Shown here: positions 1 to 58,776 of the stretch, in pieces
Layout of the letters: each line of letters opens with the position of its first letter
Numbering within the stretch: position 1 is the first letter of the stretch
Source: a virus
Virus record (IMG/VR): IMGVR_UViG_3300046167_000328
Location: 1 to 58,776 of that record
Reading direction: 5' to 3' (one strand)
Length of the DNA: 58,776 nt
The notes under the pieces: generated by a model
Database searches by the model: none
Told to the model about the DNA's origin: nothing
Seen by the model: the letters and a program-made list of their open reading frames with translations, nothing else
Program-made: the position numbers and the translations under genes

Positions 1-361
1 TTCTACACAGTAGATCTTCATAATGCCTTGTAATAGCATCTTCAACGAAGTCATAGTTGTCACAGTATATATTACTGTAGTCGGCTATAGCATCATAAAC
101 AACATCTGTTAGTTCGTTTTCATAGTAGTACACGTCTTCGTTGACATTTATACTTTTGTCATCATCTGTAGCTATCCATACAGAATAGCCGTCGGCAGTT
201 GACTCTTCGTATACACTGAAGTCGGGGTTTCGCCAGTTGTCTGTTATCTCGCATTCATAGTATGCAAGTACTTGGTTTTTAGCATGCTCGTCGTCGCATC
301 CTTCGATCCAACCTTTGTCAGCCATTCTTTGAGTTATTAACGCATCAGTTATAAGTTTCAT
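1..361 (-). CDS. Hypothetical early protein, C-terminal part beyond window start
   Basis: Starts at ATG 361-359 (MKLITDALITQRMADKGW...) and stays open to base 1, giving about 120 acidic residues rich in Asp, Glu and Tyr. The reading frame continues exactly into the open frame at 58475-58776 if the window ends are joined, which would make a 220-residue protein. Its start overlaps the end of the upstream gene by 17 nt, consistent with one early operon read from the promoter at about 806-845. No family recognised. Confidence 0.75.
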   Translation of the reverse strand, partial: MKLITDALITQRMADKGWIEGCDDEHAKNQVLAYYECEITDNWRNPDFSVYEESTADGYSVWIATDDDKSINVNEDVYYYENELTDVVYDAIADYSNIYCDNYDFVEDAITRHYEDLLCR

Positions 362-566
362 CTGTTTCTATTAATTTAGTTATATATTCCCATACTTTTA
401 GTTCTATCTTGTTACATTTTAGAACTATTTCCATCTCATCAAGCGTAACGCCACCGTAATTTTTAGTACGTATATCTTGTTTGTTTTGCTCTATAGTAAT
501 AAGTAGCATAGACATTTTAGCGAAAGCTTTGTCGCTAGCACGTCGTTGTAGTTCTTGTTTAATCAT
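345..566 (-). CDS. Small hypothetical early protein (73 aa)
   Basis: Begins MIKQELQRRASDKAFAK. A mixed-charge, predicted largely helical protein without a recognised domain. It overlaps the 3' end of the preceding 76-aa gene by 8 nt and its own 3' end overlaps the next start, so the three genes look translationally coupled behind the promoter at 806-845. Confidence 0.65.
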   Translation of the reverse strand: MIKQELQRRASDKAFAKMSMLLITIEQNKQDIRTKNYGGVTLDEMEIVLKCNKIELKVWEYITKLIETDETYN

Positions 567-789
567 CTTCTGTTAGAATATTGTCGCCGAACCTGTAATC
601 CCATGCTGATACTCTAAGTGCATTTATACCACACATATCATATATGTCTCGTATTTCACTTATAGTTAGCTCGCCATAAAATCTTGAGCTTTCTAGTTTA
701 GCTATTATTCTTGATGAAGAATAAGTGTACTGACTGTCTTCGATACTTTTTCTGTATCTTGGTTTGATTTTTTCTAGTAATGTTGCCAT
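559..789 (-). CDS. Small hypothetical early protein (76 aa)
   Basis: Begins MATLLEKIKPRYRKSIEDSQ. First gene after the early promoter at 806-845; the ATG lies about 20 nt downstream of its GATAATAT box. It ends in an acidic tail (LTEDD). No family recognised. Confidence 0.65.
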   Translation of the reverse strand: MATLLEKIKPRYRKSIEDSQYTYSSSRIIAKLESSRFYGELTISEIRDIYDMCGINALRVSAWDYRFGDNILTEDD

Positions 790-802
790 ATTGTTTTTGT
801 TT

Positions 803-845
803 TTACATTTATATTATCAATTAGTAATCGTATTTTTTTTGTAAT
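803..845 (-). promoter_or_regulatory. Early promoter, family copy 1
   Basis: On the minus strand, a TTACAAAAAAAATACGA block is followed by exactly 9 nt and GATAATAT (GATAATAT at 811-818, TACGA at 828-832). It precedes the 76-aa, 73-aa and junction genes. Same architecture as nine other minus-strand sites in this window. Confidence 0.75.
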
Positions 846-1019
846 TTATAATAATTCCCATATATAGTCAGGCTCTAGTCTATACTCATTATGCAGTATT
901 ACCTCTGGGTTTTCATATTTTTTCCAAACTCTGTATCTAATGTTTTTTATTTCGTACTCAGCTTGTTCGCCTGTCATACCGTCACGTTCCATTAATACTT
1001 GTTTAAGTGAATAGCTCAT
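846..1019 (-). CDS. Small hypothetical early protein (57 aa)
   Basis: Begins MSYSLKQVLMERDGMTGEQA and ends ...DYIWELL. ATG at 1019-1017 overlaps the stop of the upstream 67-aa gene as TAATG, a coupling arrangement. It has an amphipathic helical N-terminus and is rich in Tyr, Glu and Arg. No known family. The stop codon directly abuts early promoter copy 1. Confidence 0.65.
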   Translation of the reverse strand: MSYSLKQVLMERDGMTGEQAEYEIKNIRYRVWKKYENPEVILHNEYRLEPDYIWELL

Positions 1020-1222
1020 TAGTCTTGGTATTTTTTAAGTGTCATACTATTTACTTTGTCAATGATCTCATTACCCACCATAGTGAAATAACCCGGTGCG
1101 TATATTACATTTTTACCGTTAGACTTAGCGGCTAACACATCTACTTCTGCTTGTTCGATAGCGGCTTTTAACGCTGTTTGGATGAAATACTTTTCAAATC
1201 CGTTAAATTTTGTTTTACTCAT
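1019..1222 (-). CDS. Small hypothetical early protein (67 aa)
   Basis: Begins MSKTKFNGFEKYFIQTALKA. A helical N-terminal half is followed by a short glycine-containing segment. It follows the 98-aa gene by 5 nt in the operon read from the promoter at 1536-1576. Function unknown. Confidence 0.65.
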   Translation of the reverse strand: MSKTKFNGFEKYFIQTALKAAIEQAEVDVLAAKSNGKNVIYAPGYFTMVGNEIIDKVNSMTLKKYQD

Positions 1223-1227
1223 AATGT

Positions 1228-1524
1228 TTAATTTTTAAAGTTAAATTTTTTACTATATAATTTATGATCTACTACTTTTACTACACCGCCGTTAACTGCT
1301 TTGATTACGCTTCTTAGCAAGTGATGAGGAGTTTTGTAGTCGTATATACAGTCAGGTAGATCTGGTCCACGCCATCCGGTTTGCATATTACTTACAGCGA
1401 AACTTATACCTTGCTTATTAGTGTATGAGTAACTTACCATACCTGATTGTGTTTCATAGACATATAACGTTTTAGGGTTTGGGTGATAGCTTTGCTCTGT
1501 GTTTACTTTTCCTATTATTTTCAT
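1228..1524 (-). CDS. Hypothetical early protein (98 aa)
   Basis: Begins MKIIGKVNTEQSYHPNPKTL. The composition suggests a beta-rich N-terminal part (alternating Tyr, Ser, Val) and a basic C-terminus. First gene after the early promoter at 1536-1576. No family recognised. Confidence 0.7.
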   Translation of the reverse strand: MKIIGKVNTEQSYHPNPKTLYVYETQSGMVSYSYTNKQGISFAVSNMQTGWRGPDLPDCIYDYKTPHHLLRSVIKAVNGGVVKVVDHKLYSKKFNFKN

Positions 1525-1535
1525 GGTTTTATTTA

Positions 1536-1576
1536 GTTTATTATATTATCTTACTTTGTTCGTATTATTTTTGTAA
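1536..1576 (-). promoter_or_regulatory. Early promoter, family copy 2
   Basis: Minus strand: TTACAAAAATAATACGA, 9 nt, GATAATAT (GATAATAT at 1543-1550, TACGA at 1560-1564). The ATG of the 98-aa gene is 18-19 nt downstream. The upstream edge touches the tRNA-like element at 1575-1671. Confidence 0.75.
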
Positions 1577-1671
1577 CTAGTGAGGATTCGAACCTCATAA
1601 CCGTCGTTAGCCATAGTCATTATAGGCTCGTAAAAACGTTTACCTATTTCAGTACTAAACCTGACCTAGTT
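1575..1671 (-). ncRNA. tRNA-like element with canonical T-arm
   Basis: The minus strand contains TGAGG-TTCGAAT-CCTCA (1581-1597), a perfect 5-bp T-stem with a canonical T-loop. It is followed by CTAGTT, which can pair with AACTAG 86 nt upstream (1666-1671). In between are a TCAG/CTGA stem (1649-1664) in D-arm position, an ATAGG/CCTAT hairpin (1622-1647) and a TAAC/GTTA stem. No standard 7-nt anticodon loop can be placed and the span is about 97 nt, so it is not a normal tRNA. It may be a tRNA interrupted by extra sequence, a decayed tRNA or the 3' domain of a larger structured RNA. Confidence 0.4.
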
Positions 1672-1911
1672 TCCAGCTATTGTGTGATCGTTAATCGTAT
1701 CTTTCGCTATCGGTTTTCATATTTAGATAGAGCTATATACCGTAAAACTCTACTGTTCGCCAGACATTTCCTAATCGCGGTGCACCACTGCCGCTAAGCC
1801 GGTGCGCGTATTTGTTATTTATTCGCTGGATCTATAAACACATTAGAGGATCTTCGTTAGCTTAACCACTTAAAATACCGTAGCCGTACTAAGCCCTCCA
1901 CCGTGTTTATA
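1577..1911 (-). other. 335-nt non-coding, structured, GC-richer region
   Basis: There is no credible ORF between the 62-aa gene and the promoter at 1536-1576. Besides the tRNA-like element it holds a GC-rich hairpin, GCACC...GGTGC, around 1780-1805, standing out from the AT-rich surroundings. It lies directly downstream of the 62-aa gene on the same strand, so it should be transcribed with it. A structured phage RNA is plausible; no family could be assigned. Confidence 0.4.
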
Positions 1912-2100
1912 TTACTTACGTCGCCAAGATTTATGCACTAATGCACTAAGCTCTTGACTGACTATCTGTATAGTGTTACCGGTTTTGTGCTCTATTATTG
2001 GTATGTAGCTATAATCTTGCACGGTGCTACACGGTGTACACGTCTTGTAACCATAACCTATCCTAATAGGATGTACTTTTTCTCCACATTTACAATACAT
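1912..2100 (-). CDS. Small zinc-ribbon-like protein (62 aa)
   Basis: Begins MYCKCGEKVHPIRIGYGYKT. CxC at residues 3-5 and CTPC at about 36-39 could form a four-Cys zinc site; the C-terminus is basic (SWRRK). It follows the 61-aa gene after 2 nt, in the operon of the promoter at 2307-2347. Nucleic-acid binding is only inferred from the Cys pattern and basic tail. Confidence 0.6.
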   Translation of the reverse strand: MYCKCGEKVHPIRIGYGYKTCTPCSTVQDYSYIPIIEHKTGNTIQIVSQELSALVHKSWRRK

Positions 2101-2102
2101 AA

Positions 2103-2288
2103 TTACTCGTTTACTTGTTTATACATTTTACCTATAGCTCTTTGAATAACTAATGCGTGTATAGCATAATACTCATCGCCATCTGCCTCGTAATCAGCTA
2201 GTTGCCAATCGACGCTGTCTTTCATAAGCTCTAAGGTTACATCTGCAACACCTTGAGCGATATCATCTATTTGTTTCATTTTACTCAT
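2103..2288 (-). CDS. Small acidic hypothetical protein (61 aa)
   Basis: Begins MSKMKQIDDIAQGVADVTLE. An acidic, predicted helical protein. First gene after the early promoter at 2307-2347. No family recognised. Confidence 0.65.
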   Translation of the reverse strand: MSKMKQIDDIAQGVADVTLELMKDSVDWQLADYEADGDEYYAIHALVIQRAIGKMYKQVNE

Positions 2289-2306
2289 AGTAGTATATTT
2301 TTATTG

Positions 2307-2347
2307 TTACATTTATATTATCAACAAGTGATCGTATTATTATTGTT
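2307..2347 (-). promoter_or_regulatory. Early promoter, family copy 3
   Basis: Minus strand: AATAATAATACGA, 9 nt, GATAATAT (GATAATAT at 2315-2322, TACGA at 2332-2336), with the following ATAAATGTAA also shared with copy 1. It reads into the 61-aa gene. Confidence 0.75.
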
Positions 2348-2600
2348 ATTGCTTATTTAATATAGTCACTTCAACCCAACCTTTTTCTGAATGGTTGGCT
2401 TCACATTTAACACCGCCTTTAGTTAATTCATCTTCTAGTTTTATCGCTGCATCCCATAAACTCGGTTCTGGTATCTCATCATGGTCATCATCGTAGAACA
2501 CGTCACCTCTACACTGAAAAAATCTATCGTCGTAGTCATTTTCTACGTACTCAAAATCCCATCCATTAATTCTTGTATCTCGTTTCATCCACTCTTTCAT
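2346..2600 (-). CDS. Hypothetical acidic protein (84 aa)
   Basis: Begins MKEWMKRDTRINGWDFEYVE. Strongly acidic in the first half (runs of Asp around residues 22-44), ending in a VEVTILNKQ strand. It follows the 41-aa gene and ends at promoter copy 3. Unknown function; an acidic DNA-mimic type role is possible but not shown. Confidence 0.65.
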   Translation of the reverse strand: MKEWMKRDTRINGWDFEYVENDYDDRFFQCRGDVFYDDDHDEIPEPSLWDAAIKLEDELTKGGVKCEANHSEKGWVEVTILNKQ

Positions 2601-2602
2601 AT

Positions 2603-2728
2603 CTATAATTGATTTATTAGTTCTTGTACTTCATTAAACAGCATTTCATCTATTTGTTCTCTTGAATAGTGGTCTTTATACGCTTCGTATACTAAATCCC
2701 ACGGGTTTTTAACTGGTTCTTCGTTCAT
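2603..2728 (-). CDS. Small acidic hypothetical protein (41 aa)
   Basis: Begins MNEEPVKNPWDLVYEAYKDH. ATG 2728-2726 overlaps the preceding gene's stop as TAATG. Predicted helical, net negative. Support comes from tight packing and the coupling overlap rather than any known family. Confidence 0.55.
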   Translation of the reverse strand: MNEEPVKNPWDLVYEAYKDHYSREQIDEMLFNEVQELINQL

Positions 2729-2919
2729 TATAAAAATTCTTTAATTTTTTCTTTGATTAATAGTACATCTTTATCTGTTATTTGTATAGCTTTTTCATAG
2801 TCTACAGTGCTCTGCACTATATCACTAAAACTTTCCCACATCTTAAGATCCATTTGCGTAGCAATAAAATCTATATTCTCGTCTGACAAACTTTGCTCGT
2901 CCTCTTTTATATCTATCAT
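2728..2919 (-). CDS. Small acidic hypothetical protein (63 aa)
   Basis: Begins MIDIKEDEQSLSDENIDFIA. Acidic and predicted all-helical. It overlaps the upstream 142-aa gene by 4 nt (ATGA) and the downstream gene by 1 base. No family recognised. Confidence 0.65.
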   Translation of the reverse strand: MIDIKEDEQSLSDENIDFIATQMDLKMWESFSDIVQSTVDYEKAIQITDKDVLLIKEKIKEFL

Positions 2920-3344
2920 ATTCTTTTGTATTTAAATCCATCTACCTCAATAACTTCTTGCACTGGCTTCATGTTATAGTTTTTGATTAAGTAGTTTTTT
3001 AGGTACAATAGCCTGTTAACACCTTTGTGTATAAGTACTCGCTGACTGTAGGGATAGCTCTGTATTTCCATATTAGAGCCCATCCAATACCTTATACTTG
3101 TTCTAGTAGGGTTTAGTTGATAGCAAGATAGCTCGTTAAATCTACTTCTTATTATCTTACGTACCATACCTGATTCGTATGTAGCAAACCTATGTCCACT
3201 AAATACTCCACTGGTTAACTCAAACATCCTAGTGTTATTCTTACGTTGGCGATCAGTGGTTACATCTTTTAGAGGAAACTTGTTGGTTAACTCGTTGATG
3301 TACAGTTGTTCTTCTTGTCTAATTCTTTCTAAGTATATACTCAT
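2916..3344 (-). CDS. Hypothetical basic protein (142 aa)
   Basis: Begins MSIYLERIRQEEQLYINELT. Basic, rich in Arg and Tyr, without recognised motifs. One of the larger unknown proteins of the early small-gene cluster; it may bind nucleic acid given its charge, but that is inference. Confidence 0.7.
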   Translation of the reverse strand: MSIYLERIRQEEQLYINELTNKFPLKDVTTDRQRKNNTRMFELTSGVFSGHRFATYESGMVRKIIRSRFNELSCYQLNPTRTSIRYWMGSNMEIQSYPYSQRVLIHKGVNRLLYLKNYLIKNYNMKPVQEVIEVDGFKYKRI

Positions 3345-3354
3345 ATTTATTTAT

Positions 3355-3597
3355 TTAAAGTGTTTCTATTTTTACGTCGTAGTATTTCCATAAACCATTG
3401 TGACTATATTTTTTAGCCTTTGCACCATAGCTTGTTTTCATACCTGTTTTAACTTGTTTATATTCCTTATCGCTGAATGGTTTACATAAACCTTCATGTT
3501 GGTGTTTGATACGGTGAGCTTTAGCTCGATCTAGTTGTATTTGCTTTGAAACTGCTAACAACTCTTTCATTGTTCTTGGATTATATGTTACGCCCAT
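3355..3597 (-). CDS. Hypothetical basic protein (80 aa)
   Basis: Begins MGVTYNPRTMKELLAVSKQI. Lys/His-rich middle section. It overlaps the preceding 64-aa gene by 10 nt, in the operon of the promoter at 3803-3842. No family recognised. Confidence 0.65.
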   Translation of the reverse strand: MGVTYNPRTMKELLAVSKQIQLDRAKAHRIKHQHEGLCKPFSDKEYKQVKTGMKTSYGAKAKKYSHNGLWKYYDVKIETL

Positions 3598-3782
3598 GGG
3601 TTATCTGATTTTTCTATGTAAGTTAAACCTTTGTAGTTGAACCAGTTAGTTACACCTTCCTTGTCGTCGCTCTCGTCATAGATGAAGGCAAACTTTTTAG
3701 GTAGATTACCTACAGTATAGCCTTTATAGTCTACGCCGTTGAGTTTTAAAGATGTTTTTGAAGTAAATTTTATAGTATTCAT
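3588..3782 (-). CDS. Small hypothetical protein (64 aa)
   Basis: Begins MNTIKFTSKTSLKLNGVDYK. The pattern suggests a small beta-rich fold (KLNGVDYKGYTVGNLPKKF). First gene after promoter copy 4, ATG about 26 nt downstream of the GATAATAT box. Unknown function. Confidence 0.65.
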   Translation of the reverse strand: MNTIKFTSKTSLKLNGVDYKGYTVGNLPKKFAFIYDESDDKEGVTNWFNYKGLTYIEKSDNPWA

Positions 3783-3802
3783 AAGTTATTGGTTTTTAAA
3801 TT

Positions 3803-3842
3803 CATATATATTATCCGAAGTGGATCGTATTTTATTTGTATA
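3803..3842 (-). promoter_or_regulatory. Early promoter, family copy 4
   Basis: Minus strand: ATACAAATAAAATACGA, 9 nt, GATAATAT (GATAATAT at 3808-3815, TACGA at 3825-3829). The upstream 59-aa gene ends inside this box, so the promoter is embedded in coding sequence. Confidence 0.75.
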
Positions 3843-4011
3843 TCTCGAACATTAGATCCGCTATTAGCTCTTCCTCTGTTTCTCCTTCTTCAGGTGTACA
3901 ATCACACTCGACAAAGCTTGTCACTGCCTCTAGTACTTCTTCTGCTCCTGTGTACTTACTTTGAAACTTAAAGTGTTGTAAAGTTTCTTCATTCCATTTT
4001 ATTTTACTCAT
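3832..4011 (-). CDS. Small very acidic protein (59 aa)
   Basis: Begins MSKIKWNEETLQHFKFQSKY. The second half is dominated by Glu, with a CDC pair near residues 36-38. The stop codon lies within the A-rich part of promoter copy 4. No family recognised. Confidence 0.6.
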   Translation of the reverse strand: MSKIKWNEETLQHFKFQSKYTGAEEVLEAVTSFVECDCTPEEGETEEELIADLMFEIYK

Positions 4012-4027
4012 GCTATTTATTTATTAG

Positions 4028-4288
4028 TTAATCGCCTTTGTATTCGCCCATCGATGAATAGAATTCTTGTGCCGCTTGCATAGTTAGCTCACGTATATCT
4101 TTTTGATTATGAGAATTTTCTATGTAGTAGTCGATCTTCTCGTGTAGTTGATCAAGAGTTTTCGCTCCGAACTGTACTACTTCATACTCTTGTAGTAGTT
4201 GTTTATCTCTACAGTAAAACGCACTAGCTTTTCTACCGTCGTAAGTTTTCCACTCTTCGTACTCGTACTTTACACCTCTGTATATCAT
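4028..4288 (-). CDS. Hypothetical protein (86 aa)
   Basis: Begins MIYRGVKYEYEEWKTYDGRK. An N-terminal segment with Tyr/Glu alternation suggests a beta-hairpin, followed by a helical region. Member of the dense minus-strand cluster of small genes; function unknown. Confidence 0.65.
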   Translation of the reverse strand: MIYRGVKYEYEEWKTYDGRKASAFYCRDKQLLQEYEVVQFGAKTLDQLHEKIDYYIENSHNQKDIRELTMQAAQEFYSSMGEYKGD

Positions 4289-4290
4289 AG

Positions 4291-4389
4291 TTAGTTTCTT
4301 ATAGCGTAAGCAGCAGCGCTACCTAGTTCTGTTAATACTTTGTTTACTCTCTTTAGTACGAATAGTACTTTGTGCTTGAATTTTCTCAT
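4291..4389 (-). CDS. Very small basic protein (32 aa)
   Basis: Begins MRKFKHKVLFVLKRVNKVLT. Highly basic, with one amphipathic or weakly hydrophobic helix. It lies 2 nt upstream of the 86-aa gene and 3 nt after the 44-aa gene. Short, so support is only from spacing and start context. Confidence 0.4.
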   Translation of the reverse strand: MRKFKHKVLFVLKRVNKVLTELGSAAAYAIRN

Positions 4390-4392
4390 AAT

Positions 4393-4527
4393 TTAGTTAT
4401 TAGTAGATTTGTAGAATTGTATTCTTGTTTCAATATCTTGTTTGGTGATCTCACCATTCATTTGTTTTAGTATGTCACTCGACATATCTATTTGTTTACC
4501 GTTAGGTAGATTTAGTATAAATCGCAT
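4393..4527 (-). CDS. Small hypothetical protein (44 aa)
   Basis: Begins MRFILNLPNGKQIDMSSDIL. The pattern (MRFxLxLPNGKxIxM) suggests a short beta-hairpin then helices. It fits between neighbours with 9 and 3 nt gaps. No family recognised. Confidence 0.5.
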   Translation of the reverse strand: MRFILNLPNGKQIDMSSDILKQMNGEITKQDIETRIQFYKSTNN

Positions 4528-4536
4528 AGTAATATT

Positions 4537-4689
4537 TTAAATAGATTCCCAATATAGTTCTTTTTGTTCGTCGCTTAAACCGTAGAGGTTATCTTGACCA
4601 AACATCTCTTGACAGATTTTAGTTCTTCTTTTGTTTTCATTGAAGGATTTTGTTACCTCATCCCACGCTTGTTGATTAGTTAAATACAT
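4537..4689 (-). CDS. Small hypothetical protein (50 aa)
   Basis: Start taken at ATG 4689-4687 (MYLTNQQAWDEVTKSFNENK), which follows an AATTTAATAACT leader like its neighbours. A longer in-frame reading from 4728 would run backwards into the tRNA-like T-arm and is not preferred. Helical, mixed charge, unknown function. Confidence 0.6.
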   Translation of the reverse strand: MYLTNQQAWDEVTKSFNENKRRTKICQEMFGQDNLYGLSDEQKELYWESI

Positions 4690-4705
4690 AGTTATTAAAT
4701 TTAGT

Positions 4706-4745
4706 AGTCGTTGGTGGAATCGAACCACCTCTAACCTTTACGACT
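4706..4745 (-). ncRNA. Mini tRNA-like hairpin (acceptor plus T-arm only)
   Basis: Minus strand: AGTCGT (4745-4740), a 10-nt linker, GGTGG-TTCGATT-CCACC (4729-4713) and ACGACT (4711-4706). The T-arm is canonical and the outer 6-bp stem pairs perfectly, mimicking the acceptor/T half of a tRNA with D and anticodon arms missing. It sits between the 75-aa and 50-aa genes. It may be a decayed tRNA or a tRNA mimic acting in the mRNA. Confidence 0.35.
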
Positions 4746-4761
4746 TAGATACTCGATAGTA

Positions 4762-4989
4762 CTATTGTTCTAGTACTTCTCGAGCGATCACTGGTACACT
4801 TGTACTTGAAGTGTAAGATTTGTACTTGACGAAACACGCCATATTTTCTAATTTATCCTTCATTACTTCCCACACTTTGTCGTGGTTGTAGGTAACTGTT
4901 TTACCATTTTTGAAGTTGACAGTGATTAGTTGGTTTTTACCAATTAGTGATTTTCTGATTACAAATCTTTTTGAAATTAAAGTTGACAT
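4762..4989 (-). CDS. Paralogue A of a small two-copy family (75 aa)
   Basis: Begins MSTLISKRFVIRKSLIGKNQ. Clearly related over its full length to the 76-aa gene at 5510-5740. Shared blocks are SKRF-RKSL, V-FKNGKT--YNHD, M--KL--M--W/F-KYKSYTSSTS and PVI-R-VL. A beta-strand N-terminal half, a helix, then the conserved KYKSYTSSTS stretch. Each copy has its own early promoter (here 5019-5059). Function unknown. Confidence 0.75.
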   Translation of the reverse strand: MSTLISKRFVIRKSLIGKNQLITVNFKNGKTVTYNHDKVWEVMKDKLENMACFVKYKSYTSSTSVPVIAREVLEQ

Positions 4990-5018
4990 AGTTATTATAT
5001 TTAAAGTTATTAATTATT

Positions 5019-5059
5019 TACATAGTTATTATCAATAGAGTACTGTATTTTGTTTGAAT
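5019..5059 (-). promoter_or_regulatory. Early promoter, family copy 5 (diverged)
   Basis: Minus strand: TTCAAACAAAATACAG, 9 nt, GATAATAA (5026-5033; TACAG at 5043-5047). Two consensus positions in TACGA and one in the -10-like box differ, but the spacer is unchanged. It reads into the 75-aa gene. Confidence 0.65.
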
Positions 5060-5185
5060 ACGAGTGTACTTTTGTTTATTAGTTAAAAAGTAGTAGAGAG
5101 TTTTACTCTAAGTCTCAGTACTTATAACTTATCTATTAACTCAGAAAGCGTTATCTGGAGCGAAGTTTTAGTTACGTTACCATTT

Positions 5186-5242
5186 TCAGTACTGATTTAG
5201 CTCGTCTATTACTGCTAAAATATCTGCTTTAGTTACTTGCAT
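5186..5242 (-). CDS. Possible 18-aa micropeptide
   Basis: ATG 5242-5240 lies about 24 nt downstream of the GATAATAT box of promoter copy 6 and encodes MQVTKADILAVIDELNQY, then TGA. The position and leader resemble the first gene of the other early transcription units, but no longer ORF follows before 5060. A real micropeptide, a truncated gene or a leader are all possible. Confidence 0.35.
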   Translation of the reverse strand: MQVTKADILAVIDELNQY

Positions 5243-5258
5243 AGTTATTAGTTTTTGT

Positions 5259-5300
5259 TACATAGATATTATCAACGAGCGTTCGTATTTTTTTTGTATA
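5259..5300 (-). promoter_or_regulatory. Early promoter, family copy 6
   Basis: Minus strand: ATACAAAAAAAATACGA, 9 nt, GATAATAT (GATAATAT at 5266-5273, TACGA at 5283-5287). It drives a unit with only an 18-codon ORF and about 120 nt of non-coding RNA before the next promoter. Confidence 0.75.
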
Positions 5301-5509
5301 AAATATATAATATATAAGAGCGATAAGCGCCTAACTAGTATTATCAGCGAAGCGCCGTATTAAGTTCGAGTGCTATACACAAAGTGCTATACACTTTTAG
5401 GGGGGGGGGGGGTTATACTTAAGTGTCGCGTAGGACGGAGTCTACTCTTCCGATCATATTTCAAGATCAGGCCAATGCTGTTATCTAGATTATCTTACTA
5501 GCGTAGTAG
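5301..5509. other. Non-coding interval with short repeats and a G13 tract
   Basis: No credible gene. It holds near-direct repeats GAGCGATAAGCGCC (5318-5331) and CAGCGAAGCGCC (5345-5356), a perfect 11-bp direct repeat GTGCTATACAC (5370-5380 and 5384-5394), and a run of 13 G at 5400-5412. About 40 nt further on is CTCTTCCGATC, identical to the end of common Illumina adapters, so part of this interval may be an assembly artefact. Confidence 0.5.
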
Positions 5510-5740
5510 TTAGTCTGTAATTAATACAGATCTAACTATTACTGGAATACTAGTACTACTTGTGTAACTCTTGTACTTTTCCCAACAGTTCATAGCATTT
5601 AGCTTTTCTTTCATAGCTTCATACGCATCGTCATGATTGTACTTCGCAGTCTTTCCATTTTTGAATGTTACTTCAATAATAGTGTTAGTGTTGATTAAAG
5701 ATTTTCTTACTAAGAAGCGTTTTGATTGTAAAGTTTTCAT
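5510..5740 (-). CDS. Paralogue B of a small two-copy family (76 aa)
   Basis: Begins MKTLQSKRFLVRKSLINTNT. Full-length paralogue of the 75-aa protein at 4762-4989, sharing the FKNGKT, YNHD and KYKSYTSSTS blocks. It is the first gene of the minus arm, reading away from the divergent control region behind promoter copy 7, so probably among the earliest and most abundant products. Function unknown. Confidence 0.75.
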   Translation of the reverse strand: MKTLQSKRFLVRKSLINTNTIIEVTFKNGKTAKYNHDDAYEAMKEKLNAMNCWEKYKSYTSSTSIPVIVRSVLITD

Positions 5741-5778
5741 AATGTTTAGAATTTATTTAGTTAATATTATATTTAAAT

Positions 5779-5819
5779 TACATAGATATTATCAAGTCGA
5801 CGCCGTATTTTCTTCGAAA
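5779..5819 (-). promoter_or_regulatory. Early promoter, family copy 7
   Basis: Minus strand: TTCGAAGAAAATACGG, 9 nt, GATAATAT (GATAATAT at 5786-5793, TACGG at 5803-5807), preceded by an A16 tract on the plus strand (5817-5832). First promoter of the minus arm next to the divergent region. Confidence 0.7.
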
Positions 5820-5861
5820 AAAAAAAAAAAAATAGTATAGAAAATTTAGTAGAAAAAACAT

Positions 5862-5971
5862 AAAATGTAAAACGTAAATGCCTGAAAATCAGGTATATAT
5901 ATGCGAAAAACGTAAAAAACAAGGGGGGCCCATAAACGTAAAACGCAAAAGGTAAAACGCTGAAAACCAGG
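5862..5971. repeat. Iteron-like GTAAAACG repeat cluster
   Basis: Units reading GTAAAACGTAAA, CGAAAAACGTAAA, AACGTAAAACGC and GGTAAAACGC recur within about 110 bp. Two are followed by related hairpin-like sequences (CCTGAAAATCAGG and CTGAAAACCAGG). The arrangement suggests protein-binding iterons or a replication origin; no experimental signature can be seen. Confidence 0.4.
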
Positions 5972-6022
5972 GAGTTAGGGGCCAACACTGTGCTCCTCTA
6001 TACGTAACGTGTTTTTAAATAC

Positions 6023-6069
6023 TGTGACATAAGCCTATTAAGGTTATATAGTAAGGGGCTATTGTCACA
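6023..6069. promoter_or_regulatory. Palindromic operator, copy A (upstream of late arm)
   Basis: An interrupted palindrome with arms TGTGACATAAGCC (6023-6035) and GGCTATTGTCACA (6057-6069), about 21 bp apart; the arms match as inverted repeats at 11 of 13 positions. The same element occurs at 55961-56006 with 32 of 34 conserved-arm positions identical. It lies about 60 bp upstream of the candidate late promoter, so it is a likely binding site for a phage regulator. Confidence 0.7.
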
Positions 6070-6099
6070 CTTTTGATATTTCCCCAGTTATAGTGTGTA

Positions 6100-6158
6100 T
6101 ACAAGTAAAAACCTACCTTTTTATGTAAGTATATAATGTATAAACTAATATTAATCAT
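6100..6158 (+). promoter_or_regulatory. Candidate late promoter
   Basis: The segment before the first plus-strand gene has TATAAT at 6132-6137 in the context GTATATAATGTATAAAC, about 26 bp upstream of the first ATG. It lacks the TACGA-N9-GATAATAT signature of the early promoters, so a different holoenzyme, possibly with the phage sigma factor, could read it. The -35 element is unclear. Confidence 0.35.
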
Positions 6159-6428
6159 ATGCCACAAAAATTATCACCAAAAGCTTCAGCAGCTAAAAAA
6201 AAAAGAGACTTAGAAGCAGCTAATTCACCAGACAGGAAGAAGAAAAGAGCTGATAGTCAGAAAAAGCGTAGAGAAGCTATCAAGAAACACGGTGCAAATT
6301 GGTTGGTAGGTAAAGATTACGACCATAATACAGGAAGATTCACATCGTCATCCCATAATAGAGGCGGAACGCAGGCGAAGCACAAAAAAGATGGTACAAA
6401 AGCGGAAAAAAAACAATCAAAAAAATAA
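6159..6428 (+). CDS. Small highly basic protein (89 aa)
   Basis: First gene of the plus arm. Begins MPQKLSPKASAAKKKRDLEA; Lys and Arg make up more than a third of the residues, distributed throughout, which suggests binding to DNA or RNA, perhaps a virion DNA-condensing protein. It is followed after 3 nt by the tail-fibre-like gene. No family named with confidence. Confidence 0.75.
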   Translation: MPQKLSPKASAAKKKRDLEAANSPDRKKKRADSQKKRREAIKKHGANWLVGKDYDHNTGRFTSSSHNRGGTQAKHKKDGTKAEKKQSKK

Positions 6429-6431
6429 AAC

Positions 6432-8381
6432 ATGGCAATAATATATTCATATCCAGTAGCATCAGCCGTTGAAGCTGGAGATCTAGTGATAGGTACTGAT
6501 ATAACTGGTAAACAAACAAAAAACTTTACGTTACAATCGATAGCTGACTTGGTAGGTTTGCAAGGGTTACAGTCAGTTTTAGACACTGGAACAACTTGGA
6601 CAAGTGCTGATGGTTTTGGAACTTTTACAATTGACCCAGGTAATGGTGATGGGTACATATCTTACAAGAATACTGATGATGATTGGGGGTACACACTTAG
6701 TGCAGAGGAAGGGTTTTATTTTACAGACGCAAATGGAAATGAGCAAGGTTATTCTGCAATTCCAGGTTTTGGGGGGATTATAGTAGGGAATACAACTCAT
6801 TCAACAGCAATTACTTCAGACAACATAACTGCAAATAGAAATTTATATTTACCCGATGCAAGTGGTACAATAGCTTTAACAAGTGATATAACTAGTCAAG
6901 TAACAGGAACCGGTACAACTCAAACTTTGCCAGTATGGTCAGATGGTCCAAACGGAGCTTTAGGTGATTCTTGGATTTATCAGAACCTTAGCCCATACTT
7001 ACCCTCTGGGAAACAGGTATATGTTGCAGCAGATCTTTACGTATCGGGTGAAGTGCGGCTCCAAGGCCCTTTAATAGCTCCTGAATCTACATTTTGGGAG
7101 ACAACTTTTCAAAATATTGTAAAAGATAAGTTCGACTCGCCGGGGTATGATGGCCAAGTATTAACTTCAACCGGAGACGGTGTGCGATGGAAAGATGTTG
7201 TAGACGGTACCGTTACAACCCAAACCTTGCCAATATGGTCAGATGGTCCAAATGGGGTGTTAGGTGACTCTGCTATTAAACAACATAATGGTAACAATAT
7301 TACTATAGGGTCAAACCCTAGCGCTGCTTCACAAGGTAACTATACTTTATCTGTGGGTAACGACAATGACTTTGCTAGTGGCACAGCAAGAGTTTTAGCT
7401 GTAGGAGCTAGTAATATAGGAACATTGACAGATGTTGTGGACTCAGCTGTTATAGGTATAAATAATGAAATTGCCGGTAGTTATTCATTAACTGTTGGGC
7501 AAAGGAACCAAACAAATAGCGGAACTAGCTTTGTGGCTGGTGTTGATAATGTTACTTCTTCAGGCGTTCCAAGACAATTTGTAATTGGTAGAGATAACAC
7601 CGTAGATTCTATTGACACTATTGTTTTAGGTGATAGAAATATAGTTGCGGAAACAGGTGATGGTTTTGGGTCTATACTGGTATTTGGGCACTTAAACGAT
7701 GTAAAAGGTGATCGTATACTTTGTTTAGGTACGTCTAATATTGTAAACAGCGACAATCAAGGGGCTTATATTATTGGTGCTGGTAGTAGTTCTACTGCTG
7801 ATAGAACATATTCAGTTGGCCAACAAAATGTAATTACTCGCAATGAGTCATATGCTTTTGGAAAGTCTAATACAATTGAAGCTTCTGCATCTGTGGCCGT
7901 TGGTACTAATAATAGCATAAATACCGACTTGATTAGCATCACCAATATTGAAAAAGCATATGCATTTGGGTTTGGAAATAGTAATATTAATTTTAAATCA
8001 TTTGCAATAGGGGATAATAACGATGTTTCATACAAACAAAGAACTTATTTAATTGGTAGAGAAAATAAACCCGCTACGGACAATACTATTATTCTAGGGC
8101 AATTTTCTGATCCTACTGTCCTTAGAACAAGTAACATAAACGGCAGGTCAACCGTAGCTTTCGGGGTTGGGGTAAACAATGAAACAAGACGAACAGCTTG
8201 GGAGTTCAGGGGCAAACCAACATCCGCGGGCGATACAAGTGCGGGTGACTCTATGCAGATTATGGCGTGGGCTTTGCTCTATAGCTCTTCTTATACGGAT
8301 GACACGGCAGCAGCGGCAGGCGGAGTTGAAGTAGGACAATTATATAGAACTGGAAGTACAGTTAAAATAAGAATGACATAA
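6432..8381 (+). CDS. Tail fibre/adhesin with YadA-head-like repeats (649 aa)
   Basis: Probable receptor-binding tail protein. The N-terminus (MAIIYSYPVAS..., residues 1-45) resembles a virion-attachment segment, followed by Gly/Thr-rich beta regions including two copies of TQTLP-WSDGPNG-LGDS (about residues 160-175 and 265-280). From about 290 to 570 there are repeats of the type GxxN/AxGxxNxI (for example AFGFGNSN, AIGDNNDV, AVGTNNSI), the left-handed beta-roll pattern of trimeric autotransporter heads. The C-terminus is Ala-rich, then ends with a short strand. It is separated from the other tail genes by 18 kb, a common place for a fast-evolving fibre. Confidence 0.75.
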   Translation: MAIIYSYPVASAVEAGDLVIGTDITGKQTKNFTLQSIADLVGLQGLQSVLDTGTTWTSADGFGTFTIDPGNGDGYISYKNTDDDWGYTLSAEEGFYFTDANGNEQGYSAIPGFGGIIVGNTTHSTAITSDNITANRNLYLPDASGTIALTSDITSQVTGTGTTQTLPVWSDGPNGALGDSWIYQNLSPYLPSGKQVYVAADLYVSGEVRLQGPLIAPESTFWETTFQNIVKDKFDSPGYDGQVLTSTGDGVRWKDVVDGTVTTQTLPIWSDGPNGVLGDSAIKQHNGNNITIGSNPSAASQGNYTLSVGNDNDFASGTARVLAVGASNIGTLTDVVDSAVIGINNEIAGSYSLTVGQRNQTNSGTSFVAGVDNVTSSGVPRQFVIGRDNTVDSIDTIVLGDRNIVAETGDGFGSILVFGHLNDVKGDRILCLGTSNIVNSDNQGAYIIGAGSSSTADRTYSVGQQNVITRNESYAFGKSNTIEASASVAVGTNNSINTDLISITNIEKAYAFGFGNSNINFKSFAIGDNNDVSYKQRTYLIGRENKPATDNTIILGQFSDPTVLRTSNINGRSTVAFGVGVNNETRRTAWEFRGKPTSAGDTSAGDSMQIMAWALLYSSSYTDDTAAAAGGVEVGQLYRTGSTVKIRMT

Positions 8382-8391
8382 AATAAAACAA

Positions 8392-8706
8392 ATGGCAAAT
8401 TGGAAAGTATTAGAAATGAATCACCAAGTATCAGATGGGTATGTAGTGGAAGTTACTACGGTGTGCGAGAAAAAAGACGGTCCTGGTTATGCTCGTAAAG
8501 TGTTTATTAGTGAATACGAAGGTGTACCGGGGACTGGCTATATTCCCTACGAAGATCTTACTGAAGAAGTGGTATTGAGCTGGGTTAAAGATGATTTAGG
8601 GGCTGGGGTTGTTTTACAAACAGAAACAAATATAGACGCGGCAGCTTTAGCTAACAAGGAAGCTATTGTGAATCCCCCGCTTAAGAGTGGGGTACCATGG
8701 GTATAA
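8392..8706 (+). CDS. Hypothetical protein after tail fibre (104 aa)
   Basis: Begins MANWKVLEMNHQVSDGYVVE. The first 60 residues look beta-rich (VVEVTTVCEKK...); the C-terminus ends in PPLKSGVPWV. Small proteins of this kind often sit next to phage fibre genes, so a virion decoration or fibre accessory role is possible. Function not established. Confidence 0.7.
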   Translation: MANWKVLEMNHQVSDGYVVEVTTVCEKKDGPGYARKVFISEYEGVPGTGYIPYEDLTEEVVLSWVKDDLGAGVVLQTETNIDAAALANKEAIVNPPLKSGVPWV

Positions 8707-8742
8707 AAAATAAACAACTTAATAACAACTACCAGTGTAACG

Positions 8743-8777
8743 CTTGAGATAAAATAGTAAAAAACCGTTATTTCAAG
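8743..8777 (+). other. Hairpin in groEL leader
   Basis: CTTGAGATAA and TTATTTCAAG pair over 10 bp with one mismatch across a 15-nt loop, in the 114-nt gap before groEL. It could be a processing or weak termination signal that separates fibre from chaperonin transcription. No T-run follows. Confidence 0.35.
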
Positions 8778-8820
8778 TGATGATATAAATATATCAAATC
8801 AAATCAAATTTAATTAAATT

Positions 8821-10377
8821 ATGTCAGACAAAATAGTCAAAAACCTAAATTTCGGGGAAGACGCCAAGAATACGGTGTTTAAAGGAATAGAAAAACTAAC
8901 AAAAGCTGTAAGTTCTACTTTAGGAGCTAGTGGTAAGTGTGTAATACTAGAAGATGGTGGTGGTAGGCCTGTTATAACAAAAGACGGTGTAACAGTAGCT
9001 GATTCAATAGTGTTGTTGGACCCTGTAGAAAATATGGGTGCTACACTTTTAAAAGAAGCTGCTAGAAAAACAGTTAAAGAAGCTGGTGACGGTACAACAA
9101 CCGCAACTGTCTTAGCACACTCCATACTTAAGCATGCTTATAAGTTAGATAAAAACTATAACGATAGAGATTTAAAGAACGGCATAAATAACGCTGTTGC
9201 TAAAGTTGTAAAATACTTAGAAAAAAACTCTATACAAGTGACAGGTGATATGATCGACTCTGTAGCTACAATTTCAACAAATAATGATCCTAATCTAGGT
9301 AAGGTTATAGGAGATGCTTTTAGAGCAGTTGGAGAAACTGGAGTTGTTATGATGGAAAAAACTAGTGACTCTGAAACCTATGTAGATATTGTTGACGGTG
9401 TACAATACGATAAAGGAATAACAAACTCTAATTTTGTAACTAATAAATCAACAAAAGAAGCTATACTTGATAATCCATTAGTATTACTAGTAGATTCACC
9501 AATTGATAGCATTAGGCAAATACAATCAGTACTAGAATATGTTATTAAAAACAATAAATCATTATTAATTGTAGCTGACATAGACCAACCAGTTCTATCC
9601 GCTTTAGCGATGAACAAGGTAAAAGGTAATATAAAAGTAAACGTTATTAATGCACCTACTTTTGGTATTAACAAGAAAGACACTTTAATTGACTTATCAA
9701 TGTTAACTGGAGCTACTATTATAAATGAAGACCTTGGAGATGATTTAGATTTAATATCAGTTGATAAACTAGGTGAATGTGTTAAGAGTGTAACAGGAGA
9801 ACAAGACACTATAATACAAATAAAAGAAACACCTGAAGAAGTAAATGAGCTTATTATCAAAATTAAAGAACAGCTTGAAACTGAAAAATCTCCTGCAAAC
9901 GTTATACGACTTGAAACTAGACTTGCACGTTTATCTGCTAAGGTTGCAATTGTTAAGGTTGGAGCGAATTCAGACATTGAACTTAAAGAAAAGACAGATA
10001 GAGTCGAAGACGCAATCTGTGCTACAAAAGCCGCAATTAAAGAAGGTATAATTCCAGGAGGAGGTATTGCACTACTCAACGCGTCTACATATATAAAGGC
10101 TAAAAATAAAGGTGAAGAAGTTTTGCTAGAAGCTATAAAAGCTCCTTATGAAACTATTCTATCAAACGCTGGTTTAGAATTGGTTTATCCTGATAAGAAA
10201 AATAGAGGGTTAAACGTGGTTACAGGTAAAGACGTAAATATGGTACGAGCTGGTATTATAGATCCATTACTGGTTACTAAAAGCGCTTTAAGAAACGCGG
10301 CTTCAGTAGCAACTACTATATTATCTACAGATTGTGTAATTAATAACTTAAGAGTTGGAGATGAAAGCAATAGGTAG
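8821..10377 (+). CDS. groEL: Phage chaperonin GroEL (Hsp60)
   Basis: A 60-kDa ATP-dependent folding ring subunit, 518 residues (bacterial GroEL is about 548). The ATP-binding GDGTTT motif lies near residues 88-93 and the PGGG motif near 411-415. The equatorial N-terminus (KAVSSTLGASGKCVILED) also matches. The Gly-Gly-Met C-terminal repeats of bacterial GroEL are absent and the protein stops at RVGDESNR. groES overlaps its 3' end, so subunit and cap are translated together. Phage chaperonins usually fold capsid or tail proteins; here the capsid operon follows on the same strand. Confidence 0.93.
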   Translation: MSDKIVKNLNFGEDAKNTVFKGIEKLTKAVSSTLGASGKCVILEDGGGRPVITKDGVTVADSIVLLDPVENMGATLLKEAARKTVKEAGDGTTTATVLAHSILKHAYKLDKNYNDRDLKNGINNAVAKVVKYLEKNSIQVTGDMIDSVATISTNNDPNLGKVIGDAFRAVGETGVVMMEKTSDSETYVDIVDGVQYDKGITNSNFVTNKSTKEAILDNPLVLLVDSPIDSIRQIQSVLEYVIKNNKSLLIVADIDQPVLSALAMNKVKGNIKVNVINAPTFGINKKDTLIDLSMLTGATIINEDLGDDLDLISVDKLGECVKSVTGEQDTIIQIKETPEEVNELIIKIKEQLETEKSPANVIRLETRLARLSAKVAIVKVGANSDIELKEKTDRVEDAICATKAAIKEGIIPGGGIALLNASTYIKAKNKGEEVLLEAIKAPYETILSNAGLELVYPDKKNRGLNVVTGKDVNMVRAGIIDPLLVTKSALRNAASVATTILSTDCVINNLRVGDESNR

Positions 10378-10621
10378 AAATTTAATTATAAAGAAAACAA
10401 AAGAAGGTACCACTAAAACAAAAGGTGGTTTGCTTCTTGCAGAATCTCATAGAGAAGATGTTAGATATATAGAAGCTAGTATAATTTCTATTGGAAGTGA
10501 TGTAGTTGGCGTAAGCAAAGGTGATATTATCTTCTTTGACAGACACGCCGGTCACAGAATAGAAATAGATAAAGATTTTTATCACGTTATCAAACTAGAG
10601 GATGTAGTTGTTGTTTTATGA
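10361..10621 (+). CDS. groES: Phage co-chaperonin GroES (Hsp10)
   Basis: 86 residues starting MKAIGRNLIIKK at ATG 10361; a TTG six bases earlier in frame is less likely. The mobile-loop segment KTKGGLLLAES corresponds to the GGIVL loop that docks on GroEL. The C-terminal half ends with the typical beta-barrel strands DFYHVIKLEDVVVVL. It overlaps groEL by 17 nt. The gene order groEL-groES is the reverse of bacterial groESL operons. Confidence 0.88.
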   Translation: MKAIGRNLIIKKTKEGTTKTKGGLLLAESHREDVRYIEASIISIGSDVVGVSKGDIIFFDRHAGHRIEIDKDFYHVIKLEDVVVVL

Positions 10622-11064
10622 AAAGACTAGACGCAAGAGATGTTAAAGACATGAACTTGTTAAAACATTATCGTATAATACGTAAATGGGCCTGTAAAAA
10701 CAACAACTTAAATGATGCTGATTTAGAGCTTCTAATATATCTTGACTGTATGGATCATTTCTCTAAACAAGACTTTAAAACTGGTTCTTATTCATATAGC
10801 TGGGACAATAGGCGATGGAATAAGCTTTTAAAAGCTGGCTGGATAAAAGTATGGAGACCTAGAAATAGAACTACACAGCTCTATAACATATATCAAGTTT
10901 CTTTTCAATGTAAGCAACTTATAAATAGAATATATAGAATAATGCTAGGTGAAGATGATATACCAACTAGCTCAAGAAGAAATAAAATAATTAAAGGTAA
11001 TAGTTACACGGATAAAGTTTTAACTACAGCCATATATAATGTTAATAACGATAAACAAAGATAA
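10618..11064 (+). CDS. Hypothetical winged-helix-like protein (148 aa)
   Basis: Begins MKRLDARDVKDMNLLKHYRI, overlapping groES by 4 nt (ATGA). Residues 20-100 have the spacing of a winged helix domain: helices around DLELLIYLDCMDHF and a NRRWNKLLKAGWI recognition-type helix, then a wing-like WRPRNRTTQLYNIY. The C-terminus is basic. DNA binding is inferred from this pattern only. Confidence 0.65.
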   Translation: MKRLDARDVKDMNLLKHYRIIRKWACKNNNLNDADLELLIYLDCMDHFSKQDFKTGSYSYSWDNRRWNKLLKAGWIKVWRPRNRTTQLYNIYQVSFQCKQLINRIYRIMLGEDDIPTSSRRNKIIKGNSYTDKVLTTAIYNVNNDKQR

Positions 11065-11066
11065 CT

Positions 11067-11648
11067 ATGTATAAAAAATCACCAAACAAATTCATCGGTG
11101 CGGCTGCTATTAGCGCGGCTACAGCTGGTAGAATGTCTTCACAGTTAAACGTGAGTGATCAACTACAACAAGGAGTAGATACTTTTGGAGAAAGTGGACT
11201 GATTGCTAATAGTATTAGAATTGCACAAGCTGCAAAAGCAAAGCAAGCGGCTCAATCAATGGGTGTGAATGATCAAGTAAACATTGATAATTCATCTATG
11301 ATAAAACAAAACCCAGTTATGCCTGGCGGGCCAACTGATAATTCAAATCCTTTTGGAGGACAAAAATTTCAGATAACACCAGTACAGATGACTTATGAAA
11401 CTCCATCTCCAGCAAACATGCAAGGTAACGCTATTCCGCTTTTTAATGAGTCTGTAACTAACGCTGGAAACATGATGTTTGGAGATGTTGGTCAAAGACA
11501 AAGATCTTTAACTAATCAAGCTGGAGATATTCAAGCTACACCATATGTTAAAGATCCATCAGCTCTTCAAGGTAATGCATTTGGCTTAGCTATGGAGCAA
11601 GCCGGTGGTGATTATGATAAAGCAAAAGAAATTATAAAAAACAAATAA
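11067..11648 (+). CDS. Hypothetical virion-associated protein (193 aa)
   Basis: Begins MYKKSPNKFIGAAAISAATA. An Ala/Gly-rich N-terminal 25 residues could insert in or cross a membrane; the rest is Gln/Asn/Pro-rich and low in charge. Its composition resembles podovirus internal or accessory virion proteins. It sits in the series of small genes before the packaging module. Function unknown. Confidence 0.6.
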   Translation: MYKKSPNKFIGAAAISAATAGRMSSQLNVSDQLQQGVDTFGESGLIANSIRIAQAAKAKQAAQSMGVNDQVNIDNSSMIKQNPVMPGGPTDNSNPFGGQKFQITPVQMTYETPSPANMQGNAIPLFNESVTNAGNMMFGDVGQRQRSLTNQAGDIQATPYVKDPSALQGNAFGLAMEQAGGDYDKAKEIIKNK

Positions 11649-11650
11649 TT

Positions 11651-11851
11651 ATGGCAGAAAAAGCAATAAAAGCTAACGTAAACGCTGGGGGCGTTGTTGG
11701 TGAAAACACTATATGGGACGGGCCGCTAAGTCAAGTAGGTAGACCACACGGTAAAGGATCTAGTAGTGGATCTAGAGGTATGAAGTTAAAATTGGCTGAT
11801 TGCGGTTGTGATTCGTTAAAAGGACCAATCACTCAAAGAGCTAAAAGATAA
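11651..11851 (+). CDS. Small Gly/Lys-rich protein (66 aa)
   Basis: Begins MAEKAIKANVNAGGVVGENT. Gly- and Ser-rich centre (GKGSSSGSRG), a CGC pair near residue 52, and a basic end. Probably a minor virion protein; not recognised. Confidence 0.6.
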   Translation: MAEKAIKANVNAGGVVGENTIWDGPLSQVGRPHGKGSSSGSRGMKLKLADCGCDSLKGPITQRAKR

Positions 11852-11852
11852 A

Positions 11853-12005
11853 ATGGGATCACTAGGAGATATAAAATTGTATATGATAAATGCTAGTGCT
11901 TTAGCCGTGTCTATGTCTAATATAGATGTAGTACTTAAATTAACTCTTTTAGCAGTGTCTATTGGTTACACTATTCAAAAATGGTATAACTTAAACAAAA
12001 AATAA
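11853..12005 (+). CDS. Small membrane protein (50 aa)
   Basis: Begins MGSLGDIKLYMINASALAVS. One clear hydrophobic helix (residues about 26-42: VVLKLTLLAVSIGYTI) with a basic C-terminus (NLNKK). Length and topology fit a small lysis or holin-like accessory protein. It is 1.1 kb upstream of the better holin candidate. It overlaps no neighbour and follows the 66-aa gene by 1 nt. Confidence 0.6.
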   Translation: MGSLGDIKLYMINASALAVSMSNIDVVLKLTLLAVSIGYTIQKWYNLNKK

Positions 12006-12006
12006 A

Positions 12007-12279
12007 ATGGCAAAGTTAGATAAATCTAAAATGGCTTGCAATAAGCCTAAGAAAACCCCAAGTCACCCTACTAAATCCCACGTGGTTAAAGCTTGTTCAG
12101 GAGGTAAGGAAAAAATAATTAGATTTGGACAACAAGGAGTTAGCACTGCTGGTAAACCTAAAGAAGGTGAGTCAGCTAAGCAAAAAGCTAGACGTGCTAG
12201 TTTCAAAGCTAGACATGCTAAAAATATAAAGAAAGGTAAAATGTCTGCTGCTTGGTGGGCTGATAAGGTTAAATGGTAA
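12007..12279 (+). CDS. Small basic protein (90 aa)
   Basis: Begins MAKLDKSKMACNKPKKTPSH. Lys/Arg-rich, with two Cys (about residues 11 and 30), the block IIRFGQQGVSTAG and a conserved-looking end, SFKARHAKNIKKGKMSAAWW. Such proteins recur in marine phages; I recall the pattern but cannot name a function. Nucleic-acid binding is likely from charge. Confidence 0.65.
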   Translation: MAKLDKSKMACNKPKKTPSHPTKSHVVKACSGGKEKIIRFGQQGVSTAGKPKEGESAKQKARRASFKARHAKNIKKGKMSAAWWADKVKW

Positions 12280-12291
12280 AAATAAACAATC

Positions 12292-12525
12292 ATGGGAAAA
12301 GGTAAAAAATACGATCAAAAAGAAGCATACAATAAGAACTTAAGCGCAAGCGCTAGATTACATTACTTAGAAAACGCTAGACACGATACTGACTCTGCAG
12401 CTAAAATGGCTTACGGAGATTCACCAGCTAAGATGCAGGGATCTTTTATTTCTAAACATTGTCAATCAGGTTTTCAAAAAGCAAAACCAGACACTCCTGC
12501 TAAAAAGAAAAGCTGTAAGTACTAA
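12292..12525 (+). CDS. Small basic protein (77 aa)
   Basis: Begins MGKGKKYDQKEAYNKNLSAS. Lys-rich, helical (LSASARLHYLENARHDT), with a C-terminal Cys-containing tail (KKKSCKY). Third in a row of small basic proteins that may be packaged with DNA. Not recognised. Confidence 0.6.
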   Translation: MGKGKKYDQKEAYNKNLSASARLHYLENARHDTDSAAKMAYGDSPAKMQGSFISKHCQSGFQKAKPDTPAKKKSCKY

Positions 12526-12526
12526 T

Positions 12527-12832
12527 ATGGCATTTAAACTTAAACCACCGTATGAAGTAGACAATACTCCTATATATCAAGTTGATATGGAGGAAGGTGT
12601 TTTAGGTATGGCTAACAATAATGGCACAATACTTATAAACAAGTATTTAAACCCGAGTCAATGTAAGAAAGTAATTGACCACGAGATGATTCATATTGAT
12701 CAAATAAAACGTGGTGATTTAGATTACGACGATGATAATGTATACTGGAAAGGTAAAAAATATTCAAGAGCTCAAATGAAAGAAGGAGCTAAAAACTTAC
12801 CTTGGGAAGCTGAGGCTTATAAAAATTCATAA
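12527..12832 (+). CDS. Zincin-like metallopeptidase-fold protein (101 aa)
   Basis: Begins MAFKLKPPYEVDNTPIYQVD. Carries HEMIH (residues 52-56), the HExxH zinc motif of zincins, inside the helix CKKVIDHEMIHIDQIKRG, and a downstream LPWEAEAY whose Glu could supply the third ligand. At 101 residues it is a minimal zincin. Its place among virion and lysis genes suggests head-protein or host-surface proteolysis, but no substrate can be inferred. Confidence 0.65.
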   Translation: MAFKLKPPYEVDNTPIYQVDMEEGVLGMANNNGTILINKYLNPSQCKKVIDHEMIHIDQIKRGDLDYDDDNVYWKGKKYSRAQMKEGAKNLPWEAEAYKNS

Positions 12833-12852
12833 ATAAATAAATAAATAAAAAA

Positions 12853-13113
12853 ATGGCAAAATTACAAAACGCATCAAAACCACCTTTTTACAAAACTGGA
12901 GCTTTATATCTTCACGCTGAAGGTCACGCTGCTCCTGATCCATCTACAAAAAAAGATGCTAAAGAAAAATTTGATAAAGATCCTACAAAACATTTTAAAT
13001 CTTTTGGAACTAAAAAAGAACAGATGAACGCAAAAAATCCCTACCCAAGAAAAAGCGAAAGATCTAAAAAGTTTAACCAACTTCAGAAAAGATTAAAAGA
13101 TTCAAGCATGTAG
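12853..13113 (+). CDS. Small basic protein (86 aa)
   Basis: Begins MAKLQNASKPPFYKTGALYL. Lys-rich C-terminal half (KKEQMNAKNPYPRKSERSKK); the N-terminus has LYLHAEGHAAPDP. Unrecognised minor virion-type protein. Confidence 0.6.
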   Translation: MAKLQNASKPPFYKTGALYLHAEGHAAPDPSTKKDAKEKFDKDPTKHFKSFGTKKEQMNAKNPYPRKSERSKKFNQLQKRLKDSSM

Positions 13114-13141
13114 TGTTTCTACATAAAACTATACGGCAAAA

Positions 13142-13546
13142 ATGAAGAAATTATTTCAATGGCTTACTGGCGGTGTAATAAAAGAAGTTGGGAACGTTAT
13201 TGATAAACTTACCACAACTAAAGAAGAGAAACTAGAGGCTCAAAGACTAATACAGGAAATATTAGAAAAAGCTGATAGCGAGGCTCAGGTACAGGTTACT
13301 GATCGCTGGAAAGCTGATATGACTAGTGATAGTTGGTTATCTAAAAACATAAGACCTATGGTTTTAATATATTTAACATTTGTATTTAGTGTTTTATCTT
13401 TTGCAGATGGTAACATAGGAGACTTTAAAGTAGACGAATCTTACACACCTATATTCCAATCGTTGCTAATAACAGTATACGGTGCTTACTTTGTTGGTCG
13501 TACTTGGGAAAAAAATAAAAAATCAAGTGATAATAAAAATAAGTAA
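13142..13546 (+). CDS. Holin, GTA/3TM type
   Basis: 134 residues. An amphipathic N-terminal half with a coiled segment (TTTKEEKLEAQRLIQEILEK) is followed by DRWKADMTSDSWLSKNIRP, the signature of the 3TM holin family of gene transfer agents and podoviruses. Two hydrophobic helices follow (about 76-93 and 108-124) and a Lys-rich cytoplasmic tail. It would permeabilise the inner membrane for the M15 endolysin encoded 30 kb downstream. Confidence 0.8.
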   Translation: MKKLFQWLTGGVIKEVGNVIDKLTTTKEEKLEAQRLIQEILEKADSEAQVQVTDRWKADMTSDSWLSKNIRPMVLIYLTFVFSVLSFADGNIGDFKVDESYTPIFQSLLITVYGAYFVGRTWEKNKKSSDNKNK

Positions 13547-13573
13547 AAACATATTAAATTAAATCAAATCAAA

Positions 13574-13840
13574 ATGTCAAAAATCAAAAAAGAACAATTA
13601 GAAAAAATTCAAGGTCAGCAAAGTAAACTTCAAGCTATATTAACTGATATAGGTGTTTTAGAAGTAAGAAAGCACGAAGCCTTACACGCTCAAGCTGCTG
13701 TGTCTCAAGAAATACAAGAGACTAAAAAAGAACTTGAAGATGAGTATGGCGCTATAAATATCGATATGAAAGACGGTAGTTATACTGTAATTGAACAAGA
13801 AAAAGAATCTGATTTATCAGTTGTTAAATCAATCAATTAA
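13574..13840 (+). CDS. Coiled-coil small protein (88 aa)
   Basis: Begins MSKIKKEQLEKIQGQQSKLQ. Residues 3-58 form a continuous heptad pattern rich in Glu, Lys and Gln, followed by a short acidic beta segment. It is 28 nt after the holin and overlaps the next start by 1 base (TAATG). It could be a virion or lysis accessory protein; no signal peptide is seen, which argues against a spanin. Confidence 0.6.
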   Translation: MSKIKKEQLEKIQGQQSKLQAILTDIGVLEVRKHEALHAQAAVSQEIQETKKELEDEYGAINIDMKDGSYTVIEQEKESDLSVVKSIN

Positions 13841-14067
13841 TGAGCTCTGTAGTTAGAAAAATAAGTATAGGTTCTGATTACAAAAATGATGCAATGCATT
13901 ATGCTGTAGGTCAAAAAGTTTACGGAGGTCATATTATATCAGCTATACTATACGCCGAAGACGATAACTCTTACAGTATCTATATCAAAAAGAAAGATGA
14001 GGTAATGCCATGGAAGAAGTTTAATTCTAACATGGCTATATCTGTTGAATATGATTTAGAGTACTAA
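13840..14067 (+). CDS. Hypothetical protein (75 aa)
   Basis: Begins MSSVVRKISIGSDYKNDAMH. Predicted mostly beta (GGHIISAILYAEDDNSYSIY). Coupled by TAATG overlaps to both neighbours. Function unknown. Confidence 0.65.
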   Translation: MSSVVRKISIGSDYKNDAMHYAVGQKVYGGHIISAILYAEDDNSYSIYIKKKDEVMPWKKFNSNMAISVEYDLEY

Positions 14068-14672
14068 TGAAGAGTTTATTTGACTTTATTGTAAGACCAA
14101 CAAATAAAAGATACGACAACGAAGTTAAGGTAGGTGACAAAAGCCTTATAACTAACTCCAATACTGAAGATTTTAAAGCTGTCAGCAATAGAGCTGTGGT
14201 AGTTTCTACTCCATCAGCATATTCTACGTTAATTAAAAAAGGTGATATAGTCATTATACATCATAATGTTTTTAGAAGCTTTTTTGATATTAGAGGTAAA
14301 AGAAAAGACAGTAGATCTAAGTTTATAGATGATCTATACTTTTGCTCACCTGATCAAATATACCTATATAACAATGGTGATGATTGGAAGTCTTTTAGAG
14401 ATAGGTGTTTCGTAAAACCACTGTTAGATAATAATGATCTAACGCTGGATAAAGAAAGAAAGCTTATAGGAATACTAAGATATGGTAATAGTTCCTTAGA
14501 AGCCGTTAAAATCGTTCCTGGTGACCTAGTAGGTTATACTCCATATGGTGAGTTTGAATTTATAATTGACGGAGAGCGTTTATACTGTATGAAATCAAAT
14601 GATATTGTAATTAAATATGAATACAAAGGAGACGAAGAAGAATATAATCCAAGCTGGGCAAATAGCAGTTGA
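14067..14672 (+). CDS. GroES-like barrel protein, possible second co-chaperonin (201 aa)
   Basis: Begins MKSLFDFIVRPTNKRYDNEV. Two blocks resemble the GroES barrel: AVVVSTPSAYSTLIKKGDIV (about 43-62) and, after an insertion, GILRYGNSSLEAVKIVPGDL (about 133-152), followed by EFEFIIDGERLYCMKSNDIV. The pattern GD-(I/L)V...DGERLYxMKxxDIVIKYE parallels the GroES C-terminal strands. It may be a T4 gp31-like or tail-accessory barrel. The relation rests on pattern recognition only. Confidence 0.45.
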   Translation: MKSLFDFIVRPTNKRYDNEVKVGDKSLITNSNTEDFKAVSNRAVVVSTPSAYSTLIKKGDIVIIHHNVFRSFFDIRGKRKDSRSKFIDDLYFCSPDQIYLYNNGDDWKSFRDRCFVKPLLDNNDLTLDKERKLIGILRYGNSSLEAVKIVPGDLVGYTPYGEFEFIIDGERLYCMKSNDIVIKYEYKGDEEEYNPSWANSS

Positions 14673-14889
14673 GGAATTAATTAAGGTTGCTAAAGAGCCT
14701 ATTGTTGATTCTGACGAGGATATATCTGCTGATAGATTAAAAAATGCAGCAGCTACAAAGAAGCTAGCTATATTTGATGCGTTCGAGATACTTACTCGTA
14801 TACAAGAAGAAGAGGATAGAATAAATGAAAAACCTACAGAGACTAAAGAAAAAAGTTTCAGAGGTTTTGCTGAAGGAAGATCTAAGTAA
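14617..14889 (+). CDS. Putative terminase small subunit (90 aa)
   Basis: Begins MNTKETKKNIIQAGQIAVEE, overlapping the preceding gene by 56 nt and TerL by 1 base (TAATG). All-helical and acidic, with a block ADRLKNAAATKKLAIFDAFE and a basic C-terminus. Position directly before TerL, size and helical make-up fit a TerS that oligomerises and selects DNA for packaging, but no HTH is obvious. Confidence 0.5.
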   Translation: MNTKETKKNIIQAGQIAVEELIKVAKEPIVDSDEDISADRLKNAAATKKLAIFDAFEILTRIQEEEDRINEKPTETKEKSFRGFAEGRSK

Positions 14890-17099
14890 TGTACGAGCAG
14901 TCACTATATAAAATATTACCTGATCACGTTAAGTCTAAGGTTATAAATAAGAAAAATAGATACAACAAGTGGGAGTACGGTTATAACAAGGAATTTGATA
15001 TGATTGTTATCAGTAAAACTGGTAAAATAGGTGATATATACGAAATACAAAATATTAAAATAGCTTTACCAAAAGAAGATGAAGTTATTACGTTTGAAGG
15101 AGAGAAATGGAGGCACACTGAATACCCTAAAGAACTTTCAAAGATAAAATCAGTGTTTGATTGGGATGAGCACCCTTCACAATTTAAAGAAAAATGGTAT
15201 GACTACATTGATAAAGAGTTTAAAAGACGTGAAGAAGGTTTTTGGTTTTATAACAAAGACGCTCCTTGCTATATTACTGGTACTCACTACATGTACTTGC
15301 AGTGGTCCAAAATTGATGTTGGGCAACCAGACTTTAGGCAATCAAACAGATTATTCTTTATATTCTGGGAAGCTTGCAAAGCAGATGTACGTTGTTACGG
15401 AATGTGCTATCTTAAGAACAGACGGTCAGGGTTTTCTTTCATGGCCTCAGGCGAAACGGTTAATCAAGCTACAATATCCACAGACTCCAGATTCGGAATT
15501 TTATCAAAGTCTGGTCCAGATGCGAAAAAGATGTTTACTGATAAAGTGGTACCCATCTCGGTTAATTATCCCTTCTTCTTCAAACCAATCCAGGACGGTA
15601 TGGACAGGCCAAAAACGGAGCTTGCGTACAGAGTTCCCGCGTCCAAGTTTACTAGAAAAAAACTTGACACCAATGAAAAGCTACAAGAGATCACCGGGCT
15701 CGACACGACGATCGACTGGAAGAACACTGGGGACAACTCGTACGATGGTGAAAAATTAAAACTATTAGTCCACGATGAAAGTGGTAAATGGGAAAGACCT
15801 ACAAACATATTAAACAACTGGAGAGTTACAAAAACTTGTTTACGTTTAGGTTCTAGGGTTATAGGTAAGTGTATGATGGGAAGCACATCAAACGCTTTAG
15901 ATAAAGGTGGTGAGAATTTTAAAAAATTATACTATGATTCCGACGCAACAAAAAGAAACCGCAACGGTCAGACTAGCTCGGGACTATATAGTTTGTTCAT
16001 TCCTATGGAGTGGAACTACGAAGGATTCATTGATTCTTATGGATTACCTGTATTCGATACACCGGATAAGGAAGTTTTAGATCCTTTAGGTGATATTATA
16101 AACCAAGGAGTAATAGAGCATTGGCAAAATGAGGTTGATGGATTAAAAGATGATCAAGATGGTTTAAATGAATACTATAGACAGTTTCCACGTACAGAAG
16201 AACATGCTTTTAGAGATGAGGCAAAAGAGTCTTTGTTTAATCTAACTAAGATATACGAACAAATAGATTACAATGCTGATTTACAAAACACCTCAACAAT
16301 AACAACGGGTAGTTTTATGTGGGAGAATGGCGTAAAAGATAGTAGAGTATTGTTCTACCCAAACAAAGATGGTAGATTTAGAATATCTTGGGTACCACAG
16401 ATTGAACTACAAAATAAAATAGTAATAAAAAATGGTATTAAATACCCTGGTAATGAGCACTGCGGAGCTTTTGGTTGTGATAGCTATGATATATCAGGTA
16501 CTGTTGACAATAGAGGTTCTAATGGATCGTTACATGGTTTAACAAAGTTCTCTATGGAAAACGTACCACCTAATATATTTTTCTTAGAGTATATAGCTAG
16601 ACCACAAACTGCTGAGATATTTTTTGAAGACGTATTGATGGCTTGTGTATTTTACGGAATGCCAATACTAGCAGAGAATAATAAACCTAGATTATTGTAC
16701 CATTTCAAAAGAAGAGGTTACAGAGGTTTCTCAATGAACAGGCCAGACAAGATATATAATAAGTTATCTGTTACGGAGAGAGAGATAGGTGGAGTACCTA
16801 ATTCAAGTGAAGACATGAAACAGGCTCACGCAGCAGCTATAGAAACATATATAGAAGAAAATGTAGGTAACACACCTAACGGTTATGGAAGTATGTATTT
16901 TCAAAGGACACTGGAAGACTGGGCTAAATTTAATATAAACAATAGAACAAAACACGATGCCTCTATAAGTTCGGGGTTAGCTATAATGGCTTGTAATAAG
17001 AATAGGTATACGCCTGTAGCTAAAAGAGAGCATAAAAAAATAGATTTAGGTATAAAACGATACAACAACAAGGGAACGTCGTCAAAAATTATAAGATAA
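14889..17099 (+). CDS. Terminase large subunit (TerL)
   Basis: 736-residue DNA-packaging motor ATPase-nuclease. In Walker-A position (about residues 174-183) it reads LKNRRSGFSFMASGE rather than GxxGxGK[ST], the atypical loop also seen in some Bacteroidota phage terminases. Walker B is LLVHDE (about 292-297). A nuclease-type Asp cluster appears as FGCDSYDISG (about 528-537), then further acidic residues. About 330 bp in the middle (15420-15745) have much richer G/C third positions than the flanks. It is followed directly by the portal gene. Confidence 0.85.
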   Translation: MYEQSLYKILPDHVKSKVINKKNRYNKWEYGYNKEFDMIVISKTGKIGDIYEIQNIKIALPKEDEVITFEGEKWRHTEYPKELSKIKSVFDWDEHPSQFKEKWYDYIDKEFKRREEGFWFYNKDAPCYITGTHYMYLQWSKIDVGQPDFRQSNRLFFIFWEACKADVRCYGMCYLKNRRSGFSFMASGETVNQATISTDSRFGILSKSGPDAKKMFTDKVVPISVNYPFFFKPIQDGMDRPKTELAYRVPASKFTRKKLDTNEKLQEITGLDTTIDWKNTGDNSYDGEKLKLLVHDESGKWERPTNILNNWRVTKTCLRLGSRVIGKCMMGSTSNALDKGGENFKKLYYDSDATKRNRNGQTSSGLYSLFIPMEWNYEGFIDSYGLPVFDTPDKEVLDPLGDIINQGVIEHWQNEVDGLKDDQDGLNEYYRQFPRTEEHAFRDEAKESLFNLTKIYEQIDYNADLQNTSTITTGSFMWENGVKDSRVLFYPNKDGRFRISWVPQIELQNKIVIKNGIKYPGNEHCGAFGCDSYDISGTVDNRGSNGSLHGLTKFSMENVPPNIFFLEYIARPQTAEIFFEDVLMACVFYGMPILAENNKPRLLYHFKRRGYRGFSMNRPDKIYNKLSVTEREIGGVPNSSEDMKQAHAAAIETYIEENVGNTPNGYGSMYFQRTLEDWAKFNINNRTKHDASISSGLAIMACNKNRYTPVAKREHKKIDLGIKRYNNKGTSSKIIR

Positions 17100-19490
17100 A
17101 TGAAAGTATACACCAATGGTAATAGCTCTTTTCCTAGCCAAGTAGTTAGTGACGAAGTTAAGGCAAGCTTAGATTATGGTATTCAAGTAGCTAGAGCTAT
17201 TGAAGGAGAGTGGTTTCAAGAAGGTCGTTCCGGTAATAGATATGCTCAAAGTTATAGCAATTACCATCAACTTAGATTATATTCTAGAGGCGAGCAGTCA
17301 ATAGCTAAATACAAAGATGAATTATCTATAAACGGTGATTTATCTTATTTAAATTTAGATTGGAAACCAGTACCAGTTATACCTAAGTTCGTAGATATTG
17401 TAGTTAATGGTATGTCTAACAAAGAGTATGATATAGTTGCTTACGCGCAAGACCCTGAAAGTCAAAAGAAAAGAACCGATCACGCTAACGAAATAGCGGC
17501 AGATATGGTTGCTCAAGATTTAATACAGCAGGCTAAGGAAAATACTGGAAAAGATTTTTCAAGATCAAACTTAAAACAAGAAGAGTTACCATCTACTCTT
17601 GAAGAGTTAGAACTACATATGCAACTATCTTACAAGCAAGGTGTTGAAGTAGCTGAAGAAGAAGTAATAAATAATACTTTAGCAAGAAATAAGTATAACT
17701 TAATTAGACGTAGATTAAATCACGATTTAACAGTACTAGGTATTGCTGCAGTAAAAACAGGCTTCAACCCATCAAATGGGGTAACTATTGACTATGTTGA
17801 TCCAGCTTATATGGTTTACTCATATACTGAAGATCCTAACTTTGGTGATATATATTATGTTGGTGAAGTAAAGTCTATAACCATATCTGAATTAAAAAAA
17901 CAGTTTCCACATATATCTGAAGATGAATTAGAGGCTATACAAAAAATGCCAGGTAATTCTCAGTATATAACAGGTTGGGGTAATTATGATTCAAACACTG
18001 TTCAAGTTATGTATTTCGAATACAAGACTTATATGAACCAAGTGTTCAAAATAAAAACAACAGACAACGGTTTAGAAAAAGCTATAGAAAAAACAGACAG
18101 TTTCGATCCACCTTCTAATGACAACTTTGAAAGAGTAAGTAGAAGTATAGAGGTCTTGTATACTGGAGCTAAGGTTCTAGGTAACAACCATATGCTTGAG
18201 TGGAAATTAGCAGAGAATATGTCTAGACCTTTTGCTGACACAACGAAAGTAGAAATGAATTACTCTATATGCGCACCTAGAATTTACAAAGGTAGAATAG
18301 AGTCTATAGTAAGTAGAATAACAGGTTTTGCTGATATGATTCAGTTAACTCACTTAAAGCTACAGCAAGTAATGTCTAGAATAGTACCAGATGGTGTGTT
18401 CTTAGATATGGATGGTTTAGCCGAAGTCGACTTAGGTAATGGTACAAGTTACAATCCTGCGGAAGCTCTTAATATGTATTTCCAAACAGGTAGTGTTGTA
18501 GGTAGATCACTTACGCAAGACGGAGGTATGAACGCTGGTAAAGTTCCTATTCAAGAACTATCTTCATCATCTGGTCAAGCTAAAATACAGAGTTTAATAG
18601 GTACTTATCAGTACTATTTACAGATGATAAGAGATGTAACTGGTCTAAATGAAGCTAGAGACGGTTCTACGCCAGATAAAGATTCTTTATTAGGTTTACA
18701 AAAAATGGCAGTTAATGCGTCTAATACGGCGACAAGGCATTTAATGCAGGCTCAGTTGTTTTTAACTTTAAGAGTATGTGAGAATATTTCTTTAAAAATA
18801 GCAGATTCTTTATCATACCCATTAACAGCAAACTCGTTAAAGCAAAGTATATCTAATTACAACTTTCAAACACTTAGTGAAATTGAAAACTTAAACTTAC
18901 ATGATTTTGGTATATACTTAGAATTAGAGCCTGACGAAGAAGAAAAAGCTAAGCTAGAGCAAAACTTACAAGTAGCGTTGCAAACAGGAAGTGTAGACCT
19001 TGATGATATTATAGATATAAGACAGGTTAGAAATTTAAAAATGGCTAACCAGTTATTAAAGCTTAAGAAAAAGAAACGTCATCAACAAAAGATGGCTGAT
19101 CAACAAGCTAACATAGATGCTCAAGCGCAAGCAAACGCTCAGTCTGCTGAAAAAGCTGCAATGGCTGAGGTTCAAAAACAACAAGCTCTTACTCAAGAAA
19201 AAGTAAGTATAGAACAAGCTAAGTCACAGTTTGAAATACAAAGAATGCAGACTGAAGCTCAAATAAAAAGAGAGCTAATGGCTGAAGAGTTCAACTATCA
19301 ATTTCAATTAGCAAAAATAAAAGCTGATGCTGAAAAGAGCAGGGAAGTTGAACTAGAAGATCGTAAAGACGAAAGAACAAGAATACAAGCTACACAGCAA
19401 TCAAAAATGATAGCTCAAAGACAAAATGATGAGTTACCTAAAGACTTTGAATCATCTGCTTTTGATGATTTGAGTGGTTTTGGGCTGTAG
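17100..19490 (+). CDS. Portal protein
   Basis: 796 residues, immediately after TerL with no gap. Dodecameric portal at the capsid vertex through which DNA enters; size and order (TerL-portal-scaffold-MCP) fit podovirus portals. The core is mixed alpha/beta; residues about 640-770 are a long Gln/Ala/Lys-rich coiled coil (KKKKRHQQKMADQQANIDAQ and following), corresponding to the barrel or crown helices that project into the capsid. No peptide motif is diagnostic, so the call rests on position, size and this helical tail. Confidence 0.85.
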   Translation: MKVYTNGNSSFPSQVVSDEVKASLDYGIQVARAIEGEWFQEGRSGNRYAQSYSNYHQLRLYSRGEQSIAKYKDELSINGDLSYLNLDWKPVPVIPKFVDIVVNGMSNKEYDIVAYAQDPESQKKRTDHANEIAADMVAQDLIQQAKENTGKDFSRSNLKQEELPSTLEELELHMQLSYKQGVEVAEEEVINNTLARNKYNLIRRRLNHDLTVLGIAAVKTGFNPSNGVTIDYVDPAYMVYSYTEDPNFGDIYYVGEVKSITISELKKQFPHISEDELEAIQKMPGNSQYITGWGNYDSNTVQVMYFEYKTYMNQVFKIKTTDNGLEKAIEKTDSFDPPSNDNFERVSRSIEVLYTGAKVLGNNHMLEWKLAENMSRPFADTTKVEMNYSICAPRIYKGRIESIVSRITGFADMIQLTHLKLQQVMSRIVPDGVFLDMDGLAEVDLGNGTSYNPAEALNMYFQTGSVVGRSLTQDGGMNAGKVPIQELSSSSGQAKIQSLIGTYQYYLQMIRDVTGLNEARDGSTPDKDSLLGLQKMAVNASNTATRHLMQAQLFLTLRVCENISLKIADSLSYPLTANSLKQSISNYNFQTLSEIENLNLHDFGIYLELEPDEEEKAKLEQNLQVALQTGSVDLDDIIDIRQVRNLKMANQLLKLKKKKRHQQKMADQQANIDAQAQANAQSAEKAAMAEVQKQQALTQEKVSIEQAKSQFEIQRMQTEAQIKRELMAEEFNYQFQLAKIKADAEKSREVELEDRKDERTRIQATQQSKMIAQRQNDELPKDFESSAFDDLSGFGL

Positions 19491-19541
19491 TAGTTTAGCT
19501 TTAAATAAAAGCAAATATTAACTATTTAATTATATTATATC

Positions 19542-20681
19542 ATGTCAGAAGAAAAACAAGAGGGAGAATTTTCTCTAAAAGGTAAAAAGACTAAACCTAA
19601 AAATTTAGGTAAACAACAAGATGGACCTATAAAAGTAGATCTATCTAAAAGCAATGAAGAGCAGGAAGTTACTAAAGTTGTAATTGAAACTGAAGAGGAT
19701 CAGGCGGAACAAACCACTAAAGAAGAGGTTATTGAAAACACAGAAGTTACTCAAGATAATACACCTATTATACAAGAGGTAACTGAAGAAGATTATCAAG
19801 ATGAAGTTGAAATTATAGAAGAGCAATTAGAACAAGCTATTGTAGAAAATAGTGTTGGAATTAATTTACCAGAAAATATAGAAAAGTTAGTTTCTTTCAT
19901 GGAAGACACTGGTGGAACAATAAACGATTACGTTAGATTAAATGCTGACTACTCTAATATTGACAACGACACATTACTTAGAGAATATTATAAAAAAACA
20001 AAACCTTACTTAGACAGTGAGGATTTAAATCTCATGCTTGAGGATTTTTCATATGATGAAGATTTAGACGAGGAAAGAGATATACGCAAGAAGAAACTTG
20101 CATTTAAAGAAGAAGTTGCAAAAGCCAAAAGCTTTTTAGAGGAAACAAAGAGTAAATACTACGACGAGATCAAGTTGAGACCGGGCGTAACTCAAGAACA
20201 ACAAAAAGCTGTGGACTTTTTCAATAGATATAACGAAGAGCAAGGCAAAGCCGAGCAACAACACGAGTTATTCAAAAACCAGACTAAAAAATTATTCTCA
20301 CAAGATTTCAAAGGTTTTGATTTCAATTTGGGAGAAAAGAAATTCAGGTATGGTGTAAAAGATCCTAGTAAAGTTGCAGAAACCCAGTCAAACATTAGTA
20401 ACATCGTAGGGAAGTTCCTTAACAAAGATGGTAGTGTTAAAGACCCAGCGGGTTATCACAAGGCAATGTACGCCGCTGCTAATGTCGATACTATTGCTAA
20501 TCATTTTTATGAACAAGGAAAAGCTGACGCTGTCAAACAAGTTATAGACAGTTCAAAAAATCCAAGTCAAGCTCTAAGGCAATCGCCTCAAACAGGGTTT
20601 AAAGATGGTATCAAGGTAAAGGTGTTAAATGAAGGTGCTCTAAGTTCGTCAAAATTAAAAATAAAAAAAATAAAAATTTAA
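19542..20681 (+). CDS. Scaffold-like head assembly protein
   Basis: 379 residues. The N-terminal 100 residues are extremely Glu/Asp/Gln/Thr-rich and probably disordered; the centre is helical (LDEERDIRKKKLAFKEEVAK); the C-terminus is short and very basic (SSSKLKIKKIKI), as in scaffolding proteins whose basic tail binds the coat protein. It lies between portal and major capsid genes, the standard scaffold position. Confidence 0.7.
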   Translation: MSEEKQEGEFSLKGKKTKPKNLGKQQDGPIKVDLSKSNEEQEVTKVVIETEEDQAEQTTKEEVIENTEVTQDNTPIIQEVTEEDYQDEVEIIEEQLEQAIVENSVGINLPENIEKLVSFMEDTGGTINDYVRLNADYSNIDNDTLLREYYKKTKPYLDSEDLNLMLEDFSYDEDLDEERDIRKKKLAFKEEVAKAKSFLEETKSKYYDEIKLRPGVTQEQQKAVDFFNRYNEEQGKAEQQHELFKNQTKKLFSQDFKGFDFNLGEKKFRYGVKDPSKVAETQSNISNIVGKFLNKDGSVKDPAGYHKAMYAAANVDTIANHFYEQGKADAVKQVIDSSKNPSQALRQSPQTGFKDGIKVKVLNEGALSSSKLKIKKIKI

Positions 20682-20700
20682 CATTTAAAATCATTTAAAA

Positions 20701-22131
20701 ATGGCATTAAACAACGCATTCGGTTCAATTAAACCGAGTCAAAAACAACAATTACTGTCTGACAACTATTTAAGTTTTACAGATGGATCAGGAAACGATT
20801 TTGCACAACAATATCTACCTGAAATTTATGAACAAGAAGTAGAGCGTTACGGAAACAGAACGTTATCTGGATTCTTACGTATGGTAGGTGCTGAAATGCC
20901 TATGACTTCTGACCAAGTAGTATGGTCTGAGCAAAATAGATTACACATCGCTTATGATGCAGTAACTGCTGCTACAGCAACTACTTTAACATTTGTAACT
21001 GGTGGAACATCTCAAGTAAACAATGTTATCTCTAAAAACGATACTATCGTGGTTTTAGATCCTGCAAATGGACAAGAAGTAACTGCGTTAGTTATAGATA
21101 GCGTAAACAACGGAGCTGGTACTTTAGCTACTCTTACAGTTGCTACTTATACCGGAGCTGATCTTGCTGCTACTTTCACCGTGGGAGATACAGATTTAAA
21201 AATCTTTGTATACGGTTCTGAGTTTCAAAAAGGAACAGGAGATTCTGATATAAAGTCAATTACTCCTTCTTTTACTCAATTCTCTAACTCACCTATTATC
21301 ATTAAAGACAAATACGCTATCTCTGGATCTGACGCTGCTCAGATTGGATGGGTTGAAGTTGCTACTGAAGATGGAACTGGAGGATATTTATGGTATTTAA
21401 AAGCTGAGTCTGAAACTAGACTACGTTTTGAAGATTACTTAGAGATGTCTGTAGTTGAAGGAACTAAAGCTGCTGCCGGGTCTGGTGTTGCTGCTATCGC
21501 TGGAGATGTTAAGTACAAAGGAACTGAAGGTTTATTTGCTGCTGTAAAATCAAGAGGTAATATTTATTCTGGATTTGCACCTGCTGCTGGAGATTTAACT
21601 GACTTTGACGAGATTCTTAAAAACTTAGATACTCAAGGAGCAATTGAAGAAAACATGTTATTTGTTAATCGTCAACTTTCTTTAACTATTGACAACATGT
21701 TAGGTGGAGTATCTGCTGGACCAAACGGTGGTGTTGCTTATGGGTTATTTGAAAACTCAGAGGATATGGCATTAAATTTAGGTTTCTCAGGATTTAGAAG
21801 AGGTTCTTACGACTTCTATAAAACTGACTGGAAATACTTAAACGATGCATCTACAAGAGGAGCTGTTGCTGACGCGGGTATCGAAGGTATCTTAGTACCA
21901 GCTGGAACTTCTACAGTTTATGATCAAATTTTAGGAACTAATATCAGAAGACCATTCTTACACGTACGTTATAGAGCATCTCAAAGTGATGACAGACGTA
22001 TGAAGTCTTGGTTAACTGGATCTGTTGGTGGAGCTTACACTTCTGATCTTGACGCAATGGAAGTACACTTCTTATCTGAAAGATGTTTATGTGTACAAGC
22101 AGCAAACAACTTCGTATTGTTTACTGACTAA
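20701..22131 (+). CDS. Major capsid protein
   Basis: 476 residues, begins MALNNAFGSIKPSQKQQLLS. Follows the scaffold gene with a TTTAAAA leader and is followed by a strong terminator-like hairpin, as expected for the most abundant product. HK97-type features by pattern: an extended N-arm, long helix region (EIYEQEVERYGNRTLSGFLR) and beta-rich P-domain and E-loop-like segments. Codon choice is more uniform (GGA, GCT, AAC) than in neighbours, typical of high expression. Confidence 0.85.
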   Translation: MALNNAFGSIKPSQKQQLLSDNYLSFTDGSGNDFAQQYLPEIYEQEVERYGNRTLSGFLRMVGAEMPMTSDQVVWSEQNRLHIAYDAVTAATATTLTFVTGGTSQVNNVISKNDTIVVLDPANGQEVTALVIDSVNNGAGTLATLTVATYTGADLAATFTVGDTDLKIFVYGSEFQKGTGDSDIKSITPSFTQFSNSPIIIKDKYAISGSDAAQIGWVEVATEDGTGGYLWYLKAESETRLRFEDYLEMSVVEGTKAAAGSGVAAIAGDVKYKGTEGLFAAVKSRGNIYSGFAPAAGDLTDFDEILKNLDTQGAIEENMLFVNRQLSLTIDNMLGGVSAGPNGGVAYGLFENSEDMALNLGFSGFRRGSYDFYKTDWKYLNDASTRGAVADAGIEGILVPAGTSTVYDQILGTNIRRPFLHVRYRASQSDDRRMKSWLTGSVGGAYTSDLDAMEVHFLSERCLCVQAANNFVLFTD

Positions 22132-22155
22132 TACAAGAGTAAATTACTGTAATTC

Positions 22156-22198
22156 TTACCCTCGTTGTATTGACGGGGGTAATTATTACTTTTATTAA
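22156..22198 (+). terminator. Terminator hairpin after major capsid gene
   Basis: TTACCCTCGT (22156-22165) pairs with ACGGGGGTAA (22173-22182) over 10 bp including one G-U, with a 7-nt loop, followed by a T-rich TTATTACTTTTATT. It would reduce read-through after the capsid gene. Confidence 0.75.
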
Positions 22199-22218
22199 CA
22201 TTTTTATTTTATTATATT

Positions 22219-23037
22219 ATGGCAAATCAAGCTAAAAAAGCAGTAGTAAAAGCAGAGGTTGCACCTCAGCCTATAAAAACAAAACAAGCACCCGCTGAAC
22301 CAAAATGGGAGATTAAAGATAGAACTTATATTTTAAAAGGTTCATACACTCCATTAACAGCTACTCTACCATCAAGACATTCTGGTAGATTTCCTTTGTT
22401 GTGGTTCGATGAAAAAACCGGGGAGCAAAAAGAATTAAGATACGCAACCAATCAAAATTCACCACTTGTAGAAAAACAAAAAGGTGAATCAACACTTGGT
22501 CATGTAATATTTAAAAATGGTACTTTATTTGTACCTAAACAAAAACAAAATTTACAGAAACTATTATCTATTTATCACCCTTCTCTAAACGTTAAGTATT
22601 ATGAGTTTAGTAAAGTAGAAAAAGCAACTGACGATCTAGTGTATTTGGAAATGGAGATTGAAGCTTTAAACGCTGCTAAATCCATGGATATTGATCAAGC
22701 AGAAGCTATATTAAGAGTAGAAGTAGGTTCTGAAGTATCTAAGATGACTAGTAGAGAAATAAAAAGAGATCTTCTTATGTTCGCTAAGAATAATCCATAT
22801 TTATTTATCGATCTAGCTAATGATGAAAATGTTCAATTAAGAAACTTCGCCATCAAAGCAACTGAAGCAGGTATAATAAAACTATCAGCGGATCAAAGAA
22901 CTTTCGTCTGGGCTTCTAATGGTAAAAAACTTATGACTGTTCCTTTTGACGAACACCCATACTCGGCTATGGCTGCTTTCTTTAAAACTGATGAAGGATT
23001 AGAAGTTTTCAAATCTATAGAGAAAAAGTTTATATAA
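22219..23037 (+). CDS. Head-tail region structural protein (272 aa)
   Basis: Begins MANQAKKAVVKAEVAPQPIK with a Lys/Pro/Ala-rich flexible N-terminus; residues 35-60 carry ILKGSYTPLTATLPSRHSGR. The C-terminal part (LFIDLANDENVQLRNFAIKA and FDEHPYSAMAAFFKTDEGLE) is reminiscent of a conserved structural protein encoded after the capsid gene in crAss-like and related Bacteroidota phages. Exact role unknown. Confidence 0.65.
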   Translation: MANQAKKAVVKAEVAPQPIKTKQAPAEPKWEIKDRTYILKGSYTPLTATLPSRHSGRFPLLWFDEKTGEQKELRYATNQNSPLVEKQKGESTLGHVIFKNGTLFVPKQKQNLQKLLSIYHPSLNVKYYEFSKVEKATDDLVYLEMEIEALNAAKSMDIDQAEAILRVEVGSEVSKMTSREIKRDLLMFAKNNPYLFIDLANDENVQLRNFAIKATEAGIIKLSADQRTFVWASNGKKLMTVPFDEHPYSAMAAFFKTDEGLEVFKSIEKKFI

Positions 23038-23054
23038 CATGTAATAATAAATAT

Positions 23055-23089
23055 ATATATGCCGGTCAATAAATATGGCCGGCTATATT
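23055..23089 (+). terminator. Strong hairpin in head-tail intergenic gap
   Basis: GCCGGTC (23061-23067) pairs with GGCCGGC (23077-23083) with one G-U, extended by TATAT on both sides; the loop is 9 nt. No T-run follows, so it may be a processing or attenuation structure rather than a full terminator. Confidence 0.55.
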
Positions 23090-23116
23090 CTAACAAGTAA
23101 CCTAAAATAAAAGAAA

Positions 23117-23836
23117 ATGGCTATAGACATAAACAAAGTTTATAAAGCTGTTCTAGTTGTACTGGAACAAGAAAAAAGAGGAGTGTTGACGCCTAATGAG
23201 TTCAACAAGATTGCTACTCAAGCGCAGCAAGAAATTTTTACTCAGTACTTTGATGATTTAAATCAACTACTTGGAATGCCTCAAACCTCATTAGCATACG
23301 CTGATAGAATGGCTTTGTTAGATGAAAAAATATCTATATTTAAAACAACTGAAAACGTTGATTTAACTAACAACGTAGCTATACCTACACAATCTGTTCA
23401 AGAATTAGGCTCTGTTATATACAACAGCCCTACTATAGGAGTGCCAGGTAGAGAGGCTCAAAGAATACAACAATATGAGTTATTTACAACTAATCAATCT
23501 CCTTTAACAGCTCCTACATCTTTCTACCCAGTATACATATACGAAGGAAATAAGATAACATTGTACCCAGAATCTATACCAGATGGTACTGGTGTTGTTC
23601 AATTAAATTACTTGTACTTTCCAGCAGATCCTAAATGGGGATTTGATGTAGATACTGAACTAGGTCATTACGTATATAATGAGTTAGACTCTCAAGACTT
23701 TCAAATACATAAATCAGATCAACCATTGTTGATAGATAAAATACTTGGTTACGCAGGTGTAATGACTAAAGATCAATTTGTAATGTCTTTAGCTAACGGT
23801 AAAGAACAACAAATAAACGCTAACGATCAAAAATAA
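23117..23836 (+). CDS. Tail adaptor/ring-like protein, copy 1 (239 aa)
   Basis: Begins MAIDINKVYKAVLVVLEQEK. Clearly paralogous to the 252-aa protein at 24484-25242: both share the opening MAI-(D/N)-KVYK, RG-(V/Y)-TP-EFNK, then FDDLNQ, DDKIS/DEKIS, the P-Y-YE block and the QDF-H-S-Q end. The position after the capsid and before the nozzle genes fits a head-tail connector ring. First half of a duplicated two-gene block. Confidence 0.7.
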   Translation: MAIDINKVYKAVLVVLEQEKRGVLTPNEFNKIATQAQQEIFTQYFDDLNQLLGMPQTSLAYADRMALLDEKISIFKTTENVDLTNNVAIPTQSVQELGSVIYNSPTIGVPGREAQRIQQYELFTTNQSPLTAPTSFYPVYIYEGNKITLYPESIPDGTGVVQLNYLYFPADPKWGFDVDTELGHYVYNELDSQDFQIHKSDQPLLIDKILGYAGVMTKDQFVMSLANGKEQQINANDQK

Positions 23837-23841
23837 TAAAC

Positions 23842-24473
23842 ATGGCAGCAACAGATACAAAAACAACAACAGCTTTTATAACGCTGAATGATATAATAAA
23901 TAACTTTATAATATCATACACTGGGCCTGGTAAACTTATTCCAGATTCAAAAAGAACAGAAGTAATATTCCACGCTAGACGTTGTTTACAAGAATTTGCT
24001 TATGAAACATTGAAAAGTAAGTTTACAATAGACGAATTAGCAATGCCGTCAGGAAATGAACTTAACTTACCCAAAGATTTTGTGACTACAATCGAGGTTG
24101 GAGCTGCACCTATCGGTAATGTACCTATAACAGTTTTTACTCAAGTAGCATATACTGGTACTAGGAGGCTTATGTTGACCCAGGGCTTAATAATTTTTCA
24201 ATAGATTATAGTACTAGGACTATGTTTTTTAGTGTTTCTAACACAAGTTATGTTAATTTTAAGTTGACTTACTTATCAAATGCTCTTACAACAGATGAAT
24301 CTGCTGCTATTCCAAAACTAGCAGAAGAAGCTTTATACGCCTGTATGGTTTACGCTATACTAGCAAATAGAGAAAAGACAAACCCAAACTTACTACAAAG
24401 ATTATTAATAGAAAAAATAGACAAATTAGAAAGATCAAAATCTAGATTAATTTTTACTAACTTTTCTGAATAA
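23842..24473 (+). CDS. Adaptor-like protein, copy 1, split by a frameshift
   Basis: Two ORFs (23842-24204, 120 aa; 24222-24473, 83 aa) together match one protein, the 380-aa paralogue at 25246-26388. The first carries the LNDIINNFIISYTGPGK / KRTEVIFHARR / QEFAYETLKS blocks; the second the FFS / LTY / PKLAEEALYACMVYAI / KLERSKSRL blocks. Reading frame 3 upstream of 24222 stays protein-like (EAYVDPGLNNFSIDYSTRT) back to about 24166, so one extra base near ACTAGGAGG (24160-24170) would restore a single ORF of about 210 residues. Either a real inactivation, a sequence error or recoding. Confidence 0.6.
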
Positions 24474-24483
24474 ATAAAACAAA

Positions 24484-25242
24484 ATGGCTATAAACGTAGA
24501 CAAAGTATATAAGACCGTTTTGTTGATATTGAATAAAGAACAACGTGGTTATATGACTCCTGATGAGTTTAATAAAACAGCTACACAAGTTCAGCTTGAT
24601 ATATTTGAACAATATTTCGACGACTTAAATCAGCAGCTACGTGTACCACAAGCAGATTTTGACTATAGTAATAGGCAGACTGATATAGATGACAAAATAT
24701 CAACATTTAAATGTTTAGGCCCCTGTGCTACTGTTGGACCAAACGTGCCACCTTTTAATCTACCTATTGTAGATAATTTAACAGGTACAGCTATAGTTTA
24801 CGATGATACTCCTAATGCTAGTGAGTTTGCTTTTTATAGACTAGGTACTGTCACTTATGATGATATAGAAGTTCAAAGACTTCAAAGAGTTGAGTTTTAT
24901 AATATAGATAAATCAGATTTAACTCTTCCTAGCGAAAACTTTCCAGTATATCTTTATGAAAGCGGTAAGCTGAATATAAAACCTCCAACAATACAAACCG
25001 ATGTAGAAGCAACTTTTCTTAGAAAACCTAAAAATGTTATTTGGAATTTTCAAATACCTACTGGTGAAAACTATTATGAATACGTAGCCGCTGGTTCACA
25101 AGATTTCGAATTACATTCTTCAGAGCAAGTGGATGTTATAACAAGAATACTACTATACGCTGGTGTGGTTGTTAAGGATTACCAAATAGTTCAATTAGCC
25201 TCTAAAGAAATACAACAAAATGAAATAAATCAAAAAAGCTAA
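24484..25242 (+). CDS. Tail adaptor/ring-like protein, copy 2 (252 aa)
   Basis: Begins MAINVDKVYKTVLLILNKEQ. Paralogue of the 239-aa protein at 23117-23836, collinear along its length but with a Pro-rich insertion around residues 80-100. Likely an adaptor or ring protein between portal and tail. Part of the tandem duplicated block. Confidence 0.7.
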   Translation: MAINVDKVYKTVLLILNKEQRGYMTPDEFNKTATQVQLDIFEQYFDDLNQQLRVPQADFDYSNRQTDIDDKISTFKCLGPCATVGPNVPPFNLPIVDNLTGTAIVYDDTPNASEFAFYRLGTVTYDDIEVQRLQRVEFYNIDKSDLTLPSENFPVYLYESGKLNIKPPTIQTDVEATFLRKPKNVIWNFQIPTGENYYEYVAAGSQDFELHSSEQVDVITRILLYAGVVVKDYQIVQLASKEIQQNEINQKS

Positions 25243-25245
25243 CAA

Positions 25246-26388
25246 ATGGGTTTAATTACAGAAAATAATGCACACTACTACTCCGGTCAACAAGCTTATG
25301 TCTCAGACTCAAACGCTTCAAACGTTAGTATAAAGTGGGTTGGAGACACTGAGTTAAAGCCGACTATACAGGGTGCTCAAAATTCTAACTATCAGGTATT
25401 TATAAACAATCAACTCAAAACAGAGTTTACAGACTATAACTTAGTTAATGGATCTGTTGTTATTACTTCTTTGTTAGCAGGGGATGTAGTTATTATACAG
25501 CTTGTGGAATCTGCTAGGCAGGAAAATTATGGCTCATACGCATATACTAAATTAGACGATATTATAAATAACTTTTTAGTAGCTTACGTTGGTGATGGTA
25601 AAATGATATTATCTGCAAAAAGAACAGATATTGTATTTTTTGCTAAAAGAGCTATGCAAGAGTTTAGCTATGATACATTGAAGAGCGTAAGATCACAAGA
25701 ATTAAGTGTGCCTCCAAATTTAAGTATACCTATACCTCAAGACTACGTTAATTATGTAAACATATCTTGGATAGATCAGTCAGGTATTAAGCATATTATA
25801 TATCCAACCACTTTAACTAGTAACCCAACAGCTATACCTCTGCAAGATGACAAAGGTATACCTATGCAAGATAGTTTCGGAGATAACATAGAAGGAAGCT
25901 CTATAACAGAGGAAAGATGGAATACTAACGGCATTGGTGTTATAAATAATCAATTAGAAGATGGATCACCTGTGTGGGCTGATGTTTACGGTGGAGGTTT
26001 TGGTCAAGGTTTTGCTTGGCAAAGTGGTTTTTATGGACTACAACCTGAAGTTAGCCAAATAAATGGCTGGTTTACAATTAATGAAAGAACCAATAGTTTT
26101 TGTTTCTCAAATGACTTAGTTGGCCGTACGATCATTTTAGAGTACATCTCTGATGGTTTAGCTTATGACTTAGATACTAGAGTCCCTAAGATGGCTGAAG
26201 AAGCTATGTACGCATATATCTTGCATGCTATAGTTTCTACTAGAATTAATCAACCTGAGTATTTGGTTCAAAGATTACGTCAAGAAAAAAGTGCTAAATT
26301 AAGAAATGCTAAAATAAGATTATCTAACATAAAACTAAGCGAATTTGTTCAAGTTATGCGAGGTAAATCCAAGTGGATAAAATCATAA
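25246..26388 (+). CDS. Adaptor-like protein, copy 2 with N-terminal extension (380 aa)
   Basis: Intact partner of the split gene at 23842-24473. Residues about 1-95 form an extra beta-rich N-terminal domain (SNASNVSIKWVGDTELKPTI) absent from copy 1. Then come LDDIINNFLVAYVGDGKMIL, AKRAMQEFSYDTLKS, a Gly/Trp-rich insertion (GGGFGQGFAWQSG) and the helical end PKMAEEAMYAYILHAIVSTR. Similar proteins occur at this place in other Bacteroidota podovirus-like phages. Confidence 0.7.
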   Translation: MGLITENNAHYYSGQQAYVSDSNASNVSIKWVGDTELKPTIQGAQNSNYQVFINNQLKTEFTDYNLVNGSVVITSLLAGDVVIIQLVESARQENYGSYAYTKLDDIINNFLVAYVGDGKMILSAKRTDIVFFAKRAMQEFSYDTLKSVRSQELSVPPNLSIPIPQDYVNYVNISWIDQSGIKHIIYPTTLTSNPTAIPLQDDKGIPMQDSFGDNIEGSSITEERWNTNGIGVINNQLEDGSPVWADVYGGGFGQGFAWQSGFYGLQPEVSQINGWFTINERTNSFCFSNDLVGRTIILEYISDGLAYDLDTRVPKMAEEAMYAYILHAIVSTRINQPEYLVQRLRQEKSAKLRNAKIRLSNIKLSEFVQVMRGKSKWIKS

Positions 26389-26393
26389 ATTAA

Positions 26394-29300
26394 ATGGCTG
26401 AGATTAAAAATACTTTTCTAAAATCCAAAATGAATAAAGATTTGGATGATAGGCTTATACCTAATGGAGAATATCGTGATGCGCAAAACATTTCCGTTGG
26501 TAAATCAGAAGATGCTGACGTAGGTGCGTTAGAAAACATCATAGGTAACTCCACTATAACTGAAGAACTACCTATAGGATATGCTAACTTTGGTGAGATT
26601 ATAGGGTATTTTTCGGACAGTACAAACAATAGGATAATAACTTTTGTAACAAACTATAAAGACCCAAATCCCTCTAGCCCAACTTATTTATCAATTGCTA
26701 ACACTTATAGCCCATCAGGTGATTTTCCTTTGGCTGGAAATTACAAGTCTCACATATGTGTATACGATCAAGACAACCCAGGGTATGTTATAGTAGTTTC
26801 TGGAGATTTTTTAAATTTTTCTACTACGAACAAAGTTTTAGGCGTTAGCTTGATAGAGGACTTACTGTTCTTTACAGATAATAGAAATCAACCTAGAAAG
26901 ATAAACATAAATTTAGCATTAAGTAATTCCAATTACTACACTACCGAAGACACAATATCCGTAGCTAAATACAGTCCTTATGAAGCTATAAGTTTATTAA
27001 AAAAGGTGACTAAAAAAACAACATCTGCCGCTGTTGGTAGCTCTACTATTAATGTTGAAGATACTGACGGAATAGAAGACGGAATGTTTGTTGTCGCTAA
27101 AAACGTAGATAATGTAAATGCTATAGAAGGTTCTGATTTTGTAACTGTAGACAGTACAACTGCCACAACCGTTAATTTAGTTACTCAAGAAGGAGCTACT
27201 ACAGTGCCTGTAGCTTACAATGCTGATATAAGTGACAATGGAATTGTTACTTTTTTAAAATCAACCATGACTAAGGAAGATCCTGCAACTGGTTGGCCAG
27301 GTGACCCTGATCTACTAGAAAGCAGGTACGTAAGATTTTCATATAGATTTAAGTTTGATGACGGAGAAAATTCTATAATGGCTCCTTTCACTCAAATAGC
27401 TTACGTTCCTAAGAAAAAAGGTTATTTTAGAGATGGTGATGAAGATGCTTCTTATAGATCTACCATATTGGAGTTTATGGAAAACGAGATGAACAACATG
27501 GAATTGTTGATACCTCTACCATCTAAAGGAGTTAATCTAGAACAAGAATATAAAATAACAAACCTAGAGATTTTATACAAAGAGTCAGACGCTCTAACTG
27601 TTAAGGTTTTAGAGACGTTACCCATAAGTAGTATACCTTCTTCTGAACTACAAACAAACATATATTCTTACCAGTACCAATCAAGAAAACCTTACAAAAC
27701 TCTGCCTGAATTTGAGACTACTAGAGTTTACGATAAAGTACCTGTTAGAGCCCTATCTCAAGAGACTTCTGGTAATAGAGTTATGTATGGTAATTTCTAT
27801 GATAGATACTCTTCACCCAATTCAATTGACTATTATGTTGGTGCTTTTTCTAAAGAAACTGTCAACTTTGATTCATGGGTAGAATATCCAAATCACACAG
27901 TAAAGCAAAACAGAAATTATCAAGTTGGTTTTATTCTTGCTGATAAGTTTGGTAGACAAACTCCAGTAATACTCTCACCTGTAGATCTAACCTCTCTAGA
28001 CACTGGTAGTAGTGATTTTGTAGGTGGTTCAACTATCTACAATCAATACTATGATGGAAGCACCCAGCCGGTAATTAGAAATTGGTTTGGCGACGCTATA
28101 AAAGTTGTTGTTCAAAACAAAATATCAAATGGTGTAAACGACACAAATAACTTAACACAAGCAGGTCTTTATGCTATTCAGTATCAAGATAGTGCAGCTA
28201 GCGGTATAGGTTTTTCTATATCTTCATCTTCATTGAATAGTTCACAAGATCAATTAACGTTTAACTTAGATTCAAATAACCCAGATAACACCAGTATACC
28301 TAGGGTAGGTGATTATTTAAGAGGTGAATATAGAGATTACGTTAAAGTTACTTCTGTGACAGGAACAATTTCATACACTGCAACAGCTGATGGATCTATA
28401 AGTAAAAGCTATTTACATAAAGATAATCTAACCAATGATATAAAATTTGCTTATATAATAAACCAAGTTGGTTGGTACTCTTACAAAGTTGTTGTAAAGC
28501 AAACTGAACAAGATTATTACAATTGTTATCTACCTGGAATACTTGATGGGTACCCTGACCACACTGGTACTAGTCCTTACCCTAGTAACGAAGATGGTAA
28601 AACTGCTCATGTAGTTTTATTAAATGACAATATAAATAAGATACCTAGAGATTTATCTGAAGTTGGTCCAGATCAAAAACAATATAGAAGTTCTGTGCAG
28701 CTATTTGGTAGAGTTGAAAATAACTCTGGAACATCTAATACGCAGTATTTTCCAGGATCTTCAACAGATACAGCCTCTACAATAGCCACAGCTAATGACT
28801 TAAACATGAGCTTTACCGAGGTAGCTAGTGTTGATAATTTCTATCAATTAGATACAAATCCTCTAATAGCTAGAATATCTACACTGCAACAATCTATAGG
28901 TGTTACAGAAGCTGATATGCTTCCTTTTTTAGCAGTTTATGAAACAGAACCAGTAAACTCTTTATTAGATATATTTTGGGAAACAACTACAACTGGTTTA
29001 ATCTCTGATCTAAACGAAGATATATTAACTGGTTCGGATGCCCCAGTTGGTTTAACAGCTATAAATTTTGAGTTCAATGAGAACCAAAACCCTAATGGTC
29101 TTGGAAACACTACAGGTGCAGCTGACTCTCCATGGATAACTGATTATTTCTATCCACTTTCACCGGAAGGAGCTCAATTAATAGACACTGGACAACCCAA
29201 TCTAACGGTTACAGATAATACCCCTAATACTTTAGACTTTTTTGATATATACCAAGAACAAACTACAGGTGACCCAAACTTCGGTGCTTATAGAGTTAAA

Positions 29301-30887
29301 ATAAATAATAACTATTTAACTTATTTCTCTAACTCGTTCAATATAACCGATACCTATAATTTCTCTTTATCTATAGTTGATAGTGATAGCAATGCTATTA
29401 CTTTTGATTTTACAGGTTCTTTAACTAACATTCAACCTTTTCTTTCGTCTACAACTCCACCAACTTTAACGCCGTCACCACAGGTATTGCCGTTGTTAAC
29501 TACACCGTTTTACGAAGCTCTTGATCCTAACGCTAGCTTCTCAATTGGTAACGTTGGGTTGCCGGCTAATGGATCGTTGAGTCTTAGTAACTTTGGTACA
29601 CAAACAGCTGCGTTTTTAGAATCTGTACCTCCTCCTTACACATTTTTTGGAATGCCTTATTCTACTATTTTGATAAACTCACAAAATGGAAATATCTCAT
29701 GGGGAGGTTTAAAACTCGAAGGCTATTATGAATCTCAAGTAAAAGTAAAAGATGCTTTAACGAGTTATCAAACTACTGGAGGAATATCTTCTCAAGGTGT
29801 TGAGTCAGCTGGAACGTTGACAAGTATAATATATGATCAACCAATAAGAGTTGTACCTGCTGCTTGTAATTTATCTACTAGCTGCCAAGTAAGCGATATT
29901 ATTGGTGGACAAAGAAGTCAAGTGTTTAATCAAGGAAACAACAATGAGTCTTCATTTGGTTGGAGATTTGGCTCACCTCTAGGTGGACTGCCTCCTGGGT
30001 TTGTAGCTACTCAAAGTAATGTTCAAAGTGTATCTTTTGACGGTTTACAATCTGGTACGGTATTGTTTGATTTGATGGTTCAAGCTAGCAAAACTAGTGG
30101 CCTTAATTGTAAAGCTTTATTTAGATGGAGAATATGGAAGAGAGCTAACAGTGGTAGCACTTGGACTACTATGGGCGTTGTAAGTACTAATAGTGTTGAT
30201 TTAAACTCAGACAATGGTAATGTCGGTCTTGGCGCAGGATGGATAGCACCTGCTCAAAGTACTAGATTTACATGTACTAACATTAACCTTGGTACTAATT
30301 CTCAAATACACATACCTATAGCTTTAACACAAAAAGCAGAATACTTTATAGAGTGTAGAGGTTATAGAATAGGTACAGGTGTTGCAGAGTGCTGGATAAA
30401 TGCTGGTGATGCTAATTACCCTACATGTGTTCCAGTCAAAGGCATTAATTTGATAAGTGGTACTGGTAGAGACGCTGATTATTTTCAGTACACAGCAGCG
30501 CTTTTTTCTTCTACTACAGCTCCAAATTCCTGTGCTGCGGCTTTATCTGAAACTGTTTACACTAGAACTCCATACACGCACGTTGTAGAACAATTTTTCT
30601 CAGACACGGCATTAACTACTGGTCAACTAATTGGTTCTTCGCAAACTGATTACACCGCTTATGGTTACGCACCTGATGCTTCAACTACAAACGGTAGCGA
30701 TATAGCTAGTATATATAATGCAAAAGTTATAAGTGTTGTAGATGATCCAAATGATGGTAGAACTAGAAGAGGTTTTATTGAACCTTTTAGTGGTTCAGGT
30801 ATTGGTTCAACTAAAAGACAACCTTGCCTCACTAGCGGTACTTATCAAGACCTTAGATACAGGGTATACTACAATGAAGACTATTAA
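26394..30887 (+). CDS. Large tail nozzle/stabilisation-like protein (1497 aa)
   Basis: Begins MAEIKNTFLKSKMNKDLDDR; the opening block (DLDDRLIPNGEYRDAQNISV followed by SEDADVGALENIIGN) is typical of the tail stabilisation/nozzle proteins of podovirus-like and crAss-like phages (T7 gp12-like role). After about 600 residues of propeller-like repeats there are Ser/Thr/Gly-rich beta domains and a Cys-containing C-terminal third that may be exposed and bind host surface. Much longer than T7 gp12 (794 aa), so nozzle and fibre-like parts may be fused. Confidence 0.75.
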   Translation: MAEIKNTFLKSKMNKDLDDRLIPNGEYRDAQNISVGKSEDADVGALENIIGNSTITEELPIGYANFGEIIGYFSDSTNNRIITFVTNYKDPNPSSPTYLSIANTYSPSGDFPLAGNYKSHICVYDQDNPGYVIVVSGDFLNFSTTNKVLGVSLIEDLLFFTDNRNQPRKININLALSNSNYYTTEDTISVAKYSPYEAISLLKKVTKKTTSAAVGSSTINVEDTDGIEDGMFVVAKNVDNVNAIEGSDFVTVDSTTATTVNLVTQEGATTVPVAYNADISDNGIVTFLKSTMTKEDPATGWPGDPDLLESRYVRFSYRFKFDDGENSIMAPFTQIAYVPKKKGYFRDGDEDASYRSTILEFMENEMNNMELLIPLPSKGVNLEQEYKITNLEILYKESDALTVKVLETLPISSIPSSELQTNIYSYQYQSRKPYKTLPEFETTRVYDKVPVRALSQETSGNRVMYGNFYDRYSSPNSIDYYVGAFSKETVNFDSWVEYPNHTVKQNRNYQVGFILADKFGRQTPVILSPVDLTSLDTGSSDFVGGSTIYNQYYDGSTQPVIRNWFGDAIKVVVQNKISNGVNDTNNLTQAGLYAIQYQDSAASGIGFSISSSSLNSSQDQLTFNLDSNNPDNTSIPRVGDYLRGEYRDYVKVTSVTGTISYTATADGSISKSYLHKDNLTNDIKFAYIINQVGWYSYKVVVKQTEQDYYNCYLPGILDGYPDHTGTSPYPSNEDGKTAHVVLLNDNINKIPRDLSEVGPDQKQYRSSVQLFGRVENNSGTSNTQYFPGSSTDTASTIATANDLNMSFTEVASVDNFYQLDTNPLIARISTLQQSIGVTEADMLPFLAVYETEPVNSLLDIFWETTTTGLISDLNEDILTGSDAPVGLTAINFEFNENQNPNGLGNTTGAADSPWITDYFYPLSPEGAQLIDTGQPNLTVTDNTPNTLDFFDIYQEQTTGDPNFGAYRVKINNNYLTYFSNSFNITDTYNFSLSIVDSDSNAITFDFTGSLTNIQPFLSSTTPPTLTPSPQVLPLLTTPFYEALDPNASFSIGNVGLPANGSLSLSNFGTQTAAFLESVPPPYTFFGMPYSTILINSQNGNISWGGLKLEGYYESQVKVKDALTSYQTTGGISSQGVESAGTLTSIIYDQPIRVVPAACNLSTSCQVSDIIGGQRSQVFNQGNNNESSFGWRFGSPLGGLPPGFVATQSNVQSVSFDGLQSGTVLFDLMVQASKTSGLNCKALFRWRIWKRANSGSTWTTMGVVSTNSVDLNSDNGNVGLGAGWIAPAQSTRFTCTNINLGTNSQIHIPIALTQKAEYFIECRGYRIGTGVAECWINAGDANYPTCVPVKGINLISGTGRDADYFQYTAALFSSTTAPNSCAAALSETVYTRTPYTHVVEQFFSDTALTTGQLIGSSQTDYTAYGYAPDASTTNGSDIASIYNAKVISVVDDPNDGRTRRGFIEPFSGSGIGSTKRQPCLTSGTYQDLRYRVYYNEDY

Positions 30888-30922
30888 TGTAATATATTAA
30901 TAAAATAAGTGATAATAAAGAT

Positions 30923-32266
30923 ATGTCAGCAACTTTAGAAGTAAAATATTTCAACTCTTTTTGGATAAAGAAGATAAAGTCAATAGTTGATGCTGCGGAT
31001 AATGTCGTAGAAGACTTAATTCCAGGTGCTTACGCTTCTAGTGATGACAACGATTGGTATATCGAAGAAGCTAGGATAAGAGGCGGTTATAATAATACTT
31101 CTGTAGATTTTGGAGTAAAAGCTTATTTAGTTGAAGAAAATAACCAACAACAACATAGATTTAACTCTATAATATACTCTGGTGTATTTAACTCTAGAAC
31201 TGGTATAAATAGAACTAACGTTTTTTCAGTAGGCGAAGATATAACTAAATCTGCGGATCCTGCTAACGGATCTATACAGAAGCTTTATGCTGAAGACACT
31301 AATTTAATAGTTTTACAAGAAGATAAAGTTAGTAGAGCTTTAATAGATAAAGACGCTATATACTCCGCTGAAGGAAATAGAGCTATAACATCTTCTACAC
31401 AGGTGATAGGAGAAATAGTACCTTATGGTGGTAAGTATGGTATAAGTGATAACCCAGAGTCTTTTGCTGTTTACGGTTATAGAAAGTACTTTACTGATAG
31501 AAAAAGAAATGCTGTTTTAAGGCTGTCTATGGACGGTATAACTGAAATATCATCTTATGGTATGCAAGACTTTTTTAGAGACAATCTAGGTAACTTAAAT
31601 TCATCAGATAATATAATCGGTGCTTGGGACATACATAATAAAAACTATGTAGTATCTATACAAAGAAATAGCGGAGGTGGTAACGGTTACCAAACATTGA
31701 ATTTTGATGAAAGTGTAAACGGTTGGACTAGCTTCTTAAGCTTTGAGCCTGGGTTTATGTTTAGCTTGAATACAGCTTTTTATTCTACTCACCAAGGTAA
31801 GATTTGGCAACATTATACTTTTGATAATCAACTTAGGAGAGCAATTTTTTATGGCGTGATATATCCGTCTTCTGTTGATTTTGTTTTTAACTCTAATCAA
31901 TCATTAGTTAAGAACTTTAAAACAATAAACTACGAAGGTAGTATAGACTGGCAAATGGATTCAATGCAAACTTCATCTGATAGTGCTCTACCTATATCTA
32001 AATCTATAAACATACTTACACAAGCATCGAATTTACAAGATCTAGAAAATCAACTACTACGTAACAACTTTAAAGCAAAAGAAGGTAAATACTTTGCAAA
32101 TATTATAAACAACAGTGTATCTAGAGCTGGTGAGGTTACATGGGGCCAGTCTAGCTCAGGTATTAAAGGTTTCTTCGCTACAGTTTCAATGAGTGTTGAT
32201 AATAATTTACCTGGTAAAAAAGAATTATTCGCCGTTTCTACTGAATACGTAGAGTCGTCATATTAA
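30923..32266 (+). CDS. Tail protein following the nozzle (447 aa)
   Basis: Begins MSATLEVKYFNSFWIKKIKS. Beta-rich with propeller-like motifs (LYAEDTNLIVLQEDKVSRAL, YGISDNPESFAVYGYRKYF, GAWDIHNKNYVVSIQ). These resemble the second half of T7 gp12-type nozzle proteins, so the 1497-aa and 447-aa proteins may be a split nozzle. Acts in the short tail. Confidence 0.65.
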   Translation: MSATLEVKYFNSFWIKKIKSIVDAADNVVEDLIPGAYASSDDNDWYIEEARIRGGYNNTSVDFGVKAYLVEENNQQQHRFNSIIYSGVFNSRTGINRTNVFSVGEDITKSADPANGSIQKLYAEDTNLIVLQEDKVSRALIDKDAIYSAEGNRAITSSTQVIGEIVPYGGKYGISDNPESFAVYGYRKYFTDRKRNAVLRLSMDGITEISSYGMQDFFRDNLGNLNSSDNIIGAWDIHNKNYVVSIQRNSGGGNGYQTLNFDESVNGWTSFLSFEPGFMFSLNTAFYSTHQGKIWQHYTFDNQLRRAIFYGVIYPSSVDFVFNSNQSLVKNFKTINYEGSIDWQMDSMQTSSDSALPISKSINILTQASNLQDLENQLLRNNFKAKEGKYFANIINNSVSRAGEVTWGQSSSGIKGFFATVSMSVDNNLPGKKELFAVSTEYVESSY

Positions 32267-32276
32267 ATTAAATTAA

Positions 32277-32684
32277 ATGAAATTAAATGTACGTAAACTT
32301 ACTAATAACGATTGGGAAACTCTTTGTTACTGGTGGGAACAATGGCCTAAGTGGCAAAATCCACCTAAAAGCTTTCTACCAGATAACGGCACGGGTGGCT
32401 TAATGGTTGAAAAAGATAATCAACCTATTGTTGCTGGTTTTCTTTACTTCACAAATTCCGATGCTGTATTACTAGAATGGATAGTTTCAAATCCAGATTA
32501 CAGAGATAAAGATCGTAAAAGAGCTATAGAGCTTTTGATAGCTACAGCAGAAAACGTTTGTAAAGATTCTGGTAAAAAATATATGTTTAGTATAGGTAGA
32601 AACAAGCATTTGATAGAAACACATAAAAAACTAGGTTGGGTTGTAGATAAAACCCCATCACACGAACTAATAAAAAATATATAA
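32277..32684 (+). CDS. GNAT-like acetyltransferase (135 aa)
   Basis: Begins MKLNVRKLTNNDWETLCYWW. GNAT topology by pattern: an N-terminal strand-helix, central strands GGLMVEKDNQPIVAGFLYF and LLEWIVSNPDYRDKDRKRAI with an Arg/Lys-containing acetyl-CoA-loop-like DKDRKRA, a helix, and C-terminal THKKLGWVVDK. The canonical Q/RxxGxG/A loop is weak. The tail-gene location is common for small GNAT genes in podoviruses; substrate unknown. Confidence 0.65.
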   Translation: MKLNVRKLTNNDWETLCYWWEQWPKWQNPPKSFLPDNGTGGLMVEKDNQPIVAGFLYFTNSDAVLLEWIVSNPDYRDKDRKRAIELLIATAENVCKDSGKKYMFSIGRNKHLIETHKKLGWVVDKTPSHELIKNI

Positions 32685-32687
32685 ATT

Positions 32688-33419
32688 ATGGGATTAGTAA
32701 CCGCAGCTGTAGTAGGCGCAGTAGGATCAGCTGTAGGTGCTGCTGTTGGAGCTAGTAAAGCTAAAAAAGCAGCAGGTAGAGCTAGAGACGCAAAAGCAGC
32801 AGCTGAAGCAGAGCTAAACACTTTAAAAGCTGGTAGACAAACAGTTATAAATCCATATGAGTCAACAACTGACTTATCTGGTTTAGCATCTGATCTATCT
32901 AGCTCACTATCAAACCCTTTTGCGAGCCTTGGTGTTGCAACTCAAGCTGCTGAGATACAAATAGAACAAGCTGATATAGCTTTAGCTAATACGTTAGACA
33001 CGATAAGAGCTACAGGATCAAGTGCCGGTGGAGCAACTGCGTTAGCGCAAGCGGCTTTAGCTAGTAAGAAAGGAGTGGCAGCAAACATAGAACAACAAGA
33101 AGCTCAAAACGAAAAACTAAAAGCTCAAGGAGAGCAGCAACTTCAAGCTCAAAAAATGTCCGAGCAACAACGTTTACAAAGTATTGCTATATCTGAAGGC
33201 CAAAGAGTTCAAGCTGCTGATGCTGCTGGTAAGCAATTTAAGTTTCAAGCTCAAGAAAACAGAACTAATGCTGATATGGATAGAGCAGCTGGTGCAATAT
33301 CGCAAGCCCAAGCTCAAGAGGCACAAGCTAACCAAGCTCAAGCGAGCGCTATAGCTGGAGGTATTTCAGCTATTGGAGGTATAGCTTCTAGTGCTATAGG
33401 AGCATTTGGAAAAAAGTAG
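32688..33419 (+). CDS. Internal virion protein, Ala/Gln-rich (243 aa, 274 aa with -1 frameshift)
   Basis: A hydrophobic Gly/Ala/Val N-terminus (VVGAVGSAVGAAVGASKAKK) is followed by helical Ala/Gln-rich coiled-coil sequence and a second hydrophobic Gly/Ala/Ile segment near the end. This resembles ejected core proteins such as T7 gp14, which form a channel in the host envelope. The ORF ends GGA AAA AAG TAG; A AAA AAG is the classical -1 slippery heptamer, and a -1 shift would extend it 31 codons to TAA at 33509-33511. Confidence 0.7.
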   Translation: MGLVTAAVVGAVGSAVGAAVGASKAKKAAGRARDAKAAAEAELNTLKAGRQTVINPYESTTDLSGLASDLSSSLSNPFASLGVATQAAEIQIEQADIALANTLDTIRATGSSAGGATALAQAALASKKGVAANIEQQEAQNEKLKAQGEQQLQAQKMSEQQRLQSIAISEGQRVQAADAAGKQFKFQAQENRTNADMDRAAGAISQAQAQEAQANQAQASAIAGGISAIGGIASSAIGAFGKK

Positions 33420-33511
33420 AGGCTCCGGCAACAGGTAAGCCCTCATTTAAAATGATAGACGTAACACAAGACTTTGGGCTTGATGATAATTATGGAACAA
33501 GAGTTAGTTAA
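33410..33511 (+). promoter_or_regulatory. Candidate -1 programmed frameshift site and extension
   Basis: A AAA AAG at 33410-33416 is directly followed by TAG, the dnaX-like arrangement. The -1 frame encodes VEAPATGKPSFKMIDVTQDF and 11 more residues, then TAA. A possible downstream stem (AAGCCC 33437-33442 with GGGCTT 33476-33481) has a long loop, so stimulation is uncertain. An A6-tract sequence error would look the same. Confidence 0.55.
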
Positions 33512-33523
33512 AAATAAAAAAAT

Positions 33524-35243
33524 ATGAGTTATAGAAATCCACCTATAATCGTAGATAGATCTACAGACGTTTGGGGAAAAGCAATAGCTGGTTTTGGGCA
33601 ACAAGTTGCTCAAGGAATCTTAAGTGTTAGCGAAGCTAGGAAGAAAAGCGGAAGCAGCTCAAGCAGCTCAAGCTAGAAAAGAAGCTCTTGCTCAACAAAA
33701 GCTAACAACAGCTACTAGAGCATCTTATATGGATGCGGCTAGGGATAAGTACATTCAAATCAAAAAAAATGGTGGGTTAAGCTTAGCTCAGCAATTTATG
33801 AAGCAAGTTGAAATTGATTTAAATGGTGCTGATGGAAAACCAGGGGCTATAGATGCTTCTGTTCAATTAGCTTTAAATACTAGTTTAGGTACAGACCAAA
33901 GAAAAGAGTATAATAAAATAGTAGATGGCGCTAAAATGTATCAAGCTGAAGCTGTTAGTGGTTTTGCAAACGTTATGTCTGGATTAGATTATGCAAAAGA
34001 AAAAGGTGATGATATGCAAACAAAACCTGGAGGTTGGACTTATAAAGGAGGTAATAAGAAGGAAAGATTTTCTAATCAATTATTACACTATGCACTTGAT
34101 ACAGATGTGATGATCAATGATGATGTTATAGAGGACAGAAAGACGTATAAAGGTAAAGAAGGAGAAATATTTGTAGAGGGTATAACATTAGTTCCTGTAG
34201 AACAGTTTAATGAAGGTGGTACTTTTGCGGAAACATTAGATGAAGGTGAATTGAAAGATGTAGAAAAAGTCACTAAAGGAGATAAGGTTTATTATAAATT
34301 TTCTAGCAAAAAAGACGTAAGACAGTGGGATGGTGAGCTTGTAACAGATATTCCAGCTTTACCAGACTATTCTAAGGTTTACCAAGAGGTTAATGTAGAA
34401 AATGATAAGGGTTCTGTAAATACAAACCTAGTAAGTGAAATTGAAAGAACAGAAGGTGGTTACGATGTTAAAGAGAAAATATTAGACATTGGCACTATAA
34501 GAAATAACTTAGAGTCAGTTATGAGCGGTCAAGCTAGTAGAATAATGGCGGGTTCAGATCAAGAAATTCAAGCTTTCCTTACTTTTGGATTAGAAAAAGG
34601 TGGTATGACTATCAAGAAATTCAATGAAACTGAGCAAGATCCTAGTAAAAGAGTAGAATATATAAAAGATGCATTGATAAATGACTCTATTAATAAAAAA
34701 TTCTCAAGTGAATTTGGTAGCACTAGATTAGCTACCGTTGAAGATGTTGAAAGGATAAAAGCAGCTAACCCTAGCTCTACAATAAAAGTAGGTCAAGAAA
34801 TTAGATTTAGCATAGATAAACAAAGTAAGGTTGAACCAGAAGAAACAAGTGAACCAACACAGTTTGAAATAAAAGTAGAAGATGCAATTAAAATAGCTCC
34901 AGAAACACTTGAAAATATGACATCGCCTAAATCTGTAGGTGCTTACTATACAAACAAAAAAATTGGAGGAAAAACTATTATTAACGCAAGAATAAAAACA
35001 TCGACTTCAGAAGTTAAATCACAAGGTAAAACTCCAAAAACACTAGAGTTAGATTTTGTATCAGGATCTACCACTGCCGGAGGTGAAAGAACTGAATTTA
35101 CAGACACTATGAAGTTTGATTTAAATAATCCAACTAGAGTAAAGACGTTGATAGATCTACTTCCTGATAGCGATATCTTAAAGAAACAGTTAAAAGATTT
35201 ATTAAACAAAAAATCAAAGAACGTTAACCAAGATTTTAACTAA
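33524..35243 (+). CDS. Structural/internal virion protein with a frameshift near residue 41
   Basis: ATG 33524 opens MSYRNPPIIVDRSTDVWGKA and continues to about EARKK, then runs into a Ser repeat and stops at 33676. The next frame continues the same protein sensibly (KAEAAQAAQARKEAL...) to 35243. A skip of one A in the AAAA at 33644-33647 would fuse them into about 572 residues. The long part is Lys/Glu-rich with a helical N-terminal third (to about residue 130) and a beta-rich centre. It precedes the giant internal protein; an ejected core protein (T7 gp15-like position) is plausible. Confidence 0.65.
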
Positions 35244-35259
35244 TAAAATTAAATAAAAT

Positions 35260-38200
35260 ATGCCAGTAAAAAGATATGAAGTTGACGGTAATCCTTATGA
35301 TGTATCTGATGCCAAAGAACAAGAATTTTTAAGTAAATTTAGTAATGCTGTTTTTATAAATGTTTTAGATGAAGACACTAACGAGTTAGAAGAAACTGTT
35401 GAAACAGTGGAAAAGTTAGACGGTGCTGCAAAAAAGGATGCGGATGTAGTACCAGTAGCAACTCCAAGCAGAGCATCTATAATTGCGGGTGTTCAACCAG
35501 AAGTTACGGAATCACTATCGGTAGATACTTCTTCGGAGTTAGAAGATCCTGAACCTAAAAAATCACAAGAAAGCGGTGAGGTAACTTTAGAGCAGTATAA
35601 AATAATGACTGCTGATCAGAAGAGGAAGTTAAGTTACCGTGACAGGCAAAGGTTACCTAGAGAACTAGCAAAGCAAAAGAAAAAGCTAGAGAACCAAGAT
35701 AGATTAAAAGCCGAGGCAATTGTAGCTGGCAATGTAATAGAAGACAGAATAAAAAATATACCAAAAGAAGACATAGTAGCTGTACAAGCTAATGAGTATT
35801 TTGGACCTATAAAAACCAGAAGCGACAGAACGACTGTAAGTAGAACTATGGTTGGCCAAATGGGTCCAACTGTATCTTTTGAACCCACTTTTGATTCAGA
35901 CGAAAGCTATACTAAATACCTAAAACAAACTTTAGGTGATAAGTATGATCAATACTTAGAATACAATAAAACAAAAGAAATAACACCTCTAAACGATCAA
36001 AACGAGTCTCAATTGAGAGCTATATATGATGAAGCTGAGACAAAGGTCAAAGACAAAGTATACAACAACAGTTTATTCAATGTTTCAGAAGATGTACAAG
36101 AGTACATGGTGGCTAGTCCAAAATTCGCTAGTGGAGCAGAAAGCATAGAAGCTCAAAAGTTTTTAGTTAAAGATCAAGAAGAAACTTTAATAAAAAACAT
36201 TGAAAGTTACAAAACTGCTAAAAAAGAATGGGAGTCTCAAGCTTTGCCGCTTAATAAAGAAATTAAAGATCTTAAGACTCAAATAGATAGATTTACTTTT
36301 TACGCTGAAGGCGCAAGCCAAGAGCAGGCTGATCAATACAATGAACTGATACAAACCTATAACTCTAAAATACAACAATGGGAGGAGAAAGGTTTTAATG
36401 AATTACCGGCTTTTGTAAACTCCCAATACAAACTAGTAAATTCACAGCAAAAGGATTATTCTAAAATGCGTGAAGACTCTAGGAGAGCTTTAATAGACTC
36501 TGATTTATTTGAAAAAAATCTAAAACAAGATTATAGTGCAAGCGCTAGGGTTGGTAGGGTTTTTGATGAGTTTTTTGTACAGTCTACTAGAAACTTTTTA
36601 GACTTAACAGCTGAGTTAGGATTGAAAGGTGCTAAAGCAGCAGGTATAGGCGGATTCACTCCTCTCTCCTTCTTATCAAGCCCAGAAAATTCTGCAAAAG
36701 TAGACTCTGTAATAGAGACAATACAAAAAAATAATAAGAACTACAACTTAAGTATGGCCTCTGAAAGAGAGAACATACCAACATCTCCGTCAATAGATGA
36801 TATAGGTAAAAATGGTTTATCCGTATGGGACTGGACGTCTATAACATTTCAAGATAATTCAGCCACTATAGCTACTACACTTGCGCCAGCACTAGCATCT
36901 TTGAAAGGAGCTTCTGGAGTTAAAGCTGCTTTTAAAACTGCAAGCTATGCTGCTAGGAAAAAAGCTTTGCAAAATCAAAAAAAGCTTTGGTTAGCTGGTA
37001 AAAGAACTGTTCAAGGAACTTTCTTTGTAGCTGAAACAGGTGGTAAATATGGAGAAATGCAAACGGACGAAGCGTCTAGAGAACAAGAAATAAAGTTTTT
37101 ATACTCAAAACTAGATAACACTGAAGACATAGATCAGAAAACTGAAATATATAACAGAATTACTGAACTAGAAGAGGTAGAAGACTACACTCTACTTCAA
37201 AAAGCTTTTACATCTTTTGGAGCTGGAACTACAGCTACGCTTTTTGAGAGTTTAGGTACTTTAAAAATGTTAGAACCAGCTAAAGGTTTAGCTAAGCAAA
37301 TAGGTGTTAAAGCTGCTAAAAAAGAATTATACAAGCAACCAGTTAGATTCGCAGCTAACTTAACAGGCGCAACATTGGCAGGTTTAAAATCTATGCCAAA
37401 GAATATTAGTGGTGAAATAGCAGAAGAAGTACTTACAGAAGTATCTCACAATGGTTTAGATATATTAGTTTTAGATGAAAACAAGTCTATGTTTGAGGGA
37501 ATAAACAAAGATTTTTTAGCAAGTACTGGTTTAAGCACTATTGGTATAATGGGGCCTAAATCAGCTGGTAACGTATTTAACATCATTAAAAGTGAATTTA
37601 GAAGTAAAAGCGAAATATTCAATAACCAGAAATTAGCTAGAGAACTTATAGATCTTAATGAGTCAACAACTCCAGATAATTCAAAACAACTTAGAGGTAG
37701 AAAAAGACAAATATTAAAACAACTAGCGCTTAGCGATGCTATTAGCTTGCATAAGTTAAGGTATATGACAGCAGATCAAATAGAAGAAGTTGCTGACATT
37801 AATAGACAAATGAGGCAAGTTAATGGTAAGTTTAGGCAATTAGGTAATTTAGGTGACTTGGGTGAAGCTGAGAACAAACGAGTTAAAAAACAACTAGAGG
37901 ATGAGTACTCTAGCTTAGCTACCGCTAGGCAAGAACTTCTAGACGCTAAACAAAGATCAAACACTAAGAAGGCTGCAAGCATGAACAAGGCTTTAGGTGA
38001 TGCTGCTCAAAACTCTAACGCTGCTTTTTTATATGGTGTTAATGATTTCTTTAATGAACTCACTATGACTCAAATGGGTGATGGTGATTTTATTTCTATA
38101 GAAAGTGAAATACAAGAAGGTGGTAATATAAAGTACAAAAACCTAGATAAGCAGCTTGCTAAGTATAAAGGCAAAATAGTTAAAGCTATCAACGATGAAA

Positions 38201-41200
38201 CTGGAAAAGAAGTAGATGTTGATGCTTTTGAGTATTTAAAAGAAAACATAGAGAATAACAAGTTTAATGCTACTCAATTATTCGGGGATATTATAGTAAA
38301 CCAAACTGTTATAGATAAAACAATAGCAAGTAAACCAACTGGTACAGATGCTCAGTATGCTGCTATCGCGCCGCTAGAAGAGCTGTTCCATTTAAGTGTA
38401 GCTCAGAAGGGTATAAAGTTTGATACTACAGCTAAAAACGCTGTTCTAGAAGCCGAAAATATACTAAAAGAAAAGAGAGATCTTGGAGTTATTTCTGAAA
38501 AAGACTATAATGGTCTAAAGAAAAGATTTGATCAATATAGAAGTGAAGATAGTAAAGATTTTGACGCTGAAGAATTTATAGCTCAAATGAATAACGCTAT
38601 ATCTTTAGGTGCTATAAACAGATCTGATATAGAATCAGCACCATCATTTAAAAAGTTTTTAAACAACACTATTAGATCCACATTTGGTGATATGTCTTGG
38701 ATGTTGAAGTTAGAAAACTCTGACGATGTTTTTAATCTTGTTAAAAATTTCCAATCAGACGTTTCTAAAGGTGTTACTTTTCAAGCACCTGAAAGAGAAA
38801 AGCTTAAAACATCTCTATCTGAAGATATTCAAAACGAAATAGAAGCACTAGAAGATAGTTATTTTGATGGAGAAATAGATGAGTATCAGTTCGAGCAAAA
38901 GCGCGATAATTTAGATATAAAGCTTAGGCAAGCAGAAGAATCTGAAAAAGCTGAAAAAGCCGCTGCTGTTGAGCAAGTTGAAACTGAAGTAGTAGAAGAT
39001 GTAGACATCAAATCAACAGAGCAAATTAAAAAAATAGATAATATAGTTAAAAAAGCTACTGCGCAAAAACTTGAAGCGCCAAGTATATCTGATAAGAATA
39101 AAAAAATAGCTTCAATTAATGAAGACATTGTAAAAGAAATGACAGCTCTAGGAGCTAATAGAATTTCAGAAATAGAAGATAAAGACATTAGGCAGTCTAT
39201 AGTAGATAGATTAGGTAGAAATAATGTAGGTGCTGTCACAGAGTTAGCAAAAAAAGCAGCTTTTAAAGGTAAAAACTTAGTATTAGATGAAAAACTAAAA
39301 GTAGGTTACGATGAATTTAAAGGAGGTTTTAGCTCGGAGCTATCTTCACTTATAAATTCTTATAAAGCAAATGTTGACGGTAAAGAAGTTCCTTTTGGTG
39401 CTTATATGAACCAAAACCTTCCTCTTAGATACCCTGCAATACTTAGAAGATCTTTAGAAGGTAAACTAAAAAATTCTGAAAGTTTATCTAGTGACAAGAA
39501 TATAAAGAAGGAAGTAGCAAATATCGAAGATGACACTAATCAGTTTGAACTAGGTGGACAAAATGATTCTAGTGAAGTGTTAGAAGTTGATCAGATCGAT
39601 GTAAGAAAGTTTGGACCAGCTAGAGATAAAGTTGATGAAATAGATAAGATAGTACAAGTTGAAGAAGGAGAAAGACCTACGTATAAACAATTAACAAATA
39701 AGTATTTAGACGAAGTATCAATGGAGCTGTTTAATGTTCCAGGTAAGAAAATTAAAGGTGGAGCTACTTTAAAAGATAGTGAAGCTAAATCATTACAAGC
39801 ATTATTTATAAATCCTAATAATGTTAGAAAACTTTTCAAAACAATGCCTCCTTATAATGTTGCTGGTAGTCAAACTACTATAGGTGAGCAGGGTGAGATT
39901 ATTGATGTATCTAAAGATATGAAAGGTGTATCTATAGGATTGTCTAATAAATTTATGAAAAAATTCTATCAGCCAGTTACTAGAGCAATACCCGGTATCT
40001 CTAGTCCAAAAGGTAGAAGTTTAGGTGCTAGTAGTCAAGGACAAGTATATGAATTAAAACCAGAATTTAGAGGTAGAATAACAAACGACGCTATAAAAGA
40101 TATTCAAAGAAGTGTTGGTGTAACTGAAAAAGGTGTTCCGTCTGAAAAAATATCTGATGCTAATAGAAGTAAATATGGTACTACATTAACTGGTTTTGCA
40201 AAAACCTATGTAGCTAACGTTATAAACATTGCGGGTAGATCTAAACAAACCGACAAGCAAGAACAAGCAGATACTGGTGCTGGTAAAGCTAGTATAATGC
40301 TTAGTAAAGCTGATTCAAGTTTCCTTGCTATAACCGGTAAAAATGCTAAAATAGATTTTAATGATAAGAAAATAGTTGAAAAGCTAAAAAAAGATGTGTT
40401 CTCTATACTAGGAAACAAAGAGTTCGATGGCTTTAGTGAAGAAGATTTTGTTAGATATCTACTGCCTTTGGCTACTAAAGGGTATGACTATGGGTTTAAA
40501 ACAGTGGATGGTAAAAAAGTTTTAGTTGAAGACTCTAAAAATACTAGAAACGTAATATTTCAAGGTAGAAAAGACTTCTTTAAGTCTTATAACGAATATA
40601 GAAAAAGCAAAGGTTTAAAAAAGATAACATGGAAACCTAGATTTAGATCTATTACTTTTACAGACTCTTCGGGTAAAAAGAAAACAATAAAGCTAGCTAC
40701 GTTAAAAAATCAATCAGCTGTAGGATTAAACTCAGGTAAATTTATTCAAACACTAGATGATAGAGTTTTAACAGCTCAAGATCAAAGAAATGGTTTAAAG
40801 AGAATTTCAGTAGCTTTAAAGAAGTTTGTTGATGAAAATCCAAATGATGTAACTACTGTACCAATGTTTTTAACTATGTTAAATAGCAACACAGATGGTT
40901 TGGTCAGAACAGCAGCTATACCTAAGTGGATAATGTACAAGGAAGGCTTAAAAGACTCAGACTACGTATATGAACATACTCAAACAGCTTCTGACACTAT
41001 AGTAGAGTTAATGAGGGCTATATACAAAAGTAAAAACAACGCTGAGCTATTGACAGAGTTTGATAATATAATGAAGAACTTTGATGTTGCTATTATTCCT
41101 AAAGAAAACGATATAAAGCTTAATAATAGGTTTAGATATAATGGGCCTAGAGAAGGTGATGTATCAAAAGGAGACTATAAAGTTAAAATTAAATATCCTG

Positions 41201-43377
41201 GAGAAAATGGATTTCCTGTTAGGTATGAAGCAGCTAATAGACTAGATAACGCTGGTATAAAGCTACAATTGCTGTCTGATTTTGCAAATAAAGATACTCA
41301 ATCTAAAGGCACAATAAAACAATCTAAAGCATCTGATCTTAAGTTAAGTAAAGATTTTAACAAGATATTAGAAAACAAATCAGGTATACCTAGTAAAAAG
41401 AAATATGGTATTGTTGAAGCTATAACAAAAGGTGAAAATAAAGGTAGATTTAATTTCTTTATACCTCCTTCAGCAGAAGATTTTGTTGGTTTGTTATATC
41501 CTACTCTTGGTAAAGGTAAAGTTGGTGATGATCAATTAGCTTGGTATAAAGCTAATTTAATAGACCCATTTGCTGAAGCTGTTAACAAGCTTAGTAAAGC
41601 TCGTGTGTATTTAACAAACACTTATAATCAACTTAAAAAGCAATTAGACGTTGTACCTAAGGATTTAGCTAAAAAAATAAAAGGAACAGATTACACTAAA
41701 GAGCAAGCTGTTAGAGTATATATATGGAATAAGCAAAAAATGGATATTCCTGGTATTAGTAAAAGAGATCTTAGTAAGTTAAGTAAGTTTATAGCAGATG
41801 ACGCTAAACTAAAGGCGTTTGCTGATCAACTAATAAACATGCAACTAGGTGATGGTTATGCAAAACCAAAAGAAGGTTGGCCTGCTGGAACTATAACAAC
41901 AGATATACTTGAAGGATTGAACACCGCTAAAAGAGCCAAGTATTTAAAAAATTGGCAATCAAATGTAGACGCTATATTCAGTGATGACAATTTAAATAAG
42001 CTTCAAGCTATATACGGTTTAAATTATAGAAAAGCATTGACTAATATATTAGAAAGGATGAAGACTGGTAGAAATAGAAATTTCCCAGGAGACACTTTAA
42101 CAGGTAGATTTACTGACTGGTTAACTGGTAGTGTTGGTGCAATAATGTTCTTTAATACTAGATCAGCGGTGCTGCAAACAATATCAGCTATAAACTTTAT
42201 AAATTTTAAAGATAATAACATATTCGCAGCCGCTAAAGCATTTGCTAATCAAAAACAATACTGGGCAGACTTTATGACGTTAATGAACTCTGACTTCTTA
42301 AAAGAAAGACGTGGAGGTTTACGTATGAATGTAAACGAAGCAGATATTGCTGACATGGCTAAAAAAGGTGGTGTTAGAGGAGTTATAAGTAAGTTACTAG
42401 AGCTAGGTTTTCTACCTACGCAAATCGCTGATAGTTTTGCAATTGCTTCCGGTGGATCTACTTTCTATAGAAATAGAATTAACACGTACTTAAAACAAAA
42501 GGATGCTAACGGTAATAATTTATATAGTAAAAAATTAGCGGAGAAAAAAGCATTTGAAGATTTTAGAGAAACAGCTGAAGAGTCACAACAGTCGTCTAGA
42601 CCTGATAGAATATCTATGCAACAAGCAAGTTCATTAGGACGTACTGTATTGGCTTTTGCTAACACGCCAGCTCAATATGCTAGAATAATAAAAAAAGCCG
42701 CTAGTGATCTTAAGAATGGCCGAGGGGATCGTAAAGAAAACATATCTAAGATAATTTATTACGGAGTAGCTCAAAACCTTATATTTAACGCTTTACAGCA
42801 AGCTTTATTTGCTCTTGCTTTTAGCGACGAAGAACCTGAAGATGAGAAGAAAGAAGAGAAGTACTTGAACATAGCTAACGGCATGTTAGATTCAATACTT
42901 AGAGGTACTGGAGTTGGTGGTGCTATTGTAACTGTTGGTAAAAACACACTTATCAAAATGGCTAAAGAACTTAAAAAAGACAGGCCTCAACTTAAGAACA
43001 TAGCTCTTGAAGCAGCTAAAATATCTCCTCCTTTAGCGGCAAAATTATCTAGGTTACAACAAGCAGGTAGATCTTATGATTGGAACAAAGAAGAGATGAG
43101 GACAAGAGGTTTAAGTTTAGATAACCCTGCTTTTTTAGCTGGCGCTAATGTTGTTACAGCTTTAACAAATATACCTCTTGACAGAGCTATTAAAAAAGCT
43201 AACAATGTTGTTTCCGCTACTTCACAAGACCTTGAAACCTGGGAACGTATAGGTTTACTTGGAGGTTGGCAAGACTGGGAGTTAGGTATTGACAAAAAAG
43301 ATAAAAAAGAAAAGAAAAAACCAAGTAAAATTACAAGAAAAAAAGGAGTAATTAGAAAAAGAGTAACAAGAAAGTAG
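35260..43377 (+). CDS. Giant internal virion protein (2705 aa)
   Basis: Begins MPVKRYEVDGNPYDVSDAKE. Probably an ejected internal core/polyvalent protein, by size, by position before the lysis gene and by a helical, Lys/Glu-rich, multi-domain make-up. A coiled region spans about 290-420 and a hydrophobic Ala/Thr stretch about 530-560. Around residue 1040 APLEELFHLSVAQKG followed by DAEEFIAQM looks like a zincin motif whose first His is replaced. Residues about 2280-2560 hold helical membrane-like segments (GSVGAIMFFNTRSAVLQTIS, NLIFNALQQALFALAFSD). A basic tail (KKKPSKITRKKGVIRKRVTR) closes it. No RNA polymerase or lysozyme motif was found. Confidence 0.7.
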   Translation: MPVKRYEVDGNPYDVSDAKEQEFLSKFSNAVFINVLDEDTNELEETVETVEKLDGAAKKDADVVPVATPSRASIIAGVQPEVTESLSVDTSSELEDPEPKKSQESGEVTLEQYKIMTADQKRKLSYRDRQRLPRELAKQKKKLENQDRLKAEAIVAGNVIEDRIKNIPKEDIVAVQANEYFGPIKTRSDRTTVSRTMVGQMGPTVSFEPTFDSDESYTKYLKQTLGDKYDQYLEYNKTKEITPLNDQNESQLRAIYDEAETKVKDKVYNNSLFNVSEDVQEYMVASPKFASGAESIEAQKFLVKDQEETLIKNIESYKTAKKEWESQALPLNKEIKDLKTQIDRFTFYAEGASQEQADQYNELIQTYNSKIQQWEEKGFNELPAFVNSQYKLVNSQQKDYSKMREDSRRALIDSDLFEKNLKQDYSASARVGRVFDEFFVQSTRNFLDLTAELGLKGAKAAGIGGFTPLSFLSSPENSAKVDSVIETIQKNNKNYNLSMASERENIPTSPSIDDIGKNGLSVWDWTSITFQDNSATIATTLAPALASLKGASGVKAAFKTASYAARKKALQNQKKLWLAGKRTVQGTFFVAETGGKYGEMQTDEASREQEIKFLYSKLDNTEDIDQKTEIYNRITELEEVEDYTLLQKAFTSFGAGTTATLFESLGTLKMLEPAKGLAKQIGVKAAKKELYKQPVRFAANLTGATLAGLKSMPKNISGEIAEEVLTEVSHNGLDILVLDENKSMFEGINKDFLASTGLSTIGIMGPKSAGNVFNIIKSEFRSKSEIFNNQKLARELIDLNESTTPDNSKQLRGRKRQILKQLALSDAISLHKLRYMTADQIEEVADINRQMRQVNGKFRQLGNLGDLGEAENKRVKKQLEDEYSSLATARQELLDAKQRSNTKKAASMNKALGDAAQNSNAAFLYGVNDFFNELTMTQMGDGDFISIESEIQEGGNIKYKNLDKQLAKYKGKIVKAINDETGKEVDVDAFEYLKENIENNKFNATQLFGDIIVNQTVIDKTIASKPTGTDAQYAAIAPLEELFHLSVAQKGIKFDTTAKNAVLEAENILKEKRDLGVISEKDYNGLKKRFDQYRSEDSKDFDAEEFIAQMNNAISLGAINRSDIESAPSFKKFLNNTIRSTFGDMSWMLKLENSDDVFNLVKNFQSDVSKGVTFQAPEREKLKTSLSEDIQNEIEALEDSYFDGEIDEYQFEQKRDNLDIKLRQAEESEKAEKAAAVEQVETEVVEDVDIKSTEQIKKIDNIVKKATAQKLEAPSISDKNKKIASINEDIVKEMTALGANRISEIEDKDIRQSIVDRLGRNNVGAVTELAKKAAFKGKNLVLDEKLKVGYDEFKGGFSSELSSLINSYKANVDGKEVPFGAYMNQNLPLRYPAILRRSLEGKLKNSESLSSDKNIKKEVANIEDDTNQFELGGQNDSSEVLEVDQIDVRKFGPARDKVDEIDKIVQVEEGERPTYKQLTNKYLDEVSMELFNVPGKKIKGGATLKDSEAKSLQALFINPNNVRKLFKTMPPYNVAGSQTTIGEQGEIIDVSKDMKGVSIGLSNKFMKKFYQPVTRAIPGISSPKGRSLGASSQGQVYELKPEFRGRITNDAIKDIQRSVGVTEKGVPSEKISDANRSKYGTTLTGFAKTYVANVINIAGRSKQTDKQEQADTGAGKASIMLSKADSSFLAITGKNAKIDFNDKKIVEKLKKDVFSILGNKEFDGFSEEDFVRYLLPLATKGYDYGFKTVDGKKVLVEDSKNTRNVIFQGRKDFFKSYNEYRKSKGLKKITWKPRFRSITFTDSSGKKKTIKLATLKNQSAVGLNSGKFIQTLDDRVLTAQDQRNGLKRISVALKKFVDENPNDVTTVPMFLTMLNSNTDGLVRTAAIPKWIMYKEGLKDSDYVYEHTQTASDTIVELMRAIYKSKNNAELLTEFDNIMKNFDVAIIPKENDIKLNNRFRYNGPREGDVSKGDYKVKIKYPGENGFPVRYEAANRLDNAGIKLQLLSDFANKDTQSKGTIKQSKASDLKLSKDFNKILENKSGIPSKKKYGIVEAITKGENKGRFNFFIPPSAEDFVGLLYPTLGKGKVGDDQLAWYKANLIDPFAEAVNKLSKARVYLTNTYNQLKKQLDVVPKDLAKKIKGTDYTKEQAVRVYIWNKQKMDIPGISKRDLSKLSKFIADDAKLKAFADQLINMQLGDGYAKPKEGWPAGTITTDILEGLNTAKRAKYLKNWQSNVDAIFSDDNLNKLQAIYGLNYRKALTNILERMKTGRNRNFPGDTLTGRFTDWLTGSVGAIMFFNTRSAVLQTISAINFINFKDNNIFAAAKAFANQKQYWADFMTLMNSDFLKERRGGLRMNVNEADIADMAKKGGVRGVISKLLELGFLPTQIADSFAIASGGSTFYRNRINTYLKQKDANGNNLYSKKLAEKKAFEDFRETAEESQQSSRPDRISMQQASSLGRTVLAFANTPAQYARIIKKAASDLKNGRGDRKENISKIIYYGVAQNLIFNALQQALFALAFSDEEPEDEKKEEKYLNIANGMLDSILRGTGVGGAIVTVGKNTLIKMAKELKKDRPQLKNIALEAAKISPPLAAKLSRLQQAGRSYDWNKEEMRTRGLSLDNPAFLAGANVVTALTNIPLDRAIKKANNVVSATSQDLETWERIGLLGGWQDWELGIDKKDKKEKKKPSKITRKKGVIRKRVTRK

Positions 43378-43839
43378 ATGGATAAAATAAGCGATCATAT
43401 AACGCTGTATGAAGGTATAAATTCTTATACAGCTAAAAGGATGGGTATTAAAAATACACCTGACGAATATCAGATCACGAACATGTATATATTAGCTCAT
43501 AAGGTGTTTGAGCCTTTACGTAAGTGGGTTGGTGGTCCTATAAAGATAAACTCTTTTTTTAGATCAATAGAGTTAAACGAAGCTATAGGAGGTAGTTCTA
43601 CATCACAGCATTGCGAAGGTAGGGCCATGGACATAGATGACACTTATGGTTATAAAACAAATTCTGAGATGTTTAATTACATTAAAGACAAGTTGGATTT
43701 TGATCAATTAATATGGGAGTTTGGAGACGACGAAGAACCAGACTGGATCCACGTAAGCTACTGTTCTACAGATGAAAATAGAAAAAGATGTTTAAAAGCA
43801 TATAAAGAAAACGGAAAAACTAAATATAAAATAATATGA
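43378..43839 (+). CDS. Endolysin, M15 D-Ala-D-Ala peptidase family
   Basis: 153 residues; zinc peptidase that cleaves peptidoglycan peptides. Ligands and catalytic residues are visible: SQHCEGRAMDID gives H78 and D85, IWEFG gives E114 and DWIHVS gives H125, the SxHxxGxAxD...E...WxH pattern of the M15 peptidases. No signal peptide, so release needs the holin encoded at 13142-13546. It starts directly after the giant gene and overlaps the next gene by ATGA. Confidence 0.88.
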   Translation: MDKISDHITLYEGINSYTAKRMGIKNTPDEYQITNMYILAHKVFEPLRKWVGGPIKINSFFRSIELNEAIGGSSTSQHCEGRAMDIDDTYGYKTNSEMFNYIKDKLDFDQLIWEFGDDEEPDWIHVSYCSTDENRKRCLKAYKENGKTKYKII

Positions 43840-43988
43840 CACCATTGTACGCAAAGATTAGTGGAGCTTGTAAAGCAGCCGCAAAAAAGAAGTTTAAAGT
43901 TTGGCCTAGCGCTTATGCGTCTGGCTGGGGAGTAAGATGTACCAAAGCCGGAGGACCAGGTAAATTTGGTAACAAGAAAAAGAAGTAA
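43836..43988 (+). CDS. Small basic protein with WPSAYASGWG motif (50 aa)
   Basis: Begins MTPLYAKISGACKAAAKKKF, then VWPSAYASGWGVRCTKAGGP and a KKKK tail. Two Cys (12 and about 35). The CKAAAKKKF...PSAYASGW pattern recurs in small proteins of marine phages; function unknown, probably a packaged DNA-binding protein. It overlaps both neighbours by 1-4 nt. Confidence 0.65.
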   Translation: MTPLYAKISGACKAAAKKKFKVWPSAYASGWGVRCTKAGGPGKFGNKKKK

Positions 43989-44164
43989 TGGCTAAAGCGT
44001 ATAGAGGAGTTTTAAAAGCTCGTATAAATAAACTATATGGAGGTAATGTTACTTGTAGTAAAGTTAAGAAACTAAAAACCAGGCGTGAAGCTACCAACAG
44101 AGATAAGCAGCTAGCTAATTGGTTTATAAATATGCAAGATTGTAATGGCAAAAGAAAAGCTTAA
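43988..44164 (+). CDS. Small basic protein (58 aa)
   Basis: Begins MAKAYRGVLKARINKLYGGN. Highly basic and helical. ATG overlaps the preceding stop (TAATG) and its end overlaps the next gene by 20 nt. Unknown; part of the late-arm terminal cluster of basic proteins. Confidence 0.6.
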   Translation: MAKAYRGVLKARINKLYGGNVTCSKVKKLKTRREATNRDKQLANWFINMQDCNGKRKA

Positions 44165-44381
44165 GTGGAAAGACTCTGACGCGCCAGATGCTAACGGTAA
44201 GTTTAAAGATTTAAATTGTGGTGACTTAGCTAGCTGGTTAATTAAAAGTCGTAAAGGAAATAAAAAGAAAATTGTTGGTAGTTTAAATCAGCAAATAGCT
44301 TTTAATAAAAAGAAAAATCCTAGCTACGCTAAAAAAATGGCATGTGCTAGAAACAAAGCAATGAAAAAACTAAATAAATGA
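44145..44381 (+). CDS. Small basic protein (78 aa)
   Basis: Begins MAKEKLKWKDSDAPDANGKF. An N-terminal WKDSDAPDANGKFKDLNCGD block precedes a Lys-rich helical half. It overlaps the next gene by ATGA. Unknown function. Confidence 0.6.
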   Translation: MAKEKLKWKDSDAPDANGKFKDLNCGDLASWLIKSRKGNKKKIVGSLNQQIAFNKKKNPSYAKKMACARNKAMKKLNK

Positions 44382-44785
44382 AAAAGTTAAATAAAAGTCC
44401 TTTAGCGCATTGCTACGCTAGTGTGTTACACAGCCCAGAGACTAATAAGATGAGACAAAGAGTTTCAGCTTATGGCATTGGTACTGGTAACGACAAAGCT
44501 CTAGCTGATGCAGCTAAACTAAGATCACCATTAAATAAAAAATCTAAAGTAAAAGGTGGAGGTACTAAGAAGGTTTGCTTGCCTGCTGCTAAAGTTAAGT
44601 CCATGAGTAAGGCTGAGAAAGAAAAAGTTATTAGAGCTAAGCAAACAGCTGCTAAATCAGGTAAATACAAAAGATCTAGTAAATCAAATGTAAAAGGTGC
44701 TCGTAAGAAAGGAGCTACATTACGTGACTGGTTTGAAAAAGAAAACTGGGTAAATGTAAGAACAGGTGAACCCTGTGGAAAATAA
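44378..44785 (+). CDS. Basic protein with WFEKENWVNV motif (135 aa)
   Basis: Begins MKKLNKSPLAHCYASVLHSP. Very Lys-rich, ending KKGATLRDWFEKENWVNVRT followed by GEPCGK. This LRxWFxExWVNVxTGxPCG ending is a recurrent module of small phage proteins (I associate it with a DUF5872-type family, not verified). Last gene of the plus arm, before the convergent terminator. Confidence 0.65.
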   Translation: MKKLNKSPLAHCYASVLHSPETNKMRQRVSAYGIGTGNDKALADAAKLRSPLNKKSKVKGGGTKKVCLPAAKVKSMSKAEKEKVIRAKQTAAKSGKYKRSSKSNVKGARKKGATLRDWFEKENWVNVRTGEPCGK

Positions 44786-44829
44786 AAGGAACAAAAATAA
44801 ATAGGCGTACCATACCTAAAAGTTCCTGT

Positions 44830-44870
44830 AACCAAGAAAGGGCCCTCATAACGAGAGCCCTTTTTTAATT
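44830..44870. terminator. Convergent bidirectional terminator
   Basis: AAGGGCCCTC and GAGAGCCCTT form a 10-bp stem with one mismatch and a 4-5 nt loop, followed by T6 on the plus strand; the minus strand has TTTCTT after the stem. It separates the converging late arm and the ribonucleotide reductase operon. Confidence 0.8.
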
Positions 44871-44896
44871 ACTTATACATAAATGTGTATAGCATA

Positions 44897-46615
44897 CTAG
44901 CCATCACAAGCTAGACAATCTTCATTCATAGCTTGCTGAGCTATATCACCGCGTAAAACAGATTCAGTTCTAGTATAATACAAGGTTTTAACGCCTTTTT
45001 TCCAAGCATCAAAATGAACTTTGTTTAACCACTTAGGCGTAGCCTCGGATGGAAAAGCTAGATTCAAACTAACTGACTGATCTATATACTGTTGTCTCAG
45101 ACCCGCTTGATTAACTAACTCTAATTGATTAATTTCTTTAAAAGTTTTAAAAACCTCCTTAGCAGGTATGTCATGTAGTAAAGTAACATTATCGAGAGCA
45201 TCGATACCCTGTACACTACCTCCGTCAGCCAATATTTTATCCCATGTTTCATTGTTGTTTATTTTAAGCTTTCTTAACAATTTAACTAGCGTCGGGTTTT
45301 TCCTAATGAAAGTCCCCTTCGCACTCTGCTCTGTAAAAACATTCGCGGCCCAAGGCTCAATACCTGGACTAACATTACCGCTAAGCTTGCTATTACTGAC
45401 AGTAGGAGCGATAGCCCTAAGATGAGTGTTACGCATACCCGTACCAACACACCAAAGAGGTTCACCATAAATTTCAGCAAGATCCCTAGAGGCTCTTTCA
45501 CTTTCGATCTTAATCTGGCTAAATATTTTCCTTGTTTCAAACTGAGCAAGTAAACCTTCAAAAGGAATGCTCTTTTCTTGGAGATATGTGTGCCATCCGA
45601 GTACACCCAAACCGAGTGCTCGTCCTTTTTGAGCAGAACGAATGGCATTTTCAAAACCTCTAAGTCCTTTTGCTCTTTGAATAAACTCCTCCATAACGCC
45701 GTCAAGAAACCACGTGGCGTCGTATATAAGGTTAGTGTCTTTCCATTCTTCATATTTTGCTAAATTTAATGATGACAAACAGCAAACAAAACTGTGATTC
45801 TCATCTGTTGTTAATGTTATTTCAGAACATATATTAGTCATATGCACCTTTAATCCGTTGTCTTTATATGCTTCTGGATTTGCTTTGTTAACATTTCCTT
45901 TAAACATAATATACGGTTCTCCAGTTGCTTTTCGTTTTCTAAGTAGTTTACTCCATCTAGATCTTGCGTCCTTATCTCCTTGTTCAAGCTTACGCATAAA
46001 CTTGTCACCAATAACTGCGCACTGATGAAGATTAAGCGATTGTCTGTTAACATCCCCTTTAGGTTCCCTGATTTCAAGCCACTCCTCGAAGTCATCATGT
46101 TCAATGTTGATATTAACTGAGGCAGCTCCACGACGGACACTCCCTTGATTAGTTGCAAGAATTGTTGAGTCATATATCTTGCAGAAAGGTACGACTCCGT
46201 CTGATGTTCCATTACCTGTAATTCTAGCGCCGGCGGGTCTGATTTGATTTATACCGATACCTACTCCACCGCCATGCTTAGCGAGTAGCATCATCTCTAG
46301 ATTTTTTTGTCCTATGTCTTGTATAGAGTCAGCAACGTCGATACCAAAGCAACTAATAGGAAGACCGCGATCTGTACCAGTATTGGAAAGGACAGGAGAA
46401 GCAAGACAAAGCCAACCATTCCAAATATAATTAAAAAAGGTTTCAGCCATCTCCGGCTTATAAAGTCTACGAGCAACTGTTTTAGCGACTCTTTGGTATG
46501 CCTCTCTAGGCGTTTCTCCGTCAAGTAAATATCCCCCGGATATTGTCTTCTTGTATACGTCCGTATTACCCCACGTAGGGTAATCTTCTCCTTTGATCCA
46601 TTCATTGTTCCACAT
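44897..46615 (-). CDS. nrdA: Class I ribonucleotide reductase, large subunit
   Basis: 572 residues, reduces ribonucleotides to deoxyribonucleotides with NrdB. Active-site pattern: C89 in PISCFG; N261, C263 and E265 in NICSEITL; C278 in FVCCLSS (spacing 15 from C263, as in eukaryotic R1); the YYTRTES motif carries the radical-transfer tyrosines; and the C-terminal CLACDG supplies the CxxC thioredoxin-type pair. There is no N-terminal ATP-cone domain, so dATP feedback inhibition is probably missing. G+C is higher than in its neighbours. The start overlaps the upstream 58-aa gene as TAATG. Confidence 0.92.
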   Translation of the reverse strand: MWNNEWIKGEDYPTWGNTDVYKKTISGGYLLDGETPREAYQRVAKTVARRLYKPEMAETFFNYIWNGWLCLASPVLSNTGTDRGLPISCFGIDVADSIQDIGQKNLEMMLLAKHGGGVGIGINQIRPAGARITGNGTSDGVVPFCKIYDSTILATNQGSVRRGAASVNINIEHDDFEEWLEIREPKGDVNRQSLNLHQCAVIGDKFMRKLEQGDKDARSRWSKLLRKRKATGEPYIMFKGNVNKANPEAYKDNGLKVHMTNICSEITLTTDENHSFVCCLSSLNLAKYEEWKDTNLIYDATWFLDGVMEEFIQRAKGLRGFENAIRSAQKGRALGLGVLGWHTYLQEKSIPFEGLLAQFETRKIFSQIKIESERASRDLAEIYGEPLWCVGTGMRNTHLRAIAPTVSNSKLSGNVSPGIEPWAANVFTEQSAKGTFIRKNPTLVKLLRKLKINNNETWDKILADGGSVQGIDALDNVTLLHDIPAKEVFKTFKEINQLELVNQAGLRQQYIDQSVSLNLAFPSEATPKWLNKVHFDAWKKGVKTLYYTRTESVLRGDIAQQAMNEDCLACDG

Positions 46616-46791
46616 TATGTTAAATATAATATTATGTAAGCTATTGCTACGTTTAAATTAACTGCAACTAAATTCCACTGCTTAGCTACAAATACTTGTG
46701 GTATTGATATTACACCTGCTATTACATATGTAATCATACCTACTTTATCGGGTAGTAAATGAGGACTCATCATCATAAATGAAGTCCCCAT
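46615..46791 (-). CDS. Small membrane protein between nrdA and the 79-aa gene (58 aa)
   Basis: Start placed at ATG 46791 (MGTSFMMMSPHLLPDKVGMI), 10 nt after the upstream stop; a longer reading from 46893 would overlap 92 nt of the previous gene out of frame. Two hydrophobic helices (about residues 17-33 and 39-57) joined by VFVAKQW. A small integral membrane protein in a nucleotide-synthesis operon; role unknown. Confidence 0.6.
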   Translation of the reverse strand: MGTSFMMMSPHLLPDKVGMITYVIAGVISIPQVFVAKQWNLVAVNLNVAIAYIILYLT

Positions 46792-46801
46792 ATATCCTAG
46801 T

Positions 46802-47041
46802 CTACTCGAAAGTCTTTCCACTGGTGTCAGCTTCTTCTGTCTCACCAGATTCTGCAGCCACTTTTTCTTTAAGCTTTTCGATAGCTTGTTCATAACCTTC
46901 CATATTTTTAATTGTTTCTAATGTACCTATTGATAGATCTTTTAAATGAGATAATTCATTTATAACTTGCTGAATAACATTAGTTGCAGCAGCCATACGT
47001 TTCTCTAAGTTATCTAGCCTACTCTGTTTTTGTCCGTTCAT
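46802..47041 (-). CDS. Small coiled-coil protein between nrdB and nrdA (79 aa)
   Basis: Begins MNGQKQSRLDNLEKRMAAAT. Heptad-like helices through residue 65 with an acidic tail (SGETEEADTSGKTFE). It starts about 38 nt after nrdB. No family recognised. Confidence 0.6.
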   Translation of the reverse strand: MNGQKQSRLDNLEKRMAAATNVIQQVINELSHLKDLSIGTLETIKNMEGYEQAIEKLKEKVAAESGETEEADTSGKTFE

Positions 47042-47079
47042 ATAATTGTTTTTCTATTTCTTTTTGTGTTATATCTAAA

Positions 47080-48048
47080 TTACCATATGTCTTCAAAGTC
47101 TTCTCCTTCGTTAGCTTTTGAATAATCCGTTGGCCTAATAGCGAAAAAATCAGTATGAGTGACGCCCCCGGTAAGATGATAAAACCAATCAAGATTACTC
47201 GCCGCCTTACTGTCATATGCGAAGTAGTTACCCAAATCGACGTAACCAAGTTCAACAAGTTTTTCATTTGCTCTCTTTTTTATAAAATGCTTTAAATCAT
47301 TCGCTGCAATGCCTTCAATGTCACCCATCTCAAACATCTTATTAATATACTTCGTCTCTAAAGATACCATCGTTTCAGCAGCTTTTATAACGTCTTCTCT
47401 ACATAAATGTAACAGTTGATCGTCTTCTTCACACATATGTCTGAACAATCTACAACCCATTTTACTATGCAAAGATTCATCTCTTACTGACCACTTCATC
47501 TGTTGCCCAATACCTTTAAGCAGGTTTCTAAGCTGAAAAGAATAAAGTACCGCAAAAGCAGAATATAAAGAAACTCCTTCGGCAAATGCAGAAAATACAG
47601 CAAGAGACTTAGCAATACCAGTTCTACTGTTGCCAGTATAAGATACAAGATTATCAAATCTATCTGCTGTAGCAGGCTCGTGTAAAAACGCTTCATAGTC
47701 TTCTAGTTTTAAAGTCTCATTCAAATAGCTATAAGCAACCGCATGTATTGTCTCTTGCGAGCCAAACATCATTGCCATTTGCTGGATCTCGTGTTTCGGA
47801 AACCATCCAACAACTTTCTGAGTCCAATAGTCGGACACTGCGCATTCTGTCTGAGCAAACCCAAGTAGAATGTTTCCGACGAGGTGTTTTTCTTTTTCTG
47901 TAAGTTTTTCATTCCAATCTTTTATATCGCTTTGCATTGAGATCTCTGTATGTAACCAAAATGCTTGTGCTTGTTTTAACCAACCCTCAGTATAATACTC
48001 AGGATATTCAAACGGCTTATACGCTATGCGCTCATCAAATAATCCCAT
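47080..48048 (-). CDS. nrdB: Class I ribonucleotide reductase, small (radical) subunit
   Basis: 322 residues. The diiron/tyrosyl-radical site can be traced: E68, E99 and H102 (QETIH), Y106 (ExxHxxxY radical tyrosine), E157, E191 and H194 (RDESLH). The spacings E68-E99 (31) and E157-E191 (34) equal those of E. coli D84-E115 and E204-E238. The first ligand is therefore Glu rather than the Asp of E. coli, as in some other class I subclasses, while the radical Tyr is kept. The C-terminal EGEDFEDIW tail would dock on NrdA. It overlaps the upstream 50-aa gene by 1 base. Confidence 0.92.
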   Translation of the reverse strand: MGLFDERIAYKPFEYPEYYTEGWLKQAQAFWLHTEISMQSDIKDWNEKLTEKEKHLVGNILLGFAQTECAVSDYWTQKVVGWFPKHEIQQMAMMFGSQETIHAVAYSYLNETLKLEDYEAFLHEPATADRFDNLVSYTGNSRTGIAKSLAVFSAFAEGVSLYSAFAVLYSFQLRNLLKGIGQQMKWSVRDESLHSKMGCRLFRHMCEEDDQLLHLCREDVIKAAETMVSLETKYINKMFEMGDIEGIAANDLKHFIKKRANEKLVELGYVDLGNYFAYDSKAASNLDWFYHLTGGVTHTDFFAIRPTDYSKANEGEDFEDIW

Positions 48049-48200
48049 TATTTAAATACTTTTAATGATACATCAAAAAACGGTATATAAAGTACGTGTA
48101 TTGAGAAATCCTCTTCTACATAAGATCTAAATCCTAGTAGTACCCCTGGATAAAAGCCAAATTCCATTATCCAAGCCGTTTCGTTTTCGTTTTCTTTCAT
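48048..48200 (-). CDS. Small protein upstream of nrdB (50 aa)
   Basis: Begins MKENENETAWIMEFGFYPGV, followed by LLGFRSYVEEDFSIHVLYIP and FFDVSLKVFK. ATG overlaps the previous stop (ATGA) and its stop overlaps the nrdB start (TAATG), so it is translated with nrdB. The aromatic-rich beta pattern (LGFRSYVEE) occurs in small proteins next to RNR genes in phages; function unknown. Confidence 0.65.
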   Translation of the reverse strand: MKENENETAWIMEFGFYPGVLLGFRSYVEEDFSIHVLYIPFFDVSLKVFK

Positions 48201-48367
48201 GTGCATATAATATTATATCTTTTATGTAATTGTTCTATATCTATTGATCTTACTCTGCCTCTTACTTCCCAGCTCCATTTAACCCATTTGTCAATTTGTC
48301 GCTCGGCATACTTTTGTTTAGCTATCCTTTTTGCTTCGAAAGGATTAACCTTACTGTCTCGTCGCAT
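48197..48367 (-). CDS. Small basic protein (56 aa)
   Basis: Begins MRRDSKVNPFEAKRIAKQKY. Basic, helical, Trp-containing (KWVKWSWEVRGRVR). It starts within the last 46 nt of the nuclease gene and ends in an ATGA overlap with the 50-aa gene. Unknown; nucleic-acid binding is plausible from charge. Confidence 0.6.
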   Translation of the reverse strand: MRRDSKVNPFEAKRIAKQKYAERQIDKWVKWSWEVRGRVRSIDIEQLHKRYNIICT

Positions 48368-48780
48368 TCTTTTTGATTTTGAGGTTTATATAATGTATGT
48401 CCAGGAAACTGTTTAGACACTAATAATTTAAACATTTTCCAACGCATCGGAAATGATTCATTGGCTCTACCTTTAGTTTCAATTATAAAATCATCGCCTA
48501 TGAAATCTGGCGTGTACTTAATAGGTAGTATTCTTTTACAACCCCTATTTTTATAATCACCTTTGCCATTGGCTTGCCTTTCATAAACTTCATTTTCAAA
48601 ATGAAAACCGCTTAGTAAAACAAATGTTTCTCCTTCGTACTTTGTTTTTATTCTAGCTTTACGTAAAGCAATATACATATACTTTTCAAGCCCGGAAGCA
48701 AAGTCGATACCATCATATGATATCTTCTTTGCTCTTACTGGACCACGTTTACCGCTTTTTCGTTTATAAGTTTTCTTCAT
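48322..48780 (-). CDS. Endonuclease, DUF1064/resolvase-like PD-(D/E)xK
   Basis: 152 residues. Conserved layout: FASGLEKYMYIALRKARIKT (E32), then YTPDFIGDDFIIETKG with D92, E101 and K103 forming the PD-(D/E)xK core, then RWKMFKLLVSKQFP. This matches the phage DUF1064 / T7 endonuclease I-like family that cuts branched DNA. The N-terminus is strongly basic. Likely role: resolution of recombination or replication intermediates before packaging. Confidence 0.75.
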   Translation of the reverse strand: MKKTYKRKSGKRGPVRAKKISYDGIDFASGLEKYMYIALRKARIKTKYEGETFVLLSGFHFENEVYERQANGKGDYKNRGCKRILPIKYTPDFIGDDFIIETKGRANESFPMRWKMFKLLVSKQFPGHTLYKPQNQKECDETVRLILSKQKG

Positions 48781-49057
48781 AATGTTTACCAGTGTTACCG
48801 TTTTGACCTATAATATCCATGCGGTTAATCATAACCTCTTCTATTTCATCAGTCAAACAACGTCTCGCAGCTTCAATATATAATAAAGCATCCATTAACT
48901 CTTCTTGAACATCAACTAAAAACCTGTCAAGATCTTTTTCCTGACCCTCTATCTCTTGCATCATTGTAGCGCCATACTTTTTTTGACCTACCAAACTACG
49001 CTGATCCATTTTAGCTAGTACTTTTTGAACTATCTTGTCTTCTGTTTTTATTCTCAT
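48764..49057 (-). CDS. MazG-like/NTP-PPase-type small protein (97 aa)
   Basis: Begins MRIKTEDKIVQKVLAKMDQR. The block RSLVGQKKYGATMM followed by DLDRFLVDVQEELMDALLYI (E52, E53, D56) is typical of a short all-alpha phage family related to MazG-type nucleotide pyrophosphohydrolases. It might trim unwanted dNTPs or (p)ppGpp. Overlaps both neighbours. Confidence 0.6.
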   Translation of the reverse strand: MRIKTEDKIVQKVLAKMDQRSLVGQKKYGATMMQEIEGQEKDLDRFLVDVQEELMDALLYIEAARRCLTDEIEEVMINRMDIIGQNGNTGKHYEENL

Positions 49058-49419
49058 TACAGTGTCTGTTTTACAAATGTTCCATTAACCATTTTACCTT
49101 GCCTAGATTTTATAACATCATAAGCGCTGCTTATGCAGTCTTCTATATTGTGACCTCTTAGCTTAGCTAGATTAGTTAAAACAACAACCATATCACCAAT
49201 AGCGTCAATTACTTCAGGCTCGTCGTTTTTTAATATAGCCTGAGCAAGTTCACCAGCTTCTTCCATAAGTTTTACAAACTGAGTTCTAGCATCACCCGAC
49301 TTGTATATTCCTTTGTCAGTAGCCCACTCTCTTATTAGCTCAAACTGGTCTTGATAAGAGTACAATTTCTCTGGATATGTAGAGTTAGGTTGTATCTTTT
49401 GGACTAAAAAAGGCTTCAT
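49057..49419 (-). CDS. MazG-family nucleotide pyrophosphohydrolase (120 aa)
   Basis: Start chosen at ATG 49419 (MKPFLVQKIQPNSTYPEKLY); an in-frame ATG 57 nt earlier would extend deep into the previous gene. Core motif KLMEEAGELAQAILKNDEPE followed by VIDAIGDMVVVLTNLA supplies the EExxE...D metal-binding acids (E53, E54, E57, D72, D76) of the all-alpha NTP pyrophosphatases. It hydrolyses NTPs or dNTPs and would shape the nucleotide pool or alarmone level during infection. Overlaps the GIY-type gene by 35 nt. Confidence 0.8.
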   Translation of the reverse strand: MKPFLVQKIQPNSTYPEKLYSYQDQFELIREWATDKGIYKSGDARTQFVKLMEEAGELAQAILKNDEPEVIDAIGDMVVVLTNLAKLRGHNIEDCISSAYDVIKSRQGKMVNGTFVKQTL

Positions 49420-49846
49420 AAAAAGCCTTGTTGTAAATATAGCTTCGATTGTCGTTGTACATCGAGGTAATTGCATTTTTAGTTATCCAAGGTATATTAT
49501 CTTTCGTTATTTCAAAATCATAACCTTGTGGTGTTTTCCATTTTAACCCTATGTTATCCATAAGATGTCCTTTTAATTTATTAACTGGAACTGGAAATGT
49601 ACTTGTTTGTTCTGTTGGATTAATTTTCATATTTAATTTGAATAGATTTTTATAAAGTGTTCTATCTTTCTTATAGCCATAAGACTGTTGAAGCTCTATT
49701 TCGCGGTTAGATACATAATCTATATCTTCTGACTGCTCAAGAACTTCATACTCACCCTCCTTATAGCCTTGCATAAGGGTAACTCTTTTATTAAGATTAC
49801 GTGTAACCCCTATCTTTTTACCTGGTATGTGGTATAAATAATACAT
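49385..49846 (-). CDS. GIY-YIG-like protein (153 aa)
   Basis: Start chosen at ATG 49846 (MYYLYHIPGKKIGVTRNLNK), just 4 nt after the thymidylate-synthase-like stop. The YYLYHIPGKKIGVTRNLNKR block resembles the GIY-YIG core (strand, YIGxTxNLxxR helix), and REIELQQSYGYKKD could hold the catalytic Glu. The second half is unassigned. A GIY-type endonuclease, possibly acting on DNA or homing; the match is partial. Confidence 0.5.
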   Translation of the reverse strand: MYYLYHIPGKKIGVTRNLNKRVTLMQGYKEGEYEVLEQSEDIDYVSNREIELQQSYGYKKDRTLYKNLFKLNMKINPTEQTSTFPVPVNKLKGHLMDNIGLKWKTPQGYDFEITKDNIPWITKNAITSMYNDNRSYIYNKAFYEAFFSPKDTT

Positions 49847-49850
49847 ATTT

Positions 49851-50492
49851 TTATAGTTTATTGTTATACAGGTGCATGTTATGAGCGTGGTGGTAATACC
49901 AACCCGTCTCGATATGTAACATATCTGCAACCATTTCCTGCAATGATGCAAATTGATACTGATCATTACAGAAACCGTACCAGACGTCATTAGAACGCAT
50001 ATAGACAGACATACAAAGCTTATCGTTTATTATACTGAACTGTACCGCGTAGGTACAAGGAGTATCTTTGTCATATCTATCATGTTCTTTTGCGTCGTAT
50101 ATACTTATAGCAGCGTGCCTAGTATCTGGATTATCTCTTAGCTTATTAACTACATGACCCAATTGGTTATTTCTTTGCCATTGATAACCATAGTTAGAAT
50201 TAACTTGACCATATTTATCAGCCATACGTTCCCATATTGGTGGTACTTTACCATATAGCTCAGCTAGTTTATCAACACTAGGATCACCAGATAAATACCA
50301 AGCCCATTCAGCTGCGGCATACTTTTTATTCCACTTACGCTCAGCATTTGTTATTACCTTGTCTGAAGGATTGTCTATATAAAAACCACAATTGAATATA
50401 GCCTTTGTATCACCAAAGTCAATACCTTTTTGTAGTATTTCATCTATAATACCTTCATATGCTTCATTAGCGTTATTAAATCTTTTTTTCAT
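49851..50492 (-). CDS. Thymidylate synthase-like; probable dNMP hydroxymethylase
   Basis: 213 residues; numbering happens to equal E. coli ThyA in the core: C146 in PCTYAVQF (nucleophile), R166 and S167, D169, H207 and Y209. The base-discriminating residue, Asn177 in thymidylate synthase, is Asp177 here (RSNDVWYGFCND). Asp at this position is the known signature of deoxycytidylate hydroxymethylase. The protein ends just after HLYNNKL, without the 50-residue ThyA C-terminus that closes over folate. It could make hydroxymethyl-dCMP or another modified pyrimidine rather than dTMP. Located between MazG-like genes and the replication genes. Confidence 0.75.
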   Translation of the reverse strand: MKKRFNNANEAYEGIIDEILQKGIDFGDTKAIFNCGFYIDNPSDKVITNAERKWNKKYAAAEWAWYLSGDPSVDKLAELYGKVPPIWERMADKYGQVNSNYGYQWQRNNQLGHVVNKLRDNPDTRHAAISIYDAKEHDRYDKDTPCTYAVQFSIINDKLCMSVYMRSNDVWYGFCNDQYQFASLQEMVADMLHIETGWYYHHAHNMHLYNNKL

Positions 50493-50730
50493 ACTTGTCT
50501 TTATAATATTTATAGTATTCGTATATCTTCACCCATATATCTACTTTCTTATATTCTTTAGGATCTGTGTTTGATACACCGTTATTTAACACCTCTATAG
50601 TCCATTTAGCTTCTCTTATAGCTACAGGTGAAATATATATTTTATTTTTTATACACCATCTCATAGCTTCAGTATCTTCTTTAGTGGGAGTATATTCACC
50701 CATGTCCCATGGAGACTTTCTTTTAGCCAT
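50476..50730 (-). CDS. Hypothetical protein downstream of primase-helicase (84 aa)
   Basis: Begins MAKRKSPWDMGEYTPTKEDT. A single Cys-containing helix region (AMRWCIKNKIYIS), then basic aromatic C-terminus (KIYEYYKYYKDKYEKKI). It directly follows the helicase stop with no gap and overlaps the thymidylate-synthase-like gene by 17 nt. Unrecognised. Confidence 0.65.
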   Translation of the reverse strand: MAKRKSPWDMGEYTPTKEDTEAMRWCIKNKIYISPVAIREAKWTIEVLNNGVSNTDPKEYKKVDIWVKIYEYYKYYKDKYEKKI

Positions 50731-52452
50731 TTATTCCCAAGGCATTTTTTCAGTTGATACATCTAAAGGTTCATGAGGAAGGAAACAACCTGATCTTGGC
50801 TCCCATTTAAAATGTGCTTCAGCTCCGTTCTCACCGAGGTTTTGAAACTTTATTTTAAGTACCTTAGCTTTAACTGTTTTGTTCTCATAATCCCTATGTA
50901 CTAACAAACCGTGATAAGAAGCATCGTACCATTCACCACCACCTTTAATGTTATACATTGTAGGCTCTTCAATCTTACCATCTTTGTCTTTATACATCTT
51001 TGTTGGATGCGCTACAATAAATACAAGTACGTCAAACTTTTTAGCAAATGTTTCTATCTTAGTTAGATATTCCATTGTGTAACGGTTAACATCTTCAGTC
51101 TTACAGTCTACGTCTCTAACTTTATTAAATGGATCTATAACTAGGCATTTAATACCTTTACGTTTAACTAGCTCAGCAGCTTTTTTAAGCACTGACTCTA
51201 AGGTATAACGTTCCATGTCAATGTGAAAGTAATTACTATTACAATGATCTGCTATTTGATTCCATTTATCTCCACCGATATCTTCTTTAGTTGGCATACC
51301 TTGCCAAGTCTTACGCATTAGTTTATGAGCGTGTAGATATGTCGGTACATTCTCTGGAGATGCGAAAGCTGTTTTCCAACCGTAGTTTGCGTTATAACCA
51401 ACAACCATTTGATCCACGAAATCCGACTTACCTGAAGAAGGTATTCCAGTGACAGTAATAAATTGACCAGTATACGTAGAAAATATATCATCAAAGTTCT
51501 GTAAACCAATTTGAAAGCCAGGCTTAAAACCATTACGAACAAAGTCAGTGACTTCATCCTCGATATCTCTGAACGTAGTAACGTTTTCAAGAGGTACAGG
51601 CCTTGCGCCAGTGATTCTTTCTGTAAGTTTTTCTGCTCCATATTTCTGCAAGTATTCATTTGCATCTTTACAATCTTCAAATGTTGATAGAAAACAAACT
51701 TCTGATCCTAGCCTTCTAACTAACTCTGTCTGTAATGCCTGTCCAGCTTCGTCTGAATCTACGGCTAAAATAATCTTTTCTTTGTCTTCGAAATAATCTA
51801 TGCAATTGTCTAAGTAATCTAAATTGTTAGTATTAAGTGTTGCTCCATTAGGAACTGATATAGCGTTTGTAATACCTGCTTCATGTAAAGCTAACACATC
51901 CATTTCGCCTTCAACTATAACACAATATTCATAGCCTACTATACTGTCTATATTATAGAATACTTTCTCAGCACCCTTATATAATTTAAAGTTCTTTCTT
52001 CCATCTCGGTATTTAATATTAGTTAATTCACCGCCCATAAAATAATTGAACTTTATTACATTCTCGGTCTTACCGGTCTGTGGCATCCACTCAGGACCCT
52101 CACTGATTTCTAAATCAATAAGAGTCTGAGCTGATATACCTCTTGTTTTAAACCATTCAATAACCTTATCACTAACAAACTCAGGTTTATCTTTATCTGT
52201 TTTGACTTCAGGTTTTACATATACTTTCTCAGCAGAACCTTTACGCTGATAAGTATGTAGTTGAAATGATTTGTTACAGTTGTGACAAGTACCGAGACCC
52301 CGTTCCCAATCATAAGAAGCGCATTTTGCTTTTTGATTCTTGGGTTTCCTATTGTGAGAGCACAAAGGGCATATACCCTGTTTTTTACCCTCTTCTAGGC
52401 CATGCTGATTGAACGTGTCAATCGCAAATCCATTGATCTCTGTTGTCTGCAT
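50731..52452 (-). CDS. Primase-helicase (T7 gp4/Twinkle-like)
   Basis: 573 residues, bifunctional replication enzyme. Zinc-binding domain: C28, C31, C56 and C59 (CPLC...CHNC). TOPRIM primase: E181 in EGEMD and the DSD motif near 232-234. RecA-like helicase: Walker A GIPSSGKS (about 336-343), Walker B LVID (437-440), sensor VAHPTK with H482, and a basic finger toward the C-terminus. It would prime and unwind DNA at the fork. No phage polymerase partner is visible, so it probably cooperates with the host replicase. Confidence 0.9.
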   Translation of the reverse strand: MQTTEINGFAIDTFNQHGLEEGKKQGICPLCSHNRKPKNQKAKCASYDWERGLGTCHNCNKSFQLHTYQRKGSAEKVYVKPEVKTDKDKPEFVSDKVIEWFKTRGISAQTLIDLEISEGPEWMPQTGKTENVIKFNYFMGGELTNIKYRDGRKNFKLYKGAEKVFYNIDSIVGYEYCVIVEGEMDVLALHEAGITNAISVPNGATLNTNNLDYLDNCIDYFEDKEKIILAVDSDEAGQALQTELVRRLGSEVCFLSTFEDCKDANEYLQKYGAEKLTERITGARPVPLENVTTFRDIEDEVTDFVRNGFKPGFQIGLQNFDDIFSTYTGQFITVTGIPSSGKSDFVDQMVVGYNANYGWKTAFASPENVPTYLHAHKLMRKTWQGMPTKEDIGGDKWNQIADHCNSNYFHIDMERYTLESVLKKAAELVKRKGIKCLVIDPFNKVRDVDCKTEDVNRYTMEYLTKIETFAKKFDVLVFIVAHPTKMYKDKDGKIEEPTMYNIKGGGEWYDASYHGLLVHRDYENKTVKAKVLKIKFQNLGENGAEAHFKWEPRSGCFLPHEPLDVSTEKMPWE

Positions 52453-52469
52453 TTAATTTAATTTAATTA

Positions 52470-52583
52470 TTACCACTTTTCTTCGTCCCTGCAGTCAGGG
52501 CATATATCACAGAAAGCATATTCACTTTCTGACATACTAGCATGACACATTTGACACGCTATCTCTCCGTTATTCCTATACAT
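52470..52583 (-). CDS. Small Cys-rich zinc-finger-like protein (37 aa)
   Basis: MYRNNGEIACQMCHASMSES then EYAFCDICPDCRDEEKW. Pattern CxxC...CxxCxxC with His can bind zinc. ATG overlaps the SSB stop (TAATG), so it is translated with SSB, before the primase-helicase. Function unknown. Confidence 0.6.
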   Translation of the reverse strand: MYRNNGEIACQMCHASMSESEYAFCDICPDCRDEEKW

Positions 52584-52894
52584 TAGAACGGAAGGTCATC
52601 TGCTTGAGGTGTTAGTGATTGAGCAGCTTGCTGAGGTTGATCGTCTCTAGGTGCTGTAGCTACATTATCTCCATTAGTCCATACTACTTGTACATTACCT
52701 AAGTAAGTCTTAGCTGTTTTAGCTTCTCTCTCTTCTTTTGATTGAGCTACTACTATAGGTCCTTGGTTACCGAACTGATCAGGTTCATCGTTTAATGTAA
52801 TGGTAATCGGTAAGTATTTACCTTTTTTACCTTCAATGATCTTTGTCTTATCAATGTTATTAAGATTGATACTTGCTTTAATAATACTAGCCAT
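52583..52894 (-). CDS. ssb: Single-stranded DNA-binding protein
   Basis: 103 residues. A beta-rich OB-fold-sized body with a disordered Gln-rich linker and an acidic DDLPF terminus, equivalent to the DDDIPF tail by which bacterial SSB recruits partners. Shorter than bacterial SSB (about 170). It would coat ssDNA made by the helicase and the exonuclease. Operon order: 55-aa gene, ssb, zinc-finger-like gene, primase-helicase, under promoter copy 8. Confidence 0.75.
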   Translation of the reverse strand: MASIIKASINLNNIDKTKIIEGKKGKYLPITITLNDEPDQFGNQGPIVVAQSKEEREAKTAKTYLGNVQVVWTNGDNVATAPRDDQPQQAAQSLTPQADDLPF

Positions 52895-52896
52895 AA

Positions 52897-53064
52897 TTAG
52901 TACGCTGTTAATTGGTTAAACATTCTTGTTAATTGTTGTTTAGTTGCTCCTGTAGTTCTTCTTAAGTTGTCTACAGCTTTCACGTGTGTTTGCTTTGAAT
53001 AAAAGTTTTCAGGACTTGTTTTTAATCCTGTTACAGTACACGTTTTTTTAACTGATCTTCTCAT
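52897..53064 (-). CDS. Small basic protein (55 aa)
   Basis: Begins MRRSVKKTCTVTGLKTSPEN. Basic, helical, single Cys. First gene after early promoter copy 8; ssb starts 3 nt after it. The C-terminal segment NLRRTTGATKQQLTRMFNQL looks like a short DNA-binding helix pair but no family is assigned. Confidence 0.6.
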   Translation of the reverse strand: MRRSVKKTCTVTGLKTSPENFYSKQTHVKAVDNLRRTTGATKQQLTRMFNQLTAY

Positions 53065-53083
53065 AATTTAAATTGATTTAATT

Positions 53084-53125
53084 GTTATTAATATAATCCG
53101 TAGTTAATCGTATTTTTTTTGTAAA
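53084..53125 (-). promoter_or_regulatory. Early promoter, family copy 8
   Basis: Minus strand: TTACAAAAAAAATACGA, 9 nt, GATTATAT (GATTATAT at 53091-53098, TACGA at 53108-53112). It gives the ssb-primase-helicase group its own promoter inside the longer operon from promoter copy 9. Confidence 0.7.
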
Positions 53126-53126
53126 A

Positions 53127-53867
53127 CTACAGAGTTTTTGTTATACAGTATTGAGCTGGGTTAAAATCTTCATTTTTATAAAATAACCTATATTGCTCTA
53201 TAGCTTGCTCAACTTTATCTTTACCTCTTTGTAAGAACTGAGGAGAGCAATCGAATATACCTATTTGACCATTTGTTTTGTCAATAGCTATAAATACCAT
53301 ATCCATGTTAAAATAGCTAGAGTATATGTAAGCTTGGCTATCGTAATTGTATTCTTTTGCTGAATAAGAAAACTTTTCTAAATTAGATGTAGTTTTTAAA
53401 TCTACTACTAACTGTTGAGTGTTATTTACAATATCTGCTTTCAACTTCCACCATTCACCACCTAGTTCTAATACTCCAGGTATTTCATATTCAACATCGA
53501 TATCTTGTATTAATTCTCTACACATATCATTTGCCATTAACTTATCTCTTAGTACTTGAAGCTCATCAGCTTCTTTCTGTAACAGACACATTTCACCTCC
53601 AGACAAGTCTTTGTATATCTTAGAGTTTCTACTAGCAGCTTCTATTATTTTATACTGTTCTAGTTTATCTGGCTCGAGAACTAACGTATGAAAGTAACCT
53701 CCTTTTATTAAATTTGGATTACCTACAATAGGTTTTTTAAAACTCATTGGATCTCTAATTAAAGATCGTATATCTGAGTTGCTTAAATATTGTTTACCAA
53801 AGTCTCCATAATAATGCTCGTCATTGTCTAACTTTTTTAAGATCTCATTTTTTTCTTTATCTGTCAT
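53127..53867 (-). CDS. RecE/exonuclease VIII-like nuclease
   Basis: 246 residues. The N-terminal LSNSDIRSLIRDPMSF and the GYFHTLVLEP block (H60) are typical of phage exonuclease VIII-like proteins. D145 (KLKADIV) and D156-K158 (VVDLKTT) are the PD-(D/E)xK core, with the QAYIYS helix (Q178) after it. It chews DNA ends to ssDNA for the ERF annealase encoded directly upstream (overlap 4 nt). Confidence 0.8.
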   Translation of the reverse strand: MTDKEKNEILKKLDNDEHYYGDFGKQYLSNSDIRSLIRDPMSFKKPIVGNPNLIKGGYFHTLVLEPDKLEQYKIIEAASRNSKIYKDLSGGEMCLLQKEADELQVLRDKLMANDMCRELIQDIDVEYEIPGVLELGGEWWKLKADIVNNTQQLVVDLKTTSNLEKFSYSAKEYNYDSQAYIYSSYFNMDMVFIAIDKTNGQIGIFDCSPQFLQRGKDKVEQAIEQYRLFYKNEDFNPAQYCITKTL

Positions 53868-54388
53868 AAGGTTTTTAAGGTTGCAGCAGGTATTTCGTAT
53901 TTACTTTTAATAGCGTCTAAACTTCCTCCTGCCTTTAAGAAAGCTTTAGCTTTTTCTAATGCTTGACCTTGTAATTTAGGTTTAGCTTTAGGTGTTTTAC
54001 CGTGACTATTTACGGCATCACTGTCTTGAGTATCATCAATTAGAAATAAATTTCCAAGAGCATACTTTTTTCCATAACTGGAGGCACTACCAAACTTCTG
54101 TGGCATTTGCATACCTTTCTGATCAAGATCAATACCGACAACAGCAGTCGCGTGTATAGCATCTTTGCCATCAGTCACAGTTGCTTTAGACTCTAATATA
54201 GGAAATGGATCCGTAGATATTAATGTCTCGCTAATTGTAACTGATACTCCTAACTCTAATAGATAAGGTTTTGTTGCTTCAAGGATGTCTTCGGCTGATC
54301 TGAAGTTGTATTTACCGAAGGAGTTAAATCTAGATTTTTTAGATTTAAACTTTGTTTGGATAGTAGCTAATTTTTCGTTTAGTATCAT
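53864..54388 (-). CDS. ERF-family single-strand annealing protein
   Basis: 174 residues. Diagnostic blocks are FGKYNFRSAEDILEATKPYL (about 24-43) and GSASSYGKKYALGNLFLIDD with TQDSDA (about 100-125), typical of the ERF superfamily. The C-terminus is basic and helical, as in DNA-binding ERF tails. Anneals complementary strands in concert with the following exonuclease. Confidence 0.85.
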   Translation of the reverse strand: MILNEKLATIQTKFKSKKSRFNSFGKYNFRSAEDILEATKPYLLELGVSVTISETLISTDPFPILESKATVTDGKDAIHATAVVGIDLDQKGMQMPQKFGSASSYGKKYALGNLFLIDDTQDSDAVNSHGKTPKAKPKLQGQALEKAKAFLKAGGSLDAIKSKYEIPAATLKTL

Positions 54389-54462
54389 TCGTTTGTTTTT
54401 AAATTGCTTATTATTATAATTACATGTTTAGATTAAGTTTTACGTACTGTTTTGCACTTAAC
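54389..54462 (-). promoter_or_regulatory. Gap between sigma and ERF genes, possible promoter
   Basis: A 74-nt gap carries TATAATAATAAGC on the minus strand about 27 nt before the ERF start. It lacks the TACGA-N9 element of the main family, so it could be a weak host-type or sigma-dependent promoter. Confidence 0.25.
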
Positions 54463-55224
54463 TTAAAGATAGTCAAGCACTTGCGAGTGGTCTACGCTAT
54501 CAATTAATTTTTCTACAGCAGACTTTTTTAGCTCAGAAACTCTTACATAAGAGCTTGTACCTTTTATCTCTAGTATTTCTGCTATTTTTTTTGCAGGTAA
54601 TTTATCACAGTCTAAACCATAAGATAATCTTAATACTTCGTACTCTAAATTGTTTAAGTGTTTTTGCATTAAACCTTTTAGATACAAATTAAGTAGCTGT
54701 ATATTATACGGCTCTGATTTGTCTGGTATTTGGTACATAGTATTTTCTTCATCATCATTAAGTTGCTGAGAGTCTATTGATAAAAATATAGAGTTAAAAA
54801 ACATAGAAACCATTTTCTTGTCTTTAGGATTTTTACGTATCTCATTTAGTTTATGTTCTGGTATACGTATATCTCCTCTGTTGATGTCTATACGTCTTCT
54901 AATGGCTCCTTTTATACGTTTAGACAGAAAGCTTTTTAATGTTTTTTCCGTGTCGTTAGATTCCATAAGTCTAGACATTTCTAATTTATCAACAGCTCTT
55001 GTCAATGCTTCATTACCTATTTGAATTAGATCATTTATAGATAAAACACCTGAAGCTTGTTGTGATGTAGAAAACTTACGTGCTAAATTTTCAACTAAAG
55101 GTAAAAACTTAACTATCAACTCATCTCTAGTATATTCGTCCCAAAACTTACCTTCGATATTCATTATAGATGTTTTAACATCTTCTTTATATCTTATGTA
55201 GTTCTGTATATTATATTTCTTCAT
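54463..55224 (-). CDS. Phage RNA polymerase sigma factor (sigma-70 family)
   Basis: 253 residues. Region 2-like LPLVENLARKFSTSQQASGV with LSINDLIQIGNEALTRAVDK (about 37-78) and a region 4-like helix-turn-helix, YEVLRLSYGLDCDKLPAKKI with AEILEIKGTSSYVRVSELKK (about 198-240). A connecting GDIRIPEHKLNEIRK region 3-like segment is present. It would direct host RNA polymerase to phage promoters. It lies in the early operon, so it may open the late arm or sustain the middle genes. Confidence 0.85.
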   Translation of the reverse strand: MKKYNIQNYIRYKEDVKTSIMNIEGKFWDEYTRDELIVKFLPLVENLARKFSTSQQASGVLSINDLIQIGNEALTRAVDKLEMSRLMESNDTEKTLKSFLSKRIKGAIRRRIDINRGDIRIPEHKLNEIRKNPKDKKMVSMFFNSIFLSIDSQQLNDDEENTMYQIPDKSEPYNIQLLNLYLKGLMQKHLNNLEYEVLRLSYGLDCDKLPAKKIAEILEIKGTSSYVRVSELKKSAVEKLIDSVDHSQVLDYL

Positions 55225-55351
55225 AATTAACTGGCATGTTATTAATAATATCTTGCTCTAATTTTTCTACTTTATTTATTAAGTATATGTTATCTGGTTG
55301 TACTATTTTTAATATAGATTTTATTTCTTTTATTTTATCTGAAGTAGTCAT
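55211..55351 (-). CDS. Small helical protein (46 aa)
   Basis: Begins MTTSDKIKEIKSILKIVQPD. Lys/Glu/Ile-rich helix, ending NMPVNYEEI. ATGA overlap with the HTH gene stop, and its end overlaps the sigma start by 14 nt: three genes linked by overlaps. Possibly a regulator partner (anti-sigma-like) but no evidence beyond position. Confidence 0.5.
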   Translation of the reverse strand: MTTSDKIKEIKSILKIVQPDNIYLINKVEKLEQDIINNMPVNYEEI

Positions 55352-55968
55352 AATTGCTGATTTAAAAGTTCTTTTTCTTTCTTAAGTTCGTAACTCATAT
55401 TTCTATGTATAGTTCTTGAAGAACAGTCTAATAGACCTGCTAGTCTAGTTATTGTTATTTTTTTACTATCATCATGAAGATCTAGCATACACTGGTATAT
55501 AGACTCTTCATCTACTCTAGACGATCTCCCTATTAACTTACCTACTATAACCATTTTTTCTCTTGTAGATAAACCACTACCATCTCTAAATATTATTTTT
55601 CTTAATTTATTTTTTGGTGGTTGCTCTAAATCTAACATGCTGACTTCATAAATTATATTATTTAAGCTTTGCTTATTAATAGTAAATGTCACAAAGCCAG
55701 AGATCTTGTTACATATGTGCTCAGCTAAATCATTAAAGCTGTCAGGATCTAGTTGTGGGTTTAAGTACCATAACACTAATAGATGCCATTTTAAACTACG
55801 ATATGTAGTTATCTTAGCCTTGCTTCTGAACAACTCGTAACACTGATAAGTTCCATCGACGTAGTAACTACCCCAAGAATAAACCTCAGTAGGTTGATCT
55901 GTTATAGGACTACGTCTATAGACTATTTTTCTTCGATGCAAGTATTCTAAATTTCTAATATGTGACAT
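55348..55968 (-). CDS. HTH transcription regulator (206 aa)
   Basis: Begins MSHIRNLEYLHRRKIVYRRS. The C-terminal part (about 130-200) has STREKMVIVGKLIGRSSRVD and then a helix-turn-helix, KKITITRLAGLLDCSSRTIH with RNMSYELKKEKELL, whose recognition helix (SSRTIHRNM) is classical. The N-terminal 120 residues are of unknown type. Its start codon lies inside the palindromic operator copy B, so autoregulation is likely; the same operator precedes the late arm. Upstream of the sigma gene in one operon. Confidence 0.7.
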   Translation of the reverse strand: MSHIRNLEYLHRRKIVYRRSPITDQPTEVYSWGSYYVDGTYQCYELFRSKAKITTYRSLKWHLLVLWYLNPQLDPDSFNDLAEHICNKISGFVTFTINKQSLNNIIYEVSMLDLEQPPKNKLRKIIFRDGSGLSTREKMVIVGKLIGRSSRVDEESIYQCMLDLHDDSKKITITRLAGLLDCSSRTIHRNMSYELKKEKELLNQQL

Positions 55969-56006
55969 TAGCCTATTACTATTTAATATTAGGGGCTGTT
56001 GTCACA
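55961..56006. promoter_or_regulatory. Palindromic operator, copy B (over HTH gene start)
   Basis: Arms TGTGACATTAGCC (55961-55973) and GGGCTGTTGTCACA (55993-56006), inverted repeats matching at 11 of 13 positions. The HTH gene ATG (55968-55966) lies in the left arm and the upstream 45-aa gene ends in the middle. Nearly identical to copy A at 6023-6069. It could act as a DNA operator or as an mRNA hairpin blocking translation. Confidence 0.7.
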
Positions 56007-56116
56007 GTTCCTTTTTGTTTTAACTTATATGAAAAATCATTTTCTTTTAAGAAAATTGTTTCAACTTGTAATTCTTTCTGTCTTAAATCTTCGAATAACT
56101 GTTTTGTTCTACCCAT
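55979..56116 (-). CDS. Small protein upstream of HTH gene (45 aa)
   Basis: Begins MGRTKQLFEDLRQKELQVET. Helical, mixed charge; the final codons (GTVTTAPNIK) coincide with operator copy B, so its C-terminus may be constrained by that site. It ends 10 nt before the HTH start. Unknown function. Confidence 0.55.
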   Translation of the reverse strand: MGRTKQLFEDLRQKELQVETIFLKENDFSYKLKQKGTVTTAPNIK

Positions 56117-56117
56117 T

Positions 56118-56339
56118 TTAAAGTTTTACTAGTTTTAATCTTCTGTTGTATTTGCTTAACAGTTTAGCTTTTACCTCTATATTACCACGAGTAATAGTTA
56201 TATTCTTATTTAAACTATATTCGCTTTTAAAAGATGCTTTAACTATTTCGTTATGCAGGTAGGTTATTCTGTTGCTTAGGAACCTTACGTGCTTTGCTTT
56301 TCTTTGTTTGTGTCTGTATCTTCGTATTAATCTTCGCAT
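56118..56339 (-). CDS. Very basic small protein (73 aa)
   Basis: Begins MRRLIRRYRHKQRKAKHVRF. Arg/Lys-rich N-terminus and a helical core, ending YNRRLKLVKL. Overlaps the preceding gene by 13 nt. Likely nucleic-acid binding from charge, not recognised. Confidence 0.65.
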   Translation of the reverse strand: MRRLIRRYRHKQRKAKHVRFLSNRITYLHNEIVKASFKSEYSLNKNITITRGNIEVKAKLLSKYNRRLKLVKL

Positions 56340-56821
56340 AATTCGTTGATGTTAGATGGACGTATAATCTTCTGCTCATTTTTGTTTCTTATGTTTTGTT
56401 TTTCTTGTTCGTAATAATTCCAGTAAGCTAACAGGCTATTGTCACTAACCTTATATTCTTCTGGCATACATTGTGGTGGTTCTGTAAAGCCTCTATCAGG
56501 CATACCAACTGGCGGCTGAGCCAATGCTTCACGGCACTTTTCAATACTCATATGATACTTATTGTATCTAGCTGTGTATTCTTTACCGATCGCAAGCATG
56601 TGCTCGTATAGCCAATTGTAATGATGTATACTTTCTCGAACCCAAATTGTAGATGGATGGTTTAAGTGTGCTTTTTTGTATGGCACATTATGTCCGTTAT
56701 CATACGCATGGTGCGCTGTACAAAGCATCTGAGCACATTCTAATATCATTTTAACTTTATGCTTGTCATAGAAGTAGCTAGCGGCTTTTACAGGGTTTGG
56801 ATGTAGATAAAATATATTCAT
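56327..56821 (-). CDS. Conserved phage protein of unknown function (164 aa)
   Basis: Begins MNIFYLHPNPVKAASYFYDK. The blocks HKVKMILECAQMLCTAHHAY, NHPSTIWVRESIHHYNWLYE, EYTARYNKYHMS and QPPVGMPDRGFTEPPQCMPE recur, in my recollection, in a protein found across many phages, often without assigned function. His/Cys richness hints at metal binding. Early operon, between the KTSC-like gene and the basic protein. Confidence 0.65.
   Translation of the reverse strand: MNIFYLHPNPVKAASYFYDKHKVKMILECAQMLCTAHHAYDNGHNVPYKKAHLNHPSTIWVRESIHHYNWLYEHMLAIGKEYTARYNKYHMSIEKCREALAQPPVGMPDRGFTEPPQCMPEEYKVSDNSLLAYWNYYEQEKQNIRNKNEQKIIRPSNINELCED
56434..56445 (-). promoter_or_regulatory. Operator half-site (GTGACAATAGCC)
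   Basis: GGCTATTGTCAC, exactly the right arm of operator copy A, inside the 164-aa gene. No partner arm was found about 30 bp away, so a single half-site for the putative regulator, or a coincidence. Confidence 0.35.
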
Positions 56822-57046
56822 TTATATCTTTTTGAAGTTACAGTTTTTAAATATATACTCGTGAAATGCAGATCCAATAGAGTTAGATCTTCTTATTTTC
56901 TTAATGGTACTAGGTTTTACATCACTGTACTCATAAGCTGATCCGCTTTTATACAATACTATTAATTTCCTAGACGCGTAAGTATAACGCAGAGATGATA
57001 CAAAACTTGATTCAACTCCTAGGTACTCTGTTTTAATTTTACTCAT
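56822..57046 (-). CDS. KTSC-domain protein (74 aa)
   Basis: Begins MSKIKTEYLGVESSFVSSLR. Matches the KTSC domain layout: V-SS-V-S-L-Y, then LIVLYKSGSAYEYSDVKPST and S-IGSAFHEYIF. The KTSC domain is a small beta-alpha module found in phages and bacteria with suggested RNA or lysyl-tRNA-synthetase-like relations. Overlaps the neighbours by 4 and 0 nt. Confidence 0.8.
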   Translation of the reverse strand: MSKIKTEYLGVESSFVSSLRYTYASRKLIVLYKSGSAYEYSDVKPSTIKKIRRSNSIGSAFHEYIFKNCNFKKI

Positions 57047-57333
57047 AATCTTTCTAATTTATCTATTAATTTATTTATTTTACTATGTACTTTAGCGGCT
57101 TCTTTGTAATCTTCTTTTTCTTCGTGCTGTGACAATAGCTTGCTAAGTCTTTCTATTTCCATTTGCAGTACTTCTTTTTCGTCTAAACCAAACACTTCAT
57201 CATTGTAATTTATCTCTAGACTACCTCCAGATTCTTTTACTTGTTTAATAAACTGTTTGTCGAACTCTGCCTGTCTTGTTAATAACTTTTGGAAAATAAT
57301 TTCCGCAAATTTTTCCATTTGTTCGTCTGTCAT
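57043..57333 (-). CDS. Coiled-coil protein with UVR-like C-terminus (96 aa)
   Basis: Begins MTDEQMEKFAEIIFQKLLTR. Helical with leucine heptads; the C-terminal HEEKEDYKEAAKVHSKINKL resembles the UvrB/UvrC-type UVR helical hairpin (E-xDYxxAAxxR/H). First gene after promoter copy 9, so an early product. It may contact a repair or clamp protein, but this is only pattern similarity. Confidence 0.6.
   Translation of the reverse strand: MTDEQMEKFAEIIFQKLLTRQAEFDKQFIKQVKESGGSLEINYNDEVFGLDEKEVLQMEIERLSKLLSQHEEKEDYKEAAKVHSKINKLIDKLERL
57128..57139 (+). promoter_or_regulatory. Operator half-site (TGTGACAATAGC)
   Basis: TGTGACAATAGC is the right arm of operator copy A, inside the UVR-like gene. With the site at 56434-56445 it is the second lone half-site in the same operon. 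Confidence 0.35.
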
Positions 57334-57348
57334 TTAATATGGTTTTTT

Positions 57349-57388
57349 ATACTTATATTATCCTATGATGATCGTATTTTGTTTGTAA
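57349..57388 (-). promoter_or_regulatory. Early promoter, family copy 9
   Basis: Minus strand: TTACAAACAAAATACGA, 9 nt, GATAATAT (GATAATAT at 57355-57362, TACGA at 57372-57376). It starts the operon that includes the HTH regulator, sigma factor and recombination genes. Confidence 0.75.
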
Positions 57389-57392
57389 ATTA

Positions 57393-57557
57393 TTACTCAT
57401 AGAATTCTTTTATTGTTTTATGGTGGTAGCCCATAGCTTTAACTATTTCTAGCCATAACTCATGGAGTTCTTCAAGAGTTAAATCTGAATGATCTACTTG
57501 TGTAGAGATTTCTTTATTATAAAACCCTAATGTAATTTTTAACGGTTCTTTGCTCAT
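57393..57557 (-). CDS. Small acidic protein (54 aa)
   Basis: Begins MSKEPLKITLGFYNKEISTQ. Helical and acidic (LTLEELHELWLEIVKAMG). It follows the Gp88-like gene by about 11 nt and ends at promoter copy 9. No known family. Confidence 0.6.
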   Translation of the reverse strand: MSKEPLKITLGFYNKEISTQVDHSDLTLEELHELWLEIVKAMGYHHKTIKEFYE

Positions 57558-57568
57558 AATTTATTATT

Positions 57569-58174
57569 TTAGTGAAATACTAATCCTACTTTTACAGTGT
57601 TGTTAAACCATCTTGTAGCATGTAGGTCAATAGAAGACGCATCAGTATAGCCAGCGCTATTAAGGTCATCGTTACTTTTAAATATTTTGGTATGCCTGTG
57701 TTTTCTTTCATCTATTAAATGTTTTTGTTTCCCTGAGTCAGAGAAGATTATATCATAATTATCTGGTAATGAGGTTTTTAAGATCATATCGATCATATTG
57801 GTATAACTGTAAAACCGCACTTTAGGATTGTGTATAGCAACTTCGATCCACTTTTTTAGATATGCACGAGAGTAATAATCGCCGCTATCATGGACTCTGA
57901 CATAATCAGGTTTCTTCTTACGTATTTCAGCGTTCATAGCATCAACAAATTTGTCAGTTTTACTTAGTTGATAACGCTTTTCAAATGCTGGTTGTACGTT
58001 TGACCATATGTACGCGCCTTTTTTAGCATAACAAAACTTTACACATGCATCAGCCATTGGACAAGTAAGTTTACCTGACGCTGATTTATAAGCCGGTATA
58101 CCAAAATTGAATACACGTAAGCCTAGCTCTTTAGATGTTTTTTTAAGTTTAGAGTTCTGTGTTAATAAGTTCAT
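57569..58174 (-). CDS. Gp88-family protein (mycobacteriophage gene product 88 type)
   Basis: 201 residues. A Cys motif CPMADACVKFCYAKKGAYIW (C38, C44, C48) and a YVRVHDSGDYYSRAYLKKWI segment match the Gp88 family found in many phages. The clustered Cys suggest an iron-sulfur or zinc site and the HDSGDYY region a barrel strand, reminiscent of radical-SAM-type proteins, but chemistry is unproven. First gene after promoter copy 10. Confidence 0.75.
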   Translation of the reverse strand: MNLLTQNSKLKKTSKELGLRVFNFGIPAYKSASGKLTCPMADACVKFCYAKKGAYIWSNVQPAFEKRYQLSKTDKFVDAMNAEIRKKKPDYVRVHDSGDYYSRAYLKKWIEVAIHNPKVRFYSYTNMIDMILKTSLPDNYDIIFSDSGKQKHLIDERKHRHTKIFKSNDDLNSAGYTDASSIDLHATRWFNNTVKVGLVFH

Positions 58175-58181
58175 AGTTTTT

Positions 58182-58222
58182 GTTTATTATATTATCAATT
58201 AGCGATCGTATTTAGTCTGTAT
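58182..58222 (-). promoter_or_regulatory. Early promoter, family copy 10
   Basis: Minus strand: ATACAGACTAAATACGA, 9 nt, GATAATAT (GATAATAT at 58189-58196, TACGA at 58206-58210). It reads into the Gp88-family gene. Confidence 0.75.
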
Positions 58223-58485
58223 TAATCTAATAGTACAAAATAAGCCTCTGTATTATTCTTACGAAACCAGTTTAACGCTTTTTGAAACTCGCTTACTTGT
58301 TTAGGTGTAACGGTTTTTGGAGCCATTTCAAATACATACTGCGATCCCATTATAAAGTCGTACATAGATAACTCTAAGCCATTAAGCTCGTAGCTCTCTT
58401 TACTAAAAGGATTTGTTACTAACTCACCTTTGTCGTAGATCACGCCTTTAAACCATTTAGGTATTACTTGTTCTTTAGTCTTCAT
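58222..58485 (-). CDS. Hypothetical early protein (87 aa)
   Basis: Begins MKTKEQVIPKWFKGVIYDKG. Pattern GELVTNPFSKESYELNGLEL, then helical end FQKALNWFRKNNTEAYFVLL. Phages commonly encode this kind of small protein in early clusters, though I cannot name a family. It overlaps the junction gene by 11 nt. Confidence 0.65.
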   Translation of the reverse strand: MKTKEQVIPKWFKGVIYDKGELVTNPFSKESYELNGLELSMYDFIMGSQYVFEMAPKTVTPKQVSEFQKALNWFRKNNTEAYFVLLD

Positions 58486-58776
58486 CTTTTAATTCATTAA
58501 ATATTAATTCACCTTTCACTGCTGTAGCAATAGTTAAACCATAGTGATTAGCTACAATTTCATATCTACTTTTGTCTTTAATTACTTGAGTTGCATAGTT
58601 TAACCACTTGTAATCTTCATCAACGGTAATGTTTATAAATCCGCAGTAATGTTCATTGTCTTTATTAAATTGATAGTCTTGAGAGATCATCTCTATATAT
58701 TGTAATGCGTTTATAGGGTTAACCACTTTGTGGTTGTAACCTTCGTTTAGTAGCTCATCTATAATTTCTTCTTCGA
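58475..58776 (-). CDS. Hypothetical early protein, C-terminal part (continues at window start)
   Basis: Open to the end of the window. The frame runs IEEEIIDELLNEGYNHKV onward to KGELIFNELKDED and stop at 58475. Joined to the partial gene at 1-361 it gives 220 residues with one reading frame. A GTG at 58726 is an alternative start only if the ends do not join. Acidic, unrecognised. Confidence 0.7.
   Translation of the reverse strand, partial: EEEIIDELLNEGYNHKVVNPINALQYIEMISQDYQFNKDNEHYCGFINITVDEDYKWLNYATQVIKDKSRYEIVANHYGLTIATAVKGELIFNELKDED

Follow-up and report, generated by a model that had tools for sequence, protein, structure and literature searches.

The question raised by this locus is whether translation always ends at the stop codon of a 243-aa gene, or whether a fraction of the ribosomes continues into a second open frame that begins at the same point. 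The window analyzed here is the whole stretch of DNA, a virus record of 58.8 kb. The ribosome in this virus very probably slips back by one base at the end of the gene. The reading favored for the locus, with a probability of roughly 0.9, is that of a programmed -1 ribosomal frameshift, located at the 3' end of a gene whose product would be an internal virion protein of the cargo/ejection type. The features of the site are summarized in Table 1.

Table 1. Features of the putative frameshift cassette in the window
Feature	Position	Strand	Remark
Zero-frame ORF, 243 aa; short form of a putative cargo/ejection-type internal virion protein	32688..33419	+	
-1 slippery heptamer A AAA AAG, in zero-frame phase	33410..33416	+	G GGA AAN at this place in most signal-bearing homologues
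Zero-frame stop TAG, adjoining the heptamer, within the spacer that leads to the hairpin	33417..33419	+	
-1-frame extension, 31 codons and TAA (33509-33511)	33416..33511	+	codons 33416-33508
Predicted 3' stimulatory stem-loop, -7.3 kcal/mol	33419..33444	+	weak in the window (p=0.063), strong across the family
AGGAG, possible internal Shine-Dalgarno-like stimulator	33398..33402	+	doubtful; 7 nt upstream of the heptamer; not a feature of the family

The end of the ORF (GGA AAA AAG TAG), the phase of the heptamer and the coordinates were rechecked in the sequence and are as the sequence-only reading had them. The same reading had the -1 frame open for 31 residues up to a TAA, and its peptide and coordinates were correct. 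The extension peptide of the window is VEAPATGKPSFKMIDVTQDFGLDDNYGTRVS, within which lies MIDVTQDFGLDDNYGTR; the predicted fusion product has 274 aa. Between the zero-frame stop and the ATG of the next gene (33524) the gap is 104 nt, which is reduced to 12 nt once the extension is counted. The remaining intergenic gaps in the gene cluster from position 24484 onward measure 0-35 nt, and the gap sizes at this site are locally unusual. Taken on its own, the window does not lift the pattern beyond chance, because heptamers of the type X XXY YYZ are common in frame (138 in 48 ORFs, with five lying no more than three codons from a stop), 9.3% of dinucleotide shuffles yield a -1 frame as long or longer, and the hairpin 3' of the heptamer reaches only p=0.063. 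These window-only statistics would be compatible with a random heptamer that happens to precede a stop and a fortuitously open -1 frame, and a decision had to come from homologues (see below).

The gene lies in a podovirus-like module, with portal, muzzle and cargo genes around it. The portal gene matches Flavobacterium and Cellulophaga podoviruses, and the virus probably infects Bacteroidetes-type bacteria. The terminase and structural genes of the window fall in PHROG families. The genes are arranged in the order muzzle, small gene, 243-aa gene, 539-aa gene and 2705-aa gene, and the upstream 447-aa gene carries the crAss muzzle C-terminal domain (PF25729). Positions 1-184 of the structural protein family phrog_14478 (1474 positions) are matched by the 1497-aa ORF at 26394-30887, and positions 921-1265 by the 447-aa ORF at 30923-32266; as two ORFs match separate parts of one family, the muzzle-type gene appears to be split in two relative to phi38:1. 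Elsewhere the window encodes a GroEL-like chaperonin at 8821-10377 (phrog_5725, E 7e-134) and, on the minus strand at 44897-48048, the large and small subunits of ribonucleotide reductase. No tRNA genes were found in the window. In the gene that follows the 243-aa gene (33524-33676 / 33624-35243), one G near 33639-33640 that the 94%-identical contig L002 lacks breaks the reading frame. L003-L005 have this ORF uninterrupted; as only the window record shows the break, it probably stems from faulty assembly or sequencing, or possibly from a mutation.

The 243-aa protein itself is probably of the cargo/ejection type. It is syntenic with gp099 of the Cellulophaga phage phi38:1, which is annotated as a virion structural protein and to which it shows a weak profile match, and it has weak homology to Gundel gp072. 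The earlier designation as an internal virion protein is reasonable in view of the gene order and the weak homology to phi38:1 gp099. These phage isolates were reached through their portal and muzzle genes; a tblastn search of annotated phages with the 243-aa protein gave no match. Profiles from PDB, Pfam and PHROGs likewise gave no match, the weak PDB hits being designed repeat proteins. The AlphaFold model is nearly all-helical but of low confidence (pLDDT 67, pTM 0.32) and too poor for a fold search. In crAss001 the muzzle, cargo 1 (C1, gp45), cargo 2 and giant RNA-polymerase-associated proteins are encoded in this order (PMC10172136), which the order in the window resembles, and the 243-aa gene sits, like that of C1, after the muzzle and before a second cargo gene and a giant protein. 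Members of the T7 gp14 ejection protein group measure 181-240 aa (PMC8954989); the 243-aa protein is similar in size and helical by prediction. Unlike crAss001 C1 and T7 gp14, it has no match to solved structures, Pfam or PHROGs.

Relatives were sought in IMG/VR and in bacterial genome contigs by similarity of the gene body, not by the site, and gave a set of 186 distinct genes with a visible stop. The heptamer G GGA AAN occurs within the last three codons in 22 of the 186 (0.09 expected from the gene-body rate, p 3e-45). A -1 frame of 20-60 codons follows the stop in all 22 of these and in 22 of the 164 homologues without G GGA AAN (Fisher p 1e-16); in the former the extension is 25-49 aa long. 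The latter include members with A AAA AAG (the window, L002 and L193), with T TTG GGG (L348), and with an extension retained behind a degenerate site (L043, L064 and L233); the rest resemble the next gene read out of frame. Two candidates were removed from the frameshift set: L235, where the apparent extension belongs to the following gene in another frame, and L394, separated from L391 by a one-A indel (A9/A10). The majority of the homologues carry no frameshift signal, and the cultured relatives phi38:1 and elemo have no room for an extension between the genes; the signal is thus dispensable across the wider group. Its recurrence in about 25 related viruses marks it as a genuine control element rather than a fortuitous run of A. 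Once homologues are compared, the pattern of heptamer and extension appears far beyond chance, and with conservation and enrichment across the family a coincidence at this site deserves hardly any credence.

The comparison across the family supports the sequence-only reading in its main point, a programmed -1 frameshift. The term dnaX-like holds for the heptamer in the window; it fails as a family rule, which is G GGA AAN with a 3' hairpin. Downstream coding in homologues, which that reading had suggested looking for, is present; in most cases G GGA AAN precedes it and it is read in the -1 frame. It had also asked whether homologues encode the extension in frame; a similar in-frame tail is clear in L391 and weak in L364 and L145.

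The extensions themselves carry a coding signal. The peptides are alike across divergent members (35 ordered pairs at E<=0.05, best 3e-20), as exemplified by the homologous peptides SSQLADTFKVTNPLFQ and SSQLAETFKVTNPLFQ. Pooled pN/pS is 0.48 over eight pairs, and differences at codon positions 1/2/3 number 95/70/123 over ten pairs, with L006 entering two of the comparison pairs. The pair of window and L002 has only six differences and an omega of about 1.5, with no signal of selection. Across the family, the downstream -1 frame is conserved as coding sequence. In L016, L080, L231, L356 and L384, an in-frame C-terminus with the pattern DRRLK...IYSFEY...GVMSDE stands where others frameshift; it resembles the S74 endosialidase chaperone (L016, PF13884, E=0.0046, below the curated cut-off).

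An indel would produce a similar picture: one longer true ORF from which a base of the A tract is missing or to which one has been added, be it by assembly error or in a decayed gene. The sister contigs L391 and L394, with A10 and A9 at the junction, do carry the tail in frame and in the -1 frame, respectively, and the private 1-nt insertion near 33639 in the next gene implies that the window assembly can carry indels. At the site itself, L002 agrees exactly with the window in the A6 tract, the stop and the length of the extension, which makes an A5 or A7 sequencing error unlikely. In upwards of 20 contigs the slippery sequence is G GGA AAN instead of a long homopolymer, with stop and hairpin arranged alike. 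The short forms of the frameshift members extend 47-64 residues past the conserved anchor, like most relatives that make the short form alone. An indel is thus a very unlikely source of the extension.

Gene packing points to a different purpose for the same mechanism. The median distance to the next ATG is 108 nt from the zero-frame stop and 13 nt from the extension stop, a spacing of about 13 nt being found in nearly all members. The frameshift could be real and serve mainly the coupling of translation to the next gene, the tail peptide mattering little, which would be compatible with the favored reading. Relatives that do not frameshift nevertheless have the same median spacing of 13 nt, and the tail peptide is conserved and occasionally encoded in frame, so that coupling as the main purpose is considered unlikely.

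Programmed frameshifting also finds support in the RNA. The 30 nt that immediately follow the heptamer were folded in 30 members (L394 still included) and compared with shuffles of the extension, and the native sequences are the more stable (mean z -2.6, Stouffer about -14); a first look had used 50-nt folds, which gave a modest signal, and the length of 30 nt was settled on afterwards. Some of the members are not independent of one another, and the true significance is somewhat lower than the pooled z suggests. The excess persists against synonymous codon shuffles in the -1 frame (28 members, Stouffer -10.9). The profile of 30-nt fold energy has its minimum exactly at the heptamer. The first base pair lies 0-6 nt, mostly 2-5 nt, behind the heptamer, and the hairpin persists between members though the stem sequences differ. 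For the family, these folds argue for an RNA structure that stimulates slippage from a position a few nt behind the heptamer. Rfam holds no known element that matches at the site. AGGAG is found 7 nt upstream of the heptamer in the window and in L002; elsewhere it is mostly absent or differently placed, and an upstream Shine-Dalgarno stimulator was rejected as a feature of the family.

The long form could in principle arise by transcriptional slippage on the A tract instead of by ribosomal frameshifting, as tracts of A6 or longer are present in the window and a few relatives. This is extremely unlikely, given that the G GGA AAN of most members contains just three or four A's and that a folded RNA element lies directly 3' of the site.

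The frameshift signal is scattered over a 184-tip tree, with at least 22 changes of state; this is a quick tree from a short protein. In 6-8 of the supported independent pairs on the tree the extension accompanies the heptamer, and no pair shows the reverse. The signal seems to be switched on and off repeatedly in the family.

Programmed frameshifting at this site would proceed as follows. Ribosomes would arrive at A AAA AAG (G GGA AAN in most relatives) and be held there by the hairpin a few bases downstream. For the majority, translation would end at the adjoining TAG, with the 243-aa short form as product. In the others both tRNAs would re-pair one base back, and a further 31 codons would be read to give the 274-aa long form, which has a tail added at its C-terminus. 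The long form would end 12 nt short of the next start, a position that may help to couple translation to the next gene. Both forms may enter the virion, where the tail might act in docking or ejection of the cargo complex. What the comparison shows is the site, the extension, the excess of hairpins, the conserved coding, the gene packing and the recurrence; slippage in the host and its efficiency are inferred.

Among known systems, bacterial dnaX has a stop close to its heptamer and a Shine-Dalgarno-like stimulator upstream, and its frameshift yields a truncated cellular polymerase subunit. The window shares with dnaX the heptamer A AAA AAG and the stop close by, and it has an upstream AGGAG that is doubtful as a stimulator; unlike dnaX, most family members use G GGA AAN and have no upstream Shine-Dalgarno-like motif. 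In lambda, the gpG/gpGT products serve tail assembly and are not part of the mature virion. With these genes the family shares a -1 frameshift in tailed phages and a heptamer of the same type, G GGA AAN: G_GGA_AAG and G_GGA_AAC are shift-prone heptamers used in lambda-like gpG/gpGT-type genes (PMC5009743). Neither a family match nor a shared gene context was found between lambda-type tail assembly chaperones and the 243-aa protein. In T7 gene 10 (10A/10B) and the T3 capsid gene, a -1 frameshift adds a C-terminal extension and gives two products (PMC5009743). The locus resembles them in that a gene of a probable virion protein would give two products by a -1 frameshift and a C-terminal extension. 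The T7/T3 frameshift sits in the major coat protein, whereas the protein here is probably of the cargo/ejection type; the slippery site of T7 belongs to the intermediate G_GU type and works with a long-range 3' element, whereas a canonical heptamer with an adjacent hairpin is found here. The T7/T3 capsid frameshift appears to be the closest functional parallel and the lambda-type G-T genes the closest parallel for the heptamer.

The mechanism itself is textbook -1 frameshifting; it is for the protein class that no prior report was found. A review of ejection proteins does not contain the word 'frameshift' (PMC8954989), and searches confined largely to open-access papers brought up no case of frameshifting in an ejection or cargo protein. 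The locus might represent an undescribed class of phage frameshifting, in which an ejection (cargo) protein is made at a set ratio of short to long form, the tail tunes docking or ejection, and the cassette is an evolvable on/off switch; this wider proposal is tentative, with a little less than an even chance of being right. In this proposal the C-terminal tail of the long form is swapped, fused in frame or lost between relatives.

Frameshifting in tailed phages is well documented for tail chaperones and for coat or tail-shaft proteins. Unlike in these cases, the protein that carries the site here probably enters the host by ejection. If the two C-terminal forms are indeed made at a set ratio, this would give a testable handle on how the cargo complex docks and leaves the virion. 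The family also offers a natural series (short form only; short and long form by frameshift; long form in frame) in which gain and loss of the signal can be studied. In every genome with the cassette, ordinary gene callers would truncate the tail.

Follow-up and report, generated by a model that had tools for sequence, protein, structure and literature searches.

The window, a phage record of 58.8 kb, carries two closely matching operator-like palindromes, one at the start of a gene for a 206-aa HTH protein and one at the divergence of the early and late arms. In related marine phages, which number in the hundreds, these elements are conserved in two or more copies, hold the same positions and co-occur with the HTH gene. 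On the evidence of sequence, we consider it probable that the protein is an autoregulated phage regulator that binds both sites and controls its own HTH–sigma operon as well as the late arm, probably as a repressor.

Palindromic elements and their genomic setting

The plus-strand late arm (~6.2–44.8 kb) encodes chaperonin, terminase, portal, structural proteins and endolysin, and the minus-strand early arm extends leftward from ~5.7 kb to the end of the record and resumes at the right end, reaching 44.9 kb. We designate the copy at the HTH gene site A and that at the divergence site B, reversing the letters of the preliminary description (Table 1). Both palindromes reported there were recovered at their positions, with arms identical at 32/34 bases (17/18 left, 15/16 right) and unlike centers; the variable left-arm base, formerly placed at position 8, is position 9 (TGTGACATWAGCC). 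Site A consists of two half-sites TGTGACA-N-TAG, and CAT at 55966–55968, the start codon of the minus-strand regulator ORF, falls within its left arm, which confirms the proposed overlap. Site B lies, as also proposed, between the nearest early-promoter-like motif and the first late gene, an arrangement shared by relatives, with all promoters being predicted only.

Table 1 Positions of the regulator gene, the two elements and neighboring features in the window
Feature	Position	Strand	Length	Description
206-aa regulator gene	55348..55968	-	206 aa	C-terminal HTH at ~residues 154–190; N-terminal domain of unknown family
Sigma-factor gene	54463..55224	-		Downstream of the HTH gene; PHROG 351 (E 8e-18), Sigma70_r2 (E 3e-5)
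First late-arm gene	6159..6428	+	89 aa	
Site A, operator-like palindrome TGTGACATTAGCCTATTACTATTTAATATTAGGGGCTGTTGTCACA	55961–56006		46 bp	Overlaps the HTH gene start codon
Site B, operator-like palindrome TGTGACATAAGCCTATTAAGGTTATATAGTAAGGGGCTATTGTCACA	6023–6069		47 bp	Early/late divergence, 90 bp before the first late gene
Conserved promoter-like block AGGGGCCAACACTGTGCTCCTCTATACGTAACGT	5977..6010	+		Candidate late promoter, just upstream of site B
Early-promoter-like motif AAATACG-N10-TTGATAATA	5786..5809	-		Nearest to site B on the early side

A single palindrome of such quality is not unusual in this AT-rich window, but the matched pair is. Palindromes with 13-bp arms and at least 11/13 complementary positions number 15 in the window versus 35 expected from Markov-shuffled sequence, while an element pair sharing at least 24/26 arm bases occurs once in the window and in 0/60 shuffles. 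A paired half-site matrix recovers exactly sites A and B as full elements in the window, compared to 0.1 per shuffled window. As the training sets of this matrix included both sites, conservation in other genomes provides the stronger evidence. The matched pair and this conservation together exclude a chance palindrome. Two unpaired half-sites, at about 56423–56446 and 57128–57140, lie within early genes and were not counted as parts of the system; both are near what one mismatch yields by chance, and the first is shared with the nearest relative.

Conservation of the element with the regulator gene

A search with the HTH protein returned 27 viral contigs, all featuring the element at the gene start, with one weak copy (L019). 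When the search was extended with a 23-protein alignment, the matches in public viral contigs numbered at least 472 stretches, and 80 of these were retained. Across all loci fetched, 163/169 HTH gene starts (133 distinct loci) have the element there. Four of the six exceptions form a single clade (L102, L104, L108, L202), and the other two stem from one genome, in which the element is weakened (L019/L053). Insertion of genes for a small HTH protein and an HNH endonuclease (L104 9061–10019) has separated element and regulator ORF in L104; the intact element stays at its original place, 1.1 kb upstream, and is followed by a short relic start (ATG TCA CAT ... stop). It seems that this clade captured a new start for the regulator. 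With a sequence-only model, the element was recovered in 50/50 additional genomes. When the DNA pattern alone was used for retrieval, each of the 22 contigs measuring 46 kb or more encoded the HTH protein, and the 19 contigs without it were all shorter than 46 kb. Retention of the HTH gene with loss of both palindromes, the outcome against which the preliminary description had proposed to check related phages, was not encountered.

Among deposited phages, relatives share at most 63% terminase identity, and neither the HTH protein nor the sigma factor had a match; full elements were likewise absent from the three of these distant terminase relatives that were checked, none of which gave an HTH match. 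The deposited terminase relatives infect Flavobacterium, Cellulophaga, Tenacibaculum and Maribacter. Some homologs (L126, L129, L130, L131, L133) reside on short contigs in metagenome bins labeled Aliivibrio, Ilumatobacteraceae and Halieaceae, which probably reflects assignment of phage contigs to the wrong host during binning. A 129.5-kb contig contains element sets at 12.6, 13.4 and 20.0 kb that are repeated at 74.8, 76.3 and 82.3 kb, suggesting that two related genomes were joined in one contig.

Nearly all genomes that reach the first late gene carry the counterpart of site B in front of it, at a distance of 28–183 bp (usually 35–120 bp) and irrespective of which gene is first. Many relatives carry a third copy, termed C, in the early arm and in the same orientation as B; in several genomes, it lies 30–100 bp upstream of an early-promoter-like motif. 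Late-arm copies appear in a few genomes, being intergenic in L252 and L253 and inside a coding sequence in L055. Element polarity was considered as a pointer to the regulated gene and then discarded, since it fits A and B but neither the C copies nor the late-arm copy of L252. Such a distribution of copies is more readily explained by a transcription regulator than by a single origin or packaging site. The layout of an autorepressed regulator acting at a distant early/late switch, as originally suggested, thus holds insofar as an operator-like element accompanies both the HTH gene and the early/late divergence in more than 100 distinct relatives, whereas the third and late-arm copies indicate that the circuit is not strictly two-site. 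The additional suggestion of lysis timing found no support, as endolysin is encoded by a single gene located far within the 38-kb late arm.

Nature of the element and its candidate binder

Copies A, B and C define the half-site consensus AAAA[G/C]TGTGACAWTAGCCTRTTA, in which GAC, AG and, in at least one half, TTA show essentially no variation. Spacing between the two halves is flexible, as element length ranges from 45 to 50 bp across relatives. Conservation in site A is greater for the half proximal to the coding region; in B and C, both halves are equally strong. Codon 2 of the HTH gene is TCA in 127/133 loci and TCG in five, and in one genome (L015) ACG replaces ATG and the start lies 24 nt later while the palindrome is kept. 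The near-fixed codon and the palindrome persisting without its ATG both argue that the constraint at site A acts on DNA.

With the ATG at site A lying inside the palindrome, translational control by an RNA hairpin masking the start codon was considered. Pairing between the arms was at or below that of shuffled controls, and changes such as TGCGACG are uncompensated; this lack of covariation marks the element as a DNA site. Site B, moreover, lies ~30–180 bp away from the start codon of its gene, and the L104 clade has two genes between the element and the ORF. We reject the hairpin, which we regard as scarcely credible. An Rfam search of the window gave no match.

The 206-aa protein is best recognized through its family: HTH_11 was matched by 22/23 aligned members (best E 4e-6), with the window protein alone scoring below the Pfam cut-off. 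Its predicted model is confident, with a mean pLDDT of 87.8. No PHROG match was obtained, and profile searches of the PDB and fold searches with the protein returned nothing above chance (no fold match at E ≤0.001). One viral model, A0A516MIB4, is homologous (31% identity, E 1e-10) and of unknown function. As the N-terminal domain is without known relatives of known function, the protein may define a new family of phage regulators.

Downstream of the HTH gene, the sigma-factor gene is the next to be widely conserved, with a homolog in 125/133 HTH loci. Of the eight remaining loci, only one extends more than 2 kb past the HTH start, and its parent genome encodes the sigma factor 2.4 kb downstream. 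Given this co-conservation, co-occurrence alone would not separate the sigma factor from the HTH protein as the binder, and the elements might be read as promoters of the phage sigma factor (−35 TGTGACA, −10 TATAGT, 17-bp spacer) instead of operators for the HTH protein. By eye, the spacing in the copy at 6023 agrees with a 17-bp spacer. A length varying between 45 and 50 bp between conserved halves is too loose for −35/−10 recognition, however, and disfavors a sigma-factor promoter inside the palindrome; the equal strength of both halves in B and C also speaks against this reading, and a transcription start at A would leave almost no leader before the ATG. We judge the promoter interpretation to be very improbable.

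Residue–base correlations are weakly suggestive of binding by the HTH protein. Within a genome, the bases at the two most variable half-site positions, 3 and 7, correlate between sites A and B (rho 0.57 and 0.68, respectively). For position 7, raw mutual information is highest at protein columns 163, 153 and 155, all in the HTH domain, although after normalization the N-terminal columns 64 and 33 rank alongside these; enrichment of the HTH domain has p values of only 0.02–0.03. A tree-aware pair test had too few independent changes available, and both the A–B and the residue–base correlations reflect shared ancestry in part. We considered protein–DNA covariation as proof of binding and did not adopt it as such, since the signal is not independent of ancestry.

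Proposed control of the early/late divergence and relation to known systems

In the mechanism that we propose, the 206-aa protein would be made in the early phase and act as a sequence-specific DNA-binding regulator. Its subunits would each read one half-site, with a dimer or tetramer presumably filling the 46–50-bp palindrome. Bound at site A, which overlaps its start codon, the regulator would be autoregulated, limiting its own expression along with that of the sigma-factor and replication operon downstream. At site B, it would control the start of the late arm from a putative late promoter, with blocking likelier than activation. The regulator may also bind copy C where present; a simple late repressor leaves the C copies before early promoters unexplained.

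The arrangement of motifs around site B bears on the direction of this control. Aligned regions upstream of B revealed a promoter-like block with the consensus AGGGGGCAACACnATACnCCTATATTTnTAAnAT. Its copy in the window is unique (score 39 versus 3 for the next best). Upstream of B, the block exceeds the 99% background level in 43/65 genomes, mostly 6–17 bp from B, including 17/39 genomes outside the set used to build the block matrix, and is missing or unrecognized in 22/65. Only 1/131 site A regions contain it, and scores in deposited relatives remain at background level. No conserved RNA structure beyond a 4-bp palindrome was detected in the block. A short palindrome with compensated changes (CTGAAAACCAG) is located directly before it, at ~5960–5970. 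If the block is a promoter, site B starts at or just after the start point, the position of a blocking operator; the variable gap between block and B argues against an activator contacting polymerase in a fixed phase. Upstream of site A, no conserved promoter was found, which counts against the blocking proposed there.

The same regulator could, conversely, activate late transcription from a promoter between B and the first late gene and autorepress only at A. There would be room for this, as B leaves ~30–180 bp to spare upstream of the late gene, and a GTAAGTATATA motif occurs 10–55 bp downstream of B in 17/65 genomes. This motif, however, is confined to a minority and keeps no fixed distance, the better-conserved block lies upstream of B and places B at or after the transcription start, and the location of site A on the start codon is a blocking position. 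Activation, the main rival reading, appears rather unlikely to us. As a late promoter, GTAAGTATA was dismissed for its presence in a minority of genomes at variable distance.

On the early side, six or seven copies of the early-promoter-like motif were detected, all on the minus strand (5809, 5289, 5049, 3815 (variant), 2338, 834 and 58212). A further early-arm motif, GGAAGAGTAGACTCCGTCC, at 5433–5451 (minus strand) is sometimes found right beside the third element copy; its first 16 bases are exact in 23 fetched loci, some of them overlapping.

The location of site B at the switch of strand and GC skew, together with four iteron-like AAACGTAAAACGC repeats at 5863–5960 between the early promoter and B, would also suit a replication initiator for which B is the origin or a part of it and A an autoregulatory operator, as for plasmid Rep. 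A regulator site on the own gene is typical of Rep proteins, in line with this idea. Skew also follows gene direction, however, and inspection of the regions upstream of B in relatives gave no evident conserved iterons. Genomes contain two to four elements, some of which precede late or early genes, primase/helicase has a gene of its own and the 206-aa protein has no Rep family or fold match. We consider an initiator, the next rival after activation, improbable.

Returning to the autoregulated regulator, the Phage_integrase and Resolvase families are absent in 30/30 genomes, making control of lysogeny unlikely. A CI-like lysogeny repressor is thereby disfavored, and the circuit probably serves control of the lytic cycle. 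As a speculative extension with little probability in our estimate, the regulator might act as a timer: autorepression would hold it at a near-fixed amount, and the late arm would stay shut until replicating genomes, with two to four sites each, titrate it. Late expression would then be tied to genome copy number. The analysis names a candidate master regulator, an exact predicted motif, a candidate late promoter and early promoters in phages for which we found no literature on early-to-late switching.

The proposed circuit appears to work like known early/late switches, and the comparisons made here assign its regulator to no described family. Protein p4 of the Bacillus phage phi29 (~125 aa) activates the late promoter and is, like P2 Ogr, a late-transcription activator. 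Common to phi29 and the present system are a small phage DNA-binding protein, a site between divergent early and late promoters and a lytic phage, with DNA binding, promoters and lytic lifestyle being predicted here. The protein described here exceeds p4 in size and has a second predicted site on its own gene, and the palindrome spans 46–50 bp; no sequence or fold match indicated homology to p4-type proteins. Lambdoid CI and Cro are autoregulated repressors with 17-bp operator sites. They resemble our system in combining an HTH protein with operators, predicted in our case, at the own gene and at another operon, but the operators here measure ~46 bp with 18-bp half-sites, one site lies on the start codon and an integrase or lysogeny module is absent. 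Among CRP/FNR regulators, CRP has a half-site to which the outer half-site AAANTGTGA is similar. CRP half-sites are 6 bp apart (TGTGA-N6-TCACA), whereas the halves here are separated by ~30 bp within a total of 45–50 bp, and the protein has no cyclic-nucleotide domain or family match. P2 Ogr and P4 delta, both late activators, are zinc-finger proteins whose distance from each of several late promoters is fixed. They share with the present system palindromic sites ahead of late operons, while the phages studied here feature an HTH protein, a variable distance and one main late site.
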